This document shows, in pieces, positions 1-64,000 of a stretch of DNA of 64,000 nt. The DNA lies in assembly GCF_003634695.1 (NCBI RefSeq), contig NZ_RBWV01000012.1, positions 186,001 through 250,000 of the forward strand, read 5' to 3'. How positions within the stretch are numbered: the first letter of the stretch is position 1; each line of letters starts with the position of its first letter. A program made the translations under genes and the position numbers. The DNA is from Motilibacter peucedani (GTDB lineage Bacteria > Actinomycetota > Actinomycetes > Motilibacterales > Motilibacteraceae). The notes beneath the pieces are model-generated. The model saw nothing but the letters and a program-made list of their open reading frames with translations. It was not told the DNA's origin and ran no database searches.

Positions 1-632
<632 letters not shown>

Positions 633-689
633 CCCGCCCCGCTCGACCCGTCCGCGGCGCGACCAGCGCGTACGAGCGGTGGCAAGGAC

Positions 690-932
690 GCCCCAGCGGT
701 AGCGCAGCTGCCACCGCCGGCCCGCAGCTGCTACCGCTGAGGTCGAGGTTCCTACCTCTGCTAGCACGGCGTACGCCGTGAGGCGGCGTGCCAGCCCTGA
801 CGAGCGCGCTGGCGGGTGGGCGGTAGCGGAGCCGGCCCAGCGGTAGCCCTCCCGCTACCGCCGGCCCGCAGCTGCTACCGCCGAAGTCGAGCCTCCAACC
901 GCCGGCCCGCATCTGCTACCGCCGAGGTCGAC
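690..932. repeat. Intergenic inverted/direct repeat array between convergent genes
   Basis: The 338 bases between lepA and the next gene hold no supportable gene. They contain a roughly 65-bp unit twice (690-755 and 836-900) and a partial third copy (895-932). Each unit contains CCGGCCCGCA, CTGCTACCGC and GTCGA in that order. The 8-mer GCGGTAGC or its complement GCTACCGC occurs at 696-703, 730-737, 820-827, 840-847, 854-861, 874-881 and 915-922, so several hairpins can form, for example 840-847 with 854-861. It may act as a bidirectional transcription end or be a short palindromic repeat family. It has no T-tract. Confidence 0.75.
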
Positions 933-970
933 GTCGCGACCGCCGACCCAGGGCAGAGCGCGGTACGCGG

Positions 971-3469
971 TCAGGCCGTGGGCGCCTGCTGCGCCGTGCC
1001 GCCCGCGACGCTGAGCCGGCGGCGGCCGCGCTCGCTGGCGAGCAGGTCGATGTAGCGGTGCGGCGCTCCGAGCCAGCCGGGCACCAGCTCGGGGTCGAGC
1101 GGGCGGGAGAGCCAGTAGCCCTGGGCGGTGTCGCAGCCGATCTGGCGCAGCCGCTGCCAGGTGCGCTCGTCCTCGACCCCCTCGGCGACGACCGCCAGGC
1201 GCAGCGTGTGCACGAGGTTGACCAGCGCGCAGACGATGGCATCGTCGTCGGCGACCTCCGACATGCCCATGACGAAGGACTTGTCGATCTTGACCTCGTC
1301 GACGGGCAGCTGGCGCAGGTAGGTCAGCGAGGACTGGCCGGCGCCGAGGTCGTCGATCGACAGGCGCACCCCCAGCGCCCGCAGGTCGTGGAGCACGCGC
1401 AGCGCGTGCGCCGGGTCGCGCATGACCGCGCCCTCGGTGATCTCGAGCGTGAGCCGGTGCGGCGGGATGCCGGCGAGCTCGAGGTGGCGGCGCACGCCCT
1501 GCACGAAGTCGGTGTCGTGCAGCGTCGGGGGCGAGACGTTGACGGCGACGGAGACGTAGCTGCCCTGGTCCTGCCACGCGCGGCACTGGCGCAGGCTCGT
1601 GGCGAGCACCCAGTCGGTGAGGTCGCTGATGAGCCCGACCTGCTCCGCGACCGGGATGAACGTGTCGGGCCCGACGACCCCGCGCACCGGGTCGTGCCAG
1701 CGGATGAGCGCCTCGAGGCTGGTGACCCGGCCCTCGACGATGCTGACCTTGGGCTGGTACTGCAGCCGGAACTCCTCGTTGAGCAGTGCCCAGCGCAGGT
1801 CGCTCACCAGGGCCAGGCGGGCGGCGCTGTTGACGTCGGCGCGCGGGGTGTAGACCTGCGCGGGCGTGCGGGTCGACTTGGCGTAGTACATCGCCACGTC
1901 GGCGCAGCGCAGCAGCGCCTCGGAGGTCGTGCCGTGCTGCGGGCTCACGGCGATGCCGGTGCTCGCCTCCATCCGGAACGAGATGCCCGACATCGGCAGC
2001 GGCGCCATGAGCGCGTCGCGCACCTGCCCGGCGTGCACGAGCGCCTCGTTGGCGCCGGCGCCGCGCAGCAGCACCGCGAACTCGTCGCCGCCGAGGCGCG
2101 AGACGCAGGTGTCGGGCGCCGCCATCGCCCGCAGCCGGCGGGCCACCTCGCGCAGCAGGTCGTCGCCGGCGGCGTGGCCGAGGGTGTCGTTGACCTCCTT
2201 GAAGCGGTTCAGGTCGAGCAGCAGCACGGCTGCGGTCCCGCGCCCGCACGCGTCGTCGACCGCGCGCGTGAAGAGCACCCGGTTGGGCAGCCCGGTCAGC
2301 GGGTCGTGCAGTGCCCGGTAGTCGCTCGCGGCAGCCTGCTCTCGCAGCAGGTCGGCCAGCCGGCTGTTGTGCAGCCAGCTCGCCGCCTGCCCGGCGATCG
2401 CCTCGAGCAGCGCCGCGTCCTCGGTGCCGAAGCCGCCGACGTCGCCGAGCCGGTCGTGGACGCTCAGCACGCCGATGCGCCCGTCCGGTCCGTCGAGCGC
2501 GCTCTCGAGCTCGTCGGCCGACTCGGGGACCTGCGGGGTGCCGGGGTGGTGCTCGGTGAGCTCCCGCACGCCGGACGCGTCGCAGGCGAAGGTGCGCGAG
2601 GTGCCCTCGGCGCCCACGAAGCCGGGGGACAGGACCAGAGCGGCGGAGTCGGCGACGAGCAGCTCGCGGGTGCGCTCGAGCACGTACGCGACGGTCGCCT
2701 CGAGCTCGAGCTGCTCGCCGACGCCGTGGCTGAAGCGGTTGAGGCTCTCCACCAGGCGGTGCCGGCGCTGGAGCTTCACGTGCGCACGGGTCGCGGACCA
2801 GACGGCGGCGCCCACCACCAGCAGCACCCAGGCGTTGCGCCAGCTCGTGCGCAGCAGGTCGAAGGCCACGAGCCCGAAGCTGACGTTGGTGAGCGAGACG
2901 AGCTGGCCCTCGAGCAGCCCGCGGACGGCGAGGCCGGTCGGGACCGCCCCCTCGCGCACCCAGATCGCGGCGAGGATCGCACCGGTGGAGACGAGCTCCG
3001 CGACCGCGACGGCGACTATCGCCGCCACCCAGGCGCGCGGGGAGGTCGCGAGGCCGGGGCCGTCGCCGGCGAGCGCGCGCCAGATCGCGACCGCGAGCAG
3101 GGTGTCGAGCCACCACTGGGCGCAGTTGAACAGCAGCTTCTCGGCCGGCTGGCGGCGCAGGGCGAGCGCTGCGGCCCCGCCCAGCAGCCGTGCGACGACC
3201 ACGTGGGTCGGGCTCAGCGTGAACAGCCCGATGACGAGCGGGATCTCCGACAGCGCGAACGAGTGCGCCTCGCGCCCGAACTGCACGTGGACGACGCACA
3301 GCTCGGCGAGCACGAAGGCGGGCACGAGCTCCCACCAGTGCCACGACGACGCGACCGCCGCTCCCGCCACCGACCGGGTCACGACGACGTGGAGCACGGC
3401 TGAGCAGCCGGCGACCGCCAGGACCAGCGGCCAGGTGCCGCCCCGGCGCGCGAGCTGCGCCCGGGTCAT
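971..3469 (-). CDS. Membrane GAF-GGDEF-EAL cyclic-di-GMP signalling protein
   Basis: An 832-residue protein predicted to make and/or break cyclic di-GMP at the membrane. Residues 1 to about 190 form six to eight hydrophobic segments (a MASE-like sensor). A GAF-like domain follows (about 210-360), then a GGDEF domain with intact RLGGDEF near residue 459, then an EAL domain starting SLEALIRW near 586 with VAVNVSP, LEITEGA, IDDLGAG near 707, KIDKSFV and VVAEGVED. Both catalytic signatures look intact, so either activity is possible; often only one dominates in vivo. The start ATG is at 3469, only 7 nt after the stop of the upstream subtilisin gene, which implies one transcript. It shares its GGDEF-EAL order with the gene at 52690. 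Confidence 0.93.
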   Translation of the reverse strand: MTRAQLARRGGTWPLVLAVAGCSAVLHVVVTRSVAGAAVASSWHWWELVPAFVLAELCVVHVQFGREAHSFALSEIPLVIGLFTLSPTHVVVARLLGGAAALALRRQPAEKLLFNCAQWWLDTLLAVAIWRALAGDGPGLATSPRAWVAAIVAVAVAELVSTGAILAAIWVREGAVPTGLAVRGLLEGQLVSLTNVSFGLVAFDLLRTSWRNAWVLLVVGAAVWSATRAHVKLQRRHRLVESLNRFSHGVGEQLELEATVAYVLERTRELLVADSAALVLSPGFVGAEGTSRTFACDASGVRELTEHHPGTPQVPESADELESALDGPDGRIGVLSVHDRLGDVGGFGTEDAALLEAIAGQAASWLHNSRLADLLREQAAASDYRALHDPLTGLPNRVLFTRAVDDACGRGTAAVLLLDLNRFKEVNDTLGHAAGDDLLREVARRLRAMAAPDTCVSRLGGDEFAVLLRGAGANEALVHAGQVRDALMAPLPMSGISFRMEASTGIAVSPQHGTTSEALLRCADVAMYYAKSTRTPAQVYTPRADVNSAARLALVSDLRWALLNEEFRLQYQPKVSIVEGRVTSLEALIRWHDPVRGVVGPDTFIPVAEQVGLISDLTDWVLATSLRQCRAWQDQGSYVSVAVNVSPPTLHDTDFVQGVRRHLELAGIPPHRLTLEITEGAVMRDPAHALRVLHDLRALGVRLSIDDLGAGQSSLTYLRQLPVDEVKIDKSFVMGMSEVADDDAIVCALVNLVHTLRLAVVAEGVEDERTWQRLRQIGCDTAQGYWLSRPLDPELVPGWLGAPHRYIDLLASERGRRRLSVAGGTAQQAPTA

Positions 3470-3476
3470 GCGACCG

Positions 3477-5057
3477 TCACCGCCCCGGCCAGGAGGCGCC
3501 GCTCCAGCTCTGGCTGGACCAGCTCTGGCTCGACCAGCTCTGGCTGTGCCAGCCCTCGCCGCTCCAGCTCTGGCTCGACCAGCTCTGGCTCGACCAGTCG
3601 TGCCCGGCGAAGTCGTCGCCGGCCCACGACGGCGACCAGGCCGCCCGCGCCCACGCGGTGCCGGCCCACGAGGTGTCGCACCAGCAGTCGCCCGCCCAGC
3701 GCGCGCCGCGCCACTGCCCGTCCGACCACGCCGTGCCTGCGCGCGAGTCCGGAGCCCAGTCCGCCGGGGTCCAGGCGTGCCCGAAGATGTCGCGCTCGCC
3801 GACCAGCGGGCTGTCGCCGTCGACCACGTGCACGCTGCCGCGCGCGGCCTCGAGCGAGCCGAGCCCCGTGGAGGCGGGCCAGGCCTGCTGGAGCACCGGG
3901 ACAGGGGCGGCGGCGGCCGCCGCCACGTCGAGCAGACCCGTGCCCGAGGCCCGCGCGCCGGCGAGGAGCAGCGGGCGCGAGGTGCCCATCAGCAGCGCCT
4001 TGACCTGGTCGGGGCGCAGCTCCGGACGGGCCTGCAGCAGCAGCGCGGCCGCTCCTGCGGTGACGGCCGCGGCCTGGGAGGTGCCGCTGCCCTTGAAGAA
4101 CCGGTCGCCGACCCGCGCTCCGGGGTAGGCGGTGTCGACGTACGAGCCGGGGTCGCGCAGCGAGACGATCGACTGGCCCGGCGCGAGCAGGTCGACGTGC
4201 CGGCCGGACGAGCCCCGGCTGGAGAACTGCGGCACCGAGTCGTCCAGCGTCGACCGGGTGCCGTGGGTGTCGTCGGCCCCGACGGCGATCACGTAGGGGT
4301 CGCTCGCCGGGCTGTCGAGGCGCGGCTGCTCCGAGCCCTTGTTGCCGCCGGCGGAGACGACGGTGATGCCGGCGCGCCATGCGCTCTCGAGCGCGTGGGC
4401 GAGCGGGTCCACCGCGTACGCCTGCGTGGAGTCGGTGCCGAACGCGAGGCACAGCACGCGTACGTGGAGGCCGGGGTCGTTCTTGTGCGTCACGACCCAG
4501 TCGACGGCGGCGATCACCTGCGAGACGTCGACCGCGCCGTCGGAGGCGCCGACCCGCATGTCGAGCAGCGTCGCGCCGGGCGCGACGCCCGCGAACCCCG
4601 TGCTGTCGTCACGACCGGCGATGATCCCGGCCAGGTGCGTACCGTGCCCGAAGGCGTCGAGGTGGCGCAGCTGCGGGTGCGCGCTGTCGAGCGAGAGGTC
4701 CGGCCCGCTGACGACGTTGCCCGAGCTCAGGCCCGGCACCGGGACGACGCCGGTGTCGACGAGGGCGACGCCGATGCCGGAGCCGTCGATGCCGCGAGAG
4801 CGCAGCACGTCGGCCCCGACCGCCGCCGAGACCTGGTCCAGCGGGGTCTGGGCGGGGGAGTAGCCCCACGCGGCGCCGCGCAGCAGGCCGGCCGTGGTGT
4901 CCAGCGCGTCGGTGACCGGGCTGAGCACGGTGCCGAGCAGCGGGTCGAGCAGGCCGGCGTGAGCAGGAGAAGCGGGGGCGAGGGTGAGCGCGCCCGCAAC
5001 CGCGGACACCGCCACGGCCGAGCACCCGCGCCGCAGAGCTCTCCTCAGCGAGACCAT
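3477..5057 (-). CDS. Secreted S8 subtilisin-like protease with tryptophan-rich repeat tail
   Basis: A 526-residue serine peptidase. The start ATG at 5057 follows a G-rich ribosome site (GGGTGCGGGG) and opens a signal peptide ending near SPAHA (residue 34). The catalytic triad is visible: Asp in VALVDTGV (about 100), His in FGHGTHLAG (about 139) and Ser in GSGTSQAAA (about 325). The last 100 residues (about 425-526) are not protease: they carry a Trp every 4-8 residues and end in tandem WSSQSWS units, glycine and serine rich, with one WCDTSW. The tail is encoded by a repetitive stretch at 3499-3603. It probably lies outside the cell; the tail may bind wall or polymer, which is inference. It is divergent from hemW and co-directional with the GGDEF-EAL gene. 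Confidence 0.93.
   Translation of the reverse strand: MVSLRRALRRGCSAVAVSAVAGALTLAPASPAHAGLLDPLLGTVLSPVTDALDTTAGLLRGAAWGYSPAQTPLDQVSAAVGADVLRSRGIDGSGIGVALVDTGVVPVPGLSSGNVVSGPDLSLDSAHPQLRHLDAFGHGTHLAGIIAGRDDSTGFAGVAPGATLLDMRVGASDGAVDVSQVIAAVDWVVTHKNDPGLHVRVLCLAFGTDSTQAYAVDPLAHALESAWRAGITVVSAGGNKGSEQPRLDSPASDPYVIAVGADDTHGTRSTLDDSVPQFSSRGSSGRHVDLLAPGQSIVSLRDPGSYVDTAYPGARVGDRFFKGSGTSQAAAVTAGAAALLLQARPELRPDQVKALLMGTSRPLLLAGARASGTGLLDVAAAAAAPVPVLQQAWPASTGLGSLEAARGSVHVVDGDSPLVGERDIFGHAWTPADWAPDSRAGTAWSDGQWRGARWAGDCWCDTSWAGTAWARAAWSPSWAGDDFAGHDWSSQSWSSQSWSGEGWHSQSWSSQSWSSQSWSGASWPGR
3499..3603. repeat. Tandem repeat coding for the WSSQSWS tail
   Basis: The 15-base unit CAGCTCTGGCTCGAC recurs, with small changes, inside a 60-base higher-order unit that starts at 3499 and again at 3559 (both begin GCCGCTCCAGCTCTGGCT). 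It lies in frame in the 3' end of the subtilisin gene, so copy-number change would lengthen or shorten the Trp-rich tail in steps of five residues. Confidence 0.85.
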
Positions 5058-5153
5058 CGAACCCCCCGCACCCTGTGCGTGACCAAGCGTGGTGAAGCAA
5101 TCACTTCGTGCATGCCTGCCGGGGCATCCGCTCAAACCTGGGAGACTGGGCAG

Positions 5154-6371
5154 GTGCCCTCGACGCTTCCTGACGGAGCTCCTGCTCCTGCCGACGGCAC
5201 CCTGCCCCCGGCCTCGCTCGCGCGGCTGGGCAGCTCGCCGCTCGGCGCCTACGTCCACGTGCCCTACTGCGCCACGCGCTGCGGCTACTGCGACTTCAAC
5301 ACCTACACCGCCGCGGAGCTCGGGCCGGGCGTCAGCCGCGCCACGTGGGCGGACTCCCTGACGCAGGAGGTCGCGCTCGCCCGGCGGGTGCTGGGCGCGC
5401 CGGCGCCGCCGCTGGAGACCGTGTTCTACGGCGGCGGGACGCCCACGCTGCTCGAGCCGGCCGCCCTGGTCTCCGTGCTCGCCGCGCTGCGCGACGCCTT
5501 CGGACTGGCCGAGGGCGCCGAGGTGACGACAGAGGCCAACCCCGACTCGGTCGGTCCCGAAGCCCTGAGCGAGCTGCGCCGCGGCGGGTTCACCCGGGTG
5601 TCGTTCGGCATGCAGTCGGCGGTGCCGCACGTGCTGGCGACCCTCGACCGCGTGCACACGCCGGGGCGCGCCGGTGCCGCGGTCGCCGAGGCGCGGGCGG
5701 CCGGCTTCGAGCACCTCAGCGTGGACCTGATCTACGGCGCGCCCGGCGAGACGCTCGCCGACTGGGCGGTGTCGCTGGAGGCGGCGCTCGCGTGCGAGCC
5801 CGACCACGTCTCGGCCTACGCGCTGATCGTCGAGGACGGCACCCGGCTCGCCGCACGCGTACGCCGTGGCGAGCTCGCCGCGCCCGACGACGACTACATG
5901 GCCGACGCCTACGCCCTCGCCGACGCCACGCTCACGGCTGCGGGCTACGAGTGCTACGAGCTGTCGAACTGGGCACGGCCGGGCGGCCGCTGCCGGCACA
6001 ACGAGCTCTACTGGCGCGGCGCCGACTGGTGGGGCTTCGGGCCGGGCGCGCACAGCCACGTGGGCGGCACCCGGTGGTGGAACGTCAAGCACCCCGCCGC
6101 CTGGGCCGGCCGGCTCGAGTCCGGGCAGAGCCCGGCGGCCGCCCGCGAGCTGCTCAGCGCCGAGGACCAGCGGGTCGAGCGCATCCTGCTCGAGACCCGG
6201 CTCTCGGCGGGGCTGCCGCTCGAGGTGCTGGCGCCGCAGGGTGCCCGGGCGGCGCGCGGGTTCGTCGACGAGGGGCTGCTGCGCAGCGACGCGTGGCACG
6301 ACGGCCGGGCCGCACTCACCCTGCGCGGCCGGCTCCTCGCCGACGCGGTCGTGCGCGACCTCGTCGACTGA
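5154..6371 (+). CDS. hemW: Radical SAM heme chaperone HemW
   Basis: A 405-residue member of the HemW (formerly oxygen-independent coproporphyrinogen oxidase-like) family, thought to hand heme to respiratory enzymes rather than oxidise coproporphyrinogen. The radical SAM cluster motif is CATRCGYC at residues 39-46, followed by FYGGGTPT, VDLIYGAPGE and the family C-terminal motif RHNELYW. I chose GTG 5154 because the resulting N-terminus (VPSTLPDGAPAP) matches the conserved actinobacterial beginning and GGGAG lies just upstream; ATG 5112 in the same frame would add 14 residues. Its place near lepA and hrcA is typical for actinobacteria. Confidence 0.95.
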   Translation: MPSTLPDGAPAPADGTLPPASLARLGSSPLGAYVHVPYCATRCGYCDFNTYTAAELGPGVSRATWADSLTQEVALARRVLGAPAPPLETVFYGGGTPTLLEPAALVSVLAALRDAFGLAEGAEVTTEANPDSVGPEALSELRRGGFTRVSFGMQSAVPHVLATLDRVHTPGRAGAAVAEARAAGFEHLSVDLIYGAPGETLADWAVSLEAALACEPDHVSAYALIVEDGTRLAARVRRGELAAPDDDYMADAYALADATLTAAGYECYELSNWARPGGRCRHNELYWRGADWWGFGPGAHSHVGGTRWWNVKHPAAWAGRLESGQSPAAARELLSAEDQRVERILLETRLSAGLPLEVLAPQGARAARGFVDEGLLRSDAWHDGRAALTLRGRLLADAVVRDLVD

Positions 6372-6398
6372 CCCGTTGCCTGGTCAGAGCGTGGGCGG

Positions 6399-6890
6399 CT
6401 ACTTCACGAGGCGCAGGTTGACCGGGTAGCGGTAGGCCTGGCCGTTGTTGGCGGCCACCGACGCCAGGACGATGAGCACCAGCGCCACGACAGCGACGAC
6501 GCCGGCCAGCGGGACGACGACGATCAGGCCGAGCCCGAGGGTCACGACGCTGGCGATGACGGCGACGATGCTCAGGAAGAGCAGCATCAGCTGGAAGTTG
6601 AGCGCCTCGACGGCGTGCCCGCGCACGAACGGCGAGCTCGGCCCCTTGACCAGCAGCACGACCAGCGGGCCGAGGAACCCCAGGGCGACGAACGAGGCCA
6701 GGATCCCCGACAGGTGCGCGGCGAGGCCCCACAGCCGGTCGTCCTGGGTGGGCTGTCCGTAGCCCGTGCCGAACCCGGGCCCCGGCGGCGGACCCCACCC
6801 CGGCGGCGGACCCCACCCCGGCGGCGGTCCTCCGGGCGGCGGGCCCCAGCCGGGCGGCGGTCCCTGCGGCGGGCCGGGAGGCAGGCTCAT
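6399..6890 (-). CDS. DUF4870 membrane protein with Pro-Gly-rich N-terminus
   Basis: A 163-residue predicted membrane protein. Residues 1-48 are a low-complexity PPPGWGPPPG repeat region, likely cytoplasmic. A DUF4870 domain follows: RLWGLAAHLSGIL, a first hydrophobic segment, the conserved GHAVEALNFQL, then two more hydrophobic segments and a short tail ending NLRLVK. Function is unknown for the family. Its ATG overlaps the TGA of the DUF3097 gene (ATGA at 6887-6890), so the two are translationally coupled. Confidence 0.9.
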   Translation of the reverse strand: MSLPPGPPQGPPPGWGPPPGGPPPGWGPPPGWGPPPGPGFGTGYGQPTQDDRLWGLAAHLSGILASFVALGFLGPLVVLLVKGPSSPFVRGHAVEALNFQLMLLFLSIVAVIASVVTLGLGLIVVVPLAGVVAVVALVLIVLASVAANNGQAYRYPVNLRLVK

Positions 6891-7708
6891 GGCTCCAGTG
6901 TGGCAGTGACGAAGTCGATCAGCTCCTCAACGCGCCCGAGCAGGCTGGGCTCGAGGTCGGCGTAGGTGCGCACGCTGCCGAGGATGCGCCGCCAGGCCGC
7001 GGGCGGGTCGACGGGCCAGCCGAGCGCCTCGCAGACGCCCTCCTTCCACGGCACGCCGCGCGGGACGACGGGCCACACCCCGATGCCCAGCACCGACGGG
7101 CGCACGGCCTGCCAGACGTCGACGTAGGGGTGTCCCAGGACGAGCACGTGCGGGCCGGCCGCCTGTGCGGCGATCCGCGACTCCTTCGAGCCCGGCACGA
7201 GGTGGTCGACGAGCACGCCGAGGCGGGAGTCGGGCCCCGGGTCGAAGGCGCGCGCCCGCTCGGGCAGGTCGTCGACGCCGTCGAGCATCTCGACGACGAC
7301 GCCCTCGACGCGCAGGTCGTCGCCCCAGACCTTCTCGACGAGCTCGGCGTCGTGCTTGCCCTCGACCCAGATGCGGCTGCCGCGGGCGACGCGCGCGCGG
7401 GCGCCGTGGACGGCGACCGAGCCCGAGGCCGTACGCGTGGGTGCCGCGGGCGCCGCCGCGACCGGGCGCACCAGGCGCACGGGCCTGCCCTCGACCAGGA
7501 AGCCGGGGCCGGCCGGGAAGGAGCGCCGCTTGCCGTGGCGGTCCTCGAGGACGACGAGCGTGCCGGCCGGCTGCTTCTCGACGACGACCACGGCGCCGCA
7601 CCACCCGGTCTGGACGTCCTCGACGACCAGGCCGATCTCCGCCGGCACCTCCGGCGGCGGCACCTTGCGGGGCTTGGCGGGCAGGGCGGAGGGACCGTAC
7701 GGCAGCAC
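6887..7708 (-). CDS. DUF3097 family protein
   Basis: A 273-residue cytoplasmic protein of the actinobacterial DUF3097 family. It begins VLPYGPSAL, has a beta-rich N-terminal part (GLVVEDVQTGWCGAVVVVEK), then WVEGKHDAELVEKVWGDDLR and HVLVLGHPYVDVWQAV, which resemble a Toprim-like nucleotide-processing core; that reading is inference. The start is GTG 7708, with no Shine-Dalgarno but a TAGCAT box 7 nt upstream, suggesting a leaderless message. It overlaps the DUF4870 gene by 4 nt downstream and lies just after a 55-codon gene whose stop codon falls inside that box. Confidence 0.9.
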   Translation of the reverse strand: MLPYGPSALPAKPRKVPPPEVPAEIGLVVEDVQTGWCGAVVVVEKQPAGTLVVLEDRHGKRRSFPAGPGFLVEGRPVRLVRPVAAAPAAPTRTASGSVAVHGARARVARGSRIWVEGKHDAELVEKVWGDDLRVEGVVVEMLDGVDDLPERARAFDPGPDSRLGVLVDHLVPGSKESRIAAQAAGPHVLVLGHPYVDVWQAVRPSVLGIGVWPVVPRGVPWKEGVCEALGWPVDPPAAWRRILGSVRTYADLEPSLLGRVEELIDFVTATLEP

Positions 7709-7715
7709 CCGCCGG

Positions 7716-7721
7716 ATGCTA
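7716..7721 (-). promoter_or_regulatory. Candidate -10 box of the DUF3097 gene (leaderless)
   Basis: TAGCAT on the minus strand ends 7 nt before GTG 7708, and no ribosome site is present. Its first three bases are also the TAG stop codon (7719-7721) of the small upstream gene. No clear -35 is visible. Confidence 0.55.
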
Positions 7722-7886
7722 GCTGCCGGGAGGCTGCTGGCCCTTGCGACCCGCGCGCACCTTGGCGGCGAGCTGCTGGACCTGGGCGCGGGTGGCGGGG
7801 TCCTTGGCCTTGCGCTGGGCCTCGGTGATCAGCTGCTGGCCGGCGGGCGACTTGGCGAAGGCGACGATGCGGGTGAACAGCGGCAT
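7719..7886 (-). CDS. Conserved small hypothetical protein (55 aa)
   Basis: A short gene of 56 codons including the stop. It begins ATG at 7886 with GAGAGG 6-11 nt upstream as a ribosome site, and reads MPLFTRIVAFAKSPAGQ, then LITEAQRKAKDPATRAQ, then QLAAKVRAGRKGQQPPGS before TAG. It is a basic amphipathic helical peptide without a signal or membrane segment. The codon pattern (G or C at nearly every third position) supports that it is translated. It lies between the hrcA promoter region and the DUF3097 gene, divergent from hrcA. I do not know a function; DNA or RNA binding would fit the charge but is a guess. Confidence 0.75.
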   Translation of the reverse strand: MPLFTRIVAFAKSPAGQQLITEAQRKAKDPATRAQVQQLAAKVRAGRKGQQPPGS

Positions 7887-7953
7887 GGTGGGGACCTCTC
7901 GGTGGGTGGCGCGCGTGCTCTAGGAGTACCCAGACGCCGCAGGGTAGGTAAAC

Positions 7954-7980
7954 TTGGCACTTGCCCGGGCCGAGTGCCAA
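7954..7980. promoter_or_regulatory. CIRCE operator (HrcA-binding inverted repeat)
   Basis: TTGGCACTT, nine bases (GCCCGGGCC), then GAGTGCCAA. This is the 9-N9-9 layout of CIRCE (consensus TTAGCACTC-N9-GAGTGCTAA), with the A-to-G change often seen in GC-rich actinobacteria. It lies 46 nt before hrcA and predicts autoregulation of hrcA-dnaJ(-rsmE). Confidence 0.9.
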
Positions 7981-8026
7981 CTCCGCTGCCCGCCCGGGCG
8001 CCGTCGACCGCGAGGGAGGGTGCGCC

Positions 8027-9043
8027 GTGACCGAGGACCGCAAGCTCGCCGTCCTGCGCGCCATCGTGGAGGACTACGTCCGCACCCAGGAGCCGGTGGG
8101 CTCCAAGGCGCTGGTCGACCGCCACAACCTGGGCGTCTCGCCGGCGACGATCCGCAACGACATGGCGACGCTGGAGGAGGAGGGCTACATCGCCCAGCCC
8201 CACACCAGCGCCGGCCGGGTGCCGACCGACAAGGGCTACCGGCTGTTCGTCGACCGGCTCTCGAGCATCAAGCCGCTCTCGCCCGCCGAGCGCAGGGCGA
8301 TCCAGGCGTTCCTCGACGGCTCGCTCGACCTCGACGACGTCGTGGCGCGTACGGTCCGGCTGCTCGCCCAGCTCACCCGCCAGGTCGCCGTGGTGCAGTA
8401 CCCCTCGCTCACGCGCTCGTCGGTGCGCCACGTCGAGCTGGTCGCGCTCGGGCCGGCCCGCGTCATGGTCGTGCTGATCACCGACACCGGACGGGTCGAG
8501 CAGCGCATGGTCGACACCGGCGCCACCGCGTCCGAGACGCTGCTCGCCGACCTGCGCTCGAGGCTCAACACCGCCCTCGCCGGCGTGCGGCTTGCCGACG
8601 CGCCCGGCCGGGTCGAGCAGCTGGCCGACGCCTTCGGCGCGGACGACCGCACCGTCGTCACGGCCGTCGTGTCGACGCTGCTCGAGACGCTGGTCGAGAC
8701 CCGCGAGGAGCGGGTCGTCATGGCCGGCACGGCCAACCTGGCGCGCTTCGGACAGGACTTCCCGCTCACCATCCAGCCGGTGCTCGAGGCGCTGGAGGAG
8801 CAGGTGGTGCTGATGCGCCTGGTCGGCGAGGCCACCAGCACCTCCTCGCTCACCGTGCGCATCGGCGCCGAGAACCCCGAGGGGCTGACCTCGACCTCGG
8901 TGGTGTCGTTGGGCTACGGCAGCGGCGACCAGGCGCTCGCGGGCATCGGCGTGCTCGGCCCCATGCGCATGGACTACGCCTCGACCATGGGCGCCGTGCG
9001 GGCCGTCGCGCGCTACGTCAGCCACATCCTCACCGAGTCATGA
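8027..9043 (+). CDS. hrcA: Heat-inducible transcription repressor HrcA
   Basis: A 338-residue repressor of chaperone genes. The N-terminal winged helix carries [36 protein letters not shown] and [16 protein letters not shown], the hallmark HrcA sequences; the central GAF-like and dimerisation parts follow (ALLEQV-like [14 protein letters not shown], then [22 protein letters not shown]). The start is GTG 8027 behind GAGGGAGGG. A CIRCE operator lies immediately upstream, so it should repress itself and dnaJ; the activity of HrcA in this family depends on GroEL. It is followed 30 nt later by dnaJ. Confidence 0.97.
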
Positions 9044-9073
9044 CCCCGTCCTGCAGATTTGGAGCGTTGCCCG

Positions 9074-10204
9074 GTGGCTTCTGACCACTACGCCGTCCTC
9101 GGTGTCTCGAGGGACGCGTCCGCGGACGAGATCAAGCGGGCCTACCGCAAGATGGCCCGCGAGCTCCACCCGGACGTCAACCCCGACCCGGCCACCCAGG
9201 ACCGGTTCAAGGAGGTGACGCACGCCTACGAGGTGCTCTCCGACCCGGCCAAGCGCGAGCGCTACGACCTGGGCGGCGACCCCAACGGCGCCGGCGGGGG
9301 CTTCGGCCAGGGCTTCGGCTTCAACGACATCATGGACGCGTTCTTCGGCGCGGCCTCCGGCGCCGGCCCGGGCGGCCGCGGCCCCCGGCCGCGCCAGCGC
9401 CGCGGCCAGGACGCGCTCATCGGCATCGAGCTCGACCTGCGCGAGGCCGCGTTCGGCGCCACCCGCGAGATCCAGGTCGACACGGCCGTCCGCTGCCCCA
9501 CCTGCGACGGCGCCGGCACCGCACCCGGCACCACGACCCAGACCTGCCAGATCTGCCACGGCCGCGGCGAGACCCAGCACGTGACCCGCAGCTTCCTCGG
9601 CCAGGTCATGACCTCGCGGCCGTGCGTCGCCTGCCAGGGCTACGGCACGGTCATCCCCTCGCCCTGCCACGAGTGCGACGGCGAGGGCCGCATACGCACC
9701 CGCCGCTCGCTCACCATCAAGATCCCCGCCGGCGTCGACACCGGCACCCGCATCCAGCTGGCCGGCGAGGGCGAGATCGGCCAGGGCGGCGGCCCGGCGG
9801 GCGACCTCTACGTCGAGGTCGTCGAGAAGCCCGACGACCTGTTCACCCGCAACGGCGACGACCTCCACGTCACGCTCACGCTGCCCATGACGGCCGCCGC
9901 GCTCGGCACCAAGGTCTCCCTCGACACGCTCGACGGGCCCGAGATGATCGAGATCCGCCCGGGCACGCAGCCGGGCCAGACGATCCCGCTCACTGGCCGA
10001 GGCATCACGCACCTGCGCGGCGGGGGGCGGGGCGACCTGCTGCTGCACGTCGACGTCGCGACGCCGACCCGCCTCGACGCCGAGCAGGAGGAGCTGCTGC
10101 GCCGCCTGGCCGAGCTGCGCGGCGAGGAGCGGCCCGAGGGCGCCTTCCGCGCCGGCCAGTCGGGCTTCTTCTCCCGGCTGCGCGACGCCTTCAACGGGCG
10201 GTGA
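9074..10204 (+). CDS. dnaJ: Molecular chaperone DnaJ (HrcA-linked copy)
   Basis: A 376-residue type I J-protein, co-chaperone of DnaK. The J domain has HPD at about residues 33-35. A short Gly/Phe-rich linker ([18 protein letters not shown]) follows, then four CxxCxGxG zinc motifs: CPTCDGAG (from about 141), [16 protein letters not shown] and CHECDGEG, then the two C-terminal beta domains. The start GTG 9074 has GGAG 9 nt upstream and gives the usual [15 protein letters not shown] beginning. It follows hrcA and its TGA overlaps the GTG of rsmE (GTGA). The linkage to hrcA is typical of the second actinobacterial DnaJ, distinct from the one in the dnaK operon. Confidence 0.96.
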
Positions 10205-10938
10205 CCGCCCCGGTCTTCGTCCTCGCGCCGCTGCCGGCCGTCGTCGGCGGGCGCGTCGAGCTGGCCGGGTCCGAGGGCCGGCACGCCGCACGCGTACGCC
10301 GTGTCGAGCCGGGCGAGCACGTCGACCTCGTCGACGGGCGGGGGAGACGGGCCTCGTGCACCGTGGAGTCGGTCGCCGGTGACACCGTGGCACTGGCCGT
10401 CGGCTCGCTGGTCGAGGAGCCGGCGCCCGCGCCCCGGGTCGTCGTCGTCCAGGCGCTGCCCAAGGGCGAGCGCGGCGAGCTGGCGGTCGAGCTGATGAGC
10501 GAGGTCGGCGTCGACGTCGTCGTCCCGTGGTCGGCCGCGCGCTGCGTGGCGCAGTGGAAGGGCGAGCGCGGCGCGAAGTCGCTCGAGCGTTGGCGCTCGA
10601 CGGCGCGCGAGGCGGGCAAGCAGTCACGGCGTGCCCGCTTCGCCGAGGTCGCCGACCTCGCGACCACCCGCCAGGTCGCGGCGCTGCTCTCCGGTGCTGC
10701 CGTCGCCGCCGTGCTCTCCGAGGAGTCCGCCGCTCCTCTCTCGGGACTCGAGCCGCCCGCGTCGGGCGACGTCGTCCTCGTCGTCGGCCCCGAGGGCGGC
10801 ATCACGCCCGAGGAGCTGGCCACCTTCGCCGCAGCAGGCGCCACCGCGATGCGCCTCGGCCCGTCGGTGCTCCGCACCTCCACCGCCGGCGCCGCCGCAG
10901 CCGCCGTCGTCCTCAGCCGCACCCCCCGCTGGCGCTGA
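10201..10938 (+). CDS. rsmE: 16S rRNA m3U1498 methyltransferase RsmE
   Basis: A 245-residue SPOUT methyltransferase that methylates N3 of U1498 in 16S rRNA. The N-terminal PUA-like part has GRHAARVRR; the knot part has [25 protein letters not shown] (from about residue 195) and [18 protein letters not shown] near the end, which forms the S-adenosylmethionine pocket. GTG 10201 overlaps the dnaJ stop by 4 nt, so it is probably co-transcribed and translationally coupled with hrcA-dnaJ and would share CIRCE control. Confidence 0.95.
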
Positions 10939-10962
10939 CCTCTCGGCTCCCGCCGCGGCGAT

Positions 10963-11028
10963 GTTGATCGGCCAGGGCGATCAACCTCGCGCCAGGCCTA
11001 TGCGAATTGCTCGGCCCGGCGCGAGGTT
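10963..11028. repeat. Two overlapping intergenic inverted repeats
   Basis: Arm GTTGATCG at 10963-10970 pairs with CGATCAAC at 10978-10985 (7-nt loop). Arm AACCTCGCGCC at 10983-10993 pairs with GGCGCGAGGTT at 11018-11028 (24-nt loop). The two share the bases AAC. They follow rsmE and have no T-tract; either terminator or palindromic repeat element. Confidence 0.7.
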
Positions 11029-11140
11029 CGTGGGCCTCGCCGCCCGCGGACCCGTCCGAGAGGCGCCGGCCGCACGCGTACGCCGCGTGCCGTTCACCGA
11101 CGCGTCAGGTCGACGTCGGCTGCCCGACCCCTGCCCCTCC

Positions 11141-11146
11141 TAGCGT
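11141..11146 (+). promoter_or_regulatory. Candidate -10 box for the PHP-domain gene
   Basis: TAGCGT fits TAnnnT. A start about 7 nt downstream would leave a leader of about 55 nt that contains the GAGGAG ribosome site. No clear -35 is seen. Confidence 0.35.
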
Positions 11147-11208
11147 CCGGGGTGCTTGCGCACGCGAGCTCTTCCAGCACGCTTGACGGACGTCGAGGAG
11201 ACGCAGCC

Positions 11209-12945
11209 ATGGGCCACGGCCACCACCACGGGGACCACACGCACGACCACCCGCACGACCACTCGCACGAGTCTTCCGGCCTGGCCGGCGACATCGCCGA
11301 CCTGAGCATCCCGGACTCGGCGCTCAGCCCGCGCGACCGCTCGCGCCGCGACCTGCTGCGCGGGGCCGGTGTCCTCGGTGCCGGTGCCGCCGCCCTGACG
11401 GTCTTCGGCTCGACCGGTGTCGCCGTCGCCGCCGAGACGGGCCACGGCAAGTCCAAGCCGGTCGACGACGACGAGTACACCTACCTCGCCGGTGACCACC
11501 ACATCCACACCCAGTTCAGCTCGGACGCGCTCTACAAGCCGGAACAGCAGGCCCGCCGCGGCGCGGAGTACGGCCTCGACTGGCTGGTCATCACCGACCA
11601 CGGCAGCGTCGCGCACGCCAAGCTCGGCGTCGAGAACGTCAACCCGCACGTCAAGAACGCGCGCGTCGAGACGCCCCGCACACTGGTCTTCCAAGGTCTG
11701 GAGTGGAACATCCCGGCCGCCGAGCACGGCACCGTGTTCGTCGCCCCCGGCGCGAACGAGGTCGCGGTCCTCAAGGAGTTCGAGAACACCTTCGACGGCG
11801 CGGTGACCGGCACGACCGACGGGACCCCCGGCGGCCCGGTGACGCCGGCCAACGAGGCCCTGGCCATCAAGGGCATCGAGTGGATGACCGCGCAGAAGAA
11901 GGCCGGCCGTGTCGCCGACGCGATCATGTTCGCGAACCACCCGGCGCGCAAGGGCATCGACTCGCCGCACGAGCTGCGCGCCTGGCGCGACGCTGCTCCC
12001 GGCACGTTCGTCGGCTTCGAGGGTGCTCCGGGCCACCAGGCCTCGCAGCTCTCCGGCGGCGCGCGCGGCGAGTACGGCTTCGCGCCCGGCTCGTCGAGCT
12101 TCCCGGGCTACCCGATCGAGTCCTACCGCACCCACGGCGGCTTCGACTGGATGACCGCGACCGTCGGAGGTCTCTGGGACTCGCTGCTGGCCGAGGGCAA
12201 GCCGTGGTGGATCACCGCGAACTCCGACAGCCACCAGGTCTTCGGCGACACCCTCGTGCGCCCGACCGGGCAGGACGACCAGGCGTGGTTCGACGCCCAC
12301 GGCCAGTACCCCGACCCGGTCGACAGCGGCACCGCCCAGACCAACCGCGCCGACTTCTTCCCCGGCTACTACAGCCGCACCCACGTCGGCGTGACGAGCT
12401 TCGGCTACCTGCCCGTCATGGCCGGCCTGCGCGCCGGCAACGTCTGGGTCGACCACGGCCAGCTCATCGACGGCATCGCCGCAAAGGTCCGCCACCGCGG
12501 TCCGGGCGCGCAGACGACCGCCACGCTCGGCGGCGTGCTCACCGCCCGGCGGGGCGACCGGGTGGACCTCGAGGTGACCATCGACCTCGCCAGCCGCCCC
12601 AACAACAACGGCGACTGGCCGCTGCTCAAGCGCGTCGACGTCATCCGCGGATTCCTCACCGGCGCGGCGACCGACAAGGACACCTTCCACGCTCCGAGCG
12701 CGGCGGTGGTCGAGTCGTTCGACATCACGCAGAAGGCCGGCCGGGTCACGCTCTCGCTGCGCTTCAAGAGCGTCGAGCGCTCGTTCTACCTGCGCCTGCG
12801 CGGCACGGACGCACGGCGTACGGCGACCGGCCTGCTCGGCGCGAAGGTCGACCCCGAGGGTCCGGCCATGGACGTCCCCGGTGTCGGGTCGCCGTGGGAG
12901 GACCTCTGGTTCTACACGAACCCGATCTGGGTCGCGGTCGCCTGA
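11209..12945 (+). CDS. Tat-exported PHP-domain metal-dependent phosphoesterase
   Basis: A 578-residue protein predicted to hydrolyse phosphoesters outside the membrane. The start ATG 11209 has GAGGAG 8 nt upstream. Residues 2-20 are GHGHHHGDHTHDHPHDHSH, a metal-binding-type leader placed before the export signal. A twin-arginine signal follows: RSRRDLLRGAGVLGAG (RR near 44). The PHP core has GDHHIHTQFS (about 96), WLVITDHG (about 125-131), FANHPARKG and ANSDSHQVFG (about 337), supplying the usual His/Asp metal ligands. The C-terminal 130 residues look beta-rich. It has its own candidate promoter and is followed 20 nt later by an unknown gene. Export with a folded metal centre fits Tat; substrate unknown. 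Confidence 0.88.
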   Translation: MGHGHHHGDHTHDHPHDHSHESSGLAGDIADLSIPDSALSPRDRSRRDLLRGAGVLGAGAAALTVFGSTGVAVAAETGHGKSKPVDDDEYTYLAGDHHIHTQFSSDALYKPEQQARRGAEYGLDWLVITDHGSVAHAKLGVENVNPHVKNARVETPRTLVFQGLEWNIPAAEHGTVFVAPGANEVAVLKEFENTFDGAVTGTTDGTPGGPVTPANEALAIKGIEWMTAQKKAGRVADAIMFANHPARKGIDSPHELRAWRDAAPGTFVGFEGAPGHQASQLSGGARGEYGFAPGSSSFPGYPIESYRTHGGFDWMTATVGGLWDSLLAEGKPWWITANSDSHQVFGDTLVRPTGQDDQAWFDAHGQYPDPVDSGTAQTNRADFFPGYYSRTHVGVTSFGYLPVMAGLRAGNVWVDHGQLIDGIAAKVRHRGPGAQTTATLGGVLTARRGDRVDLEVTIDLASRPNNNGDWPLLKRVDVIRGFLTGAATDKDTFHAPSAAVVESFDITQKAGRVTLSLRFKSVERSFYLRLRGTDARRTATGLLGAKVDPEGPAMDVPGVGSPWEDLWFYTNPIWVAVA

Positions 12946-12965
12946 GCAGCAGGGACCCTGCCGCC

Positions 12966-13547
12966 ATGGGCAACGAGGTGTACGTGGGGGCCAGCAGGTG
13001 CGACCGCGAGCTCCACGACGCGGAGCACCTGCTGGGCGGGCTCGTCGCCGCCCTGCGCCCGCTGGGCGAGGTGTCGCTCGCCTGCACGCACGTGGTGACG
13101 GTGCCGTGGCGTCACGAAGCCGTTTCCGTGGCGGTGTCGAATGCAGACGACGAGGCGGTCCTCGCCGCGGCGACGGCGGCAGTAGGAGCGGGGGCGACCG
13201 TCGTGGTGCTGTCGGGGTCGGCGCGGTCCAGCGCCGGCCCCGACAACGCCGGCGCCGCCGCGGCCGCCGAGTCGCTGCGCGACCGCTCCGGCGGTCGCGC
13301 AGTGGTCTTCGCTGGTCAGGAGAGGCTCCTGGGCGAGCTCCCGTTGTCCGAGGCGGTCCAGGTCTCCGACCTCGACGGCGTGCTCAGCATGGCGGGGGAG
13401 CCGGCGCCCGACGCGGTGCTCGTCACCCGCGACCACGTGCGTCCCGAGCTCGTCGGCGGGAGGCTGCTGCTGCGTACGCAGCACGAGGACCCGTCGCGCC
13501 TGGTCCCGTGGGAGCCGCCGGTCGTCCACCAGTGCGGCGGCCACTAG
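12966..13547 (+). CDS. Hypothetical protein, unrecognised
   Basis: A 193-residue soluble protein that I do not recognise. It starts ATG 12966 with CAGGGA about 12 nt upstream and reads MGNEVYVGASRCDRELHDAE. It has alternating hydrophobic strands (THVVTVPWRHEAVSVAVS, ATVVVLSGSAR) and a Cys/His-containing end (VVHQCGGH). No signal peptide or membrane segment. It follows the PHP gene closely and may share its transcript. Its TAG stop (13545-13547) shares the palindrome CTAG with the stop of the convergent MFS gene. Confidence 0.7.
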   Translation: MGNEVYVGASRCDRELHDAEHLLGGLVAALRPLGEVSLACTHVVTVPWRHEAVSVAVSNADDEAVLAAATAAVGAGATVVVLSGSARSSAGPDNAGAAAAAESLRDRSGGRAVVFAGQERLLGELPLSEAVQVSDLDGVLSMAGEPAPDAVLVTRDHVRPELVGGRLLLRTQHEDPSRLVPWEPPVVHQCGGH

Positions 13548-14782
13548 GACAGCTCGTCGACCTCCCGGGCGCGGCCGACCACGGCCGCGACCGGCAGGCA
13601 CGACAGGCACATCAGGCCCGCGGCCACCCACAGCGTGGTCCGGGCGCCGACGAGCGACCCCAGCACGCCGCCGAGCAGCGCGCCGAGCGGGAACAGCCCC
13701 ATGATGAGGAACCGGCTCGTCGCCGACACCCGCGAGAGCAGGTGCTCCGGCACCAGCCGCTGGCGCAGGCTGACGCTGGTCACCGCGTAGACGATCTGGC
13801 CCGCCTCGCCGGCAGCGGCGCTCACGACGAGCAGGGCGATCGACGCGGCGCCGGAGTCCCAGGCGAACGGCCCCAGCAACGTCAGCGGTGCGCTCACCGC
13901 GACGGACAGCCAGGTCAACCGTGCGGACCCGAACCAACGGCCGAGCGACGGGATGCAGGCGGCCCCCACCATCACGGCCACCGAACCGGCTGCCATGACG
14001 GCGCCGATCGCCGCGGGCGAGAGGCCCAGCGTGTGGGCCATGAAGACCACGGTCACCGCGGAGGCGACCGCGAAGGAGAAGTTGCCCAGCGCGCTGCACA
14101 GCGCCAGCGCGCGCAGCACGCGGCTGCCGAGCACGAAGCGCAGGCCCTCCTCGACCTCGGCGCGCAGCCGGGTCCGCGCCACCCGGGCGGGCGGGGGAGC
14201 CTCCTGCGCACGGATCGCGAGCAGCGACACCGCTGACACCGCGAACGTCGCCGCCTGCACGGCGACGACGTCCGCCGCCCCCAGCACCCCGACCAGCCAC
14301 CCGCCGAGCCCCGGCCCGGCAACCTGGCCGGTGGCGCGCACGGCCTCGAGCGCCGAGTTGCCGGCCAGCACCCGGTCGCGGCCGACCAGCCCGGGCAGGT
14401 AGCTCTGGTAGCCCACGTCGAAGAACACGCGTGCGAAGCCCACCAGCAGCGACACGACCACCAGCTGCCCGATGCCGAGGACGCCTGCTGCGGCGGCGAC
14501 CGGGATGCTCGCGAGCAGCACCGCCCGCACGAGGTCGCAGGCGACGAGGACCGGGCGGCGGCGTACGCGGTCGAGCCACGCGCCCGCCGGCAGCCCGACC
14601 AGCGCGAACGACACGGTCGCCGACGCGCTGACGAGACCGAGCTCGAACGGCGAGGCGTCGAGGACGAGCACGGCGAGCAGGGGGACCGCTACGCCGCTGA
14701 CCTGCGTGCCGAGCTGGCTCGTGGTCTGGCCCAGCAGGAGCAGCCTGAAGTCGCGGTCGGCGAGCAGCAAGTCCTCGGGCAT
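13544..14782 (-). CDS. MFS transporter (EntS/macrolide-efflux-like)
   Basis: A 412-residue membrane protein with about 12 hydrophobic segments. The N-terminus LLLADRDFRLLLLGQTTSQLG and the loop AGAWLDRVRRRPVLVACD (motif A-like) are typical of the MFS_3/EntS type that exports siderophores or drugs; the substrate cannot be told. The start ATG 14782 gives the family-typical MPEDLLLADRDF; no Shine-Dalgarno is seen, but TAGCGT lies 8 nt upstream, so it may be leaderless. It converges on the preceding gene with overlapping stops (TAG of each strand within CTAG 13544-13547) and is divergent from the ECF sigma gene. Confidence 0.88.
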   Translation of the reverse strand: MPEDLLLADRDFRLLLLGQTTSQLGTQVSGVAVPLLAVLVLDASPFELGLVSASATVSFALVGLPAGAWLDRVRRRPVLVACDLVRAVLLASIPVAAAAGVLGIGQLVVVSLLVGFARVFFDVGYQSYLPGLVGRDRVLAGNSALEAVRATGQVAGPGLGGWLVGVLGAADVVAVQAATFAVSAVSLLAIRAQEAPPPARVARTRLRAEVEEGLRFVLGSRVLRALALCSALGNFSFAVASAVTVVFMAHTLGLSPAAIGAVMAAGSVAVMVGAACIPSLGRWFGSARLTWLSVAVSAPLTLLGPFAWDSGAASIALLVVSAAAGEAGQIVYAVTSVSLRQRLVPEHLLSRVSATSRFLIMGLFPLGALLGGVLGSLVGARTTLWVAAGLMCLSCLPVAAVVGRAREVDELS

Positions 14783-14790
14783 CGGTCCCG

Positions 14791-14796
14791 ACGCTA
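14791..14796 (-). promoter_or_regulatory. Candidate -10 box of the MFS gene (leaderless)
   Basis: TAGCGT on the minus strand ends 8 nt before ATG 14782. There is no ribosome site and no clear -35. Confidence 0.5.
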
Positions 14797-14823
14797 GCCG
14801 ACTGGTAGACCTGAGGGAGGGAT

Positions 14824-14851
14824 GCAACCGGAGCGGCGGGAGGGGCGTACA
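14824..14851 (+). promoter_or_regulatory. Candidate ECF-type promoter (autoregulatory)
   Basis: GCAACC (14824-14829), 16 bases, then CGTACA (14846-14851). The AAC/CGT pair with 16-17 nt spacing is the general ECF promoter pattern. It lies directly before the ECF sigma gene, with a predicted start near 14858. Confidence 0.55.
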
Positions 14852-14874
14852 TCCCGGTGACAGGGAGGTGGGGC

Positions 14875-15366
14875 ATGCGCGACAGCGCACGGTTCGACGC
14901 GTTCTACGCGGCGACCAGCTCGCGGCTCGTCCGCGACATCTACCTCGCGACGGGCGACCTGGGCCGGGCCCAGGACTGCGCGGCCGAGGCCTACCTCAAG
15001 GCCTGGCAGCGCTGGGACTCGCTCGACGACGACCGCGACCCGGTCGCGTGGGTGCACACGGTGGCGTGGAGGTACGCGGTGAGCGACTGGCGCCGCGCGG
15101 TCCGGCAGGTGCGCCTGCTCGTCCGCCACGGCCCGCCGCCCGACGTGCCCCCGCCCACCGAGGACGTCGTCGCCGTGCGCGACGCGCTCGCGAAGCTGCC
15201 GGAGGCGCAGCGCGTAGCGATCGTCCTGCACCACCTGGAGGACCGCTCCGTCGCGGAGATCGCCGAGCTGCTCGGCGTCCCGACCGGCACGGTCAAGGCG
15301 CGCCTCTCCCGGGGCCGCGCCGCCCTGTCGCTCCTGCTCGACGACTCGGAGGAGTCCCTGCCATGA
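14875..15366 (+). CDS. ECF sigma factor, SigE-family type
   Basis: A 163-residue group 4 sigma factor. Region 2 spans about residues 6-70 (RFDAFYAATSSRLVRDIYLA, then AQDCAAEAYLKAWQRW, AWVHTVAWRYAVSDWRR). Region 4 spans about 100-155 (LAKLPEAQRVAIVLHHLEDR, then SVAEIAELLGVPTGTVKARL with the helix-turn-helix). The start ATG 14875 follows GGGAGGTG; a GTG at 14857 in frame would add six residues but lacks a site. Its TGA overlaps the ATG of the downstream membrane DUF4232 gene (ATGA at 15363-15366), the position where anti-sigma factors usually lie. Confidence 0.93.
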   Translation: MRDSARFDAFYAATSSRLVRDIYLATGDLGRAQDCAAEAYLKAWQRWDSLDDDRDPVAWVHTVAWRYAVSDWRRAVRQVRLLVRHGPPPDVPPPTEDVVAVRDALAKLPEAQRVAIVLHHLEDRSVAEIAELLGVPTGTVKARLSRGRAALSLLLDDSEESLP

Positions 15367-16163
15367 CCGACGACCCGAACGACGACCTCTCCGCCCGGCT
15401 CCAGCGCGTCCGCGGCGACGGCTGGCCCCCCGCGGGCGCCGGCGCGGCACTGCGCACCCGCGGCGACTCCCGGCGCAGGCGACGCGCCGCGTACGCCGGT
15501 GGCGGGCTCGTCGTCGCCGCCGCCGCGGCGGTCGGCCTGACCGCCGCGCTGGGCGACGGCGGCTCCTCGACCTCGGGGCTGCCCGGCGGGACGCTGGTCA
15601 CGACGAGCGCACAGGCCAGCGGTACCCCGACCTCGAGCGGCACCATCGCGGTCCTGCCCCCGCCGACGAGCGCAGGCACGACCGCCGGGTCGTCGTCCTC
15701 GTCGCCGAGCCCGTCGTCGTCCGGCTCCGCGTCCTCGACCGCCGCGTCCACGCCTCGCTGCGTGACGACGCAGCTGTCGGCGAGCATCACCCGCGGCGAC
15801 CCCGGGGCGGGACAGCGCTACGCCTTCCTCGAGCTCACGAACACCGGCGCCGCCTGCCGCATCCAGGGCTTCGGCGGGGTCGAGCTGCGCGACGCGGCGG
15901 GCACCGTGCTCGCCGAGCAGTCGCGCGACCGCAGCGCACCCTCGCCGCTCACCGAGCTCGCGCCCGGTGCTGCCGTGTCCTCGCGCCTGCACTGGGGCGT
16001 CGTGCCCGGCACCGGCGACCCCCAGAACGGCGCCTGCTCGCCGGGCGCCAGCGTCCTGGTCGTCACCCCGCCCGACGAGACGCACCCGCTCCAGCTGGCG
16101 TGGACCCTCGGACCGGTGTGCGGCATGCGGATCGACCAGCAGCCGTACGTGCCAGTGCAGTGA
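15363..16163 (+). CDS. Membrane-anchored DUF4232 protein, candidate ECF partner
   Basis: A 266-residue protein. Residues 1-38 are cytoplasmic with a basic stretch (RTRGDSRRRRRAAY), then one membrane segment (GGGLVVAAAAAVGLTAAL), a long Ser/Thr/Pro linker, and a DUF4232-type outer domain (CVTTQLSAS, FLELTNTGAACRIQGFGG, then CGMRI) with four cysteines. It overlaps the sigma gene by 4 nt. The layout (short inner part, one membrane helix, outer sensor) fits an anti-sigma or co-regulator, but the inner part lacks a recognisable zinc anti-sigma HxxxCxxC motif, so that role is inference. Confidence 0.82.
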   Translation: MTDDPNDDLSARLQRVRGDGWPPAGAGAALRTRGDSRRRRRAAYAGGGLVVAAAAAVGLTAALGDGGSSTSGLPGGTLVTTSAQASGTPTSSGTIAVLPPPTSAGTTAGSSSSSPSPSSSGSASSTAASTPRCVTTQLSASITRGDPGAGQRYAFLELTNTGAACRIQGFGGVELRDAAGTVLAEQSRDRSAPSPLTELAPGAAVSSRLHWGVVPGTGDPQNGACSPGASVLVVTPPDETHPLQLAWTLGPVCGMRIDQQPYVPVQ

Positions 16164-16173
16164 GGACGCGCGC

Positions 16174-17253
16174 TCAGGCGTGCAGGGTGCGCTCGAAGAA
16201 CGCGACCGTGCGCTGCATCGAGCGGGTCCACGACTCGCCGTAGAACGCGTGGTCCTGGCCGGGGTAGGTGAACAGCTGCACGTCGGCGCCCGCGCGGCGC
16301 AGACCCGCCACGGTGTCCCTGGACCACTGCGGCGGGCAGGTGCGGTCGACCTCGCCGTGGTGCACGAGCACCGGCACCTGCACGCGGTCGAAGTAGGTCG
16401 CGGGGGAGACCTCGCGCCAGAAGCGCGGGTCGGTCTGCGGTGTCCCGTGCGCCGCCAGCACCGGGTCACCGTCGGGGGAGCGGGCGGTCCACCGCTGGAA
16501 GTTCTGCCAGGTGGTCGAGCTGACGGAGTCGTAGAGCACGGCGGAGTCGACGAGCCCGGGCTGCGCGACGATCGTGTCGAGCACGACCCCGCCGCCCATC
16601 GAGCGCCCGAGCAGCCCGATGCGGTCGGGGTCGACGGCCGCGAGCCCTGAGGCGCGCAGAGCGAGCACGGCGTTGACCACGTCGACCGCGTAGCCGAGCC
16701 GCAGGTCGCGCTCGGCGTCCGGGTCCTTGGACGAGGAGGCGTGGTTGCGGTAGTCCGTGTGCAGGACGACGAAGCCCCTGCGCGCCAGGTAGTCCTGCTC
16801 CCGCGCGAGGCCGCGCCCGCTGGTGTAGATCGACAGGTCGATGTGCCCGTGCGCCAGCACCACCGTGCGGAACGGCCCCTTGCCGGTCGGCACGTCCATG
16901 ACGCCGGAGATGCGCAGCCGGCCGCTGAGGTAGGTCACCGCATACCGGGTGTAGGCCGACTGGCGGGACAGCACCCTGCCGAGCCGGAGGTCGCGCCCGT
17001 CGTAGCGCCTGGCCATCAGCGCCGGGAGCGACACCGGGTCGTTGACGGCGGGCAGTGCCGCACGGGGTGCAGGGGACGCGGGCGCCGTCGCCGTCGGGGA
17101 CGAGGAGGGGGCGGGTGCCGGCGTCGTGGTCGCCGCTGCTGGGGGCCGGGAGAGGCTCGCGGCGGGCGCCGACCCGGAGGTGCAGCCGCCCGACGCCAGA
17201 GCGGCCGCCGCGCACAGCGCGACGGCCGCGAGGGTACGTCGCATGCATCCCAT
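16174..17253 (-). CDS. Lipoprotein alpha/beta hydrolase (S9/dienelactone-type)
   Basis: A 359-residue secreted lipoprotein. The signal MRRTLAAVALCAAAALASGGC has a lipobox (LASGGC) with the modified Cys near residue 24, then a Ser/Pro/Ala linker. The hydrolase core has VVLAHGHIDLS, HTDYRNHASS, the nucleophile elbow GRSMGGG, HHGEVDRTCPP (Asp) and GQDHAFYGE (His), a full alpha/beta hydrolase triad close to prolyl oligopeptidase and acyl esterase types. I kept ATG 17253 because GGGAG is 12 nt upstream; ATG 17244 is the alternative. It converges on the DUF4232 gene with a 10-nt gap and is followed by the sugar operon. Confidence 0.9.
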   Translation of the reverse strand: MGCMRRTLAAVALCAAAALASGGCTSGSAPAASLSRPPAAATTTPAPAPSSSPTATAPASPAPRAALPAVNDPVSLPALMARRYDGRDLRLGRVLSRQSAYTRYAVTYLSGRLRISGVMDVPTGKGPFRTVVLAHGHIDLSIYTSGRGLAREQDYLARRGFVVLHTDYRNHASSSKDPDAERDLRLGYAVDVVNAVLALRASGLAAVDPDRIGLLGRSMGGGVVLDTIVAQPGLVDSAVLYDSVSSTTWQNFQRWTARSPDGDPVLAAHGTPQTDPRFWREVSPATYFDRVQVPVLVHHGEVDRTCPPQWSRDTVAGLRRAGADVQLFTYPGQDHAFYGESWTRSMQRTVAFFERTLHA

Positions 17254-17283
17254 CGTGCAGGGCGACTCCCCGAGGCGCTACCG

Positions 17284-18132
17284 CTACTTGACCGCCCCGG
17301 CGACCAGGCCGCTCACGTAGTAGCGCTGCAGCAGGAGGTAGAGCACGACGCACGGGATCACCGTGACCGCGACGCCGGCCTGCATGACCCCCCAGTTCAG
17401 GGTGCCGAAGCTGTTGGACGACAGGGTGGTGAGCGTGACCGGCAGGGTGAACTTGTCCTCGTCGGTCACGAGGATCAGGGCCGCGAAGAACTCGTTCCAG
17501 CAGGTGAAGAACGTGAACAGCGCGGTGCTGATCAGGCCCGGCACGGCGACCGGCAGCAGGACGCGGTACATCGCCCGCAGGGTGCTGCAGCCGTCGATCA
17601 GGGCCGCCTCTTCGATGCTCGCCGGCAGCGACGCGAACGAGTTCCGCATGAGGAAGACGCCGAAGGGCAGCTGGAAGGTCATGTAGACGAGCGCCAGGCC
17701 GAGCAGGGAGTTCTGCAGGTGCAGGTCGTGCAGGATCGAGAACAGCGGGGTGATGATCGCCTGGAACGGGATCATGAAGGTCGCGAGGATCGCGAAGAAG
17801 AGCAGGCCGCTGCCCTTGAAGCGCAGCTTGGCGAACGCGTACCCCGCGAGCGTCGCGAGCACCGCCGTGCCGATCGTCGCGCCGATCGAGACCTGGACGC
17901 TGTTCATGACGTGGTGGGTGAAGCTGACGTTGCCGGTGTGCCCGAGCGAGCGGTAGTTCTCCAGCGAGAGCCCGTGCGGGTAGAGCGTCGGCGGCGCCTC
18001 AGCAGCCTCCTTGGGCGACTTGAGCGACTGCGCGACCATCACGTAGAGCGGGTAGGCGAACAGCACCGCCAGGCACAGGCAGGCTCCCCACCAGGCCGCG
18101 CGGGGGAGGGTTCGCCGGATGTCGGTGATCAC
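17284..18132 (-). CDS. ABC sugar transporter inner-membrane permease (MalG type)
   Basis: A 282-residue permease with six hydrophobic segments. The ABC coupling motif is EEAALIDGCSTLRAMYRVLL, the EAA loop that docks on the ATPase. The C-terminus LLQRYYVSGLVAGAVK is typical for the CUT1 MalG group. The GTG start at 18132 overlaps the TGA of the partner permease (GTGA). It is the last gene of the four-gene GH127 operon. No ATP-binding subunit is encoded here, so a shared ATPase (MsiK-like) elsewhere is likely, as in other actinobacterial CUT1 systems. Confidence 0.94.
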   Translation of the reverse strand: MITDIRRTLPRAAWWGACLCLAVLFAYPLYVMVAQSLKSPKEAAEAPPTLYPHGLSLENYRSLGHTGNVSFTHHVMNSVQVSIGATIGTAVLATLAGYAFAKLRFKGSGLLFFAILATFMIPFQAIITPLFSILHDLHLQNSLLGLALVYMTFQLPFGVFLMRNSFASLPASIEEAALIDGCSTLRAMYRVLLPVAVPGLISTALFTFFTCWNEFFAALILVTDEDKFTLPVTLTTLSSNSFGTLNWGVMQAGVAVTVIPCVVLYLLLQRYYVSGLVAGAVK

Positions 18133-19088
18133 GAGTGGTCCGATCCACGCAGGAGCAGCATCTGGACGGCGCTGACGGCGGCGAGCACGAGCATGAGCAG
18201 CGCGGAGAGCGCGGCGCCGTAGCCGAGCGAGAAGTTGATGAACGACTGGCGGTAGATCTCGTAGACCGCCGTGATCGTCCCGTTCGACGGGCCGCCGGAG
18301 GTCATGATGTAGAACTGGTCGAAGGCCAGCAGCGACCCGGCGACCGAGAACACCAGCACCAGCGCGAGGGTCGGGCGCAGCAGCGGCAGGACGACGAGCC
18401 TGAAGGCCTGCCAGCGCGACGCGCCGTCGATCCGGGCCGCCTCCTCCAGCTCACCGGGGATCGACTGCAGGCCCGACATCAGCAGCAGCATCTGCAGCCC
18501 GGTGACCTTCCACGTCACGAAGCCGGTGACCACCAGCAGGGCGCTCGTCGCCGTCGAGAACCAGTTGCTCTCGTGGGTGCCGAGTCCGACGTGCGTCGCC
18601 AGGTCGGTGAGCGGGCCGAGCCCGGGCTGCGCCAGGTAGAGGAAGAGGTAGGCACCGGAGGCGAAGCCGATGACCACCGGCAGGAAGAACAGCGACTGGA
18701 ACGCCCGGGCCGGGCGCCCCCCGCGTCGCACGAGGAGCGCCAGGCCGAGGCCGGCGAAGAAGAGCACCGGGGTGATGAGCACGGTGTACTTGACGGTGAA
18801 GAGCACCGCGTGGCGCCACTCGGCGTCCTTGAAGGCGCGGGTGTAGTTGTCGAGGCCGATGAACCTGTGGCTGCCGAGGATCGGCCAGTCGTTCAGCGAC
18901 ATCCACAGCATCAGCACGAGCGGCACGAAGAAGAACACGGTGATGACGAGCATCGCCGGTGCCACCAGTGCCATGCCCAGCAGCCTGCGCCGCTGCTGCA
19001 GCGTGCGCCGCCGCCGCGGGCGGCCGCCGGGCGCCGCGTCGTGGGTCGTCGCACCCCGCACCCTGGTCAGCATGGATGTCCCTGCCAT
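18129..19088 (-). CDS. ABC sugar transporter inner-membrane permease (MalF type)
   Basis: A 319-residue permease. An N-terminal basic part (RPRRRRTLQQRRRLLG) precedes six hydrophobic segments. The EAA loop is ELEEAARIDGASRWQAFRLV. FIGLDNYTRAF and TSGGPSNGTITAVYEIYRQS are family hallmarks. The ATG 19088 start has GAGGAGG 6 nt upstream; ATG 19073 is in frame but has no site. It forms the heterodimer channel with the MalG-type permease that follows with a 4-nt overlap. Confidence 0.94.
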   Translation of the reverse strand: MAGTSMLTRVRGATTHDAAPGGRPRRRRTLQQRRRLLGMALVAPAMLVITVFFFVPLVLMLWMSLNDWPILGSHRFIGLDNYTRAFKDAEWRHAVLFTVKYTVLITPVLFFAGLGLALLVRRGGRPARAFQSLFFLPVVIGFASGAYLFLYLAQPGLGPLTDLATHVGLGTHESNWFSTATSALLVVTGFVTWKVTGLQMLLLMSGLQSIPGELEEAARIDGASRWQAFRLVVLPLLRPTLALVLVFSVAGSLLAFDQFYIMTSGGPSNGTITAVYEIYRQSFINFSLGYGAALSALLMLVLAAVSAVQMLLLRGSDHS

Positions 19089-19114
19089 CGTCGGCCTCCT
19101 CGCCACCCGCTGGG

Positions 19115-20425
19115 TCAGTTGCCCTGGTCGATGATCTGCTGCGCGGCCTTCTGGGCGGTCGCCTGAGCGCCCTTGACGTCGTTGCCGAACACCGCGGTGT
19201 TCAGCAGCTTCGCCCACGGGCCGTTGTTGTCGTTGATGATCGCGTTCTCGACCACGCTGTAGGGCGTGCGGCCCTTCGACATCGCGTCGCCGAGCACCTT
19301 GTAGCGCGGGTCCAGCGGCGCGTAGATCTTGTCGGTCAGGTCCGTGCGCACCGGCACGATCGCGTTCTTGGCGAGGATCGTCTGAGCCTCCTCGTCGGTG
19401 GCCCACTTGACGAACTCCGCCGCCGCCGCCTTGTTCTTGGCGCCCTTGGTCACGGCGATCTCGTCGCCGCCGGCGAAGGAGGCGGTGCCGCCGGTCTTTC
19501 CGACGATCGGCGTGGCGCCGAAGTCCACCTTCTTGTCGGCGTTCAGCGTCTGCACGAAGAAGGCGCCGAGGTTGACCATGCCGACCTTGCCCGACTGGAA
19601 CGCCGCGGCCTGCGCGGTCCCGTTGTCGGTCTTGGCGGCCGGCGGCATGACGCCCGCCGCCGCCATGTCGTGGTAGAACGTCAGCGCGTCGGTGACCTCG
19701 GGAGAGTCGAGCTTCGCGGTCTTGCCGTCCTCGCTGAGGATGTCGCCACCGCTGGCCCACACGTGCGGGGCGAACTCGAAGACGTTGCAGCCGCCGCACT
19801 GGCCGGCCATGGTGAAGCCGTAGGTGTCGCCGCCCAGCGCACGGATCGCCTTGGCGTCGGCCAGCATCTCGGCGTAGTTGGTCGGGGGCTTCTCGGGGTC
19901 GAGGCCGGCCTTCTTGAAGAGGTCCTTGTTCCAGAAGGTCACCGACGCCTCCGCCGTGAAGGGCAGCGCATAGGTCTTGCCCTGGTAGGTCGCGAGCTTG
20001 CGGTGCGCCGGGCTCAGCGAGTCCTTGTAGGGCAGGCTGTTCTGGACGTCGGTGATGTCCTCGAGGACGCCCTTCGACGCGAAGTAGGGCAGGTAGACGA
20101 GGTCGATGCTGGCGATGTCCGGGCCGGAGCCCGACGCCGACGCCGTGCCGAACTTCTGCACGAAGTTGGCGGCCGGGACGACCGTCACCTTCACCTGCGC
20201 CTTGTGGCTCTTGTTGTAGGCGTCGGCGAGCAGGTTGATGAAGCCCTTCTCGTTGTCGCGCGCCCACATCGTGACCGTGCCGCTCGCGCCGCCGGCCGAG
20301 GCGCTGCTGCCGCCGCCCGAGCTGGCGGCCGTGCTGTCGCCGCCGCCGCTGCTGCCGCCGCAGGCGGTGAGCACCAGTGCGAGCGAGGCGAGGCCGGCGA
20401 CGCCGGCGACCTTCGTCCTAGTCAT
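19115..20425 (-). CDS. Extracellular sugar-binding lipoprotein of the ABC transporter
   Basis: A 436-residue CUT1 solute-binding protein. The signal ends in a lipobox LVLTAC with Cys near residue 22, followed by a Gly/Ser linker. The mature part begins GTVTMWARDNEKGFINLLAD and shows the MalE-like pattern (YALPFTAEASVTFWNKDLFK, then FQSGKVGMVNLGAFF and EFVKWATDEEAQ). It should bind the oligosaccharide outside and present it to the two permeases. The start ATG 20425 comes 2 nt after the stop of the GH127 gene. A substrate of arabinofuranosyl oligosaccharides is inferred only from that neighbour. Confidence 0.93.
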   Translation of the reverse strand: MTRTKVAGVAGLASLALVLTACGGSSGGGDSTAASSGGGSSASAGGASGTVTMWARDNEKGFINLLADAYNKSHKAQVKVTVVPAANFVQKFGTASASGSGPDIASIDLVYLPYFASKGVLEDITDVQNSLPYKDSLSPAHRKLATYQGKTYALPFTAEASVTFWNKDLFKKAGLDPEKPPTNYAEMLADAKAIRALGGDTYGFTMAGQCGGCNVFEFAPHVWASGGDILSEDGKTAKLDSPEVTDALTFYHDMAAAGVMPPAAKTDNGTAQAAAFQSGKVGMVNLGAFFVQTLNADKKVDFGATPIVGKTGGTASFAGGDEIAVTKGAKNKAAAAEFVKWATDEEAQTILAKNAIVPVRTDLTDKIYAPLDPRYKVLGDAMSKGRTPYSVVENAIINDNNGPWAKLLNTAVFGNDVKGAQATAQKAAQQIIDQGN

Positions 20426-20427
20426 CG

Positions 20428-22338
20428 TCAGACTGCCTTCTCTGTCGTGGGGATCCAGACGCGCATCGCGTTCGGGCCGCGGTTGGCCCATCGGTAGTAG
20501 GGGATCGCGGTGATGTCCACCGGCTGCGGGCTCGTGGTGCGGGGAGCGGCACCCGGGACGTAGAGCTCGTCGACCTCGGGGGCCACGGCCACGCCGGAGC
20601 CCGTGAGGACGACGTCGGGGCCGTCGACGTCGCGCGGCTGGGGCAGCTCGCCGGGCACGAGCCGGATGTCCTCGACGACCGCGTCGTGGTCCGCCTGCTC
20701 GAGGCAGTAGACGACAGGGCCGCGGGCGAGGGCGAGGCAGCCGCGTACGGCGTCGACCCTCGGGTGCGGGGCGATCGCCCGCACCTGCATCGGGAGGACG
20801 AGCGACACCCGCGCGCCGGCGCTCCAGTCTCGCGTGATCCGAAGGTAGGAGTCGCTGCCCACGGCCTCCTCGACCGGGGTGCCGTCGACCGCGACCTGCA
20901 CCTCGCTCGCCCAGGCCGGGATGCGGACGGCGAGCTCCCACGGAGCCGTGCCACCAGAGACCTCGATGCCGAGTTCGCCGTCCCACGGGTAGCCGCCGGA
21001 GACGCGGAGCTCGACGGGGGAGCCGTCGGGAGCAGTCGTACGCACGGCCCCGGCGGTCAGCAGCTGCAGCTGGACGCCGGCCTCCGACGTCGTGGCCACG
21101 TAGGCCTGCAGCGATGCCACCAGGCGGGCGAGGTTCGGCGGGCAGCAGGCACAGGCGTACCACGAGAGCCGCTGGTCGGGGCTGTCCTCGGTCGACCCGT
21201 CGTGGCCGGTGCGCAGCTGCAGGGGGTTGGAGTAGAAGAACTCCGTGCCGCTCTGCGAGGTCGACGCGGCGATCGCGTTGTAGAGCGCCCGCTCCATCTC
21301 CTCGGCGTACTGCGCGTCGCCGGTGGCGAGCAGCATGCGCCAGCCCCACTGGAAGGCGGCGATCGACGCGCAGGTCTCGGCGTAGGCGCGGTCCGGCGGC
21401 AGCTCGTACGGGTCGCCGTAGGCCTCGTCGCGGTGGCGTGAGCCGTGGGCGCCGGTGACGTAGACCTTGGTGGCGAAAGCGCTGTGCCACAGCTTCTTCA
21501 TCACCTCGAGCAGCTCCGTGTCGCCGGTCTCGACGGCGACGTCGGTGGCTCCGGCGGCGAGGTAGAGGTGGCGCACCGAGTGCCCGATGGCCTCGGTGGT
21601 CTCACGCACGGGCGCGTGGTCCTGGAAGTACTGCGGCCCGAAGCGGTCCTCGCCCAGCAGTCCCTGCCCGCGCAGGTCGATCTGGCGCTTGGCCAGCTGG
21701 AGGTACGGCTCGTGGCCCGTCTCCCGGTAGAGCTCGACGAGCGCGGTCTCCACCTCGGGGTGGCCGTCGTAGAGGTCGCGCGCGCCCTCGCCGAACGTCG
21801 CGACCAGCAGGTCGGCGACGCGACGGGCGATGGCGAGCAGGCGATCGTCGCCGGAGCCGCGGTGCACCGCCACGGCTGCCTGGATCAGGTGGCCGGCCAC
21901 GTACATCTCGTGGCTCCACTTCAGGTTGTCCCAGCGCACCGCGTCAGGCGTGCCCTGCACGTAGCTGTCGAGGTAGCCGTCGTCGGCCTGCGCGCGCTCC
22001 ATCAGGTCCGCGGCGGTGTCGAGGAACGACTTCCAGCTGGGGTCGCCGCTGCGCCCCGTCTCCCAGCCGACCGCCTCGAGGGTCTTGCCGAGGTCGGAGT
22101 CGGCGAACCAGAACCCGGTGAAGGGCTTGTCGGACTCGCCGAGCAGGCGGCGGAAGTTGTCGAGGACGCCCGAGCTCTCGAGGTTGGTCACGCAGTGCGG
22201 GATCGTCGCCGAGCGGTTGAGCTGCTGCCAGCGGCCCAGCTGCGACTCGGGCGAGAGCTCCACCTCGTCGAGGCGGAGCGGACGCAGAGGGGTCGGACGC
22301 AGCGGTGCCGCGGGTCCTGACCTGGGGATGGCCGTCAT
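20428..22338 (-). CDS. GH127 family beta-L-arabinofuranosidase
   Basis: A 636-residue glycoside hydrolase of family GH127 (formerly DUF1680). No signal peptide, so it acts inside on imported sugar. The zinc/catalytic set of GH127 is visible: ETCAS (Glu and Cys ligands), then WYACACCPPNLARLVAS, where the CC pair includes the nucleophilic cysteine. An alpha/alpha barrel pattern precedes (YLDSYVQGTPD, WSHEMYVAGHLIQAAVAVH, HSVRHLYLAAGATDVA) and beta domains follow (SDSYLRITRDWSAGARV). The start ATG 22338 has GAGGAG 5 nt upstream. First gene of the operon, divergent from a LacI regulator. Family known to release L-arabinofuranose from plant hydroxyproline-rich glycoproteins and related glycans. 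Confidence 0.93.
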   Translation of the reverse strand: MTAIPRSGPAAPLRPTPLRPLRLDEVELSPESQLGRWQQLNRSATIPHCVTNLESSGVLDNFRRLLGESDKPFTGFWFADSDLGKTLEAVGWETGRSGDPSWKSFLDTAADLMERAQADDGYLDSYVQGTPDAVRWDNLKWSHEMYVAGHLIQAAVAVHRGSGDDRLLAIARRVADLLVATFGEGARDLYDGHPEVETALVELYRETGHEPYLQLAKRQIDLRGQGLLGEDRFGPQYFQDHAPVRETTEAIGHSVRHLYLAAGATDVAVETGDTELLEVMKKLWHSAFATKVYVTGAHGSRHRDEAYGDPYELPPDRAYAETCASIAAFQWGWRMLLATGDAQYAEEMERALYNAIAASTSQSGTEFFYSNPLQLRTGHDGSTEDSPDQRLSWYACACCPPNLARLVASLQAYVATTSEAGVQLQLLTAGAVRTTAPDGSPVELRVSGGYPWDGELGIEVSGGTAPWELAVRIPAWASEVQVAVDGTPVEEAVGSDSYLRITRDWSAGARVSLVLPMQVRAIAPHPRVDAVRGCLALARGPVVYCLEQADHDAVVEDIRLVPGELPQPRDVDGPDVVLTGSGVAVAPEVDELYVPGAAPRTTSPQPVDITAIPYYRWANRGPNAMRVWIPTTEKAV

Positions 22339-22483
22339 GGGTCTCCTCGGACGCGAGGTCGGTGGTGGTCGAGCCGGTCGCACGAGCGGGTGTCGCGGTG
22401 CCGTCCAGAGGCGGCGGGGCGAAGCACGTGAGCGTTAACACGGAACGCGGGCGAGAGGCTGCGGCGGGGAGGGAAAATGTCGC

Positions 22484-22495
22484 GCAACCGTTTTC
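22484..22495. promoter_or_regulatory. Candidate LacI-family operator 1
   Basis: GCAACCGTTTTC lies between the GH127 start and the LacI start. It matches operator 2 read on the other strand (GCAACCGGTTTCC) with one base missing, as expected for two sites of one regulator. Confidence 0.6.
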
Positions 22496-22562
22496 TCGTC
22501 ACGGACACTAGGACGGTCGCTCCAGCTCGTCAAGCCCCTGCGTGGGTCTCGTTTCGATCACG

Positions 22563-22575
22563 GGAAACCGGTTGC
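22563..22575. promoter_or_regulatory. Candidate LacI-family operator 2
   Basis: GGAAACCGGTTGC with the perfect core AACCGGTT (22566-22573), the usual near-palindrome with central CG bound by LacI-family proteins. It lies 43 nt before the regulator start, about 80 bp from operator 1. Confidence 0.68.
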
Positions 22576-22615
22576 GTGCCCTACTCTGTGCGCGGGGACG
22601 GGGTGAGGAGAAGCC

Positions 22616-23629
22616 ATGGTCGGGTCAGGACGACGCGTCGGCATCGCCGACGTGGCCGCCCTCGCAGGGGTCTCCGTCGGCACGGTGTCGAAGGCGCTCA
22701 ACGGGCGCGGCGCGATGCGCGACGAGACGCGCGCCCGGGTGCGGGCCGCCGCCGACGAGCTGGGCTTCGCGCCCAGCGCGGTGGCGCGCAGCCTGCTCAG
22801 CGGCCGCACGTTCACGGTTGGCGTCATCACGACCGACAGCTACGGCCGCTTCAGCATCCCGGTCATGCGCGGCGCCGAGGACGCGCTGGGCGTCGGCGAG
22901 ATGGCGGCGTTCCTGTGCGACAGTCGCGACGACCCGATCCGGGAGCAGCACTACGTGCGCACCCTGCTCGCCCGACGCGTGGACGGGATCATCGTCGCGG
23001 GCCGGCGCACCGAGCCGCGCACGCCGATCGGCCACGACCTCCCGGTGCCGGTCGTCTACGCGTTCGCGCGCTCCGCCGACCCCGACGACTGCAGCGTCGT
23101 CAGCGACGAGGCGGAGGGCACGCGCAGCGCCGTCGAGCACCTGCTGAAGACCGGGCGCCGGCGCATCGCCCACGTGACCGGCCCGCAGTCGCACGCGTCC
23201 GCCGCACTGCGCGCCAGCAGCGCGGTGGAGGCCCTGGAGGAGGCGGGCACCCCGCTGGTCGGCGACGTGTGGTTCGGCGGGTGGAGCGAGGCGTGGGGGC
23301 GCTACGCCGTGCGCGCGATGCTGAAGGCCCATCCCGACGTCGACGCCGTCTTCTGCGGCAGCGACACGGTCGCCCGCGGCGTCACCGACGCCCTGCGCGA
23401 GGAGGGCCGCTCGGTGCCTCACGACGTGGCCGTCGTGGGCGTGGACAACTGGTCGCTGGTCGCCGAGGCCTGCCGGCCGCCGCTCACCTCCGTCGACCTC
23501 AACCTCGAGGCGGTCGGGCGCCGGGCCGGCGAGCTGCTGCTCGCGGCGATCGACGGGCGGCCCTCCCCGGGAGTGCACTCGCTGCCCTGCCGGCTCGTGG
23601 TCCGGGACTCCTCCGCCCCGCCGAACTAG
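22616..23629 (+). CDS. LacI-family transcriptional regulator of the GH127 operon
   Basis: A 337-residue repressor. The N-terminal helix-turn-helix and hinge read IADVAALAGVSVGTVSKAL and FAPSAVARSLLSGRT; the rest is a periplasmic-binding-like sugar sensor (VGVITTDSYGRFSIPVMRG, VDGIIVAG, RRRIAHVTGP, DAVFCGSDTVARGV, VGVDNWSLV). The start ATG 22616 has GAGGAG upstream. It is divergent from the GH127-transport operon with two operator-like sites between them, so it probably represses that operon and itself until an arabinose-type sugar binds. Confidence 0.94.
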   Translation: MVGSGRRVGIADVAALAGVSVGTVSKALNGRGAMRDETRARVRAAADELGFAPSAVARSLLSGRTFTVGVITTDSYGRFSIPVMRGAEDALGVGEMAAFLCDSRDDPIREQHYVRTLLARRVDGIIVAGRRTEPRTPIGHDLPVPVVYAFARSADPDDCSVVSDEAEGTRSAVEHLLKTGRRRIAHVTGPQSHASAALRASSAVEALEEAGTPLVGDVWFGGWSEAWGRYAVRAMLKAHPDVDAVFCGSDTVARGVTDALREEGRSVPHDVAVVGVDNWSLVAEACRPPLTSVDLNLEAVGRRAGELLLAAIDGRPSPGVHSLPCRLVVRDSSAPPN

Positions 23630-23653
23630 CCGCCCGCTCCCGCTCGCCCGCAC

Positions 23654-23659
23654 TAGCCT
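23654..23659 (+). promoter_or_regulatory. Candidate -10 box of the HIT gene (leaderless)
   Basis: TAGCCT ends 7 nt before ATG 23667; there is no ribosome site between. Confidence 0.5.
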
Positions 23660-23666
23660 GCCCCGC

Positions 23667-24005
23667 ATGACCGACTGCCTGTTCTGCCGGATCGTCGCGC
23701 GCGAGGTGCCCGCCACCGTCGTGGCGGAGGACGAGCTGGCGCTGGCGTTCCGCGACATCGACCCGCAGGCCCCGACGCACGTGCTCGTCGTGCCCAAGGT
23801 GCACGCCCCGGACCTCGCCGCGCTGGCCGAGATCGACCCGGCGGCGCTCGCCGCGGTGGGCCGGATGGTGGCCGCCGTGGCCGCGCAGGAGGGCGCCGAG
23901 TCCTACCGGACGGTGTTCAACACCGGCGCCGGTGCGGGCCAGACGGTCTGGCACGCCCACGCCCACGTGCTCGCGGGCCGCTCGATGCAGTGGCCTCCGG
24001 GCTGA
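23667..24005 (+). CDS. HIT-family nucleotide hydrolase
   Basis: A 112-residue histidine triad protein that probably cleaves AMP from adenosine phosphoramidates (HinT-like). It begins MTDCLFCRIVAREVPATVV, has FRDIDPQAPTHVLVVPKVH, and carries the triad WHAHAHVLAGR near residues 98-108 (usual form HVHLHVL). It is a single-domain, cytoplasmic protein of normal length. Probably leaderless, with TAGCCT 7 nt before the ATG. In actinobacteria it commonly precedes phoH, as here. Confidence 0.93.
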   Translation: MTDCLFCRIVAREVPATVVAEDELALAFRDIDPQAPTHVLVVPKVHAPDLAALAEIDPAALAAVGRMVAAVAAQEGAESYRTVFNTGAGAGQTVWHAHAHVLAGRSMQWPPG

Positions 24006-24012
24006 GCGTGGG

Positions 24013-24018
24013 TAGCAT
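24013..24018 (+). promoter_or_regulatory. Candidate -10 box of phoH (leaderless)
   Basis: TAGCAT ends 9 nt before ATG 24028, with no ribosome site between. This would start the phoH-ybeY-CBS-cda-era transcript. Confidence 0.5.
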
Positions 24019-24027
24019 CGAAGCCAT

Positions 24028-25035
24028 ATGAACCACACGTCATCGATCGTCGTGCCGGCCAGCCAGCCCATGGTGGCCCTGCTCGGCCCCGCCGACGAGC
24101 TGCTGCGCGTCGTCGAACGGGCCTTCCCCGCGGTCGACATCCTCGTCCGCGGCAACGAGATCACTCTCACCGGTGACCCGGCGGAGTGCGCGCTCGTCGA
24201 GCGCCTGCTCGCCGAGCTCGTCGCCGTGCTGCGCACCGGGCAGGGGCTCAGCGCCGACGCGATCGAGCGCAGCGTACGCATGCTGCGCGACGAGACCGAG
24301 GAGCGCCCGGCCGAGGTCCTGACGCTCTCGATCCTGTCCAACCGCGGCAAGACGATCCGGCCCAAGACGCTCAACCAGAAGCGCTACGTCGACGCGATCG
24401 ACCGCCACACGATCACGTTCGGCATCGGCCCGGCGGGCACCGGCAAGACCTACCTCGCCGTCGCCAAGGCGGTGCAGGCGCTCCAGGCCAAGCAGGTCAC
24501 CCGCATCGTCCTGACCCGGCCGGCGGTCGAGGCGGGGGAGCGGCTCGGCTTCCTGCCGGGCACGCTGAGCGAGAAGATCGACCCCTACCTGCGCCCGCTC
24601 TACGACGCGCTGCAGGACATGCTCGACCCGGCGACGATCCCGCGGCTGATGACCGAGGGCGTGATCGAGGTGGCGCCGCTGGCCTACATGCGCGGCCGCA
24701 CGCTGAACGACGCCTTCATCATCCTCGACGAGGCGCAGAACACCTCCGCCGAGCAGATGAAGATGTTCCTCACCCGGCTCGGGTTCGGCTCCCACATGGT
24801 CGTGACCGGCGACGTGACGCAGGTCGACCTGCCCAGCGGGACCCAGAGCGGGCTGCGCGTCGTCCAGGACATCCTCGAGGGCGTCGACGACGTCGCCTTC
24901 TGCCGGCTGACCGGCCACGACGTCGTGCGCCACCGGCTGGTCAGCGAGATCGTGTCCGCCTACGAGCGGCACGACGCCACCTCGGCCGCGACGCCCGCCC
25001 CGGGCGACCACGGCAGACGAGGTCGTCGGGCGTGA
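24028..25035 (+). CDS. phoH: PhoH-family ATPase
   Basis: A 335-residue PhoH-like protein, an ATPase with a helicase-type core linked to RNA handling through its neighbour YbeY. A KH-like N-terminal part (DILVRGNEITLTGDPAE) precedes the ATPase: Walker A GPAGTGKTYLAVAKA (about residue 135), LTRPAVEAGERLGFLPG, Walker B DAFIILDEAQNTS (about 232) and VVTGDVTQVDLPSG. The tail is Arg/Ala rich and variable. ATG 24028 is probably leaderless. It heads a run of five genes with ybeY next after 22 nt. Confidence 0.95.
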   Translation: MNHTSSIVVPASQPMVALLGPADELLRVVERAFPAVDILVRGNEITLTGDPAECALVERLLAELVAVLRTGQGLSADAIERSVRMLRDETEERPAEVLTLSILSNRGKTIRPKTLNQKRYVDAIDRHTITFGIGPAGTGKTYLAVAKAVQALQAKQVTRIVLTRPAVEAGERLGFLPGTLSEKIDPYLRPLYDALQDMLDPATIPRLMTEGVIEVAPLAYMRGRTLNDAFIILDEAQNTSAEQMKMFLTRLGFGSHMVVTGDVTQVDLPSGTQSGLRVVQDILEGVDDVAFCRLTGHDVVRHRLVSEIVSAYERHDATSAATPAPGDHGRRGRRA

Positions 25036-25057
25036 GCACGACGACGGGACTCAGCGC

Positions 25058-25531
25058 GTGACGATCGAGATCAACAACGAGTCGGGCCACCCCGTCGACG
25101 AGGTGGCCCTCTCGGCGCTGGCGCGCCACGTGCTCGACGTGCTCGGCATCCACCCGCAGGCCGAGCTCTCGGTCGTGCTGGTCGACGTGGAGACGATGGA
25201 GCGCCACCACATCCAGTGGATGGACGAGCCCGGCCCCACCGACGTGCTCTCGTTCCCCATGGACGAGCTGCGCCCGACGCGCGACGACGAGGAGCCCGAG
25301 CCGGGGCTGCTCGGCGACGTCGTGCTCTGCCCGGTGGTCGCCGAGGCGCAGGCGAAGACGGCGGGCCACTCCACCGAGGACGAGCTCCACCTGCTCCTCA
25401 CCCACGGGATCCTTCACCTGCTCGGCTTCGACCACGCCGAGCCCGACGAGGAGCGCGAGATGTTCGGCCGCCAGCGCGAGCTGCTCGAGTCCTGGCAGGA
25501 GGAGCGCCGGCGCACCGGCGGCCGGTTGTGA
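25058..25531 (+). CDS. ybeY: Endoribonuclease YbeY (16S rRNA maturation)
   Basis: A 157-residue single-strand endoribonuclease needed for 16S rRNA 3'-end maturation and ribosome quality control. The zinc motif is THGILHLLGFDHAEPDE, the H-x3-H-x5-H signature, around residues 116-130. TDVLSFPMDE and LGDVVLCP are also conserved. The start is GTG 25058. Its TGA overlaps the GTG of the next gene (GTGA at 25528-25531). The pairing with phoH and era is the conserved one. Confidence 0.95.
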   Translation: MTIEINNESGHPVDEVALSALARHVLDVLGIHPQAELSVVLVDVETMERHHIQWMDEPGPTDVLSFPMDELRPTRDDEEPEPGLLGDVVLCPVVAEAQAKTAGHSTEDELHLLLTHGILHLLGFDHAEPDEEREMFGRQRELLESWQEERRRTGGRL

Positions 25532-26877
25532 CCACGCTCTGGCTGCTCGTCCTCGCAGCCGTCCTGGTCGTCTCGGCCTTCTCCTTCGCCATGGTCGAGG
25601 CGGCCCTCTCGCGGGTCAGCCGGGTCCACGTCGAGGAGGCGGTGCGCGAGTCGCGCCCCGGCGCCCGGTCCCTGCAGGCGATCGAGCAGGACGCCGCGCG
25701 CTACCTCAACGTCATCACCTTCCTGCGCATCTGCGCGGAGGTGGTCTCGGCCGCCGTCGTCACCTACGCCTCGCTGCGCGCCTTCGGGACCAGCGTGTGG
25801 AGCGTCCTGCTCGCCGCCGCGGTCATGGTCGTCGTGTCGTACGTCGTGGTCGGTGTCTCCCCGCGCACGCTCGGCCGCCAGCACGCCGACTCGGTGGCGC
25901 TCTGGGCAGCGCCCGCCGTCCGCCGCACCGCCCTCCTGCTCGCCCCGCTGACCACGGCGCTGATCCTGCTGGGCAACGCGATCACCCCCGGCAAGGGCTT
26001 CGCCGAGGGCCCGTTCGCCTCCGAGGCCGAGCTCCGCGACCTCGTCGACCTGGCCGAGGAGAACGCGGTCATCGAGGAGGACGAGCGGGCCATGATCCAC
26101 GGCGTCTTCGAGCTCGGGGACACCGTGGTCCGCGAGATCATGGTGCCGCGCAACGACATGGTCTGGATCGAGCGCGGCAAGACCCTGCGACAGGGGCTCA
26201 GCCTCGCGCTGCGCAGCGGCTTCTCGCGCATCCCGGTCGTGGGCGAGGGCGGGCTCGACGACGTCGTGGGCGTGATCTACCTCAAGGACCTCGTGCGCCG
26301 CACGCACGACTACCACGAGGGCGAGTCGACCGAGAAGGTCGACTCGATCATGCGGCCGCCCGCCTTCGTGCCGGAGAGCAAGCCCGTCGACTCGCTGCTG
26401 CGCGAGATGCAGGCCGACCGCACCCACCTCGCGGTGGTGATCGACGAGTACGGCGGCGTCGCAGGCCTCGTGACCATCGAGGACGTGCTCGAGGAGATCG
26501 TCGGCGACATCGCCGACGAGTACGACCGCGGCGTGCCCGAGGTCCAGCGCCTCGACGACCAGCGGCTGCGAGTCAGCGCGCGGCTCAACCTGGGCGACCT
26601 GAGTGAGATCATCGACCTCGACCTCGAGGACGAGGACGTCGACACCGTGGGCGGCCTGCTGGCCAAGCACCTCGGCCGCGTCCCCATCCCTGGGGCTGAG
26701 GTGGAGGTCGAGGGCGTACGGCTGACCGCCGAGGCCTCGCTCGGCCGGCGCAACCGCGTCGGCACCGTGCTCGTCGACCTGCCGGTCCCGGCCGAGGCCG
26801 CCACCGCCACGGACGGCACGGCGGGCGTCGACGCTCCGCCGTCCTCGCACGACTCCCAGGAACAGGTGCACTCGTGA
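25528..26877 (+). CDS. CNNM/CorC-type membrane protein with CBS pair (hemolysin family)
   Basis: A 449-residue protein of the HlyC/CorC (CNNM) family linked to Mg2+/Co2+ export. A DUF21-like membrane domain comes first (WLLVLAAVLVVSAFSFAMVE, then VVTYASLRAF and VLLAAAVMVVVSYVVVGVSP). Two CBS domains follow, with MVPRNDMVWI and HLAVVIDEYGGVAGLVTIED, and a CorC_HlyC domain (VSARLNLGDLSEIIDLDLE). It starts GTG 25528 overlapping the ybeY stop and ends overlapping the next GTG (26874-26877), so the four genes are tightly coupled. Confidence 0.93.
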   Translation: MTTLWLLVLAAVLVVSAFSFAMVEAALSRVSRVHVEEAVRESRPGARSLQAIEQDAARYLNVITFLRICAEVVSAAVVTYASLRAFGTSVWSVLLAAAVMVVVSYVVVGVSPRTLGRQHADSVALWAAPAVRRTALLLAPLTTALILLGNAITPGKGFAEGPFASEAELRDLVDLAEENAVIEEDERAMIHGVFELGDTVVREIMVPRNDMVWIERGKTLRQGLSLALRSGFSRIPVVGEGGLDDVVGVIYLKDLVRRTHDYHEGESTEKVDSIMRPPAFVPESKPVDSLLREMQADRTHLAVVIDEYGGVAGLVTIEDVLEEIVGDIADEYDRGVPEVQRLDDQRLRVSARLNLGDLSEIIDLDLEDEDVDTVGGLLAKHLGRVPIPGAEVEVEGVRLTAEASLGRRNRVGTVLVDLPVPAEAATATDGTAGVDAPPSSHDSQEQVHS

Positions 26878-27230
26878 GCGCAACTCCCACCCTCGAGCCC
26901 GAGGACGCCAAGCTCGTGACCCTCGCCCGGTCCACGCGGGCCCGGCTCGGCCGCCCCGAGGGCGCGGCCGTCCGCGACGGCGACGGGCGCACCTACGCCG
27001 CCGCGACCGTGGCGCTGCCCAGCCTGCGCCTCAGCGCCCTGCAGGCCGCCGTGGCGGCCGCCGTGTCGAGCGGCGCCGGGGTGCTCGAGGCCGCGGTCGT
27101 GGTCACGGAGGCCGAGGCGCTCGGCGCCGAGGACCTGGCCGCGGTCGGCGACCTCGCCGGCCCGGGCTCCGTCGTCCACCGCGTCGGCCCTGACGCCGCT
27201 GTGCGAGAGACCGTGGCGGCCGGCCGGTGA
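26874..27230 (+). CDS. Cytidine deaminase-like protein lacking the zinc site
   Basis: A 118-residue protein that occupies the position called cytidine deaminase in many actinobacterial genomes between the CBS gene and era. It aligns by pattern (KLVTLARSTRARLGRPEGAA, then RTYAAATVALPSLRLSALQA), but the catalytic HAE or CAE and PCxxC zinc motifs of true cytidine deaminases are missing and there is no cysteine at all. It is therefore unlikely to be a deaminase as it stands; a structural or regulatory role is possible. It overlaps both neighbours by 4 nt (GTGA at each end), which argues it is a real, translated gene. Confidence 0.8.
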   Translation: MSATPTLEPEDAKLVTLARSTRARLGRPEGAAVRDGDGRTYAAATVALPSLRLSALQAAVAAAVSSGAGVLEAAVVVTEAEALGAEDLAAVGDLAGPGSVVHRVGPDAAVRETVAAGR

Positions 27231-28144
27231 GCGCCCACCACTCGGGCTTCGCCTGCTTCGTCGGGCGCCCGAACGCCGGCAAGTCGACCCTGACCAACGC
27301 GCTGGTCGGCGAGAAGGTCGCGATCACCTCGAGCCGCCCGCAGACGACCCGCCACGCGGTGCGCGGCGTCGTGCACCGCCCCGACGCCCAGCTGGTGCTC
27401 GTCGACACCCCCGGGCTGCACCGGCCGCGCACCCTGCTCGGCCAGCGGCTCAACGACGTCGTCATGACCACGCTGTCGGAGGTCGACATCGTCGGGCTGT
27501 GCATCCCGGCCGACGAGAAGATCGGCCCCGGTGACCGCTGGATCGCCACCGAGCTCGCGAAGGCCTCGCGCACCACCAAGGTGGCCGTCATCACCAAGAC
27601 CGACGCGGCGCCCAAGAAGCGGATCGCCGAGCAGCTGCTCGACGTGGTGCGCCTGGGCCAGGACGTGGGCATCGAGTGGGCCCACGTCGTGCCCGTCTCC
27701 GCCGTCGCCGACGACCAGGTCGGCCTGCTCGCCGACCTGCTGGTCGAGCTGCTGCCCGAGGGCCCGCCCTACTACCCCGAGGGCGAGCTCACCGACGAGC
27801 CCGAGATCGTCATGGTCGCCGAGCTCATCCGCGAGGCGACGCTCGAAGGCGTCCGCGACGAGCTGCCCCACTCCATCGCGGTCGTCGTCGAGGAGATGGC
27901 CTACCGCGAGGACCGCCCGGAGGACCGCCCCCTGATCGACATCGCGGCCACCGTCTTCGTCGAGCGCCCGAGCCAGAAGGCGATCGTCATCGGCACCAAG
28001 GGCGCGCGCCTGCGCGAGGTCGGGAGCGCGGCCCGCGCCCAGATCGAGGCGCTCTTCGGCAGCGCCGTCTACCTCGACCTCAGGGTGAAGGTCGCCAAGG
28101 ACTGGCAGCGCGACCCGCGCCAGCTCGCACGCCTGGGTTTCTGA
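27227..28144 (+). CDS. era: GTPase Era (ribosome assembly)
   Basis: A 305-residue GTPase that binds the 3' end of 16S rRNA during 30S assembly. G motifs: GRPNAGKST (G1, about 12-20), TTRHAVRG (G2), VDTPGLHRPR (G3), and ITKTDAAP (G4). The C-terminal KH domain has AIVIGTKGARLREVGSAARA and LRVKVAKDWQRDPRQLARLG. The start GTG 27227 overlaps the previous stop. It ends the phoH-era run; the usual follower recO is separated here by a protease, a PNPOx/MocR pair and leuA. Confidence 0.96.
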   Translation: MSAHHSGFACFVGRPNAGKSTLTNALVGEKVAITSSRPQTTRHAVRGVVHRPDAQLVLVDTPGLHRPRTLLGQRLNDVVMTTLSEVDIVGLCIPADEKIGPGDRWIATELAKASRTTKVAVITKTDAAPKKRIAEQLLDVVRLGQDVGIEWAHVVPVSAVADDQVGLLADLLVELLPEGPPYYPEGELTDEPEIVMVAELIREATLEGVRDELPHSIAVVVEEMAYREDRPEDRPLIDIAATVFVERPSQKAIVIGTKGARLREVGSAARAQIEALFGSAVYLDLRVKVAKDWQRDPRQLARLGF

Positions 28145-28311
28145 CCCACGGGCGAACGGGGGCAGAACGGTGCACGACTCGGCGCGCCGGGTGCGTGCTC
28201 TCCGGGGCCTCGTCTGGAACACTGGGGCCCGACCGTCCTCTGGCCCGAGGCGACGACGCCCCACCGGCGAGACCGAAGCGCCTCGACGCGCCACTGATCC
28301 TGGAGTTCTGC

Positions 28312-30393
28312 ATGCCTTTGCGGCCCACCCGCCGTGCGCACCTGCTCGTCGCCGGTCCGTCGGTGGTGGCCCTGGGGCTCCTCGCCGCGGCGCTCCCCGC
28401 GCCCGCCGCCTCCGCCCGCCCGGCAGCGGCGAGCGCCGCCGCGGCCTCGAGCGCGCACTCGGTCTTCGTCTGGTACGACCGCGGCGCCACTGCGCAGGAG
28501 CGCTCGCTCGCGCTCGGGGCCGTGCGTGCGAGCGCACCCTCGGGCGCCTCCTCCTCGGTGCCCGTGACGGAGTCCGTGCCGGTGCCCGCCGGCAGCTCGG
28601 CCGAAGCGGTCGCCGAGTCGCTGCGCGGGGAGCCGGGCGTCCGCTTCGCGATCCCCGACCTGCCGATCCACCGGGAGGCGCTCGCGCCCGACGCGCTGAC
28701 GGCCGGGCTCCAGTGGGGCCTGCGCAACGACGGCCAGGTGGTCCGCGACGACGACCTCGGCATCGCGCTGCGCGGCGTGCCCAACACCGACATCGACGGC
28801 CCCGAGGCGTGGAAGACCACGACCGGCACCCGCTCGACGCTGGTCGGCGTCATCGACTCCGGCATCGACATCACCCACCCCGACCTCGCGCCGGCGATCT
28901 GGACCAACCCGAGGCCGGTGGCGCTCGACCCGTCGAAGCCGAAGGAGAAGGACCTCCACGGCTGGGACTTCTGCCACTCGGACGGCTCGGTCTACGACCC
29001 GACCGAGTACTTCGACGACGGCGGCACCCGCGAGCTCAACGACCTGCACGGCACCCACGTCGCCGGCACGATCGCCGCCGCGAACGACGGCTCCGGCTCG
29101 GTCGGCGCGGCGCCCGGTGTCACGATCGTGCCGCTGAAGGTCTTCGGCGTGAAGGCCGACGGCTCCGACTGCACCTCCGACGGCATCTTCCAGGCGCTCG
29201 TCTACGCCGCCCTCCACGGCGTCGACGTGGTCAACGCCAGCTGGAGCATCGAGGCGGCCGACGCCTCCGACCGCGCAGAGATCGACGACCTGTTCACCGC
29301 GCTCGGCACCGAGTACGGCATGGTCATCGTCGCGGCGGCCGGCAACGGCGTCGTCGACTCCCACGGGGTCGACGTGCCCGTCGACATCGACCAGGCGCTC
29401 GCCGACGAGGCGGCCGGCCGGCGCGGCGTCGAGGTGCCCTACCCCGCGGCGTCCCGTGCCCCCAACGTCATCACCGTCGGCGCGGTCGACAGCCGCGGAC
29501 GGCTGGCGCCGTTCTCCAACTACGGCCACCACACGGTCGACGTGCTGGCCCCCGGGGTCTCGATCTGGAGCACGGTCCCAGGCGCGCTGAGCAAGGGCGA
29601 CTACTCGAAGGCCTACGGCTTCCTCTCGGGCACCTCGATGGCGACGCCGCACGTCACGGCCGAGGCCGCGCTGCTGCGCAGCTCGGGCACGCTGCCGGCC
29701 GACGAGATCGTGCGCCGCATCGAGACCAACGGCAAGCCGCTGCGCGCGCTCCCGCCGCTGGTCACGCTGACCAACGACATGGCAGACCCCTACCGCGCGC
29801 TGCGCCCGGCGAGCGCCATCCGCGTGACCGTCGCGCCGCCCTCGGTGCGCACGTCGGGCCAGTCGCTGGTGACCGCGACGCTGAGCGACGGCGTGAGCTG
29901 GAAGCCACGCGCCCGCCAGCTCGTCACCCCCTGCTTCCGCATCCGCGGCACGAGCACCTGGAGCTGCGCGCGGGCCGTGCGCACCGACGCGTCGGGCCGC
30001 GCAGCCGTACGCGTGCGCCCCGGTTCCACGCTCGACGTCCAGTGGCGCTTCCGCGGCGTCACGGGCGCGCCGGCGGTCAGCAGCGACGTGGTCGTCGTCG
30101 GCGTCACCCGCGGGGTCTCGCTGAGCATCAAGCCCTCGTCGGTGCGCCAGGGCCAGCCCCTTCGTGCGACCGGCCGGGTCACCGACACCGGCTCGGGCGC
30201 CCAGGTGCTGCTGCAGCGCTTCGAGGGCGAGCGCTGGCGGACCCTGCTCATCGGCACCACCCGCAGCGACGGCAGCTTCGGCTTCACCGCCCGCCTCTCG
30301 CTGCAGGGCACCTGGAAGCTGCGGGCCTACGTGCCGGCGGGCGACGGGTTCACCCACTCGGCCAGCAGCCCGCGGGCGCTGCGCGTCCGCTGA
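28312..30393 (+). CDS. Secreted S8 subtilisin-like protease with C-terminal beta domains
   Basis: A 693-residue serine peptidase. ATG 28312 has GGAG 7 nt upstream; a signal peptide ends about residue 32. A propeptide-like part (FVWYDRGATAQERSLALGAV) follows. The triad is Asp in GVIDSGIDITHPDL, His in DLHGTHVAGTIAA and Ser in SGTSMATPHVTAEA, with the oxyanion Asn in AAAGNGVV. The last 190 residues form two repeat-like beta domains (VTVAPPSVRTSGQ and LSIKPSSVRQGQPL each start one), probably wall- or substrate-binding. It differs from the W-rich protease at 3477. It overlaps the convergent PNPOx gene by 44 nt at its 3' end. Confidence 0.92.
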   Translation: MPLRPTRRAHLLVAGPSVVALGLLAAALPAPAASARPAAASAAAASSAHSVFVWYDRGATAQERSLALGAVRASAPSGASSSVPVTESVPVPAGSSAEAVAESLRGEPGVRFAIPDLPIHREALAPDALTAGLQWGLRNDGQVVRDDDLGIALRGVPNTDIDGPEAWKTTTGTRSTLVGVIDSGIDITHPDLAPAIWTNPRPVALDPSKPKEKDLHGWDFCHSDGSVYDPTEYFDDGGTRELNDLHGTHVAGTIAAANDGSGSVGAAPGVTIVPLKVFGVKADGSDCTSDGIFQALVYAALHGVDVVNASWSIEAADASDRAEIDDLFTALGTEYGMVIVAAAGNGVVDSHGVDVPVDIDQALADEAAGRRGVEVPYPAASRAPNVITVGAVDSRGRLAPFSNYGHHTVDVLAPGVSIWSTVPGALSKGDYSKAYGFLSGTSMATPHVTAEAALLRSSGTLPADEIVRRIETNGKPLRALPPLVTLTNDMADPYRALRPASAIRVTVAPPSVRTSGQSLVTATLSDGVSWKPRARQLVTPCFRIRGTSTWSCARAVRTDASGRAAVRVRPGSTLDVQWRFRGVTGAPAVSSDVVVVGVTRGVSLSIKPSSVRQGQPLRATGRVTDTGSGAQVLLQRFEGERWRTLLIGTTRSDGSFGFTARLSLQGTWKLRAYVPAGDGFTHSASSPRALRVR

Positions 30394-31000
30394 CGCCGGC
30401 GTCGGGCTGCGGCTCGCCGGCGACCACGGCGAGCGGCACGACCCCGGCCCAGAAGGGCAGGGCCAGGTCCTCGGCGTCGTCGACGACGCCGTGGAGCCGG
30501 GCCTTGTGGTCGACCTGGTCCATCGAGAGCGCCAGCACCGCGGTGGACGCGAGCTCCTTGCTGCTGGCCGGCCGGCACTGCGCCGACCGGCCGGCGGCCA
30601 CCGCGTCGACGAGCACGTCGAACGCCACCCGCTTGGCGTGCTCGTCGGTCACGGTGCTGAGCTCGCCGTGCACCACGACCGAGCGGAACTGCAGGCTGTG
30701 GTGCACCGCCGCGCGGGCCAGCACCAGTCCCTCGACCGAGGTGACGCTGAACGACGCCGGCAGCGGCCCGCCGCGGGTGCGCAGCGCCGTGCCCGCACCG
30801 GTCGAGCCGTGCAGGTAGACCACGTCGCCCACCCGCGCGTACATCATCGGCACCGCGTGCGGCCGCCCGCCCGCGCTGACGTAGGCCAGGTGGCCGACCA
30901 GCTGCGAGTCGAGGAAGGCGCGGGCCTCGTCGTCCGGGCGGTAGCGGTCGAGCTTGCGGTGCGGCCGGGGAGTGTCTGCACTAGTGCAATGAGCGGTCAT
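30350..31000 (-). CDS. PNPOx-like FMN-binding protein
   Basis: A 216-residue protein of the pyridoxamine 5'-phosphate oxidase-like split-barrel group. It has LVGHLAYVSAGGRPHAVPMM, VVYLHGSTGAG, and FSVTSVEGLVLARAAVHHSL with FRSVVVHG, the FMN-binding pattern of PF12900-type proteins. The real enzyme activity is not clear; flavin-dependent reduction is possible. It is divergent from a MocR-type regulator with only 19 bp between the two starts. ATG 31000 lacks a ribosome site, but TATCGT lies 8 nt upstream, so a leaderless message is likely. Its C-terminal 15 residues overlap the 3' end of the convergent protease gene. Confidence 0.88.
   Translation of the reverse strand: MTAHCTSADTPRPHRKLDRYRPDDEARAFLDSQLVGHLAYVSAGGRPHAVPMMYARVGDVVYLHGSTGAGTALRTRGGPLPASFSVTSVEGLVLARAAVHHSLQFRSVVVHGELSTVTDEHAKRVAFDVLVDAVAAGRSAQCRPASSKELASTAVLALSMDQVDHKARLHGVVDDAEDLALPFWAGVVPLAVVAGEPQPDAGVSGRAAPAGCWPSG
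30977..30988. promoter_or_regulatory. Perfect palindrome at the MocR/PNPOx promoters
   Basis: TGCACTAGTGCA is a perfect 12-bp palindrome located 12 bp inside the PNPOx coding start and 19 bp upstream of the MocR -10 box. It overlaps the likely -35 zone of the MocR promoter, a good place for an operator. Binding by the MocR protein is inference. Confidence 0.5.
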
Positions 31001-31006
31001 GGCTAG

Positions 31007-31014
31007 TACGATAG
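31007..31014. promoter_or_regulatory. Overlapping divergent -10 boxes for MocR and PNPOx genes
   Basis: TACGAT on the plus strand (31007-31012) ends 7 nt before ATG 31020. TATCGT on the minus strand (31014-31009) ends 8 nt before ATG 31000. Both fit TAnnnT and share four base pairs, so only one could be opened at a time and both messages would be leaderless. Confidence 0.6.
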
Positions 31015-31019
31015 GGCCC

Positions 31020-32357
31020 ATGACTGTCGACGTCGACCGCATTGCCGAGCTGCTGCGTGCGCCCGGCGCGGCCGGCATCGCCGAGCGTCTCGAGCAGGCG
31101 GTGCGCGAAGGCTCGCTCGCCGCCGGGCAGCAGCTGCCCCCGATCCGGACGCTGGCCGGCCTGGTCGGGGTAGACGCCAACACTGTCGCGGCCGCCTACC
31201 GCGCGGCGCGCGAGCGCGGCCTCGTCGAGACCGCCGGGCGGGCCGGCACCCGGGTGCGTGCGCGCCCGCCCGTGGCGTCCCGCGGCTCCCTCGGGCTCGG
31301 CGCGCTGCCCCCCGGGGTGGTCGACCTGACCCAGGGCGGCCCCGACCCGGCGCTGCTCCCGCCGCTCGAGCTGCCTGCTAGGGGCACAGTGTCCGAGGGC
31401 TACCCGCACGGACGGTCGTCCCGGCTGCTGACTGCGCTCGAGCAGGTCGCGCGCCGGCGGTTAGACGCCGTGGGCGTGCCGGCGGACCACCTGGTGGCGG
31501 CCTCCGGCGCCCTCGACGGGATCGAGCGCGTCCTGCTCGCCCACCTGCGCCCGGGCGACCGGCTGGCCGTCGAGGACCCCGGCTGGGCGAACGTGCTCGA
31601 CCTGGCCGGCGCGCTCGGGCTAGTCGCCGAGCCGCTCGAGTGCGACGACGACGGGCCCGTGCCGGGCTCGCTCGCGGCCGCCCTGGCCACTGGCGCCCGC
31701 GGCGTCGTGGTCACGGCCCGCGCCCACAACCCGACCGGAGCGGCCGTCAGCGCCGAGCGGGCGGGGGAGCTGCGTACCCTGCTCGCCGGCCGGCCCGGCA
31801 CGCTGGTCGTCGAGGACGACCACGGCGCCGACCTGACGGCGCTGCCGCTCGCGACGCTGGCCGGCGCGACCGAGCACTGGGCCCACCTGCGGTCCGCGTC
31901 CAAGGCCTACGGGCCCGACCTGCGCTGCGCGGTCATGGCCGCCGACGAGACGACCGCCGCACGCGTCGAGGGGCGCTTCCGGCTCGGGCAGGGCTGGGTC
32001 AGCCTGCTGCTGCAGGGTGCGACCGCCGCCGCGTGGGAGCGCCACGCCGACGCGGCGCACGCCGCCGGCCGGGTCTACGACGAGCGCCGCGAGGCACTCC
32101 GGTCGGCGCTGCGCGAGCGAGGCGTCGCGTCGCACGGCCGCACGGGCCTCAACGTCTGGGTGCCGGTGCGCGACGAGGCCACGGCGCTCGCCGGCACGCT
32201 CGCCGGCGGCTACGCAGTGGCGCCCGGCGCCCGCTACCGCCAGCGCAGCGCGCCGGCGGTCCGCATCACCACCGCGTGCCTGCCCGTCGAGCGGGCCCCC
32301 GACGTGGCGGCGGCGCTGGCGTCCGCGCTCGAGGGCTCCGGCGCGTACGGCGTGTGA
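31020..32357 (+). CDS. MocR-type regulator (GntR helix-turn-helix fused to aminotransferase)
   Basis: A 445-residue fusion. The N-terminal GntR winged helix has LEQAVREGSLAAGQQLPPIR and ANTVAAAYRAARERGLVETA. A fold-type I aminotransferase domain follows (VAASGALDGIERVLLAHLRP, AHNPTGAAVS, VEDDHGADL and RSASKAYGPDLRCAVM with the pyridoxal-phosphate lysine in SASKAYGPDLR). MocR proteins usually use pyridoxal phosphate to control vitamin B6 or amino acid genes. The divergent PNPOx-like gene is the obvious target. ATG 31020 is preferred over ATG 30999, which would read through the promoter region. TACGAT ends 7 nt upstream. Confidence 0.91.
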   Translation: MTVDVDRIAELLRAPGAAGIAERLEQAVREGSLAAGQQLPPIRTLAGLVGVDANTVAAAYRAARERGLVETAGRAGTRVRARPPVASRGSLGLGALPPGVVDLTQGGPDPALLPPLELPARGTVSEGYPHGRSSRLLTALEQVARRRLDAVGVPADHLVAASGALDGIERVLLAHLRPGDRLAVEDPGWANVLDLAGALGLVAEPLECDDDGPVPGSLAAALATGARGVVVTARAHNPTGAAVSAERAGELRTLLAGRPGTLVVEDDHGADLTALPLATLAGATEHWAHLRSASKAYGPDLRCAVMAADETTAARVEGRFRLGQGWVSLLLQGATAAAWERHADAAHAAGRVYDERREALRSALRERGVASHGRTGLNVWVPVRDEATALAGTLAGGYAVAPGARYRQRSAPAVRITTACLPVERAPDVAAALASALEGSGAYGV

Positions 32358-34238
<1,881 letters not shown>

Positions 34239-34247
34239 CCCACGACA

Positions 34248-34290
34248 TCGTGGTGCCTGGTCGTCGCTATGGGGCAACCAGGCACCACGA
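34248..34290. terminator. 14-bp perfect hairpin after leuA
   Basis: TCGTGGTGCCTGGT (34248-34261) pairs with ACCAGGCACCACGA (34277-34290) around a 15-nt loop, starting 10 nt after the leuA stop. It has no T-tract. A transcription end for leuA is the simplest reading; a palindromic repeat element is the alternative. Confidence 0.6.
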
Positions 34291-34350
34291 CGCCGTGGAG
34301 GACCGTGTGACGCGCGGCGGTTCGGACACAACGGCTCCGGTTGGGCGTGA

Positions 34351-34356
34351 CAGCAT
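34351..34356 (+). promoter_or_regulatory. Candidate -10 box of recO (leaderless)
   Basis: CAGCAT, one base from TAGCAT, ends 6 nt before GTG 34363; no ribosome site lies between. The same C-first variant precedes dusB and the sigma-70 gene. Confidence 0.4.
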
Positions 34357-34362
34357 GGGGGT

Positions 34363-35094
34363 GTGGGTCTCTACCGTGACGAGGGCGTCGTGCTGCGCAC
34401 CCAGAAGCTGGGCGAGGCCGACCGCATCGTCACGATCCTGACCCGCGGCACCGGCCGCATCCGCGCGGTGGCCAAGGGCGTGCGCCGCACCAGCTCGAAG
34501 TTCGGCGCGCGGCTCGAGCCCTTCATGCACGTCGACCTGCAGCTGCACACGGGCCGTACGTTCGACATCGTCACGCAGGTCGAGACCCTCACGCCGTTCG
34601 CCAGCGCGGTGAGCGGCGACTACGGCCGCTACACAGCCGGCACCGCGATGCTCGAGGCGGTCGAGCGGCTCACCGACGCCGAGCGCGAGCCCTCGGTGCA
34701 GCACTACCTGCTGCTCGTCGGCGCCCTGCGCGCGCTCGCCGCCGGGGAGCACGACCCCGGTCTCGTGCTCGACGCGTTCCTGCTGCGCGCGCTCTCGGTC
34801 GCCGGCTGGGCGCCGAGCTTCGAGGCGTGCGCGCGCTGCGGCGAGGTCGGGCCGCACGGCGCGTTCGCCGTCGCCGCAGGCGGCTCGGTGTGCCCCGACT
34901 GCCGCCCGGTCGGCGCGGCGTCGCCGTCGCCCGCGACCCTCGAACTGCTCGGCGCGCTGCTCACGGGCGACTGGGCGGTCGCCGACTCCGCCGACGACCG
35001 CAGCCGGCGCGAGGGGCACGGGCTGACCGCCGCGTACCTCAACTGGCACCTCGAGCGCGGCCTGCGCTCGCTGCCGCTCGTGGAGCGGGTGTGA
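34363..35094 (+). CDS. recO: DNA repair protein RecO
   Basis: A 243-residue mediator that loads RecA on single-stranded DNA with RecF and RecR. The OB-fold N-terminus reads [20 protein letters not shown] with [20 protein letters not shown]; the helical C-terminal part has a zinc-type CARCG and CPDCRP pair near residues 157 and 179. The start GTG 34363 gives the standard beginning and is probably leaderless. Its TGA overlaps the GTG of uppS (35091-35094). Confidence 0.94.
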
Positions 35095-35885
35095 GGCGTA
35101 CGCCGTCGCCGCCCCCGCCGCACCCGTCGGGAGCCCGGCCCCCTGCCGTCCCGCGTGAGTTCGTGCCGCGCCACGTCGCCGTGGTGATGGACGGCAACGG
35201 GCGCTGGGCCAAGCAGCGCGGGCTGCCCCGCACCAAGGGCCACGAGGCGGGCGAGGCGAGCCTGTTCGACGTCGTCTGCGGCGCGATCGAGATCGGCGTG
35301 ACGCACGTGTCGGCCTACGCCTTCTCGACCGAGAACTGGCGGCGCAGCCCCGACGAGGTGCGCTTCCTCATGCAGTTCAACCGCGACGTGATCCGCCGGC
35401 GGCGCGACGAGATGGACGCCATGGGCGTCCGGGTCCGGTGGGCCGGGCGGCGCCCGCGGCTGTGGAAGAGCGTGATCTCCGAGCTGGAGGTCGCCGAGGC
35501 GCAGACCGCGTCCAACACGACGCTGACGTTGACGATGTGCGTCAACTACGGCGGCCGGGCCGAGATCGCCGACGCGGCCAAGGCCCTGGCGCTCGAGGTC
35601 GCGGCCGGGCGGGTCGACCCGCGCAAGATCGACGAGAAGGTGCTGGCGCGCTACCTCGACGAGCCCGACATGCCCGACGTCGACCTGTTCGTGCGCTCGA
35701 GCGGCGAGCAGCGCACGTCGAACTTCCTGATCTGGCAGTCGGCCTACGCCGAGCTGGTGTTCGCCGACACGCTGTGGCCCGACTTCGACCGTCGCCACCT
35801 GTGGGCGGCGATCGAGGAGTACGCGCGTCGTGACCGCCGCTACGGCGGTGCACTGCCCAACGCGCTGCCGGGGTCGGCGTCCTAG
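35091..35885 (+). CDS. uppS: Isoprenyl (undecaprenyl-type) diphosphate synthase
   Basis: A 264-residue cis-prenyltransferase that makes the polyprenyl carrier for cell-wall synthesis. Motifs: [20 protein letters not shown] (catalytic Asp), [20 protein letters not shown] (then the conserved FLM), and [20 protein letters not shown] with [17 protein letters not shown] 35091 overlaps recO by 4 nt; the first 25 residues ([20 protein letters not shown]) are a variable Pro-rich extension. The recO-uppS coupling is the usual actinobacterial one. Confidence 0.96.
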
Positions 35886-35888
35886 GGC

Positions 35889-36617
35889 TCAGCTGAGCCC
35901 GACCACGAGCCACATGAGGCCCAGGCCGGCGACGGTGCTCATCAGCGTCAGGCGCGAGGGATGGCCGGCGTGCGCCTCCGGCAGGATGTCCGAGGTCGCG
36001 AGGTAGACCAGGAAGCCGATGAAGAAGCCGAGGTAGGCCTTCAGCCAGCCCTCCGGCAGCGTGAACAGCAGCGTCGAGGCGGCCCCCAGCAGCGGTGCCG
36101 TCGCGTCGGCCACCAGCAGGGCGCGGGCCCGCCCAGGCGTGTTGCCGTGCGCGCGCACGATCGCGACGGTGTTGAGGCCGTCGGCGAAGTCGTGGGCGAC
36201 GACCGCCACCGCGACCGTGATGCCGACAGCCTCGCCGGCCTGGAAGCCCAGGCCGATGCCGATGCCGTCGAGGAACGAGTGCGTCACCAGCGCCCCGGCG
36301 GAGACGAGCCCGATGGTGTGGTCGTGGTGTGCGTGCAGGTCGTACTCGTGCTCGTGCCCCGAGTGGATCGCGAGGCTGCGCTCGGTGACGTGGAGCGCGA
36401 GGAAGCCGCCTGCGGCGGTGAGCATCGGCACGGGTACGCCGCCGAACTGCGCCAGGTCGCCGGAGAAGACCTCGGGCAGCAGGTCGAAGAGCACCAGCCC
36501 GAGCAGCACTCCGGCCGTCAGGCCGAGGATCAGGTGCAGACGGTCGGGGTTGCGCAGCGCCACCACGCCGCCGAGCGCGGTGCTGAGCACCGAGGCGATG
36601 GTGAACACGATAACCAT
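35889..36617 (-). CDS. ZIP-family metal transporter
   Basis: A 242-residue membrane protein of about eight hydrophobic segments, probably taking up zinc or another divalent metal. The metal pathway signatures are visible: [17 protein letters not shown] (helix 4) and [17 protein letters not shown] (helix 5). The loop before helix 4 is histidine rich ([16 protein letters not shown]). The start ATG 36617 has no ribosome site, but TACGAT ends 6 nt before it. It converges on uppS with only 3 nt between the stops and is divergent from the ABM-like gene. Confidence 0.9.
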
Positions 36618-36623
36618 GACGAC

Positions 36624-36629
36624 ATCGTA
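36624..36629 (-). promoter_or_regulatory. Candidate -10 box of the ZIP gene (leaderless)
   Basis: TACGAT on the minus strand ends 6 nt before ATG 36617, with no ribosome site. Confidence 0.5.
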
Positions 36630-36648
36630 GGGGTAGCGGTGTGCGAGC

Positions 36649-36942
36649 ATGATCGGCGTGCTGTTCGTGACGCGCCACCGCGTACCCGTGTCCGAGGCGG
36701 CGGCGTTCGCCGACGCCGCCCAGGTCGCGGTCGACGCGCTCGCCGCGCGCCCGGGGTTCGTCTCCGCGCAGGTCGGCCGCTGCCTCGACGACGCCGAGCT
36801 CTGGGTGCTGACCAGCACCTGGGCCACCATCGGGGCCGGGCGTCGGGCGATGAGCTCGGGCGAGACCCGGGTGGCGCTGATGCCGGTCATGGTCAGCGCG
36901 CTCGACGAGCCCTCTGCCTTCGACATCGCGGTGCCGCGCTAG
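36649..36942 (+). CDS. ABM-like small protein (antibiotic biosynthesis monooxygenase fold)
   Basis: A 97-residue protein with the ferredoxin-like dimer pattern of the ABM family: [12 protein letters not shown], a helix [18 protein letters not shown], then [20 protein letters not shown] and a C-terminal strand [18 protein letters not shown]. Similar actinobacterial proteins precede glyS. No catalytic residues are known with certainty for this small group, so function is open. The start ATG 36649 lies 31 nt from the divergent ZIP start. Confidence 0.75.
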
Positions 36943-36992
36943 CCTGCTTGCTTCCCACCCGCCGACCGCCAGCCGGACTGGAGCACCTCCCT

Positions 36993-38378
<1,386 letters not shown>

Positions 38379-38399
38379 CCTTCGGGCTCCGCCGCCCCT

Positions 38400-38458
38400 G
38401 TTTGGCACGATGTGACTTCTTGCCAATGTGATTGGCAAGAAGTCACATCGTGCCAAAC
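38400..38458. repeat. Long perfect palindrome, copy A
   Basis: Two 28-bp arms (38400-38427 and 38431-38458) are perfectly complementary around a 3-nt centre. The arm core begins TTGGCACGATGTGACTTC and ends TTGCCAA. It lies between the glyS stop (22 nt away) and the stop of the convergent Vsr-like gene (12 nt away). The same arm forms copy B upstream of that gene. Confidence 0.9.
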
Positions 38459-38469
38459 GAAGTACGCGT

Positions 38470-39444
38470 TCAGGCTGCTGCGGGGGAGCGTGTGACCACG
38501 ATCGGGGGCCGCGGACGGGCAGCGCCTCGCAGGAGGGTCGCCCTCATCGTCGCGACGAAGGCGTCCGGGTCACGGTCGAGGTCGCTAGGGGCCACGGGCA
38601 CCACCAGCACGCCCGCGGCGGCCATGAGCTTCTGACGGCGTTGGGTGCGCTTGTAGTCCTCGGGGCTGAGGTGCCACTCCATGGAGTCCGACTCGAAGGC
38701 GACGGCTTCTGCGTCGAACCACCCGTCGGGCCGGGCGATGAAGTTGCCCTTCTCGTCCCACAGCGAGACGTTCCACTCGCACCGCCCAAGTCCCGCCCGC
38801 AGCAGCACCTTGCGAGCACGGGCCTCCGAGACCGAGCGGACGCCCGCGGCGACTTCTCGGACGACAGCCCGGGGTATGCCGCTGCCGCGCCTCTGGCACT
38901 CGACCAGCTCCGACTTCAGGTCTGTCACGGTGCAGTGCCCGGCCTGGACCACGGCGGCGACGAGGCTGCGCGTGTCGTCAAGGGGCCGACCTTGCCGGCA
39001 CTCGTCGATGAGCGCCCGAGCGACGGGCGCGCACGGGATGCCACCCAAGAGCCGCGGTTCCGGAACCCGGTACGAGCGTTCGACGAGCACCTCGGGTCTC
39101 GACTGCCGACGCACGGACGCTGCCACGATCACGCGCAAGGCAGCAGGGTGCGGCACTCGGTGAACCCCGGAACGCCTCAGCGCTGCAGCCCCCGTCAGCA
39201 CCGCACCCTCACCGGCGTACTTCACTGCGGCGATCTCACGCTGGTGCGGCGTCGGCGTGCCTGAATGGGCGATGATCACGCCCGGCAGGTGAGCCTGCCA
39301 AGGCCCGCCCACCCGGCAGTGGTAGGTGGCGGTGGACAGCGGGAACCTGAGCGTACGCAGTTCCGAGTGGGTCACCACCCGGTCGTCCCGGGCGAGCAGC
39401 ATGTCGAGGGCGACGGGGTCGTAGCGGAGCGAGCGACGGGGCAT
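38470..39444 (-). CDS. AbiEi-like winged-helix protein with Vsr/DUF559-type nuclease-like domain
   Basis: A 324-residue protein of a group that is abundant and variable in actinobacteria. The N-terminal part reads like an AbiEi-type winged helix (ALDMLLARDDRVVTHSELRT, then VGGPWQAHLPGVII). The C-terminal 90 residues resemble the Vsr/DUF559 endonuclease fold: FIARPDGWFDAEAVAFESDS with MEWHLSPEDYKRTQRRQKLM, giving Asp and Glu at the expected PD...E-x-D spacing. It could be a nuclease or part of a toxin-antitoxin or defence unit, but no partner gene lies beside it. No clear ribosome site precedes ATG 39444. Both flanks carry a near-identical long palindrome. Confidence 0.72.
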   Translation of the reverse strand: MPRRSLRYDPVALDMLLARDDRVVTHSELRTLRFPLSTATYHCRVGGPWQAHLPGVIIAHSGTPTPHQREIAAVKYAGEGAVLTGAAALRRSGVHRVPHPAALRVIVAASVRRQSRPEVLVERSYRVPEPRLLGGIPCAPVARALIDECRQGRPLDDTRSLVAAVVQAGHCTVTDLKSELVECQRRGSGIPRAVVREVAAGVRSVSEARARKVLLRAGLGRCEWNVSLWDEKGNFIARPDGWFDAEAVAFESDSMEWHLSPEDYKRTQRRQKLMAAAGVLVVPVAPSDLDRDPDAFVATMRATLLRGAARPRPPIVVTRSPAAA

Positions 39445-39540
39445 GCCGCATGCTCAGCAGCCGTACGCCGCTCTGCCAACTGGACGACTCGGGCCTGTGG
39501 ACGCCGAGCCGCCTTCGCGCTCGTCGTCCACAGGCCTTGC

Positions 39541-39597
39541 GTTGGCACGATGTGACTTCTTGCCAATCCGACTGGCAAGAAGTCACATCGTGCCAAC
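39541..39597. repeat. Long perfect palindrome, copy B
   Basis: Two 25-bp arms (39541-39565 and 39573-39597) pair perfectly around a 7-nt centre. Twenty-four bases of each arm match copy A at 38400. Copy B lies between the Vsr-like gene start and dusB, so it is not at a gene end. Confidence 0.9.
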
Positions 39598-39636
39598 CAA
39601 GGAGGCGCTCAGAGGCGGGGGAGGGCGCGGCCCTGG

Positions 39637-39642
39637 CAGAAT
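39637..39642 (+). promoter_or_regulatory. Candidate -10 box of dusB (leaderless)
   Basis: CAGAAT ends 7 nt before GTG 39650. ATG 39641 would lie within this box, which favours the GTG. Confidence 0.4.
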
Positions 39643-39649
39643 GGGTGGC

Positions 39650-40792
39650 GTGACGGTGACGGCGGAGCGGGCGCAGCTCGCGCTCGGGGGCCTCACCGTC
39701 GACCCGCCGGTCGTGCTCGCGCCGATGGCGGGGATCACCAACCCGCCCTACCGCCAGCTGTGCCGCGAGGCGGCGGGGGGACGCGGGCTGTTCGTCAGCG
39801 AGATGATCACCAGCCGCGGCCTGGTCGAGGGTGACGCCGAGACGCTGCACCTGCTCGAGCCCGCGCCCGGGGAGTGGCCGCGCAGCGTCCAGCTCTACGG
39901 TGTCGACCCCTACTACGTCGGCGAGGCCGTCCGCATCCTCGTCGACGGCCACGGCGTCGACCACGTCGACCTCAACTTCGGCTGCCCCGTGCCCAAGGTG
40001 ACCAAGCGCGGCGGCGGAGCGGCCCTGCCCTGGAAGCGCACGCTGCTGCGCGACATCCTGCGCGCGGCGGTGAGCGGGGCGGGCGGCCGCGTACCCGTCA
40101 CCATGAAGACCCGCAAGGGGCTCGACGACGACCACCTCACCTACCTCGACGCCGGCCGCATCGCCGCGGAGGAAGGGGCGGCGGCCATCGCGCTGCACGG
40201 GCGCACCGCGATCCAGGGCTACAGCGGCGAGGCCGACTGGGAGTCGGTCGCACGGCTCAAGGAGTCGACCGGCATCCCGGTGCTCGGCAACGGCGACGTG
40301 TGGGAGGCCGACGACGCGCTGCGCATGCTGCGCGAGACCGGCTGCGACGGCGTCGTCGTGGGCCGCGGCTGCCTGGGCCGGCCGTGGCTGTTCGGCCACC
40401 TCGCGGCGGCGTTCGACGGCCAGCCGCCGCCTGCGCAGCCGACCCTCGGCGAGGTCGCGGCGACCGTGCGCCGGCACGCCGAGCTGCTCGCGGAGTGGAC
40501 CGGCGAGGACCGCGGTCTGCGCGAGCTGCGCAAGTTCATGGCGTGGTACTTCAAGGGCTTCCCCGTCGGCTCGGAGACGCGCCAGCAGCTCGGCATGGTG
40601 TCGAGCTTCGCCGAGCTCGACGCGCTGCTCGCCCGGCTCGACCCCGACGAGCCGTTCCCCGTCGCCGAGCTCGGCCGCCCGCGCGGGCGCACCAGCCCGC
40701 AGAAGCGGCTCGCGTTGCCGGACGGCTGGCTCGACAGCGAGTGGAGCGGCCTGCCGTCGGCCGACGCCGAGCTGTCCGTCTCCGGCGGCTGA
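39650..40792 (+). CDS. dusB: tRNA-dihydrouridine synthase (Dus)
   Basis: A 380-residue FMN enzyme that reduces uridine to dihydrouridine in tRNA. Motifs: VVLAPMAGITNPPYRQLCRE at the N-terminus, SVQLYGVDPYYVGEAV, VDLNFGCPVPKVTKRGGGAA (catalytic Cys region), VTMKTRKG, IALHGRTAIQGYSGEADW and PVLGNGDVWEADDA with GRGCLGRPWLF (FMN-binding). The start is uncertain: ATG 39641 is in frame, but no ribosome site precedes either, and a CAGAAT box 7 nt before GTG 39650 fits a leaderless start. It is followed 5 nt later by dgt. Confidence 0.94.
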   Translation: MTVTAERAQLALGGLTVDPPVVLAPMAGITNPPYRQLCREAAGGRGLFVSEMITSRGLVEGDAETLHLLEPAPGEWPRSVQLYGVDPYYVGEAVRILVDGHGVDHVDLNFGCPVPKVTKRGGGAALPWKRTLLRDILRAAVSGAGGRVPVTMKTRKGLDDDHLTYLDAGRIAAEEGAAAIALHGRTAIQGYSGEADWESVARLKESTGIPVLGNGDVWEADDALRMLRETGCDGVVVGRGCLGRPWLFGHLAAAFDGQPPPAQPTLGEVAATVRRHAELLAEWTGEDRGLRELRKFMAWYFKGFPVGSETRQQLGMVSSFAELDALLARLDPDEPFPVAELGRPRGRTSPQKRLALPDGWLDSEWSGLPSADAELSVSGG

Positions 40793-40797
40793 GCCGG

Positions 40798-42042
40798 GTG
40801 CTGCCGGGCTACCTCGCGCACGACGCCGAGCGCTGGGTCGACGACCCGCCCCGCGATCCCGGCCGGTCGCCGTTCGCCCGGGACCGCGCACGGGTCGTGC
40901 ACGCGAGCGGACTGCGCCGGCTCGGCGCCAAGACCCAGGTAGTGCACCCGTGGAGCGACGACTTCGTCCGCAACCGGCTCACCCACTCGCTCGAGGTCGC
41001 CCAAGTGGGTCGTGAGCTGGGCCGGGCCTTGGGCTGCGACCCCGACGTCGTCGAGACCGCCTGCCTGGCCCACGACCTCGGTCACCCGCCGTTCGGCCAC
41101 AACGGCGAGCGCGCGCTCGACGAGGTCGCGGCGGGCATCGGCGGGTTCGAGGGCAACGCCCAGACCCTGCGCATGCTGACGCGCCTCGAGCCCAAGGTCT
41201 TCGCTCCCGACGGCCGCAGCGTCGGGCTCAACCTCACGCGAGCCAGCCTCGACGCGGCGACCAAGTACCCGTGGTTCGCCACCGACTCCTACGCCGCGCG
41301 GGGCAAGTACGGCGCCTACGCCGACGACGCCGACGTCTTCGCCTGGCTGCGGCAGGGCGCGCCCCACCGCGCGCGCTGCATCGAGGCGCAGGTCATGGAC
41401 TGGGCCGACGACGTGGCCTACTCGGTCCACGACCTCGAGGACGGCCTGCAGGGCGGGCGCATCGACTTCCGGGCGCTCGCCGACGCCGACGAGGTGGCGC
41501 AGGTCGCGCGGGTGGCGTGCGACGCGTACGCCCCTGGCTCCGACCCCGCGGCCGTGGCCGCAGCGCTGGGCCGCCTCACCGCCCTGCCCGAGTGGCCGGC
41601 CTCCTGCGACGGCAGCCGTCGCGACCTCGCGGCGCTCAAGCGCCTGACCAGCGCGCTCATCGGCCGCTTCTGCCTCGCTGCCGAGCGCGCGACGCGCGCG
41701 CAGGCGGGCGACGGCCCGCTGACCCGGTACGCCTGCGACCTCCACGTCCCCGACCCCACCGTCCTGGAGGTGGCGGCGCTCAAGGCCGTCGCCGCGACCT
41801 ACGTCATGCGCGCCGAGGGCCGCGCGGCCTCGCTCGAGCGCCAGCGCACGGTGCTCGCGGAGATCGCCGCAGCCTGGCTGGAGCGCCCGGAGCTGCTCGC
41901 TCGTTCGGCACAGGAGGACTGGGCCGCCAGTGCCGACGACGCTGCCCGGACCCGGGTCGTCGTCGACGCCGTCGCGTCGCTGACCGACACCTCGGCGATC
42001 CAGATTTCTGCCTCGCTGCGCGGGTCGGAACCGCAGAAGTAG
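40798..42042 (+). CDS. dgt: Deoxyguanosinetriphosphate triphosphohydrolase-like HD protein
   Basis: A 414-residue HD-domain enzyme that removes triphosphate from dNTPs, likely limiting nucleotide pools. The HD signature is complete: NRLTHSLEVAQVGREL, HDLGHPPFGHNGERALDEVA (about residue 92) and VMDWADDVAYSVHDLEDGLQ. N-terminal FARDRARVVHASGLRRLGAK is conserved in the dGTPase-like group. GTG 40798 is the start, 5 nt after dusB. dusB-dgt-dnaG is a conserved actinobacterial order; here a secreted-protein gene is inserted between dgt and dnaG. Confidence 0.94.
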   Translation: MLPGYLAHDAERWVDDPPRDPGRSPFARDRARVVHASGLRRLGAKTQVVHPWSDDFVRNRLTHSLEVAQVGRELGRALGCDPDVVETACLAHDLGHPPFGHNGERALDEVAAGIGGFEGNAQTLRMLTRLEPKVFAPDGRSVGLNLTRASLDAATKYPWFATDSYAARGKYGAYADDADVFAWLRQGAPHRARCIEAQVMDWADDVAYSVHDLEDGLQGGRIDFRALADADEVAQVARVACDAYAPGSDPAAVAAALGRLTALPEWPASCDGSRRDLAALKRLTSALIGRFCLAAERATRAQAGDGPLTRYACDLHVPDPTVLEVAALKAVAATYVMRAEGRAASLERQRTVLAEIAAAWLERPELLARSAQEDWAASADDAARTRVVVDAVASLTDTSAIQISASLRGSEPQK

Positions 42043-42162
42043 GCGCAGAGCAGGAAAATTCAGCTCGGGAGACAACCCGGGCACGACCCCGGCGTCTCCC
42101 TCCGTGTGTCAGTCGAAATTCCCCTGCGCGTCCTCCCAGACGTGCTTCGAAGGAGGAGCCCC
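42043..42162 (+). other. Leader region with hairpin before the secreted Thr-Pro protein
   Basis: This 120-nt spacer is less GC-rich than its surroundings (AGGAAAATTCAG, then CGAAATTCC). GGGAGAC (42067-42073) pairs with GTCTCCC (42094-42100), and CCCGGG and CCCCGG lie in the loop. It ends with AAGGAGG before GTG 42163. Structured leader or promoter region; no known riboswitch matched by eye. Confidence 0.45.
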
Positions 42163-43350
42163 GTGCATCTCGGACGCAAGGCCATGCTGGCCGCCATCCC
42201 GACCCTCGCGGTCGCCGCGACCCCGCTGCTGGTCGGCTCGGGCAGCGCTGCTGCCGGTACCCCCGCCCCGGCGCCCGCGCACACCTCGGCCGTCATCCCG
42301 GGCATCCCGCGCACGCTCTACGTGACCACGGCCGACAACCGGGTCGAGGTCGCGCCGCTGCTCTACCCGGGCCGCTACCTCGTGCAGCTGCGCACGCGCG
42401 ACACCAAGCCCAGCCGCCTGCAGGTCGTGCAGCCGCTGACCCCGGCCTACACCAAGACCCGCTTCGTGCTCGACTGGGCGCGCTACGAGGCCGACGTCAA
42501 GGCCGGCCAGACCGCCGCAGCGCAGGCCGAGCTCGACAACCTCAACCGGCAGGTGCGCTTCCTGGGCGGCACCTCCGTCGCCCCGGGCGGCCTCGGCGCG
42601 TTCGGCGACTACTTCTCGCGCGGCGACTACTGGTTCTTCGAGGACCGCTACGAGGGTCCGACCCACGCCAACCGCATCGTCACGATGAAGGTCAAGGGCG
42701 GCGTCGCGTCGGTCAACCACTTCGCTGCGCCCGCGGCGACGCTCGCCTACCGCGGCGAGGCCCTGACGCTCACCCAGACGACGCTGCCGCGCAACGGCTG
42801 GCTGATGTCGTCCAACGTGGCGGGCGGCACCCGTGGCTGGACCGTCTGGAAGCTGCCGACGACCGGCATGTCCGAGGCAGCGGTGGCCGAGTGCATCGGC
42901 GCTCCCGCTCCCGCGGCGACACCCACGCCGACGCCGACCCACACGACCACGCCGACGCCCACCCCCACGCCGACGCCGACCCCGACGCCGACCCCCACCC
43001 CGACGCCGACGCCGACCCCCACCACGACGGCAACGGCCCACGCCGCGGCGGTGGCTGCCGACGTGACGCCGACGCCGACCCCCACCCCGACGCCGACCCC
43101 CACGCCGACGCCGACGCCGACGCCGACCCCCACCCCGACCCCGACGGTGACGCCCACCCCGACGCCTGCCGGCCCGGGCAACTGCGAGCCGCAGTTCGTC
43201 TCGGCCACGGGCCTCGACAGCGTCGGAGTCGGTACGCCGTTCTACTTCTCGCTGACCGCCGGTGACTACGTCGTCGCCGACAACCGCAGCGACAAGGCCG
43301 GCTCCTCGCCGGTGCTCCGCGGCCTCTACGCCCGGTTCACCGTCAAGTAG
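42163..43350 (+). CDS. Secreted protein with long Thr-Pro repeat linkers
   Basis: A 395-residue exported protein I cannot place in a family. GTG 42163 follows a perfect AAGGAGG site. A signal peptide ([20 protein letters not shown]) ends near residue 29. The N-terminal domain (to about 245) has [20 protein letters not shown] and a helix of an Ala/Gln type ([19 protein letters not shown]). Two (TP)n linkers (about 250-285 and 303-333) flank [16 protein letters not shown] short C-terminal domain has [20 protein letters not shown]. The layout suggests a wall-spanning linker between two folded parts; a role at the surface is inference. Confidence 0.8.
42914..43167. repeat. CCGACG/CCCACC coding repeat (Thr-Pro linkers)
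   Basis: Imperfect tandem hexamers of the type CCGACG and CCCACC encode alternating Thr and Pro in two blocks separated by about 45 bases. It is in frame and likely length-variable between strains. Confidence 0.85.
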
Positions 43351-43409
43351 CTCGACCAGCTCGTCCACAGCAGGGACGGTGCCGCCTCGGCACCGGCCCT
43401 CGCTGCGCC

Positions 43410-43415
43410 TAGACT
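43410..43415 (+). promoter_or_regulatory. Candidate -10 box of dnaG (leaderless)
   Basis: TAGACT ends 6 nt before GTG 43422 and no ribosome site lies between. Confidence 0.5.
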
Positions 43416-43421
43416 TCGGGC

Positions 43422-45263
43422 GTGGCGGGCCGGATTCGTGACGAGGACGTGGCCCTCGTCAAGGAGCGCGTCAACATCGCCGACGTGATCGGCGAGCGGG
43501 TCACCCTCCGCAACGCGGGCGGGGGCAACTTCAAGGGGCTCTGCCCCTTCCACGACGAGAAGACGCCCTCGATGTCGGTGCGGCCGAGCCTCGGCACGTT
43601 CCACTGCTTCGGCTGCGGCGTCGGCGGCGACGTCATCTCCTTCGTCACGCAGCTCGACTCGCTCTCGTTCGCCGAGGCGGTCGAGCAGCTCGCCGGCCGG
43701 GTGGGCATCGCGCTGCGCTACACCGACGGCGAGACGGCCGACCCCCGCCTCGCCGGCCAGCGCAGCCGCCTGATGGAGGCCAACAAGGCCGCCGCCGAGT
43801 TCTACGCCGAGCGGCTGCTGCTGGCCGACGCGCTGCCCGGGCGCCGGTTCCTCTCCGAGCGCGGCTTCGACCGTGCGGCGGCAGAGATGTTCGGGGTCGG
43901 CTTCGCGCCGCGCGACGGCGAGGCGCTGGTGCGGCACCTGCGCGGCCGCGGCGCGCGCGACGACGACCTGGTCGCCGCCGGCCTGGCCGGCACCGGGTCG
44001 CGCGGCCTCTACGACCGCTTCCGCGGCCGGCTGCTCTGGCCGATCCGCGACTCCGCCGGGGCCGTGCTGGGCTTCGGCGCGCGACGCATCTTCGACGACG
44101 ACCGCATCGAGGCGAAGTACCTCAACACCTCCGAGACGCCGGTCTACAAGAAGTCCTCGGTGCTCTACGGCCTCGACCTCGCCCGCCGCGAGATCGCCAA
44201 GCGCTCGCAGGCCGTCGTCGTCGAGGGCTACACCGACGTCATGGCCGCGCACCTGTCGGGGGTGCCGACCGCGGTGGCCACCTGCGGCACCGCCTTCGGC
44301 GAGGACCACGCCCGGGTGCTGCGCCGGCTGCTGCTCGTCGACAACGAGCTGCGCGGCGAGGTCGTGTTCACCTTCGACGGCGACGAGGCCGGCCGGCGCG
44401 CCGCGCTCAAGGCGTTCGAGCTCGAGGAGAGCTTCGCGACCCAGACCTTCGTGGCCGTCGAGCCCGACGGGCTCGACCCGTGCGACGTCCGCCTCCGCAA
44501 GGGCCCGGAGGCCGTGCGCGAGCTGGTCAGCCGCCGCGTACCCCTCTTCGAGTTCGCGATCCGCTCCGCGGTCGCGCGCTACGACGTCGACAGCGCCGAG
44601 GGCCGCACCGCCGCGGCGCGCGCCGGCATGGAGGTCGTGCGCCAGATCCGCACCGTCGCGCTGCGCACCGAGTACGCCCGGCGCCTCGCCGGCCTCATCG
44701 GCCTGAGCAACCCCGACGAGCTCGTCGCCCGCGCGGGCGGCACGCTGGGCAACGCCCGGCGCCACGTCGCCGCTCCTGCACCGGGCGGCGGCCCGACCGT
44801 GTTCGTGCAGCGCGAGGCGCTCAAGCTGCTGCTGCAGTCGCCGCAGGCCGTCGGCAGCGTGCTCGACGGGCTCGACCTCGACGCCTTCGACGACCCTGCC
44901 TACGCCGCGGTGGCCGCTGCGGTCTCGACCGCCCGCGCGGGCGGGGCGCCGGCCGGCGGGCCGGTCTGGGTCTCGGCGGTCACGGAGGCCGCCGGCGACG
45001 ACGAGACGGTGCGCGGTCTGGTCGCCGCGCTGGCCGTCGAGGCGCCGTTCGCCGACGCGACGCAGCTGGCGCGCTACGCGACCGAGGTGTTCGCCAAGCT
45101 GGAGATGTACGCGGTGGAGCGTTCGCTCGCCGACGTCTTCCGCCGCATGCAGCAGCTGGAGTCCTCGGGCGACACCGCCCGCCTGCCCGAGGTGTCGAGC
45201 GAGTACCTCCGGCTGGAGACGCGGCGCAGGACGCTGCGTGAGCGGTCGATGGGCGAAGCGTGA
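43422..45263 (+). CDS. dnaG: DNA primase DnaG
   Basis: A 613-residue primase that makes RNA primers at the replication fork. The zinc-binding domain shows CPFHDEKTPSMSVRPSLGTF with CFGCGVGGD (about residues 41-66). The Toprim core has VVVEGYTDVMAAHLSGV (about 265), EDHARVLRRLLLVDN and FTFDGDEAGRRAALKAFELE (about 318), with DPCDVRLRKG. The C-terminal helicase-interaction part follows (LKLLLQSPQAVGSVLDGLDL). GTG 43422 is the conserved MAGRIRDEDV start and appears leaderless. The sigma-70 gene follows after 96 nt, resembling the classic primase-sigma arrangement. Confidence 0.97.
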   Translation: MAGRIRDEDVALVKERVNIADVIGERVTLRNAGGGNFKGLCPFHDEKTPSMSVRPSLGTFHCFGCGVGGDVISFVTQLDSLSFAEAVEQLAGRVGIALRYTDGETADPRLAGQRSRLMEANKAAAEFYAERLLLADALPGRRFLSERGFDRAAAEMFGVGFAPRDGEALVRHLRGRGARDDDLVAAGLAGTGSRGLYDRFRGRLLWPIRDSAGAVLGFGARRIFDDDRIEAKYLNTSETPVYKKSSVLYGLDLARREIAKRSQAVVVEGYTDVMAAHLSGVPTAVATCGTAFGEDHARVLRRLLLVDNELRGEVVFTFDGDEAGRRAALKAFELEESFATQTFVAVEPDGLDPCDVRLRKGPEAVRELVSRRVPLFEFAIRSAVARYDVDSAEGRTAAARAGMEVVRQIRTVALRTEYARRLAGLIGLSNPDELVARAGGTLGNARRHVAAPAPGGGPTVFVQREALKLLLQSPQAVGSVLDGLDLDAFDDPAYAAVAAAVSTARAGGAPAGGPVWVSAVTEAAGDDETVRGLVAALAVEAPFADATQLARYATEVFAKLEMYAVERSLADVFRRMQQLESSGDTARLPEVSSEYLRLETRRRTLRERSMGEA

Positions 45264-45347
45264 CCTCGATGGTCCACTTGTGCAGTTGTGGCCGTGTCGT
45301 GACCTGACGGCGCGCCCATTTCCCCTCCGCCGCGAGCGGCCCGGTAG

Positions 45348-45353
45348 CAGACT
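45348..45353 (+). promoter_or_regulatory. Candidate -10 box of the sigma-70 gene (leaderless)
   Basis: CAGACT ends 6 nt before GTG 45360, the same pattern as recO and dusB. Confidence 0.35.
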
Positions 45354-45359
45354 GAGTCC

Positions 45360-46481
45360 GTGCCGATGAGCGCGCAGCGCAGCGCCCACCCCCAGGAGCC
45401 CGCCCCTGTCGTGCCGGCAGTGGTAGCCCCCCGCGAGCCCAGCGACGGCGAGGAGCTCGTCGCCCTCGCCGACATCGAGGTCCCGAACTCGCCCGCCGAG
45501 CTCGAGGCGCTGGTCGGTGCCGACGTCGTCGACGACTCCGACGTCACGATCCCCGCGCAGCTCGACGCCACGACCGGCAGCGTCACCGACCTCGTGCGGC
45601 TCTACCTGCGCGAGATCGGCCGGGTCAAGCTGCTGACGGCCGAGGACGAGGTCAGCCTCGCCCGCTCGATCGAGGCGGGCCTGTTCGCCGAGGAGCGGCT
45701 CTCCCAGGGCGTAGACGACGTGGTGCTGCGCATCGACCTGCAGACCGTCGCCCGCGAGGGCCGGCGCGCCAAGGACCACCTCGTGGCGGCGAACCTGCGC
45801 CTGGTCGTGTCGGTGGCCAAGCGCTACGCCGGCCGCGGCCTCCCGTTGCTCGACCTGATCCAGGAGGGCAACCTCGGGCTGATCCGCGCGGTCGAGAAGT
45901 TCGACTACGCCCGCGGCTACAAGTTCTCGACCTACGCCTCGTGGTGGATCCGCCAGTCGGTCAGCCGCGCACTGGCCGACCAGGGACGCACGATCCGCGT
46001 CCCGGTCCACATGGCCGAGAACATCAACCGCGTCCTGCGCGCCCAGCGCACCCTCGCCCAGGACCTCGGCCGCGAGCCGACGCCGGAGGAGATCGGCGAG
46101 CACGTGCAGATCGCCGCGGAGCGGGTGGTGGAGGCGCTGCGTACGGCTGTGGAGCCCGTCTCTCTGCACCTCGCCGTCGGCGAGGACGGCGGCTCGGAGC
46201 TCGGCGACCTCATCGAGGACTCGGAGGCGGCGGCGCCCATCGACTCGGTGTGCGCGCAGTTGCTCACCGACCACCTCGAGCAGGTGCTGCAGAAGCTGGG
46301 GGAGCGCGAGCGCCAGGTGGTGCGGCTGCGCTACGGGCTCGCCGACGGCGAGGTCCACACCCTGGAGGAGGTCGGCCGGCAGTTCGGCGTGACCCGAGAG
46401 CGGGTGCGCCAGATCGAGGCCAAGACGCTGGCAAAGCTGCGCCAGCCGGCCTACGCGGTGCAGCTGCGCGACTACCTCTGA
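45360..46481 (+). CDS. Sigma-70 family RNA polymerase sigma factor (group 1/2)
   Basis: A 373-residue sigma factor of the primary/HrdB-like group. After about 80 variable acidic residues come region 1.2 ([20 protein letters not shown]), region 2 ([20 protein letters not shown], then [20 protein letters not shown] and [20 protein letters not shown]), region 3, and region 4 ([20 protein letters not shown] with [17 protein letters not shown]). It recognises -35/-10 promoters of the housekeeping type. The lack of a long region 1.1 suggests a group 2 (non-essential) or short primary factor; this cannot be settled here. ATG 45366 is an alternative start. Confidence 0.93.
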
Positions 46482-46488
46482 GCGGAGT

Positions 46489-47565
46489 TCACGCGGCCTT
46501 CGTGTGCGAGCTGCGCAGGCGCCGCTGCGACGCGTCGACCTGGCCCGTGAGCAGCGTCAGCACGGCCGCCTCGATCTGACCGTGGGTGGCGGGCTCGCCG
46601 AAGACCGCCTCCTCGCCGAGCCGCTCGAGCGCCGGCGCGACCGTGACGCCGTCGTCGAACAGGTCGATGACGCGCGGGTCGATGTAGGACTTGCGGCACA
46701 CCGCGGGAGTGTTGCCGAGGTAGGTGCTCACCTCCGTCACCCCCCGCGAGACCGCTCGCTTGCGCGCCGACGGGCTCGCCGCCGCGTTCGACGACACCGC
46801 GAGCGCCACGGCCATCAGGACGGTGGCGTGCCAGGTGCGGAAGTCCTTGGCGCTCACCTCGCAGCCGGTGACCTGCTTGACGTAGTCGTTGATGTCGACG
46901 GACTTCACGTCGCACCACTCGCCGGCGCCGTCGTCGGTGCGGAAGGCCAGCAGCTCGGGGTTCGCGTCGTCGCGGTCCAGCAGCTCCTGCACGACGGCGA
47001 GCACGTCGTCGTCGACGATCGACTGCACCCGGTGCTTGGAGCTCTTGGCGGTGTACTCGAACACCACCTCGCGACCGGTGACCGTGACGTGCTCGCGGCG
47101 CATGGTGGCGAGGCCGTAGGTGCCGTTCTCCTCGGCGTACTCCTCGCTGCCGACCCGGAAGAACCCGAGGTCGAGCAGCCGGAAGGCGCAGGCGAGCGCG
47201 CGCGCGCGGCTCATGGAGGTGCCCGACAGGTCGGCGGCGACGCGGTCGCGCGCCTCGGGCAGGCTCTGGGCGAAGGTGAGCACCCGGTCGTGCTTCGCGC
47301 GGTCGCGCTCGATGCGCCACTGCTCGTGGTAGCGGTACTGCCGGCGGCCGGCTGCGTCGGTGCCGAGAGCCTGGATGTGGCCGTTGGGCCACGGGCAGAT
47401 CCACACGTCCTTCCACGCCGGCGGCAGGACGAGCGCGTCGAGGCGGGCCTTGACCGCGGGGTCGATGATCTTGGACCCGTCGGGGCCGTAGTAGGCCCAC
47501 CCCTTGCCGGCGCGCCGCCGCCGGATGCCTGGCTTCGAGCAGTCGGCGCGCCGGAGTCGGGGCAT
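46489..47565 (-). CDS. DNA topoisomerase IB (poxvirus-like)
   Basis: A 358-residue type IB topoisomerase that relaxes supercoils through a 3'-phosphotyrosyl link. The N-terminal clamp has GKGWAYYGPDG and WKDVWICPWPNGHIQALGTD; the catalytic core has KHRVQSIVDDD (Lys/Arg), KDFRTWHATVLMAVAL (His region) and NTPAVCRKSYIDPRVIDLF, with the nucleophile Tyr at about 294. This is the mimivirus/bacterial type, common in actinobacteria. ATG 47565 is 6 nt after the DUF5709 stop, so it is in one unit with the two upstream small genes. Confidence 0.93.
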   Translation of the reverse strand: MPRLRRADCSKPGIRRRRAGKGWAYYGPDGSKIIDPAVKARLDALVLPPAWKDVWICPWPNGHIQALGTDAAGRRQYRYHEQWRIERDRAKHDRVLTFAQSLPEARDRVAADLSGTSMSRARALACAFRLLDLGFFRVGSEEYAEENGTYGLATMRREHVTVTGREVVFEYTAKSSKHRVQSIVDDDVLAVVQELLDRDDANPELLAFRTDDGAGEWCDVKSVDINDYVKQVTGCEVSAKDFRTWHATVLMAVALAVSSNAAASPSARKRAVSRGVTEVSTYLGNTPAVCRKSYIDPRVIDLFDDGVTVAPALERLGEEAVFGEPATHGQIEAAVLTLLTGQVDASQRRLRSSHTKAA

Positions 47566-47571
47566 CAGGAC

Positions 47572-48012
47572 CTAGGCCTCGCGGACGTGCATGGCGAGCT
47601 CCTCGGGAGACGCGTCGGTCTCGCCGTGGAGGTAGGCAGAGGCGACCTCGTCGTCCTCGTCGTCGGAGTGAGCGCCCTCGTCGGGCTGGACCAGCCGCCC
47701 GGCGTAGACGTCGCCGGCCTCGAGGGTGTCGGGGTCGCCCGACTCGTCGACGTAGCCCTCGGCCTCGCGGGGCCGGTCGTCGCGCGGGTCGGCGATCGTG
47801 TCGGGCACCTCGCGGGCGACCTTCTGGTCGAGCGACTCGCCCTCGATCTCCTCCTCCACGGTCGTGCCCACGGCGTCGACGCCGATGTAGCGGTCGCCGG
47901 GGAGCGCGGGCTCCTCCGGGTCGACCAGGCGCTCGCGCTCGGGGTAGGCGTCGTCGACGACGTCGGGGAAGGCCGCGTCGTTGGCCCAGTTCTCAGGGTT
48001 CGGGATGCTCAC
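47572..48012 (-). CDS. DUF5709 acidic protein
   Basis: A 146-residue acidic, probably disordered protein. It has the conserved DUF5709 features: NPENWANDAAFPDVVDDAYP, then EEEIEGESLDQKVAREVPD and GRLVQPDEGAHSDDEDDEVA, ending SPEELAMHVREA. Family function is unknown; such genes are common beside stress and envelope genes in actinobacteria. GTG 48012 lies 7 nt after the stop of the YtxH-like gene, and the topoisomerase IB gene follows after 6 nt. Confidence 0.88.
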   Translation of the reverse strand: MSIPNPENWANDAAFPDVVDDAYPERERLVDPEEPALPGDRYIGVDAVGTTVEEEIEGESLDQKVAREVPDTIADPRDDRPREAEGYVDESGDPDTLEAGDVYAGRLVQPDEGAHSDDEDDEVASAYLHGETDASPEELAMHVREA

Positions 48013-48019
48013 GTGCGGG

Positions 48020-48430
48020 TCAGAGCCCCATTCGGTCGTTGGTGCCGGTCGGCCCGGTGCCGGTGCCGACGTGGTCGTTGAGGTCGACGACGAAGACGCT
48101 GTCGTCGGCCGCGCCGGTGGGCATCGTGCTCGGGGACGTGCTGCTGCCGGACATGCTGCCCGACGAGTCGTCGCCGCCCGAGCGGCGCTCCTCGATCTTG
48201 TCGTGGACCCGGGTCTTGGCCGTGTCGGCCAGGCCGGCAGCCTGCGACTTCGCCGTCTCGGCGAGGTCGGCGGCCTGGTGCTTGGCCATGTCGGTGGTCT
48301 GCTGCACCTTCGGGTTGCTCATCAGCGTGCGACCGGCGCTGGCGATCTGCTCGTAGCGCTCGCGGCCCGCTCGCGCACCGACGACGTAGCCGGCGGCGAA
48401 GCCGGCGAGGAACGTCATCCTTCGCATCAT
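48020..48430 (-). CDS. YtxH-like small membrane protein
   Basis: A 136-residue protein with the N-terminal motif MTFLAGFAAGYVVGARAGRE, a single short membrane segment of the YtxH/stress type, followed by an amphipathic, Ala/Lys helix (TTDMAKHQAADLAETAKSQA, then AAGLADTAKTRVHDKI) that can form a coiled coil. The end is Ser/Gly rich. The start ATG 48430 follows AGGGAGA; ATG 48427 is also possible. Role in stress or envelope organisation is only suggested by the family. Confidence 0.85.
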   Translation of the reverse strand: MMRRMTFLAGFAAGYVVGARAGRERYEQIASAGRTLMSNPKVQQTTDMAKHQAADLAETAKSQAAGLADTAKTRVHDKIEERRSGGDDSSGSMSGSSTSPSTMPTGAADDSVFVVDLNDHVGTGTGPTGTNDRMGL

Positions 48431-48576
48431 GGGCGTCTCCCTGGCTCGGGTCCGGCCTCGGTGACCGTCCTGTTCCCAGGAGGCATCCCCGCCGCCGGTG
48501 CCCGTGACACCTGGCGCCGCGCGCGACTGCCATGCGCTAGTCTGAGTGCCGCGCTGCGGGAGTCTCGGAGCGCTGA

Positions 48577-48649
48577 TCCCGCATAGCTCAATTGGCAGAG
48601 CAGCCGGCTGTTAACCGGCAGGTTTTTGGTTCGAGTCCAAATGCGGGAG
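48577..48649 (+). tRNA. tRNA-Asn (anticodon GTT)
   Basis: A full 73-nt cloverleaf. The acceptor stem TCCCGCA pairs with TGCGGGA; the D arm is TAGCTCAATTGGCAGAGC; anticodon stem GCCGG/CCGGC holds loop CTGTTAA with anticodon GTT at 48610-48612; the T arm is TTGGTTCGAGTCCAA. No CCA is encoded; the discriminator is G. Confidence 0.95.
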
Positions 48650-48660
48650 CCTCCTGCGGC

Positions 48661-48975
48661 TCACCGGCCGCCCTGCGGCGGCACGCTCACGGCCCGCTCG
48701 AACTCCGCCAGGATCCCGCGCCGCTCGAGCTCGAACAGCACCCCGTAGGCGTCGGCGCCCATCGCGTCGAGCTCCTCGTCGCTCGCCAGCCCCCGCCGTG
48801 CGGCGAACGAGCACGCGGCCCACGCGTGGAAGGCCAGCGGCGGCAAGGCGGCGTGCGCCTGCACGAACAGCTCGGTCATCTCCGCGTCGTGCTGAGGTGC
48901 CTGCATGGGCGCTGCGACGGCGAGCCGGCGCTCGAGGGTGAGCAGCTGCTGTCGGGTCTCGTCGGTGTGGGCCAT
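48661..48975 (-). CDS. Hypothetical protein, unrecognised (104 aa)
   Basis: A 104-residue cytoplasmic protein I cannot place. It reads MAHTDETRQQLLTLERRLAV, then MTELFVQAHAALPPLAFHAW with AACSFAARRGLASDEELDAM and a helix AYGVLFELERRGILAEFERA; mostly alpha-helical by pattern. It lies on the opposite strand between the two tRNA genes. The start ATG 48975 sits inside a 14-bp palindrome CATGCTCGAGCATG (48973-48986) and has no clear ribosome site. Confidence 0.6.
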   Translation of the reverse strand: MAHTDETRQQLLTLERRLAVAAPMQAPQHDAEMTELFVQAHAALPPLAFHAWAACSFAARRGLASDEELDAMGADAYGVLFELERRGILAEFERAVSVPPQGGR

Positions 48976-49084
48976 GCTCGAGCATGCCCCGCCGCGCGGC
49001 CACCCGTGCCGTCGTTCACAGGAACGTTACGAGCCGGGTACGTCGGGGTCGCACGCCGCGCCCGTGGGAGCATTGCCCGGCTCC

Positions 49085-49158
49085 GGGGCGGTAGCTCAGC
49101 CGGTCAGAGCAGGGGACTCATAATCCCTCGGTCGTGGGTTCGAGCCCCACCCGCCCCA
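49085..49158 (+). tRNA. tRNA-Met, elongator (anticodon CAT)
   Basis: A full 74-nt cloverleaf. Acceptor stem GGGGCGG pairs with CCGCCCC; D arm TAGCTCAGCCGGTCAGAGCA; anticodon loop CTCATAA with CAT at 49119-49121; T arm GTGGGTTCGAGCCCCAC; discriminator A. The perfect first acceptor pair and ordinary D arm exclude initiator tRNA. An isoleucine tRNA with lysidine-modified CAT is the other option but the arms fit elongator Met. Confidence 0.9.
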
Positions 49159-49214
49159 CTGGCTCACATCCCCGACGTCGGGGGATCGAGGAGCTGGCTG
49201 CGAAGGAGTGGACC

Positions 49215-49838
49215 GTGTCCCATGACCCTGTACAGGCGTGGGCTTCGGTCGAAGCCTGGCTGGGCGCTCATGCACCACGAAGCGCGGGCGTGCTGAGTCC
49301 TCCTGCCGATCCGGCATCCATCGCTCACGCGGAGGGCGTGACCGGCGTGCCGTGGCCTGACGCCTTGAAGACGCTGCTGCTCGCGCACGACGGCGTGGAC
49401 GATCCGTACGACGACGCGTCTGGCATCTTCTTCGGCGCTCCACTGTTGAGCGTGCAGGGAATCCTCATTGCCCTGGAGCAGTTGGTGGTCGTCGCGGGGG
49501 TCATGGACGACTTCGGCATCCCGGCAGCGATGGACCCAGCGGCTGGAGGACCTGTCGGTCACTACGTCCCCTGGCTGCTGCCCTTCGCTGGGCTGGAGGG
49601 CTCCTTCTGGGTGCTCGACCTTCGGCCGGGGGAACAGTCCGGCTGTGTCTGCTACTACTCGCCTGTGGAGCAGTTGGTAGCTCCTGCAGCAGCCGCGAGC
49701 CGCGTCGAGTTCACCGCGCAGTTGGCCCTGTGCCTGAGCACGTCGGCACCCTGGAACGGCGTCCTGCGCCCCTTCGTGACCGATGGAGCGCTGGACTGGG
49801 CGGAGCTCGACGCGGCGGAGGTCGTCGACCTCAGGTGA
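49215..49838 (+). CDS. SMI1/KNR4 (SUKH) family protein
   Basis: A 207-residue protein with the SUKH/SMI1 pattern: an N-terminal helix (VQAWASVEAWLGAHAP), the hallmark SIAHAEGVTGVPWPDALKTL with LLLAHDGVDDPYDD, then a beta core ending in an acidic tail (WAELDAAEVVDL). Single SUKH proteins are often immunity proteins against polymorphic toxins, but no toxin gene lies here. GTG 49215 has AAGGAG 6 nt upstream. It starts 56 nt after tRNA-Met and uses somewhat more A- and T-ending codons (TTG, CCT, GCA) than its neighbours, compatible with acquisition beside a tRNA gene. Confidence 0.8.
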   Translation: MSHDPVQAWASVEAWLGAHAPRSAGVLSPPADPASIAHAEGVTGVPWPDALKTLLLAHDGVDDPYDDASGIFFGAPLLSVQGILIALEQLVVVAGVMDDFGIPAAMDPAAGGPVGHYVPWLLPFAGLEGSFWVLDLRPGEQSGCVCYYSPVEQLVAPAAAASRVEFTAQLALCLSTSAPWNGVLRPFVTDGALDWAELDAAEVVDLR

Positions 49839-49862
49839 CGTCCGCTGCCACCTGCCGCATCG

Positions 49863-51758
49863 TCACGGCGTGACCGTGATGCCGTCGACGGCGAAGGCGG
49901 CGTACCTGCCGACGGCGGTGGTGCGCAGGGTCAGCACGTGGCGGCCGCGGCGCAGCGTACGGCTGGTCCACAGCTCCTCGCCGGTGCTCGAGTACGCCGC
50001 GTGCGCCACCGCTCGCCCGACCTGCTTGCCGTCGACGAGGACGACGGCTGCGCCGCTGCGCGGTCCGCGGCTGCCCAGGACGCTGACCCGCGTGCCGGTG
50101 AAGGCGACGCTCGCCGCGCGCCCGACCGACGACGTGGTGGTCAGCGTGCCGCGCCACGCGTGGCTGGCGCGGAGCCGGCTCCAGCCGCGTGACACGCGCA
50201 GCGCCCGGTCGTCGAGCGGGGCCAGGTAGGGGCCGGAGGTGCGCGGCAGCGTCAGGTTGCCGAACTCGTCGGCCCCGCGGGCGCGAACCACGTAGGCGTG
50301 GCCGGGGGTCACGACGACCGGCTCGAAGGTGCTCCATCGGCCGTCGGGCGTCCCGGCGACCGCCGTCCACGGCCCCCGCCTCCTGGTGCGCGGGTCGAGC
50401 ACCGCGTAGTCCAGGGTGCCGACGTCGGACGCGCAGAGCACCGTGCAGGAGACGTACTGCGGCCGGAACTGGCCGTCGGGCGCCTGGGCGCCGAGGTCGC
50501 GCAGCGAGACGTCCACCGGCGCGTCGACCGCCTGCACCGGCAGCAGGACCGGTGTGCCGGCGACGCCGCTGACCGTCGCGGTGAGGACGTAGGTGTAGGT
50601 GCCGCCCGGCTGGACGCTCGCGTCCGTGGCGGAGCTCCCGCTGACAGCGACCGGAGTGCCAGCACCGGTGCCGAAGGGGCCGTCGGTGCGGGCGACGGTG
50701 ACGGTCGCGTCGGCCGGGGCGTTCCAGGACAGCGAGATGCGACCGCTGCTGGTGCTGACACCCGCCCCGGTCACCTGCGGCCCGGTGGGAGCGGAGGGGA
50801 CCGCGGCGACCAGTGAGCCGGTGAGCCGCGCAGGCAGAGCGAGGGCCACGGCCGCGGCTCCGTCGACAGGCGCGCGCCACACCGTCCCTGTGCGCTGCAC
50901 CTGCTGGCCGGAGTCGCGGCTCTCGACGAGCACCGCACTGCCGTCCGGTGCCCATACGGGTGCCTCCAGGTCAGGGGCGGGCGGCACGGGGAGCACATGG
51001 GCGCCTGCGCCGTCGGCGCCGCCGACGACCAGCTCGCTCAGGGAGCTCGTGACCTTGCCGGCGGCGTCCCGCTGCTCGACCGAGCGCAGCCACGCCAGCC
51101 TGGACCCGTCGGGCGAGAACGCTGGCTGCCGGACGGCTCCGGTCGCGAGCGGGTCGGACAGCAGCGCAGGAGAGCCCGACGCCGGGAGCGGCACGAGCCC
51201 GCCGCCGGAGTCCAGCCACGTCGGACGCACGGCCACCACGTGGGCCGGGTCGCGCGGGTCCACGGTGGGCTGTCCGGTCGGTCCGCTGCCGACGAGCGGA
51301 GCGGCGCTGGGAGGCGCCAGCCCTAGGACGGTGATCGCATCGGGGGCGGAGTCCGCGCCCACGTCCTCCGTGGCTGCCAGCAGGCTGGACGGTCCCGACC
51401 AGGTGAGGTCCGACGGCGCCCCCCGGCCGTCCGCGTCGGTCCGCGCGACGATGCTCACCGGGCCGCCGCGTACGCCTTGCACGTGGACCTCGGCGAGGGC
51501 GTCCCCGGCGGTGAGGTAGGCGAGCCTGGTGCGGTCGGGCGACAGCTCGACCGCCCTGCGCGTCGCGCCGGTCGGGTCGACGGCCGACGCGAGCAGCGTG
51601 CGACGGCTGCCGTCCGCCGACACCTGCCAGACCTCTCCGCCCACCGATGTCACGACGAGGTCCTCGAGCGTCGGAGCCTCGTCGGCCGCGGCGACCGGTG
51701 CGCACAGCGGCAGCAGGGTCGTGGCGGCCAGCGCGCCCGCCAGCAGCCGCCGCATCAT
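49863..51758 (-). CDS. Secreted beta-propeller (TolB-like) and Fn3 protein
   Basis: A 631-residue exported protein. The signal is MMRRLLAGALAATTLLPLCA. The N-terminal half repeats TolB/WD40-like strands (VELSPDRTRLAYLTAGD, QPAFSPDGSRLAWLRS, APVWAPDGSAVLVESRD), likely one propeller. A fibronectin III-type domain follows (ISLSWNAPADATVTVARTDG). The last 200 residues carry more beta domains (YVVRARGADEFGNLTLP, then VSVLGSRGPRSGAAVVLVDG). The first ATG overlaps the TGA of the upstream gene (ATGATGA at 51755-51761), so the pair is coupled. Function unknown; surface binding is a guess. Confidence 0.84.
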   Translation of the reverse strand: MMRRLLAGALAATTLLPLCAPVAAADEAPTLEDLVVTSVGGEVWQVSADGSRRTLLASAVDPTGATRRAVELSPDRTRLAYLTAGDALAEVHVQGVRGGPVSIVARTDADGRGAPSDLTWSGPSSLLAATEDVGADSAPDAITVLGLAPPSAAPLVGSGPTGQPTVDPRDPAHVVAVRPTWLDSGGGLVPLPASGSPALLSDPLATGAVRQPAFSPDGSRLAWLRSVEQRDAAGKVTSSLSELVVGGADGAGAHVLPVPPAPDLEAPVWAPDGSAVLVESRDSGQQVQRTGTVWRAPVDGAAAVALALPARLTGSLVAAVPSAPTGPQVTGAGVSTSSGRISLSWNAPADATVTVARTDGPFGTGAGTPVAVSGSSATDASVQPGGTYTYVLTATVSGVAGTPVLLPVQAVDAPVDVSLRDLGAQAPDGQFRPQYVSCTVLCASDVGTLDYAVLDPRTRRRGPWTAVAGTPDGRWSTFEPVVVTPGHAYVVRARGADEFGNLTLPRTSGPYLAPLDDRALRVSRGWSRLRASHAWRGTLTTTSSVGRAASVAFTGTRVSVLGSRGPRSGAAVVLVDGKQVGRAVAHAAYSSTGEELWTSRTLRRGRHVLTLRTTAVGRYAAFAVDGITVTP

Positions 51759-52585
51759 CAGGCACCGGCCGAGGCGTACAGGGCGGTCTGCAACGAGGTG
51801 CCGGTCGGGCCGTAGGTCACGCAGACTCCCGAGTCGATGGCGAACGCCGACGTCGAGACGACGGTGGAGAAGGTCCCCGCCCGGCTGGTCCGGACCCGCC
51901 GGAGCACCCCGCCGGGACCCTCGATGTCGCCGCAGGTCAGCGCTCGGACCTGCAGGACGATGCCGGCTGCCGGCCGCCGCCCGACTCGCGCGGTCCCGGT
52001 GACGCGCAGCGTGTTCTTCCGCACGAGCCGAGCCCGGGCAGTGAGCAGGAGCGGTGCGCGTCCGGTGACCCGCAGCGCGGGCGGCTGCGCCGTGCCCACG
52101 TCGCTGAGGCGGACCCACCCGGTGCCACTGGGGAACCCCTGGGCGCGGGTGTCGATCGTCCCGGCGATGAGCGACCGGACCAGCCAGGTGCCGGCGTCCT
52201 GGGCCGACACGGGGAAGGTGCCCGACCACGTGCCGTCCTGCGCCGTGCCGCCGGTCAGCCGCAGGACGACCGTGCGCGCGGCGCGGCCGCCCGAGGCACC
52301 GCCGAACGGCTGCTCGACCCTGACGCACGGGCAGGAGGTCGAGCGCTCCTCGTCGGTCGAGGCCGGGTGCCGCTGCACGCCCGCCGGGTCGACGAGGTGG
52401 ACGGAGACGGGCACCAGGCGTACGCGGGCGCCGGTGAGCGAGACCCGCGCGCTCCCGAGCGCGACGCTAGAGACGGTCGTCGCCGGACCGGGTCCGGGCG
52501 TCAGCGCCCGGGCCTGCGCGACGCCCACGAGGGCGAGGGGTACGGCGAGGGCGAGGCCGAGCCCCGCGCGACGGAGGTGTGTCAC
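51758..52585 (-). CDS. Secreted hypothetical protein
   Basis: A 275-residue exported protein, not recognised. It has a signal peptide (LGLALAVPLALVGVAQARA), then beta-rich sequence with two cysteine pairs (TSCPCVRV, and CGDIEGPG with GVCVTYGP near the end). RVSLTGARVRLVPVSVHLVD and LRVTGTARVGRRPAAGIVLQ suggest Ig-like or carboxypeptidase-regulatory-like folds. It is the first gene of a two-gene unit with the propeller-Fn3 protein. A 104-nt gap separates it from the divergent GGDEF-EAL gene. Confidence 0.8.
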   Translation of the reverse strand: MTHLRRAGLGLALAVPLALVGVAQARALTPGPGPATTVSSVALGSARVSLTGARVRLVPVSVHLVDPAGVQRHPASTDEERSTSCPCVRVEQPFGGASGGRAARTVVLRLTGGTAQDGTWSGTFPVSAQDAGTWLVRSLIAGTIDTRAQGFPSGTGWVRLSDVGTAQPPALRVTGRAPLLLTARARLVRKNTLRVTGTARVGRRPAAGIVLQVRALTCGDIEGPGGVLRRVRTSRAGTFSTVVSTSAFAIDSGVCVTYGPTGTSLQTALYASAGA

Positions 52586-52676
52586 GCCCTAGGGAGCACC
52601 TGCGACCACTGCCTGGTTCAGGTGCAGGGGCGAGATGTCACGCTTTCGGGCCCTCCCCGGACCCACTCCGCGCGAC

Positions 52677-52682
52677 TACCCT
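52677..52682 (+). promoter_or_regulatory. Candidate -10 box of the second GGDEF-EAL gene (leaderless)
   Basis: TACCCT ends 7 nt before GTG 52690; no ribosome site is present. Confidence 0.5.
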
Positions 52683-52689
52683 TCGCAGC

Positions 52690-54633
52690 GTGGACGCGCC
52701 GCGCCGCGAGACCGACACCTCGGGACTCGTCAGCGTGCCGAGCGCGCGAGAGATGTTCCGTTCGCTGGGCGTGCTCTACGTCGTCGGGGGACTGGTCGCG
52801 CTCGTCTGGCTGACGCTCCCGCACGGCTCCGACGAGGGCAACGCGGTCATCACCGGCACCGCCGTCCTGGCGGTCACCCTGGGCGCGGTGCTGGCCGTCG
52901 GTCTGCTCGACCGGGCGCCGCGCTGGGTCCTGCACGCGGTGCTGGCCGTCGTCCAGGTGCTGATCGCGGCCGGCTACGTCGCGAGCGACGATGCGACCGG
53001 CGACCTGCGGTGGTTCTGGGTCTGGGCCACGCCGTACGCCGCGTTCTTCTTCTCGCGCCGCGCGGCCGCAGCGCACACCGCCTGGGTGGCGGTGCTCAAC
53101 GCGGTGTCGCTCGCGCTGCTGCCCGTCTCTGCGGGCCGGGCGCTGGCCCTGTGGCTGTTCAGCACCGCCACGGTCACCGTCACGGCGATGCTGGTGGGCT
53201 GGTCGGCGCACATCGTCCGCACCAGCGAGGGCCGGCTGCGCGACCTGGCCCTCCACGACCCGCTCACCGGGCTGGCCAACCGCCGGCTCTACGCGATGCG
53301 CGCGGAGGAGGCGCTCGCCGCGCGCGACCGGTGCGGCGGCTCGGTGGTGGTGACGCTGCTCGACCTCGACGACTTCAAGCTGGTGAACGACACCTACGGC
53401 CACGAGACGGGCGACGAGCTGCTCGCCGCGCTGGCCCGGCGCATGCAGGCCGCCCTCCAGCCCGGAGAGGTCGCCGTGCGCCTCGGAGGCGACGAGTTCG
53501 CCGTCATCAGCAGGTGCGCCGACGGCGACCCGGACGTCGGGGCGTTCGCCCAGCGGCTCTCGAGCGCCTGGCGCTCGGCCTTCGAGCTGCCCGACGGCGA
53601 GGTCTGGGTCTCGGGGAGCATGGGGATCTCGTGCACCTGCGACGCCGGGTCGAGCGCCACTGCGCTGCTCCGGGAGGCCGACGCCGCGATGTACCGCGCC
53701 AAGAGCCTCGGCGGGGGAGTCCACGTCGTCTACGACGAGCTGATGCGCGCCGGCGCGCACTACCGCATGGGTCTCGACGCGGCGCTGCGCAAGGGCCTCG
53801 ACGACCGCCAGCTCCGGCTCTACTACCAGCCGGTGGTCGACGTGGCCGAGCGGCGCTGGCGCGGCGCCGAGGCGCTGCTGCGCTGGCAGCACCCGGAGCT
53901 CGGCCTGCTCGAGCCCTCGACCTTCGTCCCGCTGGCGGAGGAGACCCGGCTGGTGGTGCCGATCGGCGACTGGGTGCTGCGCGAGGCGCTCTTCCAGCTC
54001 CTCGACTGGCGGCGGGCCGGCGTGGTGCCGGAGACCTTCGTCATGTCGGTGAACGTCTCGCCCCGCCAGCTGCGCTCGGACTTCCCGGCGCAGGTGCGCT
54101 CAGCGCTCTCGGACGTGGGGCTGCCGGGCACGTGCCTCGCCTTCGAGCTCACGGAGAACGTGCTGCTCGCCGACTCGGCGCAGACCAGCAAGGTGCTGGG
54201 CGACCTGCGCGCGCTCGGCATCGCCCTGCACCTCGACGACTTCGGCACGGGCTGGACCTCGCTGGCCTCGCTCGAGCGCGTGCCCGTAGACGCCATCAAG
54301 GTCGACCGCGGCGTCGTCGGCTCCGCGGCCGGCTCGGAGCACGCGGCCGCTGCGATCTCGGCCATCTGCGCGATGGCCGAGACGCTGCGGGTGCCCGTGG
54401 TGGCCGAGGGCGTCGAGACCGAGTCGCAGCTCGCGCTGCTCGTGCGCAACCGGTGCAGGTACGCGCAGGGCCGGCTGTTCGCCGCGCCCGCGCCGGGCGA
54501 CGAGACCGAGCAGGTCCTGGCGCTCGCACCTCCGGCGCCCGCGACGCTGGAGCTGCGGCGCAGCACGCTGGACCTACGACGCCCGGCCCAGCGCAGCGAC
54601 AGCGGCCCGGCTCAGCGCAACGAGAGCAGCTGA
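52690..54633 (+). CDS. Membrane GGDEF-EAL cyclic-di-GMP signalling protein
   Basis: A 647-residue dual-domain protein. Residues about 20-175 have five or six hydrophobic segments and no GAF domain. The GGDEF domain carries LHDPLTGLANRRLYA and VRLGGDEFAVIS (about 262); the EAL domain carries AEALLRWQHPELGLLEPSTF (about 395), MSVNVSPRQL, FELTENVLL, LDDFGTGWTSL and VVAEGVETESQ. Both active sites look complete, so it could both make and degrade c-di-GMP. The start GTG 52690 is judged leaderless; a farther in-frame start at 52579 lies beyond the promoter. It differs from the gene at 971 in its sensor part. Confidence 0.93.
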   Translation: MDAPRRETDTSGLVSVPSAREMFRSLGVLYVVGGLVALVWLTLPHGSDEGNAVITGTAVLAVTLGAVLAVGLLDRAPRWVLHAVLAVVQVLIAAGYVASDDATGDLRWFWVWATPYAAFFFSRRAAAAHTAWVAVLNAVSLALLPVSAGRALALWLFSTATVTVTAMLVGWSAHIVRTSEGRLRDLALHDPLTGLANRRLYAMRAEEALAARDRCGGSVVVTLLDLDDFKLVNDTYGHETGDELLAALARRMQAALQPGEVAVRLGGDEFAVISRCADGDPDVGAFAQRLSSAWRSAFELPDGEVWVSGSMGISCTCDAGSSATALLREADAAMYRAKSLGGGVHVVYDELMRAGAHYRMGLDAALRKGLDDRQLRLYYQPVVDVAERRWRGAEALLRWQHPELGLLEPSTFVPLAEETRLVVPIGDWVLREALFQLLDWRRAGVVPETFVMSVNVSPRQLRSDFPAQVRSALSDVGLPGTCLAFELTENVLLADSAQTSKVLGDLRALGIALHLDDFGTGWTSLASLERVPVDAIKVDRGVVGSAAGSEHAAAAISAICAMAETLRVPVVAEGVETESQLALLVRNRCRYAQGRLFAAPAPGDETEQVLALAPPAPATLELRRSTLDLRRPAQRSDSGPAQRNESS

Positions 54634-54713
54634 CCGGCGACGCCCGGGGCGAGCAGCAGGGCAGCCATGAGCGTGACGGGCAGCAGGCGTACGCCCGAAC
54701 GGATCGTCCTCAT
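54612..54713 (-). CDS. Possible small membrane peptide (33 aa)
   Basis: ATG 54713 opens 34 codons: MRTIRSGVRLLPVTLMAALL, then LAPGVAGQLLSLR and TGA at 54612-54614. It has a basic start and one hydrophobic helix. It overlaps the 3' end of the convergent GGDEF-EAL gene by 22 nt and has no clear ribosome site. It is upheld only by composition, and may not be a gene. Confidence 0.3.
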   Translation of the reverse strand: MRTIRSGVRLLPVTLMAALLLAPGVAGQLLSLR

Positions 54714-54784
54714 GCGGGCGGATCGGTCGGCCCGGCCGCCCGCTTGAGCGCCGGCGCCCGTGCTCACCCGTCCGGCTCAACCGC

Positions 54785-55177
54785 TCAGAGCGGCGCCTTC
54801 ACGGCGAGCACGGGGCACGAGGCCTCGAGCAGGAGGCGCTGGGCGGTGCTGCCCATGACGAGCTTGGCCACGGCCGAGCGGCGTCGCAGGCCGATGACGA
54901 GCAGCTCGATGCCCGCTTCCTCCGAGGCGCTCAGCAGCGCGTCGGCCGGGTTGGCGTCGGGGAGCTGGCGCACCGTCACCGAGACGCCCTCCTCCTCGAT
55001 GGCCGCGACGACCGAGTCGATGTCCTTCTCGTCGGCGAAGGTGCCCGCGGCGAAGTTGCCGCCGGTCGCGGTGTTGACGAGCAGCAGGCCGGTGGAGCGC
55101 AGCTTGGCCTCGCTCACCGCCGTGCTCAGCGCCGCGTTCCCGGCGTCGGTCGGGACGTAGCCGACGAGGATGGTCAT
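54785..55177 (-). CDS. Universal stress protein (UspA family)
   Basis: A 130-residue single-domain stress protein. It reads MTILVGYVPTDAGNAALSTA at the start, VNTATGGNFA, then LLVIGLRRRSAVAKLVMGST and ASCPVLAVKAPL at the end. The ATP motif G-2x-G-9x-G(S/T) is incomplete: the second Gly is replaced by Arg (GLRRRSA), so ATP binding may be weak or absent. ATG 55177 has AAGGAGA 7 nt upstream. It is divergent from the RsbQ-like gene. Confidence 0.9.
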   Translation of the reverse strand: MTILVGYVPTDAGNAALSTAVSEAKLRSTGLLLVNTATGGNFAAGTFADEKDIDSVVAAIEEEGVSVTVRQLPDANPADALLSASEEAGIELLVIGLRRRSAVAKLVMGSTAQRLLLEASCPVLAVKAPL

Positions 55178-55260
55178 CCGTGCTCTCCTTCGGTGGGGTT
55201 GCTCGGGCGCCATTCAAGGCCACTTCGCACCGCGTGCACAATCGAGGCGCGCGACAGGAC

Positions 55261-55266
55261 TAGCCT
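55261..55266 (+). promoter_or_regulatory. Candidate -10 box of the RsbQ gene (leaderless)
   Basis: TAGCCT ends 6 nt before ATG 55273; no ribosome site lies between. Confidence 0.5.
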
Positions 55267-55272
55267 TCGTGC

Positions 55273-56070
55273 ATGAAGGCCGTGTCGCGCCACAACGTAC
55301 GCGTCAGCGGGCCCCCCGGCGCCCAGCCGATGGTCTTCGCGCACGGCTTCGGCTGCGACCAGAACATGTGGCGGTTCGTGGCCCCGCGCTTCGCCGACCG
55401 CTACCGCGTCGTGCTGTTCGACCACGTGGGCTGCGGCGGGTCCGACCCCACCGCCTACGACCCCGCACGCTACTCGAGCCTGGAGGCCTACTCCGAGGAC
55501 CTGCTCGAGATCTGCCGCGAGCTGGAGCTCACCGACGTGGTGCTCGTCGGGCACTCGGTCTCGGCGATGATCGCCGCGCTGGCCGTCAAGGCCGACCCCG
55601 AGCGCTTCGCCAAGCTGGTCATGGTGGGCCCGTCGCCCCGCTACGTCGACGACGACGGCTACGTCGGCGGCTTCGCCGACGAGGACATCACCGAGCTGCT
55701 CGACTCCCTCGAGAGCAACTACCTCGGCTGGTCCAGCGTCATGGCGCCGGCCATCATGGGCAACCCCGAGCGGCCCGAGCTGGGCGCCGAGCTCACAGCG
55801 AGCTTCTGCCGCAGCGACCCGGCCGTCGCGCGCCGCTTCGCCGAGGTGACCTTCCGCTCGGACAACCGGGCCGACCTCGCCGACGTGCGCACCCCGACGC
55901 TGGTCCTGCAGTGCAGCGAGGACGTCATCGCACCCGTCGCGGTGGGCGAGTACGTCCGCGACGCCATCCCCGGGGCGCGCCTGGTGGTGCTCGACGCCCG
56001 AGGCCACTGCCCGAACCTCAGCGCGCCCGAGCAGACCACCAGCGCCATCGCCGAGTTCGTCGATGCCTGA
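55273..56070 (+). CDS. rsbQ: RsbQ-type alpha/beta hydrolase
   Basis: A 265-residue hydrolase of the RsbQ/DAD2-like group. The triad fits: nucleophile Ser in VVLVGHSVSAMIAALA (about 94), Asp in LQCSEDVIAP (about 216), His in ARGHCPNLSAPEQT (about 245). FAHGFGCDQNMWRF and VLFDHVGCGGSD are the RsbQ hallmarks. In Bacillus RsbQ is needed for the phosphatase RsbP in energy stress; a small ligand is inferred. The stop overlaps the start of the RsbP-like gene by 8 nt. A leaderless start is likely. Confidence 0.92.
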   Translation: MKAVSRHNVRVSGPPGAQPMVFAHGFGCDQNMWRFVAPRFADRYRVVLFDHVGCGGSDPTAYDPARYSSLEAYSEDLLEICRELELTDVVLVGHSVSAMIAALAVKADPERFAKLVMVGPSPRYVDDDGYVGGFADEDITELLDSLESNYLGWSSVMAPAIMGNPERPELGAELTASFCRSDPAVARRFAEVTFRSDNRADLADVRTPTLVLQCSEDVIAPVAVGEYVRDAIPGARLVVLDARGHCPNLSAPEQTTSAIAEFVDA

Positions 56071-57226
56071 GGGGCTCGCGGTGGTGCTCGACACCGTGGG
56101 AGAGCTCGACGACCTCGCGCCCTGCGGCTACCTCACGACCCGGCCCGACGGCACGCTGCTCTCCGTCAACTCGACCTTCGCCTCGCTGACGGGCTACGCC
56201 CGTGGGGAGCTGGTCGGGCGCAAGCGGTTCACCGACCTGCTCACCGGCGGCGGCCGCATCTTCCACGAGACCCACTACGCACCACTGCTGCAGATGAGCG
56301 GCAGCGCCAGGGAGATCGCGCTCGACCTGGTGCGTGCCGACGGCACGCGGGTGCCGGTGCTCGTCAACTCGGTGCTGGAGCGCGACGCCGCCGGCGCGCC
56401 CGTCGTGGTGCGCACGGCGGTCTTCGACGCCACCGAGCGGCGCAGCTACGAGCGCGAGCTCCTGGCGGCCAAGCAGCGGGCCGAGGAGTCCGAGGCGCGG
56501 GCCCGCCAGCTGGCCCGGACGCTGCAGACCACGCTGATCCCCCCGGCGCCGCCGCACGTGCCCGGGCTCGACATCGCGGCGGCCTACCGGCCGGCCGGCT
56601 CCGGCGAGGAGGTGGGCGGCGACTTCTACGACGTCTTCGAGCTGAGCGCCGGCTCCTGGGTCGTCGTGGTCGGCGACGTGTGCGGCAAGGGGGTGGAGGC
56701 CGCCGTCGTCACCTCGCTGGCGCGCCACACCGTACGAGCCGCGTCGGTCGGCCGCCCCGAGCCCTCGCAGACCCTGCACCTGCTCAACGAGGTGCTCCTG
56801 CGCACGGGTGACGAGCGCTTCTGCACCGTGGCGGTGCTGCGCCTGACCCAGGACGACGAGGGCTGGTCGGTGGCGGTCTCCTCCGGCGGGCACCCCCTGC
56901 CCCTCCTGCTCAGCCCCGGGGAGGAGCCGCGGCGCGTGGGGAAGCCCGGCTCGCTGGTCGGCGTGCTGCCGGACCCGCGCTTCCGCGACGTCGAGCTGCG
57001 CCTGCGGCCGGGGCAGGCGCTGGTGGTGCACACCGACGGGGTCACCGAGGGTCGCCGCGGCGCCGAGTTCTACGGCGAGGACCGCCTCGACGCAGCGCTC
57101 CTGCGCTTCGCAGGCAGCGCCGACTCCCTCGTGCACGGGCTGCTCGACGACGTGCTGCTCTTCCAGCAGGGCAACGCCCGCGACGACATCGCGGTCGTCG
57201 CCCTCAGCGTGCCGCCAGCCGGCTGA
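56063..57226 (+). CDS. rsbP: RsbP-type PAS-PP2C phosphatase
   Basis: A 387-residue protein. A PAS domain comes first (about 15-130: GYLTTRPDGTLLSVNSTFAS, TGYARGELVGRKRFTDLL, then TRVPVLVNSVLERDAAGAP), then a coiled coil (ERELLAAKQRAEESEARARQ), then a PP2C/SpoIIE phosphatase (GGDFYDVFELSAGSWVVVVG from about 185, GDVCGKGVEAA, SSGGHPLPLLL, HTDGVTEGR and GNARDDIAVVAL). It would dephosphorylate an RsbV-type anti-anti-sigma factor. ATG 56063 overlaps the RsbQ stop. No rsbV or rsbW is in this window. It overlaps the convergent Sir2 gene by 23 nt. Confidence 0.93.
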   Translation: MPEGLAVVLDTVGELDDLAPCGYLTTRPDGTLLSVNSTFASLTGYARGELVGRKRFTDLLTGGGRIFHETHYAPLLQMSGSAREIALDLVRADGTRVPVLVNSVLERDAAGAPVVVRTAVFDATERRSYERELLAAKQRAEESEARARQLARTLQTTLIPPAPPHVPGLDIAAAYRPAGSGEEVGGDFYDVFELSAGSWVVVVGDVCGKGVEAAVVTSLARHTVRAASVGRPEPSQTLHLLNEVLLRTGDERFCTVAVLRLTQDDEGWSVAVSSGGHPLPLLLSPGEEPRRVGKPGSLVGVLPDPRFRDVELRLRPGQALVVHTDGVTEGRRGAEFYGEDRLDAALLRFAGSADSLVHGLLDDVLLFQQGNARDDIAVVALSVPPAG

Positions 57227-58067
57227 GCACGGCGCCCAGCGGCGCCTCGAGCTTCGCCACCGCGTACGCGTCGCCGCGCGTCGGCCCCTCGTTGACGATC
57301 GCGACGGGGATCGGCCGCTTCGCGGCCTGGAGGACGAAGCGGAAGCCCGACATGACGGTCAGCGACGAGCCGAGGACCAGCAGGCTGCGGGCCCCGGCCA
57401 CCAGCTCGGTCGAGGCGGCGACGCGCTCGGGCGGCACCCGCTCGCCGAAGAACACGACGTCGGGCTTGAGCACCCCGCCGCAGGAGGTGCACGCCACGAC
57501 CGTGAAGGAGTCGAGGGTGGCGTCGTCGATGTCGGCGTCGCCGTCGGCGTGCACGCCGCGCACCTCCGCGGCCCAGCCGCGGTTGGCCGCGGCCAGCCGG
57601 CCGGTCAGCTCCTGACGAGGAGTCACGGCCCCGCAGCCGAGGCAGACCACCCGGCCGAGGTTGCCGTGCAGCTCGACCACGTCGGCCGTGCCGGCCGCCG
57701 TGTGGAGGCCGTCGACGTTCTGCGTGACGACGCCGGCCAGGGCGCCGGCGCGCTGCAGCGAGGTCACCGCGAGGTGGCCGGTGTTGGGCGCCGCACCGCC
57801 GATGACCTGCCAGCCGACGAAGCTGCGCGCCCAGTAGCGCCGCCGGGCCTGCTCGCTGCCGGTGAACACCTGGTAGGTCATCGGCGTCGACGGGCGCGCC
57901 CGGCCCGTCGCGCCTCGGTAGTCGGGGATGCCGGACTCCGTCGAGAGCCCGGCGCCGCTGAGCACGGCGACGCCGCCCTCGGCCACCAGGCTGCCAAGGA
58001 CGTCGAGCCGGTCGAGGAGTGCTGCGCCCACCCCTCCGATGGTGCCTGACGATCGTCGCGCGTGCAC
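57204..58067 (-). CDS. NAD-dependent protein deacylase (sirtuin)
   Basis: A 287-residue Sir2-family enzyme that removes acyl groups from lysine using NAD+. Motifs: SGAGLSTESGIPDYRG (about 37-52), VVTQNVDGLHTAAG (with the NVD of the active site), VELHGNLGRVVCLGC (catalytic His and the first zinc Cys pair), VACTSCGGVLKPDVVFFGE (second pair) and LVLGSSLTVMSGF. It is the bacterial class III-like type and lacks long extensions. GTG 58067 and GTG 58031 are both possible starts. It converges on rsbP with a 23-nt overlap. Confidence 0.93.
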   Translation of the reverse strand: MHARRSSGTIGGVGAALLDRLDVLGSLVAEGGVAVLSGAGLSTESGIPDYRGATGRARPSTPMTYQVFTGSEQARRRYWARSFVGWQVIGGAAPNTGHLAVTSLQRAGALAGVVTQNVDGLHTAAGTADVVELHGNLGRVVCLGCGAVTPRQELTGRLAAANRGWAAEVRGVHADGDADIDDATLDSFTVVACTSCGGVLKPDVVFFGERVPPERVAASTELVAGARSLLVLGSSLTVMSGFRFVLQAAKRPIPVAIVNEGPTRGDAYAVAKLEAPLGAVLSRLAAR

Positions 58068-58177
58068 GCTGCGTGAGAGTTGCCGACACGGGCTCCGGAT
58101 GTCGCACGATCGGCTGTTGCGCAGGCAGCGACCTGGGTACTGTGTGCCCGCACGGGGTGGGCGAGAAGGGGTGCGAG

Positions 58178-58600
58178 ATGCGCAGAGCTGTTGCTGCAGG
58201 GGCCGTCCTCGCGGCTGTCGGCCTCGGGCTGCCGGCCGCCACCGCGGCAGAGGCGGCGCCGACCGCCAAGCAGGGCCTCACGGTCGTCAAGTTCGACAAC
58301 CGCGGCACCCTCAAGGTCCACCTCGACGCGAGCGCGCCGGGTCCGGTGACCGTGACGCTGCTGGCCTACCAGCGCCTGGCCCCGCCGTCGCAGTGGCCGC
58401 AGGTGCTCACCGCTGCCCGGACCAAGACGCTGCAGCCCGGAGCGACCGCCACGCTGCACGTGACCGCGCCCGACTGCCCGCAGGTCGACGGCATCGTCGG
58501 CACCGCCTACCCCTCGCGCCTCGACCGCGCGATGCTGCAGAAGGTGCTCATCCCGGGCGCCTACACCCACGTCACGGCGTCCTGCACCCCCGAGAGCTGA
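58178..58600 (+). CDS. Secreted hypothetical protein
   Basis: A 140-residue exported protein. A signal peptide (AAGAVLAAVGLGLPAATAAE) is followed by a beta-rich domain (VKFDNRGTLKVHLDASAPGP, then VTVTLLAYQRLAPPSQWPQV) with two Cys (CPQ and SCTPES) that could form a bridge. Not recognised. ATG 58178 has GAAGGGG 7 nt upstream. Its TGA overlaps a CTG that begins the next reading frame. Confidence 0.78.
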   Translation: MRRAVAAGAVLAAVGLGLPAATAAEAAPTAKQGLTVVKFDNRGTLKVHLDASAPGPVTVTLLAYQRLAPPSQWPQVLTAARTKTLQPGATATLHVTAPDCPQVDGIVGTAYPSRLDRAMLQKVLIPGAYTHVTASCTPES

Positions 58601-59166
58601 CCTCGCGCCGCTCGCTCGCGCCGCTGCTGCTCGGCGTCGTCCTGATCGACGACGCCGTCATCGAGGCGCGCAGCTGGCCGGTGCCGCTGCTCGGCCCGCT
58701 CGACTGGGTGGGGCACCTGGCCACGACCGGCGTGTGCCTCGCCGCGCTCGCTCCCGAGGTGCTGCGCCGGCGACAGCGCCTGCTGGCGCTCACGGCGGCG
58801 TGCTCGGTCGCGATCGACGTCGACCACGCGCCCTACTACCTGCACCTGACCGCCCTCGGCGGCGGTGGGCGGCCGGTGACGCACAGCCTCTTCACGCCCG
58901 TGGCGCTCGGCGTCGCGGCCCTGCTCGTCCCCCGCTGGCGCGACCTGCTCCTCGCCGCGGCCGCTGGCGTGTGCCTGCACTTCGTGCGCGACGTCGCCAC
59001 CGGCCCGGGGCTCGCCCTGCTCGCGCCGCTCGACCGGCACCGGACCCTGCTGCCCTACGCGGTCTACGCCGGCGCGCTCGCGGCGCTGTCCGCCTGCGCC
59101 GTCCTCCGGGACGCCCGCCGCACGTCGCCGCCGGCTCGTCGCGCCGGGGACCCATCCGCTCGGTGA
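58597..59166 (+). CDS. YdjM/DUF457-like membrane metal-dependent hydrolase, probable CTG start
   Basis: A 189-residue membrane protein with four hydrophobic segments. Conserved pattern: LIDDAVIEARSWPVPLLGPL, then AIDVDHAPYYL (a D-x-D-H metal motif) and GRPVTHSLFTPVALG with CLHFVRDVATGPGLALLAPL, as in the YdjM/DUF457 family of inner-membrane hydrolases. There is no ATG or GTG near the conserved N-terminus; CTG 58597 overlaps the TGA of the upstream gene (CTGA), the same 4-nt overlap used elsewhere here. The next in-frame GTG is near 58708 and would remove the first conserved part. Confidence 0.78.
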   Translation: MTSRRSLAPLLLGVVLIDDAVIEARSWPVPLLGPLDWVGHLATTGVCLAALAPEVLRRRQRLLALTAACSVAIDVDHAPYYLHLTALGGGGRPVTHSLFTPVALGVAALLVPRWRDLLLAAAAGVCLHFVRDVATGPGLALLAPLDRHRTLLPYAVYAGALAALSACAVLRDARRTSPPARRAGDPSAR

Positions 59167-59277
59167 CCGGTTCCGAAGCACCTCTCGGTAGCCGTCGGAC
59201 GAGTCCGCGCCCAGGGGCGCAGCGGAAGGAGTGCCAGCTTCAGTCGATCGAGTGGCGCCCACCGGAGGTTCCCCCCG

Positions 59278-59292
59278 CTACCCCGAGGGTAG
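59278..59292. repeat. Small inverted repeat before the DUF4331 gene
   Basis: CTACCC CGA GGGTAG in the 181-nt space before the DUF4331 gene, 55 nt before its start; a possible operator. The rest of this space shows no clear promoter or gene. Confidence 0.3.
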
Positions 59293-59347
59293 GGCGCACC
59301 CGGGGTCGGCGACGTCGCCGGCCCGAACCGAGGAGGACACCGAGTCC

Positions 59348-60832
59348 ATGACCCGTCCCCACCGCCAGAGAGCACGAGCCACCGCGCTGATCGGCGCAGG
59401 TGCCCTGCTGGCCACGACCGGCTTCGCCACCCTCGCCGCGTCGCCCGCTTCTGCGTCCAGCCACCGTGAGGCTCCCCTCATCGCCGGCATGCCGCAGGAC
59501 GACGCGACCGACACCTACGCGTTCCGCAGTCCGGACAAGCCCGACACGGTCACCCTGCTGGGCAACTGGCTGCCCTTCCAGGACCCGTCCGGCGGCCCGA
59601 ACTTCTACCCGTGGGACGACAACGCCGCCTACGACCTCAACATCGACAACAACGGTGACGCGAAGGCGGACATCACCTACCGCTTCACCTTCGTCGGGAA
59701 GTACAAGAACCCGGGCACGTTCCTCTACAACACCGGCCAGGTCACGGACAAGAACGACCCTGACCTGAACTACACCCAGCGCTACATCGTCCGGAAGATC
59801 GAGAACGGCAAGAGCTCGGTCGTCGTGCGCGAGGGCTTCACCGCCCCGTCCTACGTCGGCGCCGCCTCGATGCCGAACTACTGGACCCTGCGCGGCCAGG
59901 CCCGGCACTCCATGCCGGGCGGCGGGCTCGCGTTCGCGGGCCAGGCGGACGACCCGTTCTTCGCCGACCTGCGCGTGTTCGACCTGCTCTACGGCGGCAA
60001 CCTGTCCGAGGTCGGCCACGACACGCTCAACGGCTACAACGTCAACACCCTCGGCGTGCAGGTCCCGATCTCCGAGGTCACCAAGGGCGGGGAGCCGGTC
60101 ATCGGCGTCTGGACCTCGACCATCAAGAAGAACGCGTCCGGCAAGTGGGTCTCGGTCTCGCGGCTGGGCAACCCGCTGGTCAACGAGGTCGTCATCCCCA
60201 GCAAGGACAAGGACGCGTTCAACGCCTCCAGCCCGAGCGGTGACGGCCAGTTCCTGAACTACGTCACGAAGCCCGAGCTGCCCACGCTGCTGCAGGCGAT
60301 CTACGGGCTCAAGGCTCCGGCGACGCCCCGCAACGACCTGGTCTCGGTGTTCCTCACCGGGGTCAAGGGGCTGAACCAGCCGGCGAACGTCGTGCCGGGT
60401 GAGGAGCTGCGGCTCAACACCTCCACGCCGGTCACGGCCAGCCCCAACCGCCTCGGCGTGCTCGGTGGTGACCTGCAGGGCTTCCCGAACGGTCGTCGCC
60501 TCGGCGACGACGTCCTGGACATCTCGCTCCAGGCGGTCGCCGGCGAGCTCGTCGGCTCGCCGAACGACCTCGGTGACGGGGTCAACGCCAACGACAAGGC
60601 GTTCGACACGGCGTTCCCCTACGTCGCCGCGCCGAACTCCGGCTCGACCGTGCGTCCTGGTCCGAGCGGCATGACCTCGCTGCTCTCCGGTGGCAAGCCC
60701 GACGGCTCGCCGTCGGGGCCGGGCTCGTCGCTCCCCGTGGGCGTCGCGGGCCTCGGTCTGCTCACCCTCGTCGCCGGTGGGGCGCTCGCCCTCACCGCGC
60801 GCCGCCGTCAGTCCGCGCCTGCCGCGGCCTGA
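59348..60832 (+). CDS. DUF4331 secreted protein with membrane-anchor tail
   Basis: A 494-residue exported protein. A signal peptide ends near residue 38 (PASASS). It then follows the DUF4331 pattern: SSHREAPLIAGMPQDDATDT at the start, TLLGNWLPFQDPSGGPNFYP, DLNIDNNGDAKADITYRFTF, RGQARHSMPGGGLAFAGQAD and LVSVFLTGVKGLNQPANV. The end (LPVGVAGLGLLTLVAGGALA, then LTARRRQ) is a membrane anchor with a basic stop. Function of the family is not known. AGGAGG lies 11 nt before ATG 59348. A TPR protein and a nickel-type exporter follow. Confidence 0.9.
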   Translation: MTRPHRQRARATALIGAGALLATTGFATLAASPASASSHREAPLIAGMPQDDATDTYAFRSPDKPDTVTLLGNWLPFQDPSGGPNFYPWDDNAAYDLNIDNNGDAKADITYRFTFVGKYKNPGTFLYNTGQVTDKNDPDLNYTQRYIVRKIENGKSSVVVREGFTAPSYVGAASMPNYWTLRGQARHSMPGGGLAFAGQADDPFFADLRVFDLLYGGNLSEVGHDTLNGYNVNTLGVQVPISEVTKGGEPVIGVWTSTIKKNASGKWVSVSRLGNPLVNEVVIPSKDKDAFNASSPSGDGQFLNYVTKPELPTLLQAIYGLKAPATPRNDLVSVFLTGVKGLNQPANVVPGEELRLNTSTPVTASPNRLGVLGGDLQGFPNGRRLGDDVLDISLQAVAGELVGSPNDLGDGVNANDKAFDTAFPYVAAPNSGSTVRPGPSGMTSLLSGGKPDGSPSGPGSSLPVGVAGLGLLTLVAGGALALTARRRQSAPAAA

Positions 60833-60849
60833 TCCGCCCGTAGTCCCTG

Positions 60850-60877
60850 CCCGGCCGGTGGTCCGCCACCGGCCGGG
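60850..60877 (+). terminator. Strong hairpin after the DUF4331 gene
   Basis: CCCGGCCGGTGG (60850-60861) and CCACCGGCCGGG (60866-60877) pair perfectly over a 4-nt loop, 18 nt after the stop. No T-tract. It may reduce readthrough to the TPR gene. Confidence 0.65.
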
Positions 60878-60941
60878 CGGGACCGCGTACCGCTCGGCGC
60901 CACACCAGACCGTGCCTGTCGGCACCCATCGAGGAGCCATC

Positions 60942-62249
60942 GTGCGTCGCCTCATCCCCGTCGTGGCCGTCGTCGGCCTCGCGTCGGCGCTGTTCCTCGG
61001 TGCCGGCATCGGCTGGCCCTCGACACGGCAGTCACCGCCCACGGTCGCCGACTCCGGGGTCGCCGGTCGGGCGTCCGGGGACCCTGCCTCGGTCATCGCC
61101 TCGCTGCAGGCCCACCTGCGGGCGCAGCCGAAGGACGCCTCGTCGTGGGCTGCTCTCGGGTCCGAGTACGTCGCACAGGCCCGGGTGACGAGCGAACCGA
61201 CGTACTACCCGAAGGCCCAGGAGGCGCTCGAGACCTCGCTGCGCGTCCAGCCCGTCGACAACGTCGACGCCTCCATCGGCATGGCCGCGCTGACCGCCGC
61301 GCGGCACGACTTCACCGCTGCGCTCGCGTGGTCGCGCAAGGCGCTCGACATCTCGCCCACGAGCCCCGGCGCGCTCGAGGTGCAGGTCGACGCCCTGGAC
61401 GAGCTCGGTCGCTACGACGAGGCGCTCAAGGCGGCGCACGCCGCCGACGACGTGCGCCCCGGGGTGCCGACGTTCACCCGCCTGTCCTACATCGCCGAGC
61501 TGCACGGCGACACCCGAGAGGCGCGCCGGCTCATGACGCTGGCGCTCGAGAACGCCACGCTGCCCGACGACAAGGCCTTCGCCCACTTCCACCTCGGCCA
61601 GCTGGCGAAGCAGGACGGCGACAGCCGCACGGCAGCCACGGAGTACGCCGCGGCGCTGCGCGCGGAACCCGGCTACGTCCCCGCCATGGCCTACCAGGCG
61701 GTGCTCTACGGCTCCTCCGGCCAGGTCTCGAAGGCCGAGGCGCTGTGGCAGACGGTCGTCGACAAGATGCCGATCCCGGAGTACCTGCTGGCCTACGGCG
61801 AGCTGCTCGAGTCGCAGGGGCGCAAGGCCGAGGCGCAGGACCAGTACGCAGTGGTGGCCGCCAGCGCGGAGCTGGCGCGGGCGAACGGCGTCGACTACGA
61901 CCTCGAGATCGCCCACTACGAGGCGGACCACGGCTCACCGGCCGAGGCGCTGAGGGTGGCGAAGGCCGAGTGGGCCCGCCGCCACAGCATCTCCTCGGCC
62001 GACGCGCTCGGCTGGGCCCTCCATGCGGCCGGCCGTGACCGGGAGGCGCTGCCCTACCTCGTCCAGGCGAACCGTCTGGGCACCAAGGACTCCCGCGTCC
62101 TCTACCACCTGGGCATGGCGCAGAAGGGCGCCGGCCAGCGAGCCGCCGCCGTGAAGACGCTGCGCCGCGCGCTCGCGCTCGACCCGACCTTCTCGCCGCT
62201 CTACGCGCCCGCCGCGCGCCGGGCACTGACCGCCCTGGGGGCCACGTGA
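60942..62249 (+). CDS. Membrane-anchored TPR-repeat protein
   Basis: A 435-residue protein. One N-terminal membrane segment (LIPVVAVVGLASALFLGAGI) is followed by about eight tetratricopeptide repeats outside, e.g. ALGSEYVAQARVTSE, ALAWSRKALDISPTSPGALE, ALDELGRYDEALKAAHAADD, AFAHFHLGQLAKQDGDSRTA and AAAVKTLRRALALDPTFSPL. It probably scaffolds a surface complex. GTG 60942 has GAGGAG 6 nt upstream. Its TGA overlaps the GTG of the nickel-type exporter, so these two are surely coupled. Confidence 0.88.
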   Translation: MRRLIPVVAVVGLASALFLGAGIGWPSTRQSPPTVADSGVAGRASGDPASVIASLQAHLRAQPKDASSWAALGSEYVAQARVTSEPTYYPKAQEALETSLRVQPVDNVDASIGMAALTAARHDFTAALAWSRKALDISPTSPGALEVQVDALDELGRYDEALKAAHAADDVRPGVPTFTRLSYIAELHGDTREARRLMTLALENATLPDDKAFAHFHLGQLAKQDGDSRTAATEYAAALRAEPGYVPAMAYQAVLYGSSGQVSKAEALWQTVVDKMPIPEYLLAYGELLESQGRKAEAQDQYAVVAASAELARANGVDYDLEIAHYEADHGSPAEALRVAKAEWARRHSISSADALGWALHAAGRDREALPYLVQANRLGTKDSRVLYHLGMAQKGAGQRAAAVKTLRRALALDPTFSPLYAPAARRALTALGAT

Positions 62250-63844
62250 CGCTCTCGATCCGCCGCGCGCTGCTGCTCGCCGGTGTCACGGCGGCCGCCG
62301 TCGTGGTGCCCGCTGCCGCGGCGAGTGCCCATCCGCTGGGCAACTTCACGGTCAACTCCTACTCGGGCGTGGTGGTCTCGCCGAGCGAGGTGCGCGTCGA
62401 CCACGTCATGGACTACGCCGAGATCCCCACCGTGCAGCAGAAGCGCGCCATCGGCGGGAACCTCGCCGCCTACGCCCCGAAGGCCTGCGCCGCCCAGGCG
62501 TCCCTGCTCGGCGTCACCGTCTCCGCGCAGCCGGTCGCGCTCACGGTGCACGGGGCCACCGCGCAGCTGCTGCCCGGCGCCGCCGGCCTGCAGACCCTGC
62601 GCCTCGAGTGCGACCTGCGCGCGGCCGTCGAGCTCGAGGAGGCCACTGAAGTCCGCTTCACCGACCGCGCCGCCGCCGACCACGTCGGCTGGCACGAGGT
62701 CACGGTCCGCGGCGACTCCGCGACGGTGTCCCGCAGCGACGCCCCGGCCACCAGCGTGAGCAACCGGCTCACCGCGTACCCGCAGGACATGCTCAAGTCA
62801 CCGGAGGACCGGCGCTCCGCCCGCTTCACCGCCACACCCGGCGGTGCGCGGCTGCTCGAGCCGACCGGCCAGGTCGCGCTGGTGTCGCGGCCTGCCGATG
62901 CGCTGTCGAACGCCTTCACCTCCTTGGTCGGCGAGGGCGGGGTAGGCACGGGTGCGGTGGTGCTCGCGCTGCTGCTGGCCGCCGCCATCGGTGCCGCGCA
63001 CGCCGTCGCCCCCGGCCACGGCAAGACCGTCATGGCGTTCTACCTCGCCGGGCGGCAGGCCCGCTCGCTGCGCGCCGCATTCACGGTGGGCACGACCGTC
63101 ACGCTGACCCACACGGCGGGCGTGCTCGTCCTGGGGCTGCTCGTGAGCACAGGTGCGGCGTTCACGCCGGCCCACGCGTACCCCTGGCTCAGCATGCTCA
63201 GCGGTCTGCTCGTCGTCGCCGTCGGGCTCAACCTCGTGAGGCAGGTGCGTCGCGGACGGGGCCACGAGCACCTGCACGGTGAGCACTCCCACGGCGAGCA
63301 CTCCCACGGCGGCCACACGCACTCGCACGGAGGGCACACCCACTTGCACGGCGGCCACTCGCACGGTCCTGTCCCAGCGCCGCTGGCGCGTCAGGCGGTG
63401 CTCGTACGCGGTGGCACCTCTGCCACGACGCTGACCCTCCCGACCCAGCTGTCATCGCCGGAGGCCGAGCCGGAGCCGCACCCGCACTCCCACGACGAGG
63501 TCGACGAGAAGCCGCGCCGGTCGGGGCTGGTGGCGATGGGCCTCGCCGGCGGCCTGGTGCCCAGCCCGACTGCCGTGGTCGTCCTGCTCGGCGCCGTGGC
63601 GACCGGGCACTGGTGGCTCGGCGTGGTGCTCGTGGTCGCGTTCGGTCTGGGCATGGCGGTGACGCTGACCGCGGTGGGCATCGCGGTGGCGACCGCGGGG
63701 GAGCGGCTGACGCTCGCCGGCACGGGTACGTCGCGGCTGGCCCGCGCCGCAGGGCCGGTGCTGCGCTGGGCGCCCGCGCTGGCTGCGGTGGGCGTCTGCA
63801 CGCTCGGTGTGGTCGTGGTCGTGCGGGGGCTGCTGGCGCTGTGA
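62246..63844 (+). CDS. NicO/RcnA-type metal exporter with His-rich loop
   Basis: A 532-residue membrane protein. A signal segment (residues 1-28) ends in ASAHPLGNFTVN, followed by an outer domain of about 190 residues with cysteines. The membrane core has GAAHAVAPGHGKTVMAFYLA (about 248-267, the NicO/HoxN-type motif), SLRAAFTVGTTVTLTHTAGV and GLAGGLVPSPTAVVVLLGAV. Between them lies a long histidine-rich loop (HEHLHGEHSHGEHSHGGHTH, then HLHGGHSHG) and EPHPHSHDE. This fits nickel/cobalt or other metal export. GTG 62246 overlaps the TPR stop by 4 nt. Confidence 0.88.
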   Translation: MTLSIRRALLLAGVTAAAVVVPAAAASAHPLGNFTVNSYSGVVVSPSEVRVDHVMDYAEIPTVQQKRAIGGNLAAYAPKACAAQASLLGVTVSAQPVALTVHGATAQLLPGAAGLQTLRLECDLRAAVELEEATEVRFTDRAAADHVGWHEVTVRGDSATVSRSDAPATSVSNRLTAYPQDMLKSPEDRRSARFTATPGGARLLEPTGQVALVSRPADALSNAFTSLVGEGGVGTGAVVLALLLAAAIGAAHAVAPGHGKTVMAFYLAGRQARSLRAAFTVGTTVTLTHTAGVLVLGLLVSTGAAFTPAHAYPWLSMLSGLLVVAVGLNLVRQVRRGRGHEHLHGEHSHGEHSHGGHTHSHGGHTHLHGGHSHGPVPAPLARQAVLVRGGTSATTLTLPTQLSSPEAEPEPHPHSHDEVDEKPRRSGLVAMGLAGGLVPSPTAVVVLLGAVATGHWWLGVVLVVAFGLGMAVTLTAVGIAVATAGERLTLAGTGTSRLARAAGPVLRWAPALAAVGVCTLGVVVVVRGLLAL

Positions 63845-63851
63845 GGAGCCG

Positions 63852-64000
63852 CTAGCCCGTCACGATGTGGCGGCTGACCAGCGGGTCGACGGCCACCGGC
63901 ACCGGCGTCCCGTCGGCGGTCACGCCGGCCACCGGCAGCCAGATGACGAACGTGCTGCCGACGCCCGGCGCTGAGTGCACGGCCACCGTGCCGCCGTGGC
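63852..64000 (-). CDS. Histidine kinase C-terminus (partial)
   Basis: The last 48 codons of a gene that begins right of the window. The visible part reads GGTVAVHSAPGVGSTFVIWL, the typical end of the HATPase_c domain (G2 box and last strand), then a short tail ending VSRHIVTG and TAG 63852-63854. It converges on the metal exporter with a 7-nt gap. The input domain and partner are outside. Confidence 0.85.
   Translation of the reverse strand, partial: HGGTVAVHSAPGVGSTFVIWLPVAGVTADGTPVPVAVDPLVSRHIVTG

Follow-up and report, generated by a model that had tools for sequence, protein, structure and literature searches.

Two near-identical palindromes flank a predicted nuclease gene

The window (the whole 64-kb stretch of DNA that was analysed) carries a predicted nuclease gene that is bracketed by two palindromes and lies between two genes which, from their sequences, we take to be glyS and a dusB-like gene. 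The features of the locus are as follows.

36993..38378, + strand: glyS (glycyl-tRNA synthetase), by similarity to relatives; conserved neighbour marking the fixed locus
38400..38458, no strand: palindrome copy A, with 28-bp perfect arms and a 3-nt centre
38470..39444, - strand: nuclease gene, 324 aa, with a predicted AbiEi-like DNA-binding module (about residues 6-199) and a predicted Vsr/EDxHD-fold nuclease domain (about residues 202-309)
39541..39597, no strand: palindrome copy B, with 27/28-bp arms
39650..40792, + strand: dusB-like tRNA-dihydrouridine synthase gene, named from its sequence; conserved neighbour on the other side

The palindrome is 55 bp long and almost perfect, with the form TTGGCACGATGTGACTYCTTGCCAA-TCNGA-TTGGCAAGRAGTCACATCGTGCCAA. 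Copies A and B share 52 of the 55 core bases. The near-identical palindromes bracketing the gene that the initial annotation had described are real and far from chance. Copy B can be paired either over 25 perfect base pairs with a 7-nt centre or over 27/28 bp with a 1-nt centre. The two copies are by far the longest hairpins of the window, the next longest perfect arm being 13 bp, and the GC content of copy A is 47%, against 73% for the window. Copy A is located 11 nt beyond the stop codon of the nuclease gene, between the convergent ends of this gene and glyS. Copy B is located 96 nt 5′ of the nuclease gene start codon, and about 53 nt separate it from dusB; since this region is divergent, copy B is not at any gene end, in agreement with the initial annotation. 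No T-run terminator (a stem and then a T-run) was found between 33000 and 45000. An unrelated second hairpin (GGCCTGTGGAC..GTCCACAGGCC, 17/18 bp) is present at 39492-39536, between the nuclease gene start and copy B, and could be an operator or a terminator. Elsewhere in the window, an ORF at 42106-43350, 3′ of a dgt-like gene, carries a long Pro-Thr dipeptide repeat (PTPTPT..), and its product is probably a cell-surface or secreted protein.

The protein is predicted to join an AbiEi-like module to a Vsr-like nuclease domain

The 324-aa protein was modelled by AlphaFold2 with a mean pLDDT of 93.9. Residues 6-199 of the model matched the AbiEi antitoxin 6y8q (Z 11.8, rmsd 5.3), and residues 202-309 matched the catalytic domain of the homing endonuclease I-Bth0305I (Z 12.4), 3hrl (Z 11.4) and Vsr (Z 10.9). 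These structural matches agree with the Vsr/AbiEi-like gene recognised earlier. The Pfam matches were AbiEi_4, MTES_1575 REase and DUF559 (by member), the PADLOC profile match was AbiEi, and no Y1 domain was found in the protein. In an alignment of 31 homologs, E207 and H258 were invariant, while D240, E251, N225 and R270 were nearly invariant. The modelled Vsr-like fold and the conserved E/D/H residues together place the C-terminal domain, as predicted, in the Vsr/EDxHD superfamily. AbiEi proteins are known to bind to inverted repeats within the promoter from which they are expressed, and a DNA-binding module of this kind joined to a nuclease would fit a protein that acts on palindromes. The earlier suggestion that the palindromes are nuclease targets is borne out to the extent that the predicted fold would suit targets of the encoded winged-helix nuclease. 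The nuclease gene (38470-39444) had weak codon-usage scores in comparison with its neighbours, although the locus is old and conserved.

The window palindrome is dispersed in its own genome

A search of the 4.19-Mb genome for the palindrome arm with at most 3 mismatches gave 37 matches, which were resolved into 20 loci, while the reversed-pattern control in the same genome gave none. Eighteen further copies were thus located beyond the window. Nineteen of the 20 copies were outside called genes, and the gene call at the twentieth (L046) is uncertain. By setting, 10 copies were in convergent gaps, 6 in tandem gaps and 3 in divergent gaps (B, L048 and L051); for comparison, among 101 gaps of at least 40 bp obtained by similar gene calling, 18 were convergent, and about 16% of the DNA was noncoding. 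The copy about 3 kb beyond the right end of the window (L043:3072-3126), between convergent genes, carries a GTGCC variant on both arms.

Pairing was kept in 95.4% of the stem cells over the 20 copies, and their covariation score was equalled in 1 of 500 shuffles. Changes on both arms were seen among the copies (A-T to C-G and C-G to T-A), and the covariation may have come from upkeep of the hairpin, arm-to-arm correction or common descent. No GTAG or CGTC tag was found at the repeat end in the 20 aligned copies. An origin of the palindrome from a tRNA or an Rfam family was tested and rejected. We also rejected the idea that the palindrome is tied to the gene within this genome: the copies do not always bracket such genes, 18 of the 20 being away from any homolog, and no flanking palindromes were found at the two weak paralogs that this genome carries.

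The palindrome sequence was absent from all 147 relatives searched, a congener among them. The exact arm had one match, an unrelated one, in a scan of 84,980 species genomes, and none was found in viral contigs. Because of this single unrelated match, the sequence search by itself suggested a private repeat, and the pattern described below came to light when hairpins were sought at orthologous loci.

Orthologs in the family are accompanied by palindromes of their own

An ortholog of the nuclease gene (49-52% identity) was found beside glyS in all four family relatives (G001-G004). The gap between glyS and the gene contained in each of them a long hairpin whose sequence was unlike the window palindrome (G001, GAACAAGGGCACCCAGT..; G003, CCGCAGAAGGCGCCC..; G002 and G004, ..GAATGCCGCATTC..), and each of these hairpins was dispersed in its own genome. 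Copies were also present on the far side of the nuclease gene in G001, G002 and G003, and were found on one side only in G004. At L103:6127-6306 in G004, the nuclease gene is followed by a tandem array of four or five half-copies of the palindrome arm. At many sites in the congener G001 (L099, L151-L163), two hairpins form a doublet with a distance of 60-85 bp between them, an arrangement that resembles the known REP clusters. G003 carries two paralogs, with 49% and 43% identity to the window protein, and the palindromes that bracket each of them belong to a separate family, unrelated to the other; both families are dispersed. As far as sequence comparison can tell, these paralogs are the clearest sign that gene and palindrome are paired.

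Two findings literally go against the tie between palindrome and gene proposed in the initial annotation, namely that the repeat is dispersed and that relatives carry the gene without the window sequence. The link nevertheless survives, because the corresponding positions in the relatives are occupied by a palindrome of another sequence. The earlier reading is thus partly supported, in that the palindromes belong with this gene family. Since the gene occupies one and the same place in relatives and has differently worded palindromes there, gene and palindromes appear to evolve together.

Matched flanking repeats occur at most homologs in the class

Across 40 homolog loci from the whole class, the density of hairpins within 600 bp of the gene was 5.6 times that farther off. 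We then compared the 350 bp upstream with the 350 bp downstream of the gene at 61 homolog loci and in 201 shifted controls. The flank scores of 43 of the 61 loci were at or above the 99th percentile of the controls, a threshold that about 1% of the controls reach, and 40 loci exceeded the control maximum; about 30% of homologs were without matched flanks by this 350-bp test. Scores of at least 21 were obtained for 39 of 61 same-locus comparisons versus 71 of 3638 cross-locus pairs, some of the latter probably being shared coding ends of glyS or dusB, and this difference indicates that the two flanks of a locus carry matching repeats, which mostly differ from one lineage to another. The high flank score of G058 was due to a GC-rich tandem repeat and not to a palindrome. 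The layout was constant in several lineages, with one palindrome about 100 nt upstream and another 1-15 nt downstream of the gene. At L109, L126, L137, L138, L141, L189 and L190, the palindrome centres recur across lineages (CTATAG, CCATAG, CCAATAGG, CCTATGG) and the arms differ; judged from their sequences, these centres are perhaps a shared recognition core.

The flank palindromes were also searched in their own genomes, where the counts are of matches, a palindrome often being scored once per strand, so that loci are fewer (G069, 105; G212, 68; G003, 65; G031, 62; G061, 57; G039, 42; G257, 35; G045, 34; G018, 29; G090, 29; G266, 27; G157, 14; G101, 12). The queries were concatenated, and a few matches may therefore belong to the palindrome of another lineage or, in a second search, to control hairpins. 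Flank palindromes were multicopy in at least 10 further genera. For the second search, the loci had been chosen because of a protein match or because their flanks were similar. Seven genomes were queried with flank repeats, and these were multicopy in every one of them; G023 served only for a control hairpin. The control hairpins from G003 and G023 had no match but themselves among the matches listed.

The gene is fixed at one locus and its palindromes turn over

In eight families (f1, f6, f15, f21, f25, f38, f40 and f41), the gene had glyS on one side and dusB on the other, or had dusB as a neighbour where the contig or the stretch examined came to an end. A homolog was present on one plasmid record only, and none was found in phage records. 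Judged from this distribution, the gene is chromosomal and vertically inherited, and is not mobile now; the small mobile or defence island envisaged earlier does not agree with a locus kept in this way. The nuclease gene of G003 (L102:3122-4090) is inverted relative to glyS in comparison with the other family members and is still bracketed by palindromes; this inversion perhaps arose by recombination between them.

The palindromes turn over faster than the gene, as shown by comparison of genomes sampled one per species. At six sites of this genome (G000) with both flanks syntenic in the congener G001, no such palindrome was present in G001, and alignments of the six orthologous gaps, which have diverged, gave no clean junction from which a target duplication or an exact insertion end could be read. 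At a few other places each species has its own palindrome, as in the glyS gap and at L059 of G000, which corresponds to L181 of G004. Likewise, L149 and L150 of G001 are beside the same genes as L172 and L173 of G003, each with its own palindrome. Replacement in place fits these shared sites as well as insertion does, and the turnover of sites between congeners supports gain and loss of palindromes.

Comparison with REP/RAYT and other known systems

In REP/RAYT systems, a vertically inherited chromosomal gene, which is not found on plasmids, is flanked by REPs, and the REPs are dispersed, often near gene 3′ ends, with palindrome sequences that are species-specific (PMC8049555, PMC3733652, PMC6006769). 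The system described here shares with such a REPtron the palindrome-flanked gene, the intergenic dispersal of the same palindromes and the vertical inheritance of the gene. It differs in that the enzyme is predicted to be an AbiEi-like module joined to a Vsr/EDxHD-fold nuclease, and not an HUH/Y1 tyrosine transposase, in that the GTAG/CGTC tag is absent, and in that the palindromes are longer (about 45-60 bp). PF01797 (Y1/HUH, RAYT) had no match in 15 palindrome-bearing genomes, while the control genomes were positive. Because membership fails on the defining enzyme, we consider it best named a REPtron-like system with an unrelated nuclease. CGTC-tagged REPs have been reported without a dedicated transposase (PMC3733652); they too are dispersed intergenic palindromes with no HUH partner gene flanked by them, but their sequence and taxa differ, and a partner gene is evident here.

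The C-terminal domain resembles I-Bth0305I and Vsr in its predicted fold and in its conserved acidic and His residues. The gene described here differs from theirs in that no intron contains it, no dcm methylase gene adjoins it at this locus, palindromes bracket it, and its product carries an AbiEi-like module in addition to the nuclease domain. The N-terminal module resembles AbiEi antitoxins of the type IV toxin-antitoxin system AbiE in fold and profile matches, but no AbiEii toxin gene adjoins it and a nuclease domain is added. No earlier description of such a system was found in the literature searched, in which subscription papers and preprints were thinly covered, and a prior report is possible. 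The organisation has a known analogue in REP/RAYT, and the enzyme has none.

A candidate two-part system of a nuclease gene and cognate palindromes

By sequence comparison we observed the bracketing of the gene, the dispersal of the palindromes, their lineage-specific sequences, the fixed locus, the conserved catalytic-type residues, the lack of Y1/HUH and the turnover of sites. Our preferred reading, to which we assign a probability of about two in three, is a genomic system of two parts that operates in the manner of REP/RAYT and is composed of a vertically inherited nuclease gene and dispersed cognate palindromes, two of which bracket the gene. The protein very probably recognises its palindromes; whether it also actively spreads them is evenly balanced. 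We see even odds, too, for the broader proposal that, across the class, palindromes throughout the genome are recognised and propagated (by copying, movement or conversion) by a Vsr/EDxHD-type nuclease and not by an HUH transposase. In the proposed mechanism, the AbiEi-like module would recognise the palindrome and the nuclease would cut or nick it, either in an extruded cruciform or in a hairpin of single-stranded DNA, and the repair or strand transfer that follows would lead palindromes to spread, be replaced and be homogenised. Copies would persist in intergenic regions, chiefly in those that separate gene ends, and the gene's own flanking pair would keep gene and sites in step.

The protein might instead be mainly a DNA-binding regulator or architectural protein, with the palindromes as operators or chromosome-structuring sites that were spread by ordinary recombination or selection, and with the nuclease domain otherwise employed. 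The match of the N-terminal 200 residues to an AbiEi antitoxin, the general binding habit of AbiEi proteins and the position of copy B in the promoter region of the nuclease gene are all in line with this, but for half of the copies, which are located between convergent genes, there is no promoter on which an operator could act, and neither the family-wide conservation of nuclease-type residues nor the quick turnover of sites is as expected, so that we regard it as unlikely. Somewhat less likely still is a present or former insertion-sequence-like element, whose ends spread as MITE-like derivatives and whose glyS-dusB copy is old and domesticated. The constant layout in several lineages resembles such an element, as do the several paralogs in genomes such as G061 and G003, some of them palindrome-bracketed; the fixation of the gene at one locus in eight families, its near absence from plasmids and phages, and the fact that within genomes most palindromes stand by themselves, with no gene, speak against it. 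A role in self-recognition or genome defence, in which the nuclease would attack DNA and the chromosomal palindromes would mark or protect self DNA, is in our view quite improbable: the nuclease is fused to a defence-associated AbiEi module whose profiles came from a defence library, but no partner toxin or methylase is beside the gene (its neighbours are glyS and dusB), the locus is fixed and is not a defence island, and a genome may have as few as 10-20 sites. An explanation by intrinsic terminators, or by inert repeats favouring gene ends, whose position beside the gene would be a coincidence, is hardly credible, since the 10 of 20 copies between convergent genes are outweighed by the lack of T-run terminators in 33000-45000, by copy B and two other copies in divergent gaps, by matched flanks at most homologs against about 1% of controls at the threshold, and by other G003 and G023 hairpins that matched only themselves among the matches listed.

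Bacterial dispersed palindromic repeats have so far been linked with a single type of enzyme, the HUH RAYTs, and some families lack a known partner. If true, the class-wide reading would make the nuclease the second enzyme type, of independent evolutionary origin, by which bacteria have arrived at REP-like repeats. Both the agent that spreads the palindromes and the reason for which hosts retain them can be tested with purified protein and short DNAs, for which the paralogs and species supply ready-made matched and mismatched pairs of enzyme and site. A common, functionally uncharacterised gene type (AbiEi-like module with a DUF559/MTES_1575-like nuclease) is now tied to its own palindromes, and this points to a possible role for many of the genes that at present carry an AbiEi-family or DUF559 annotation.
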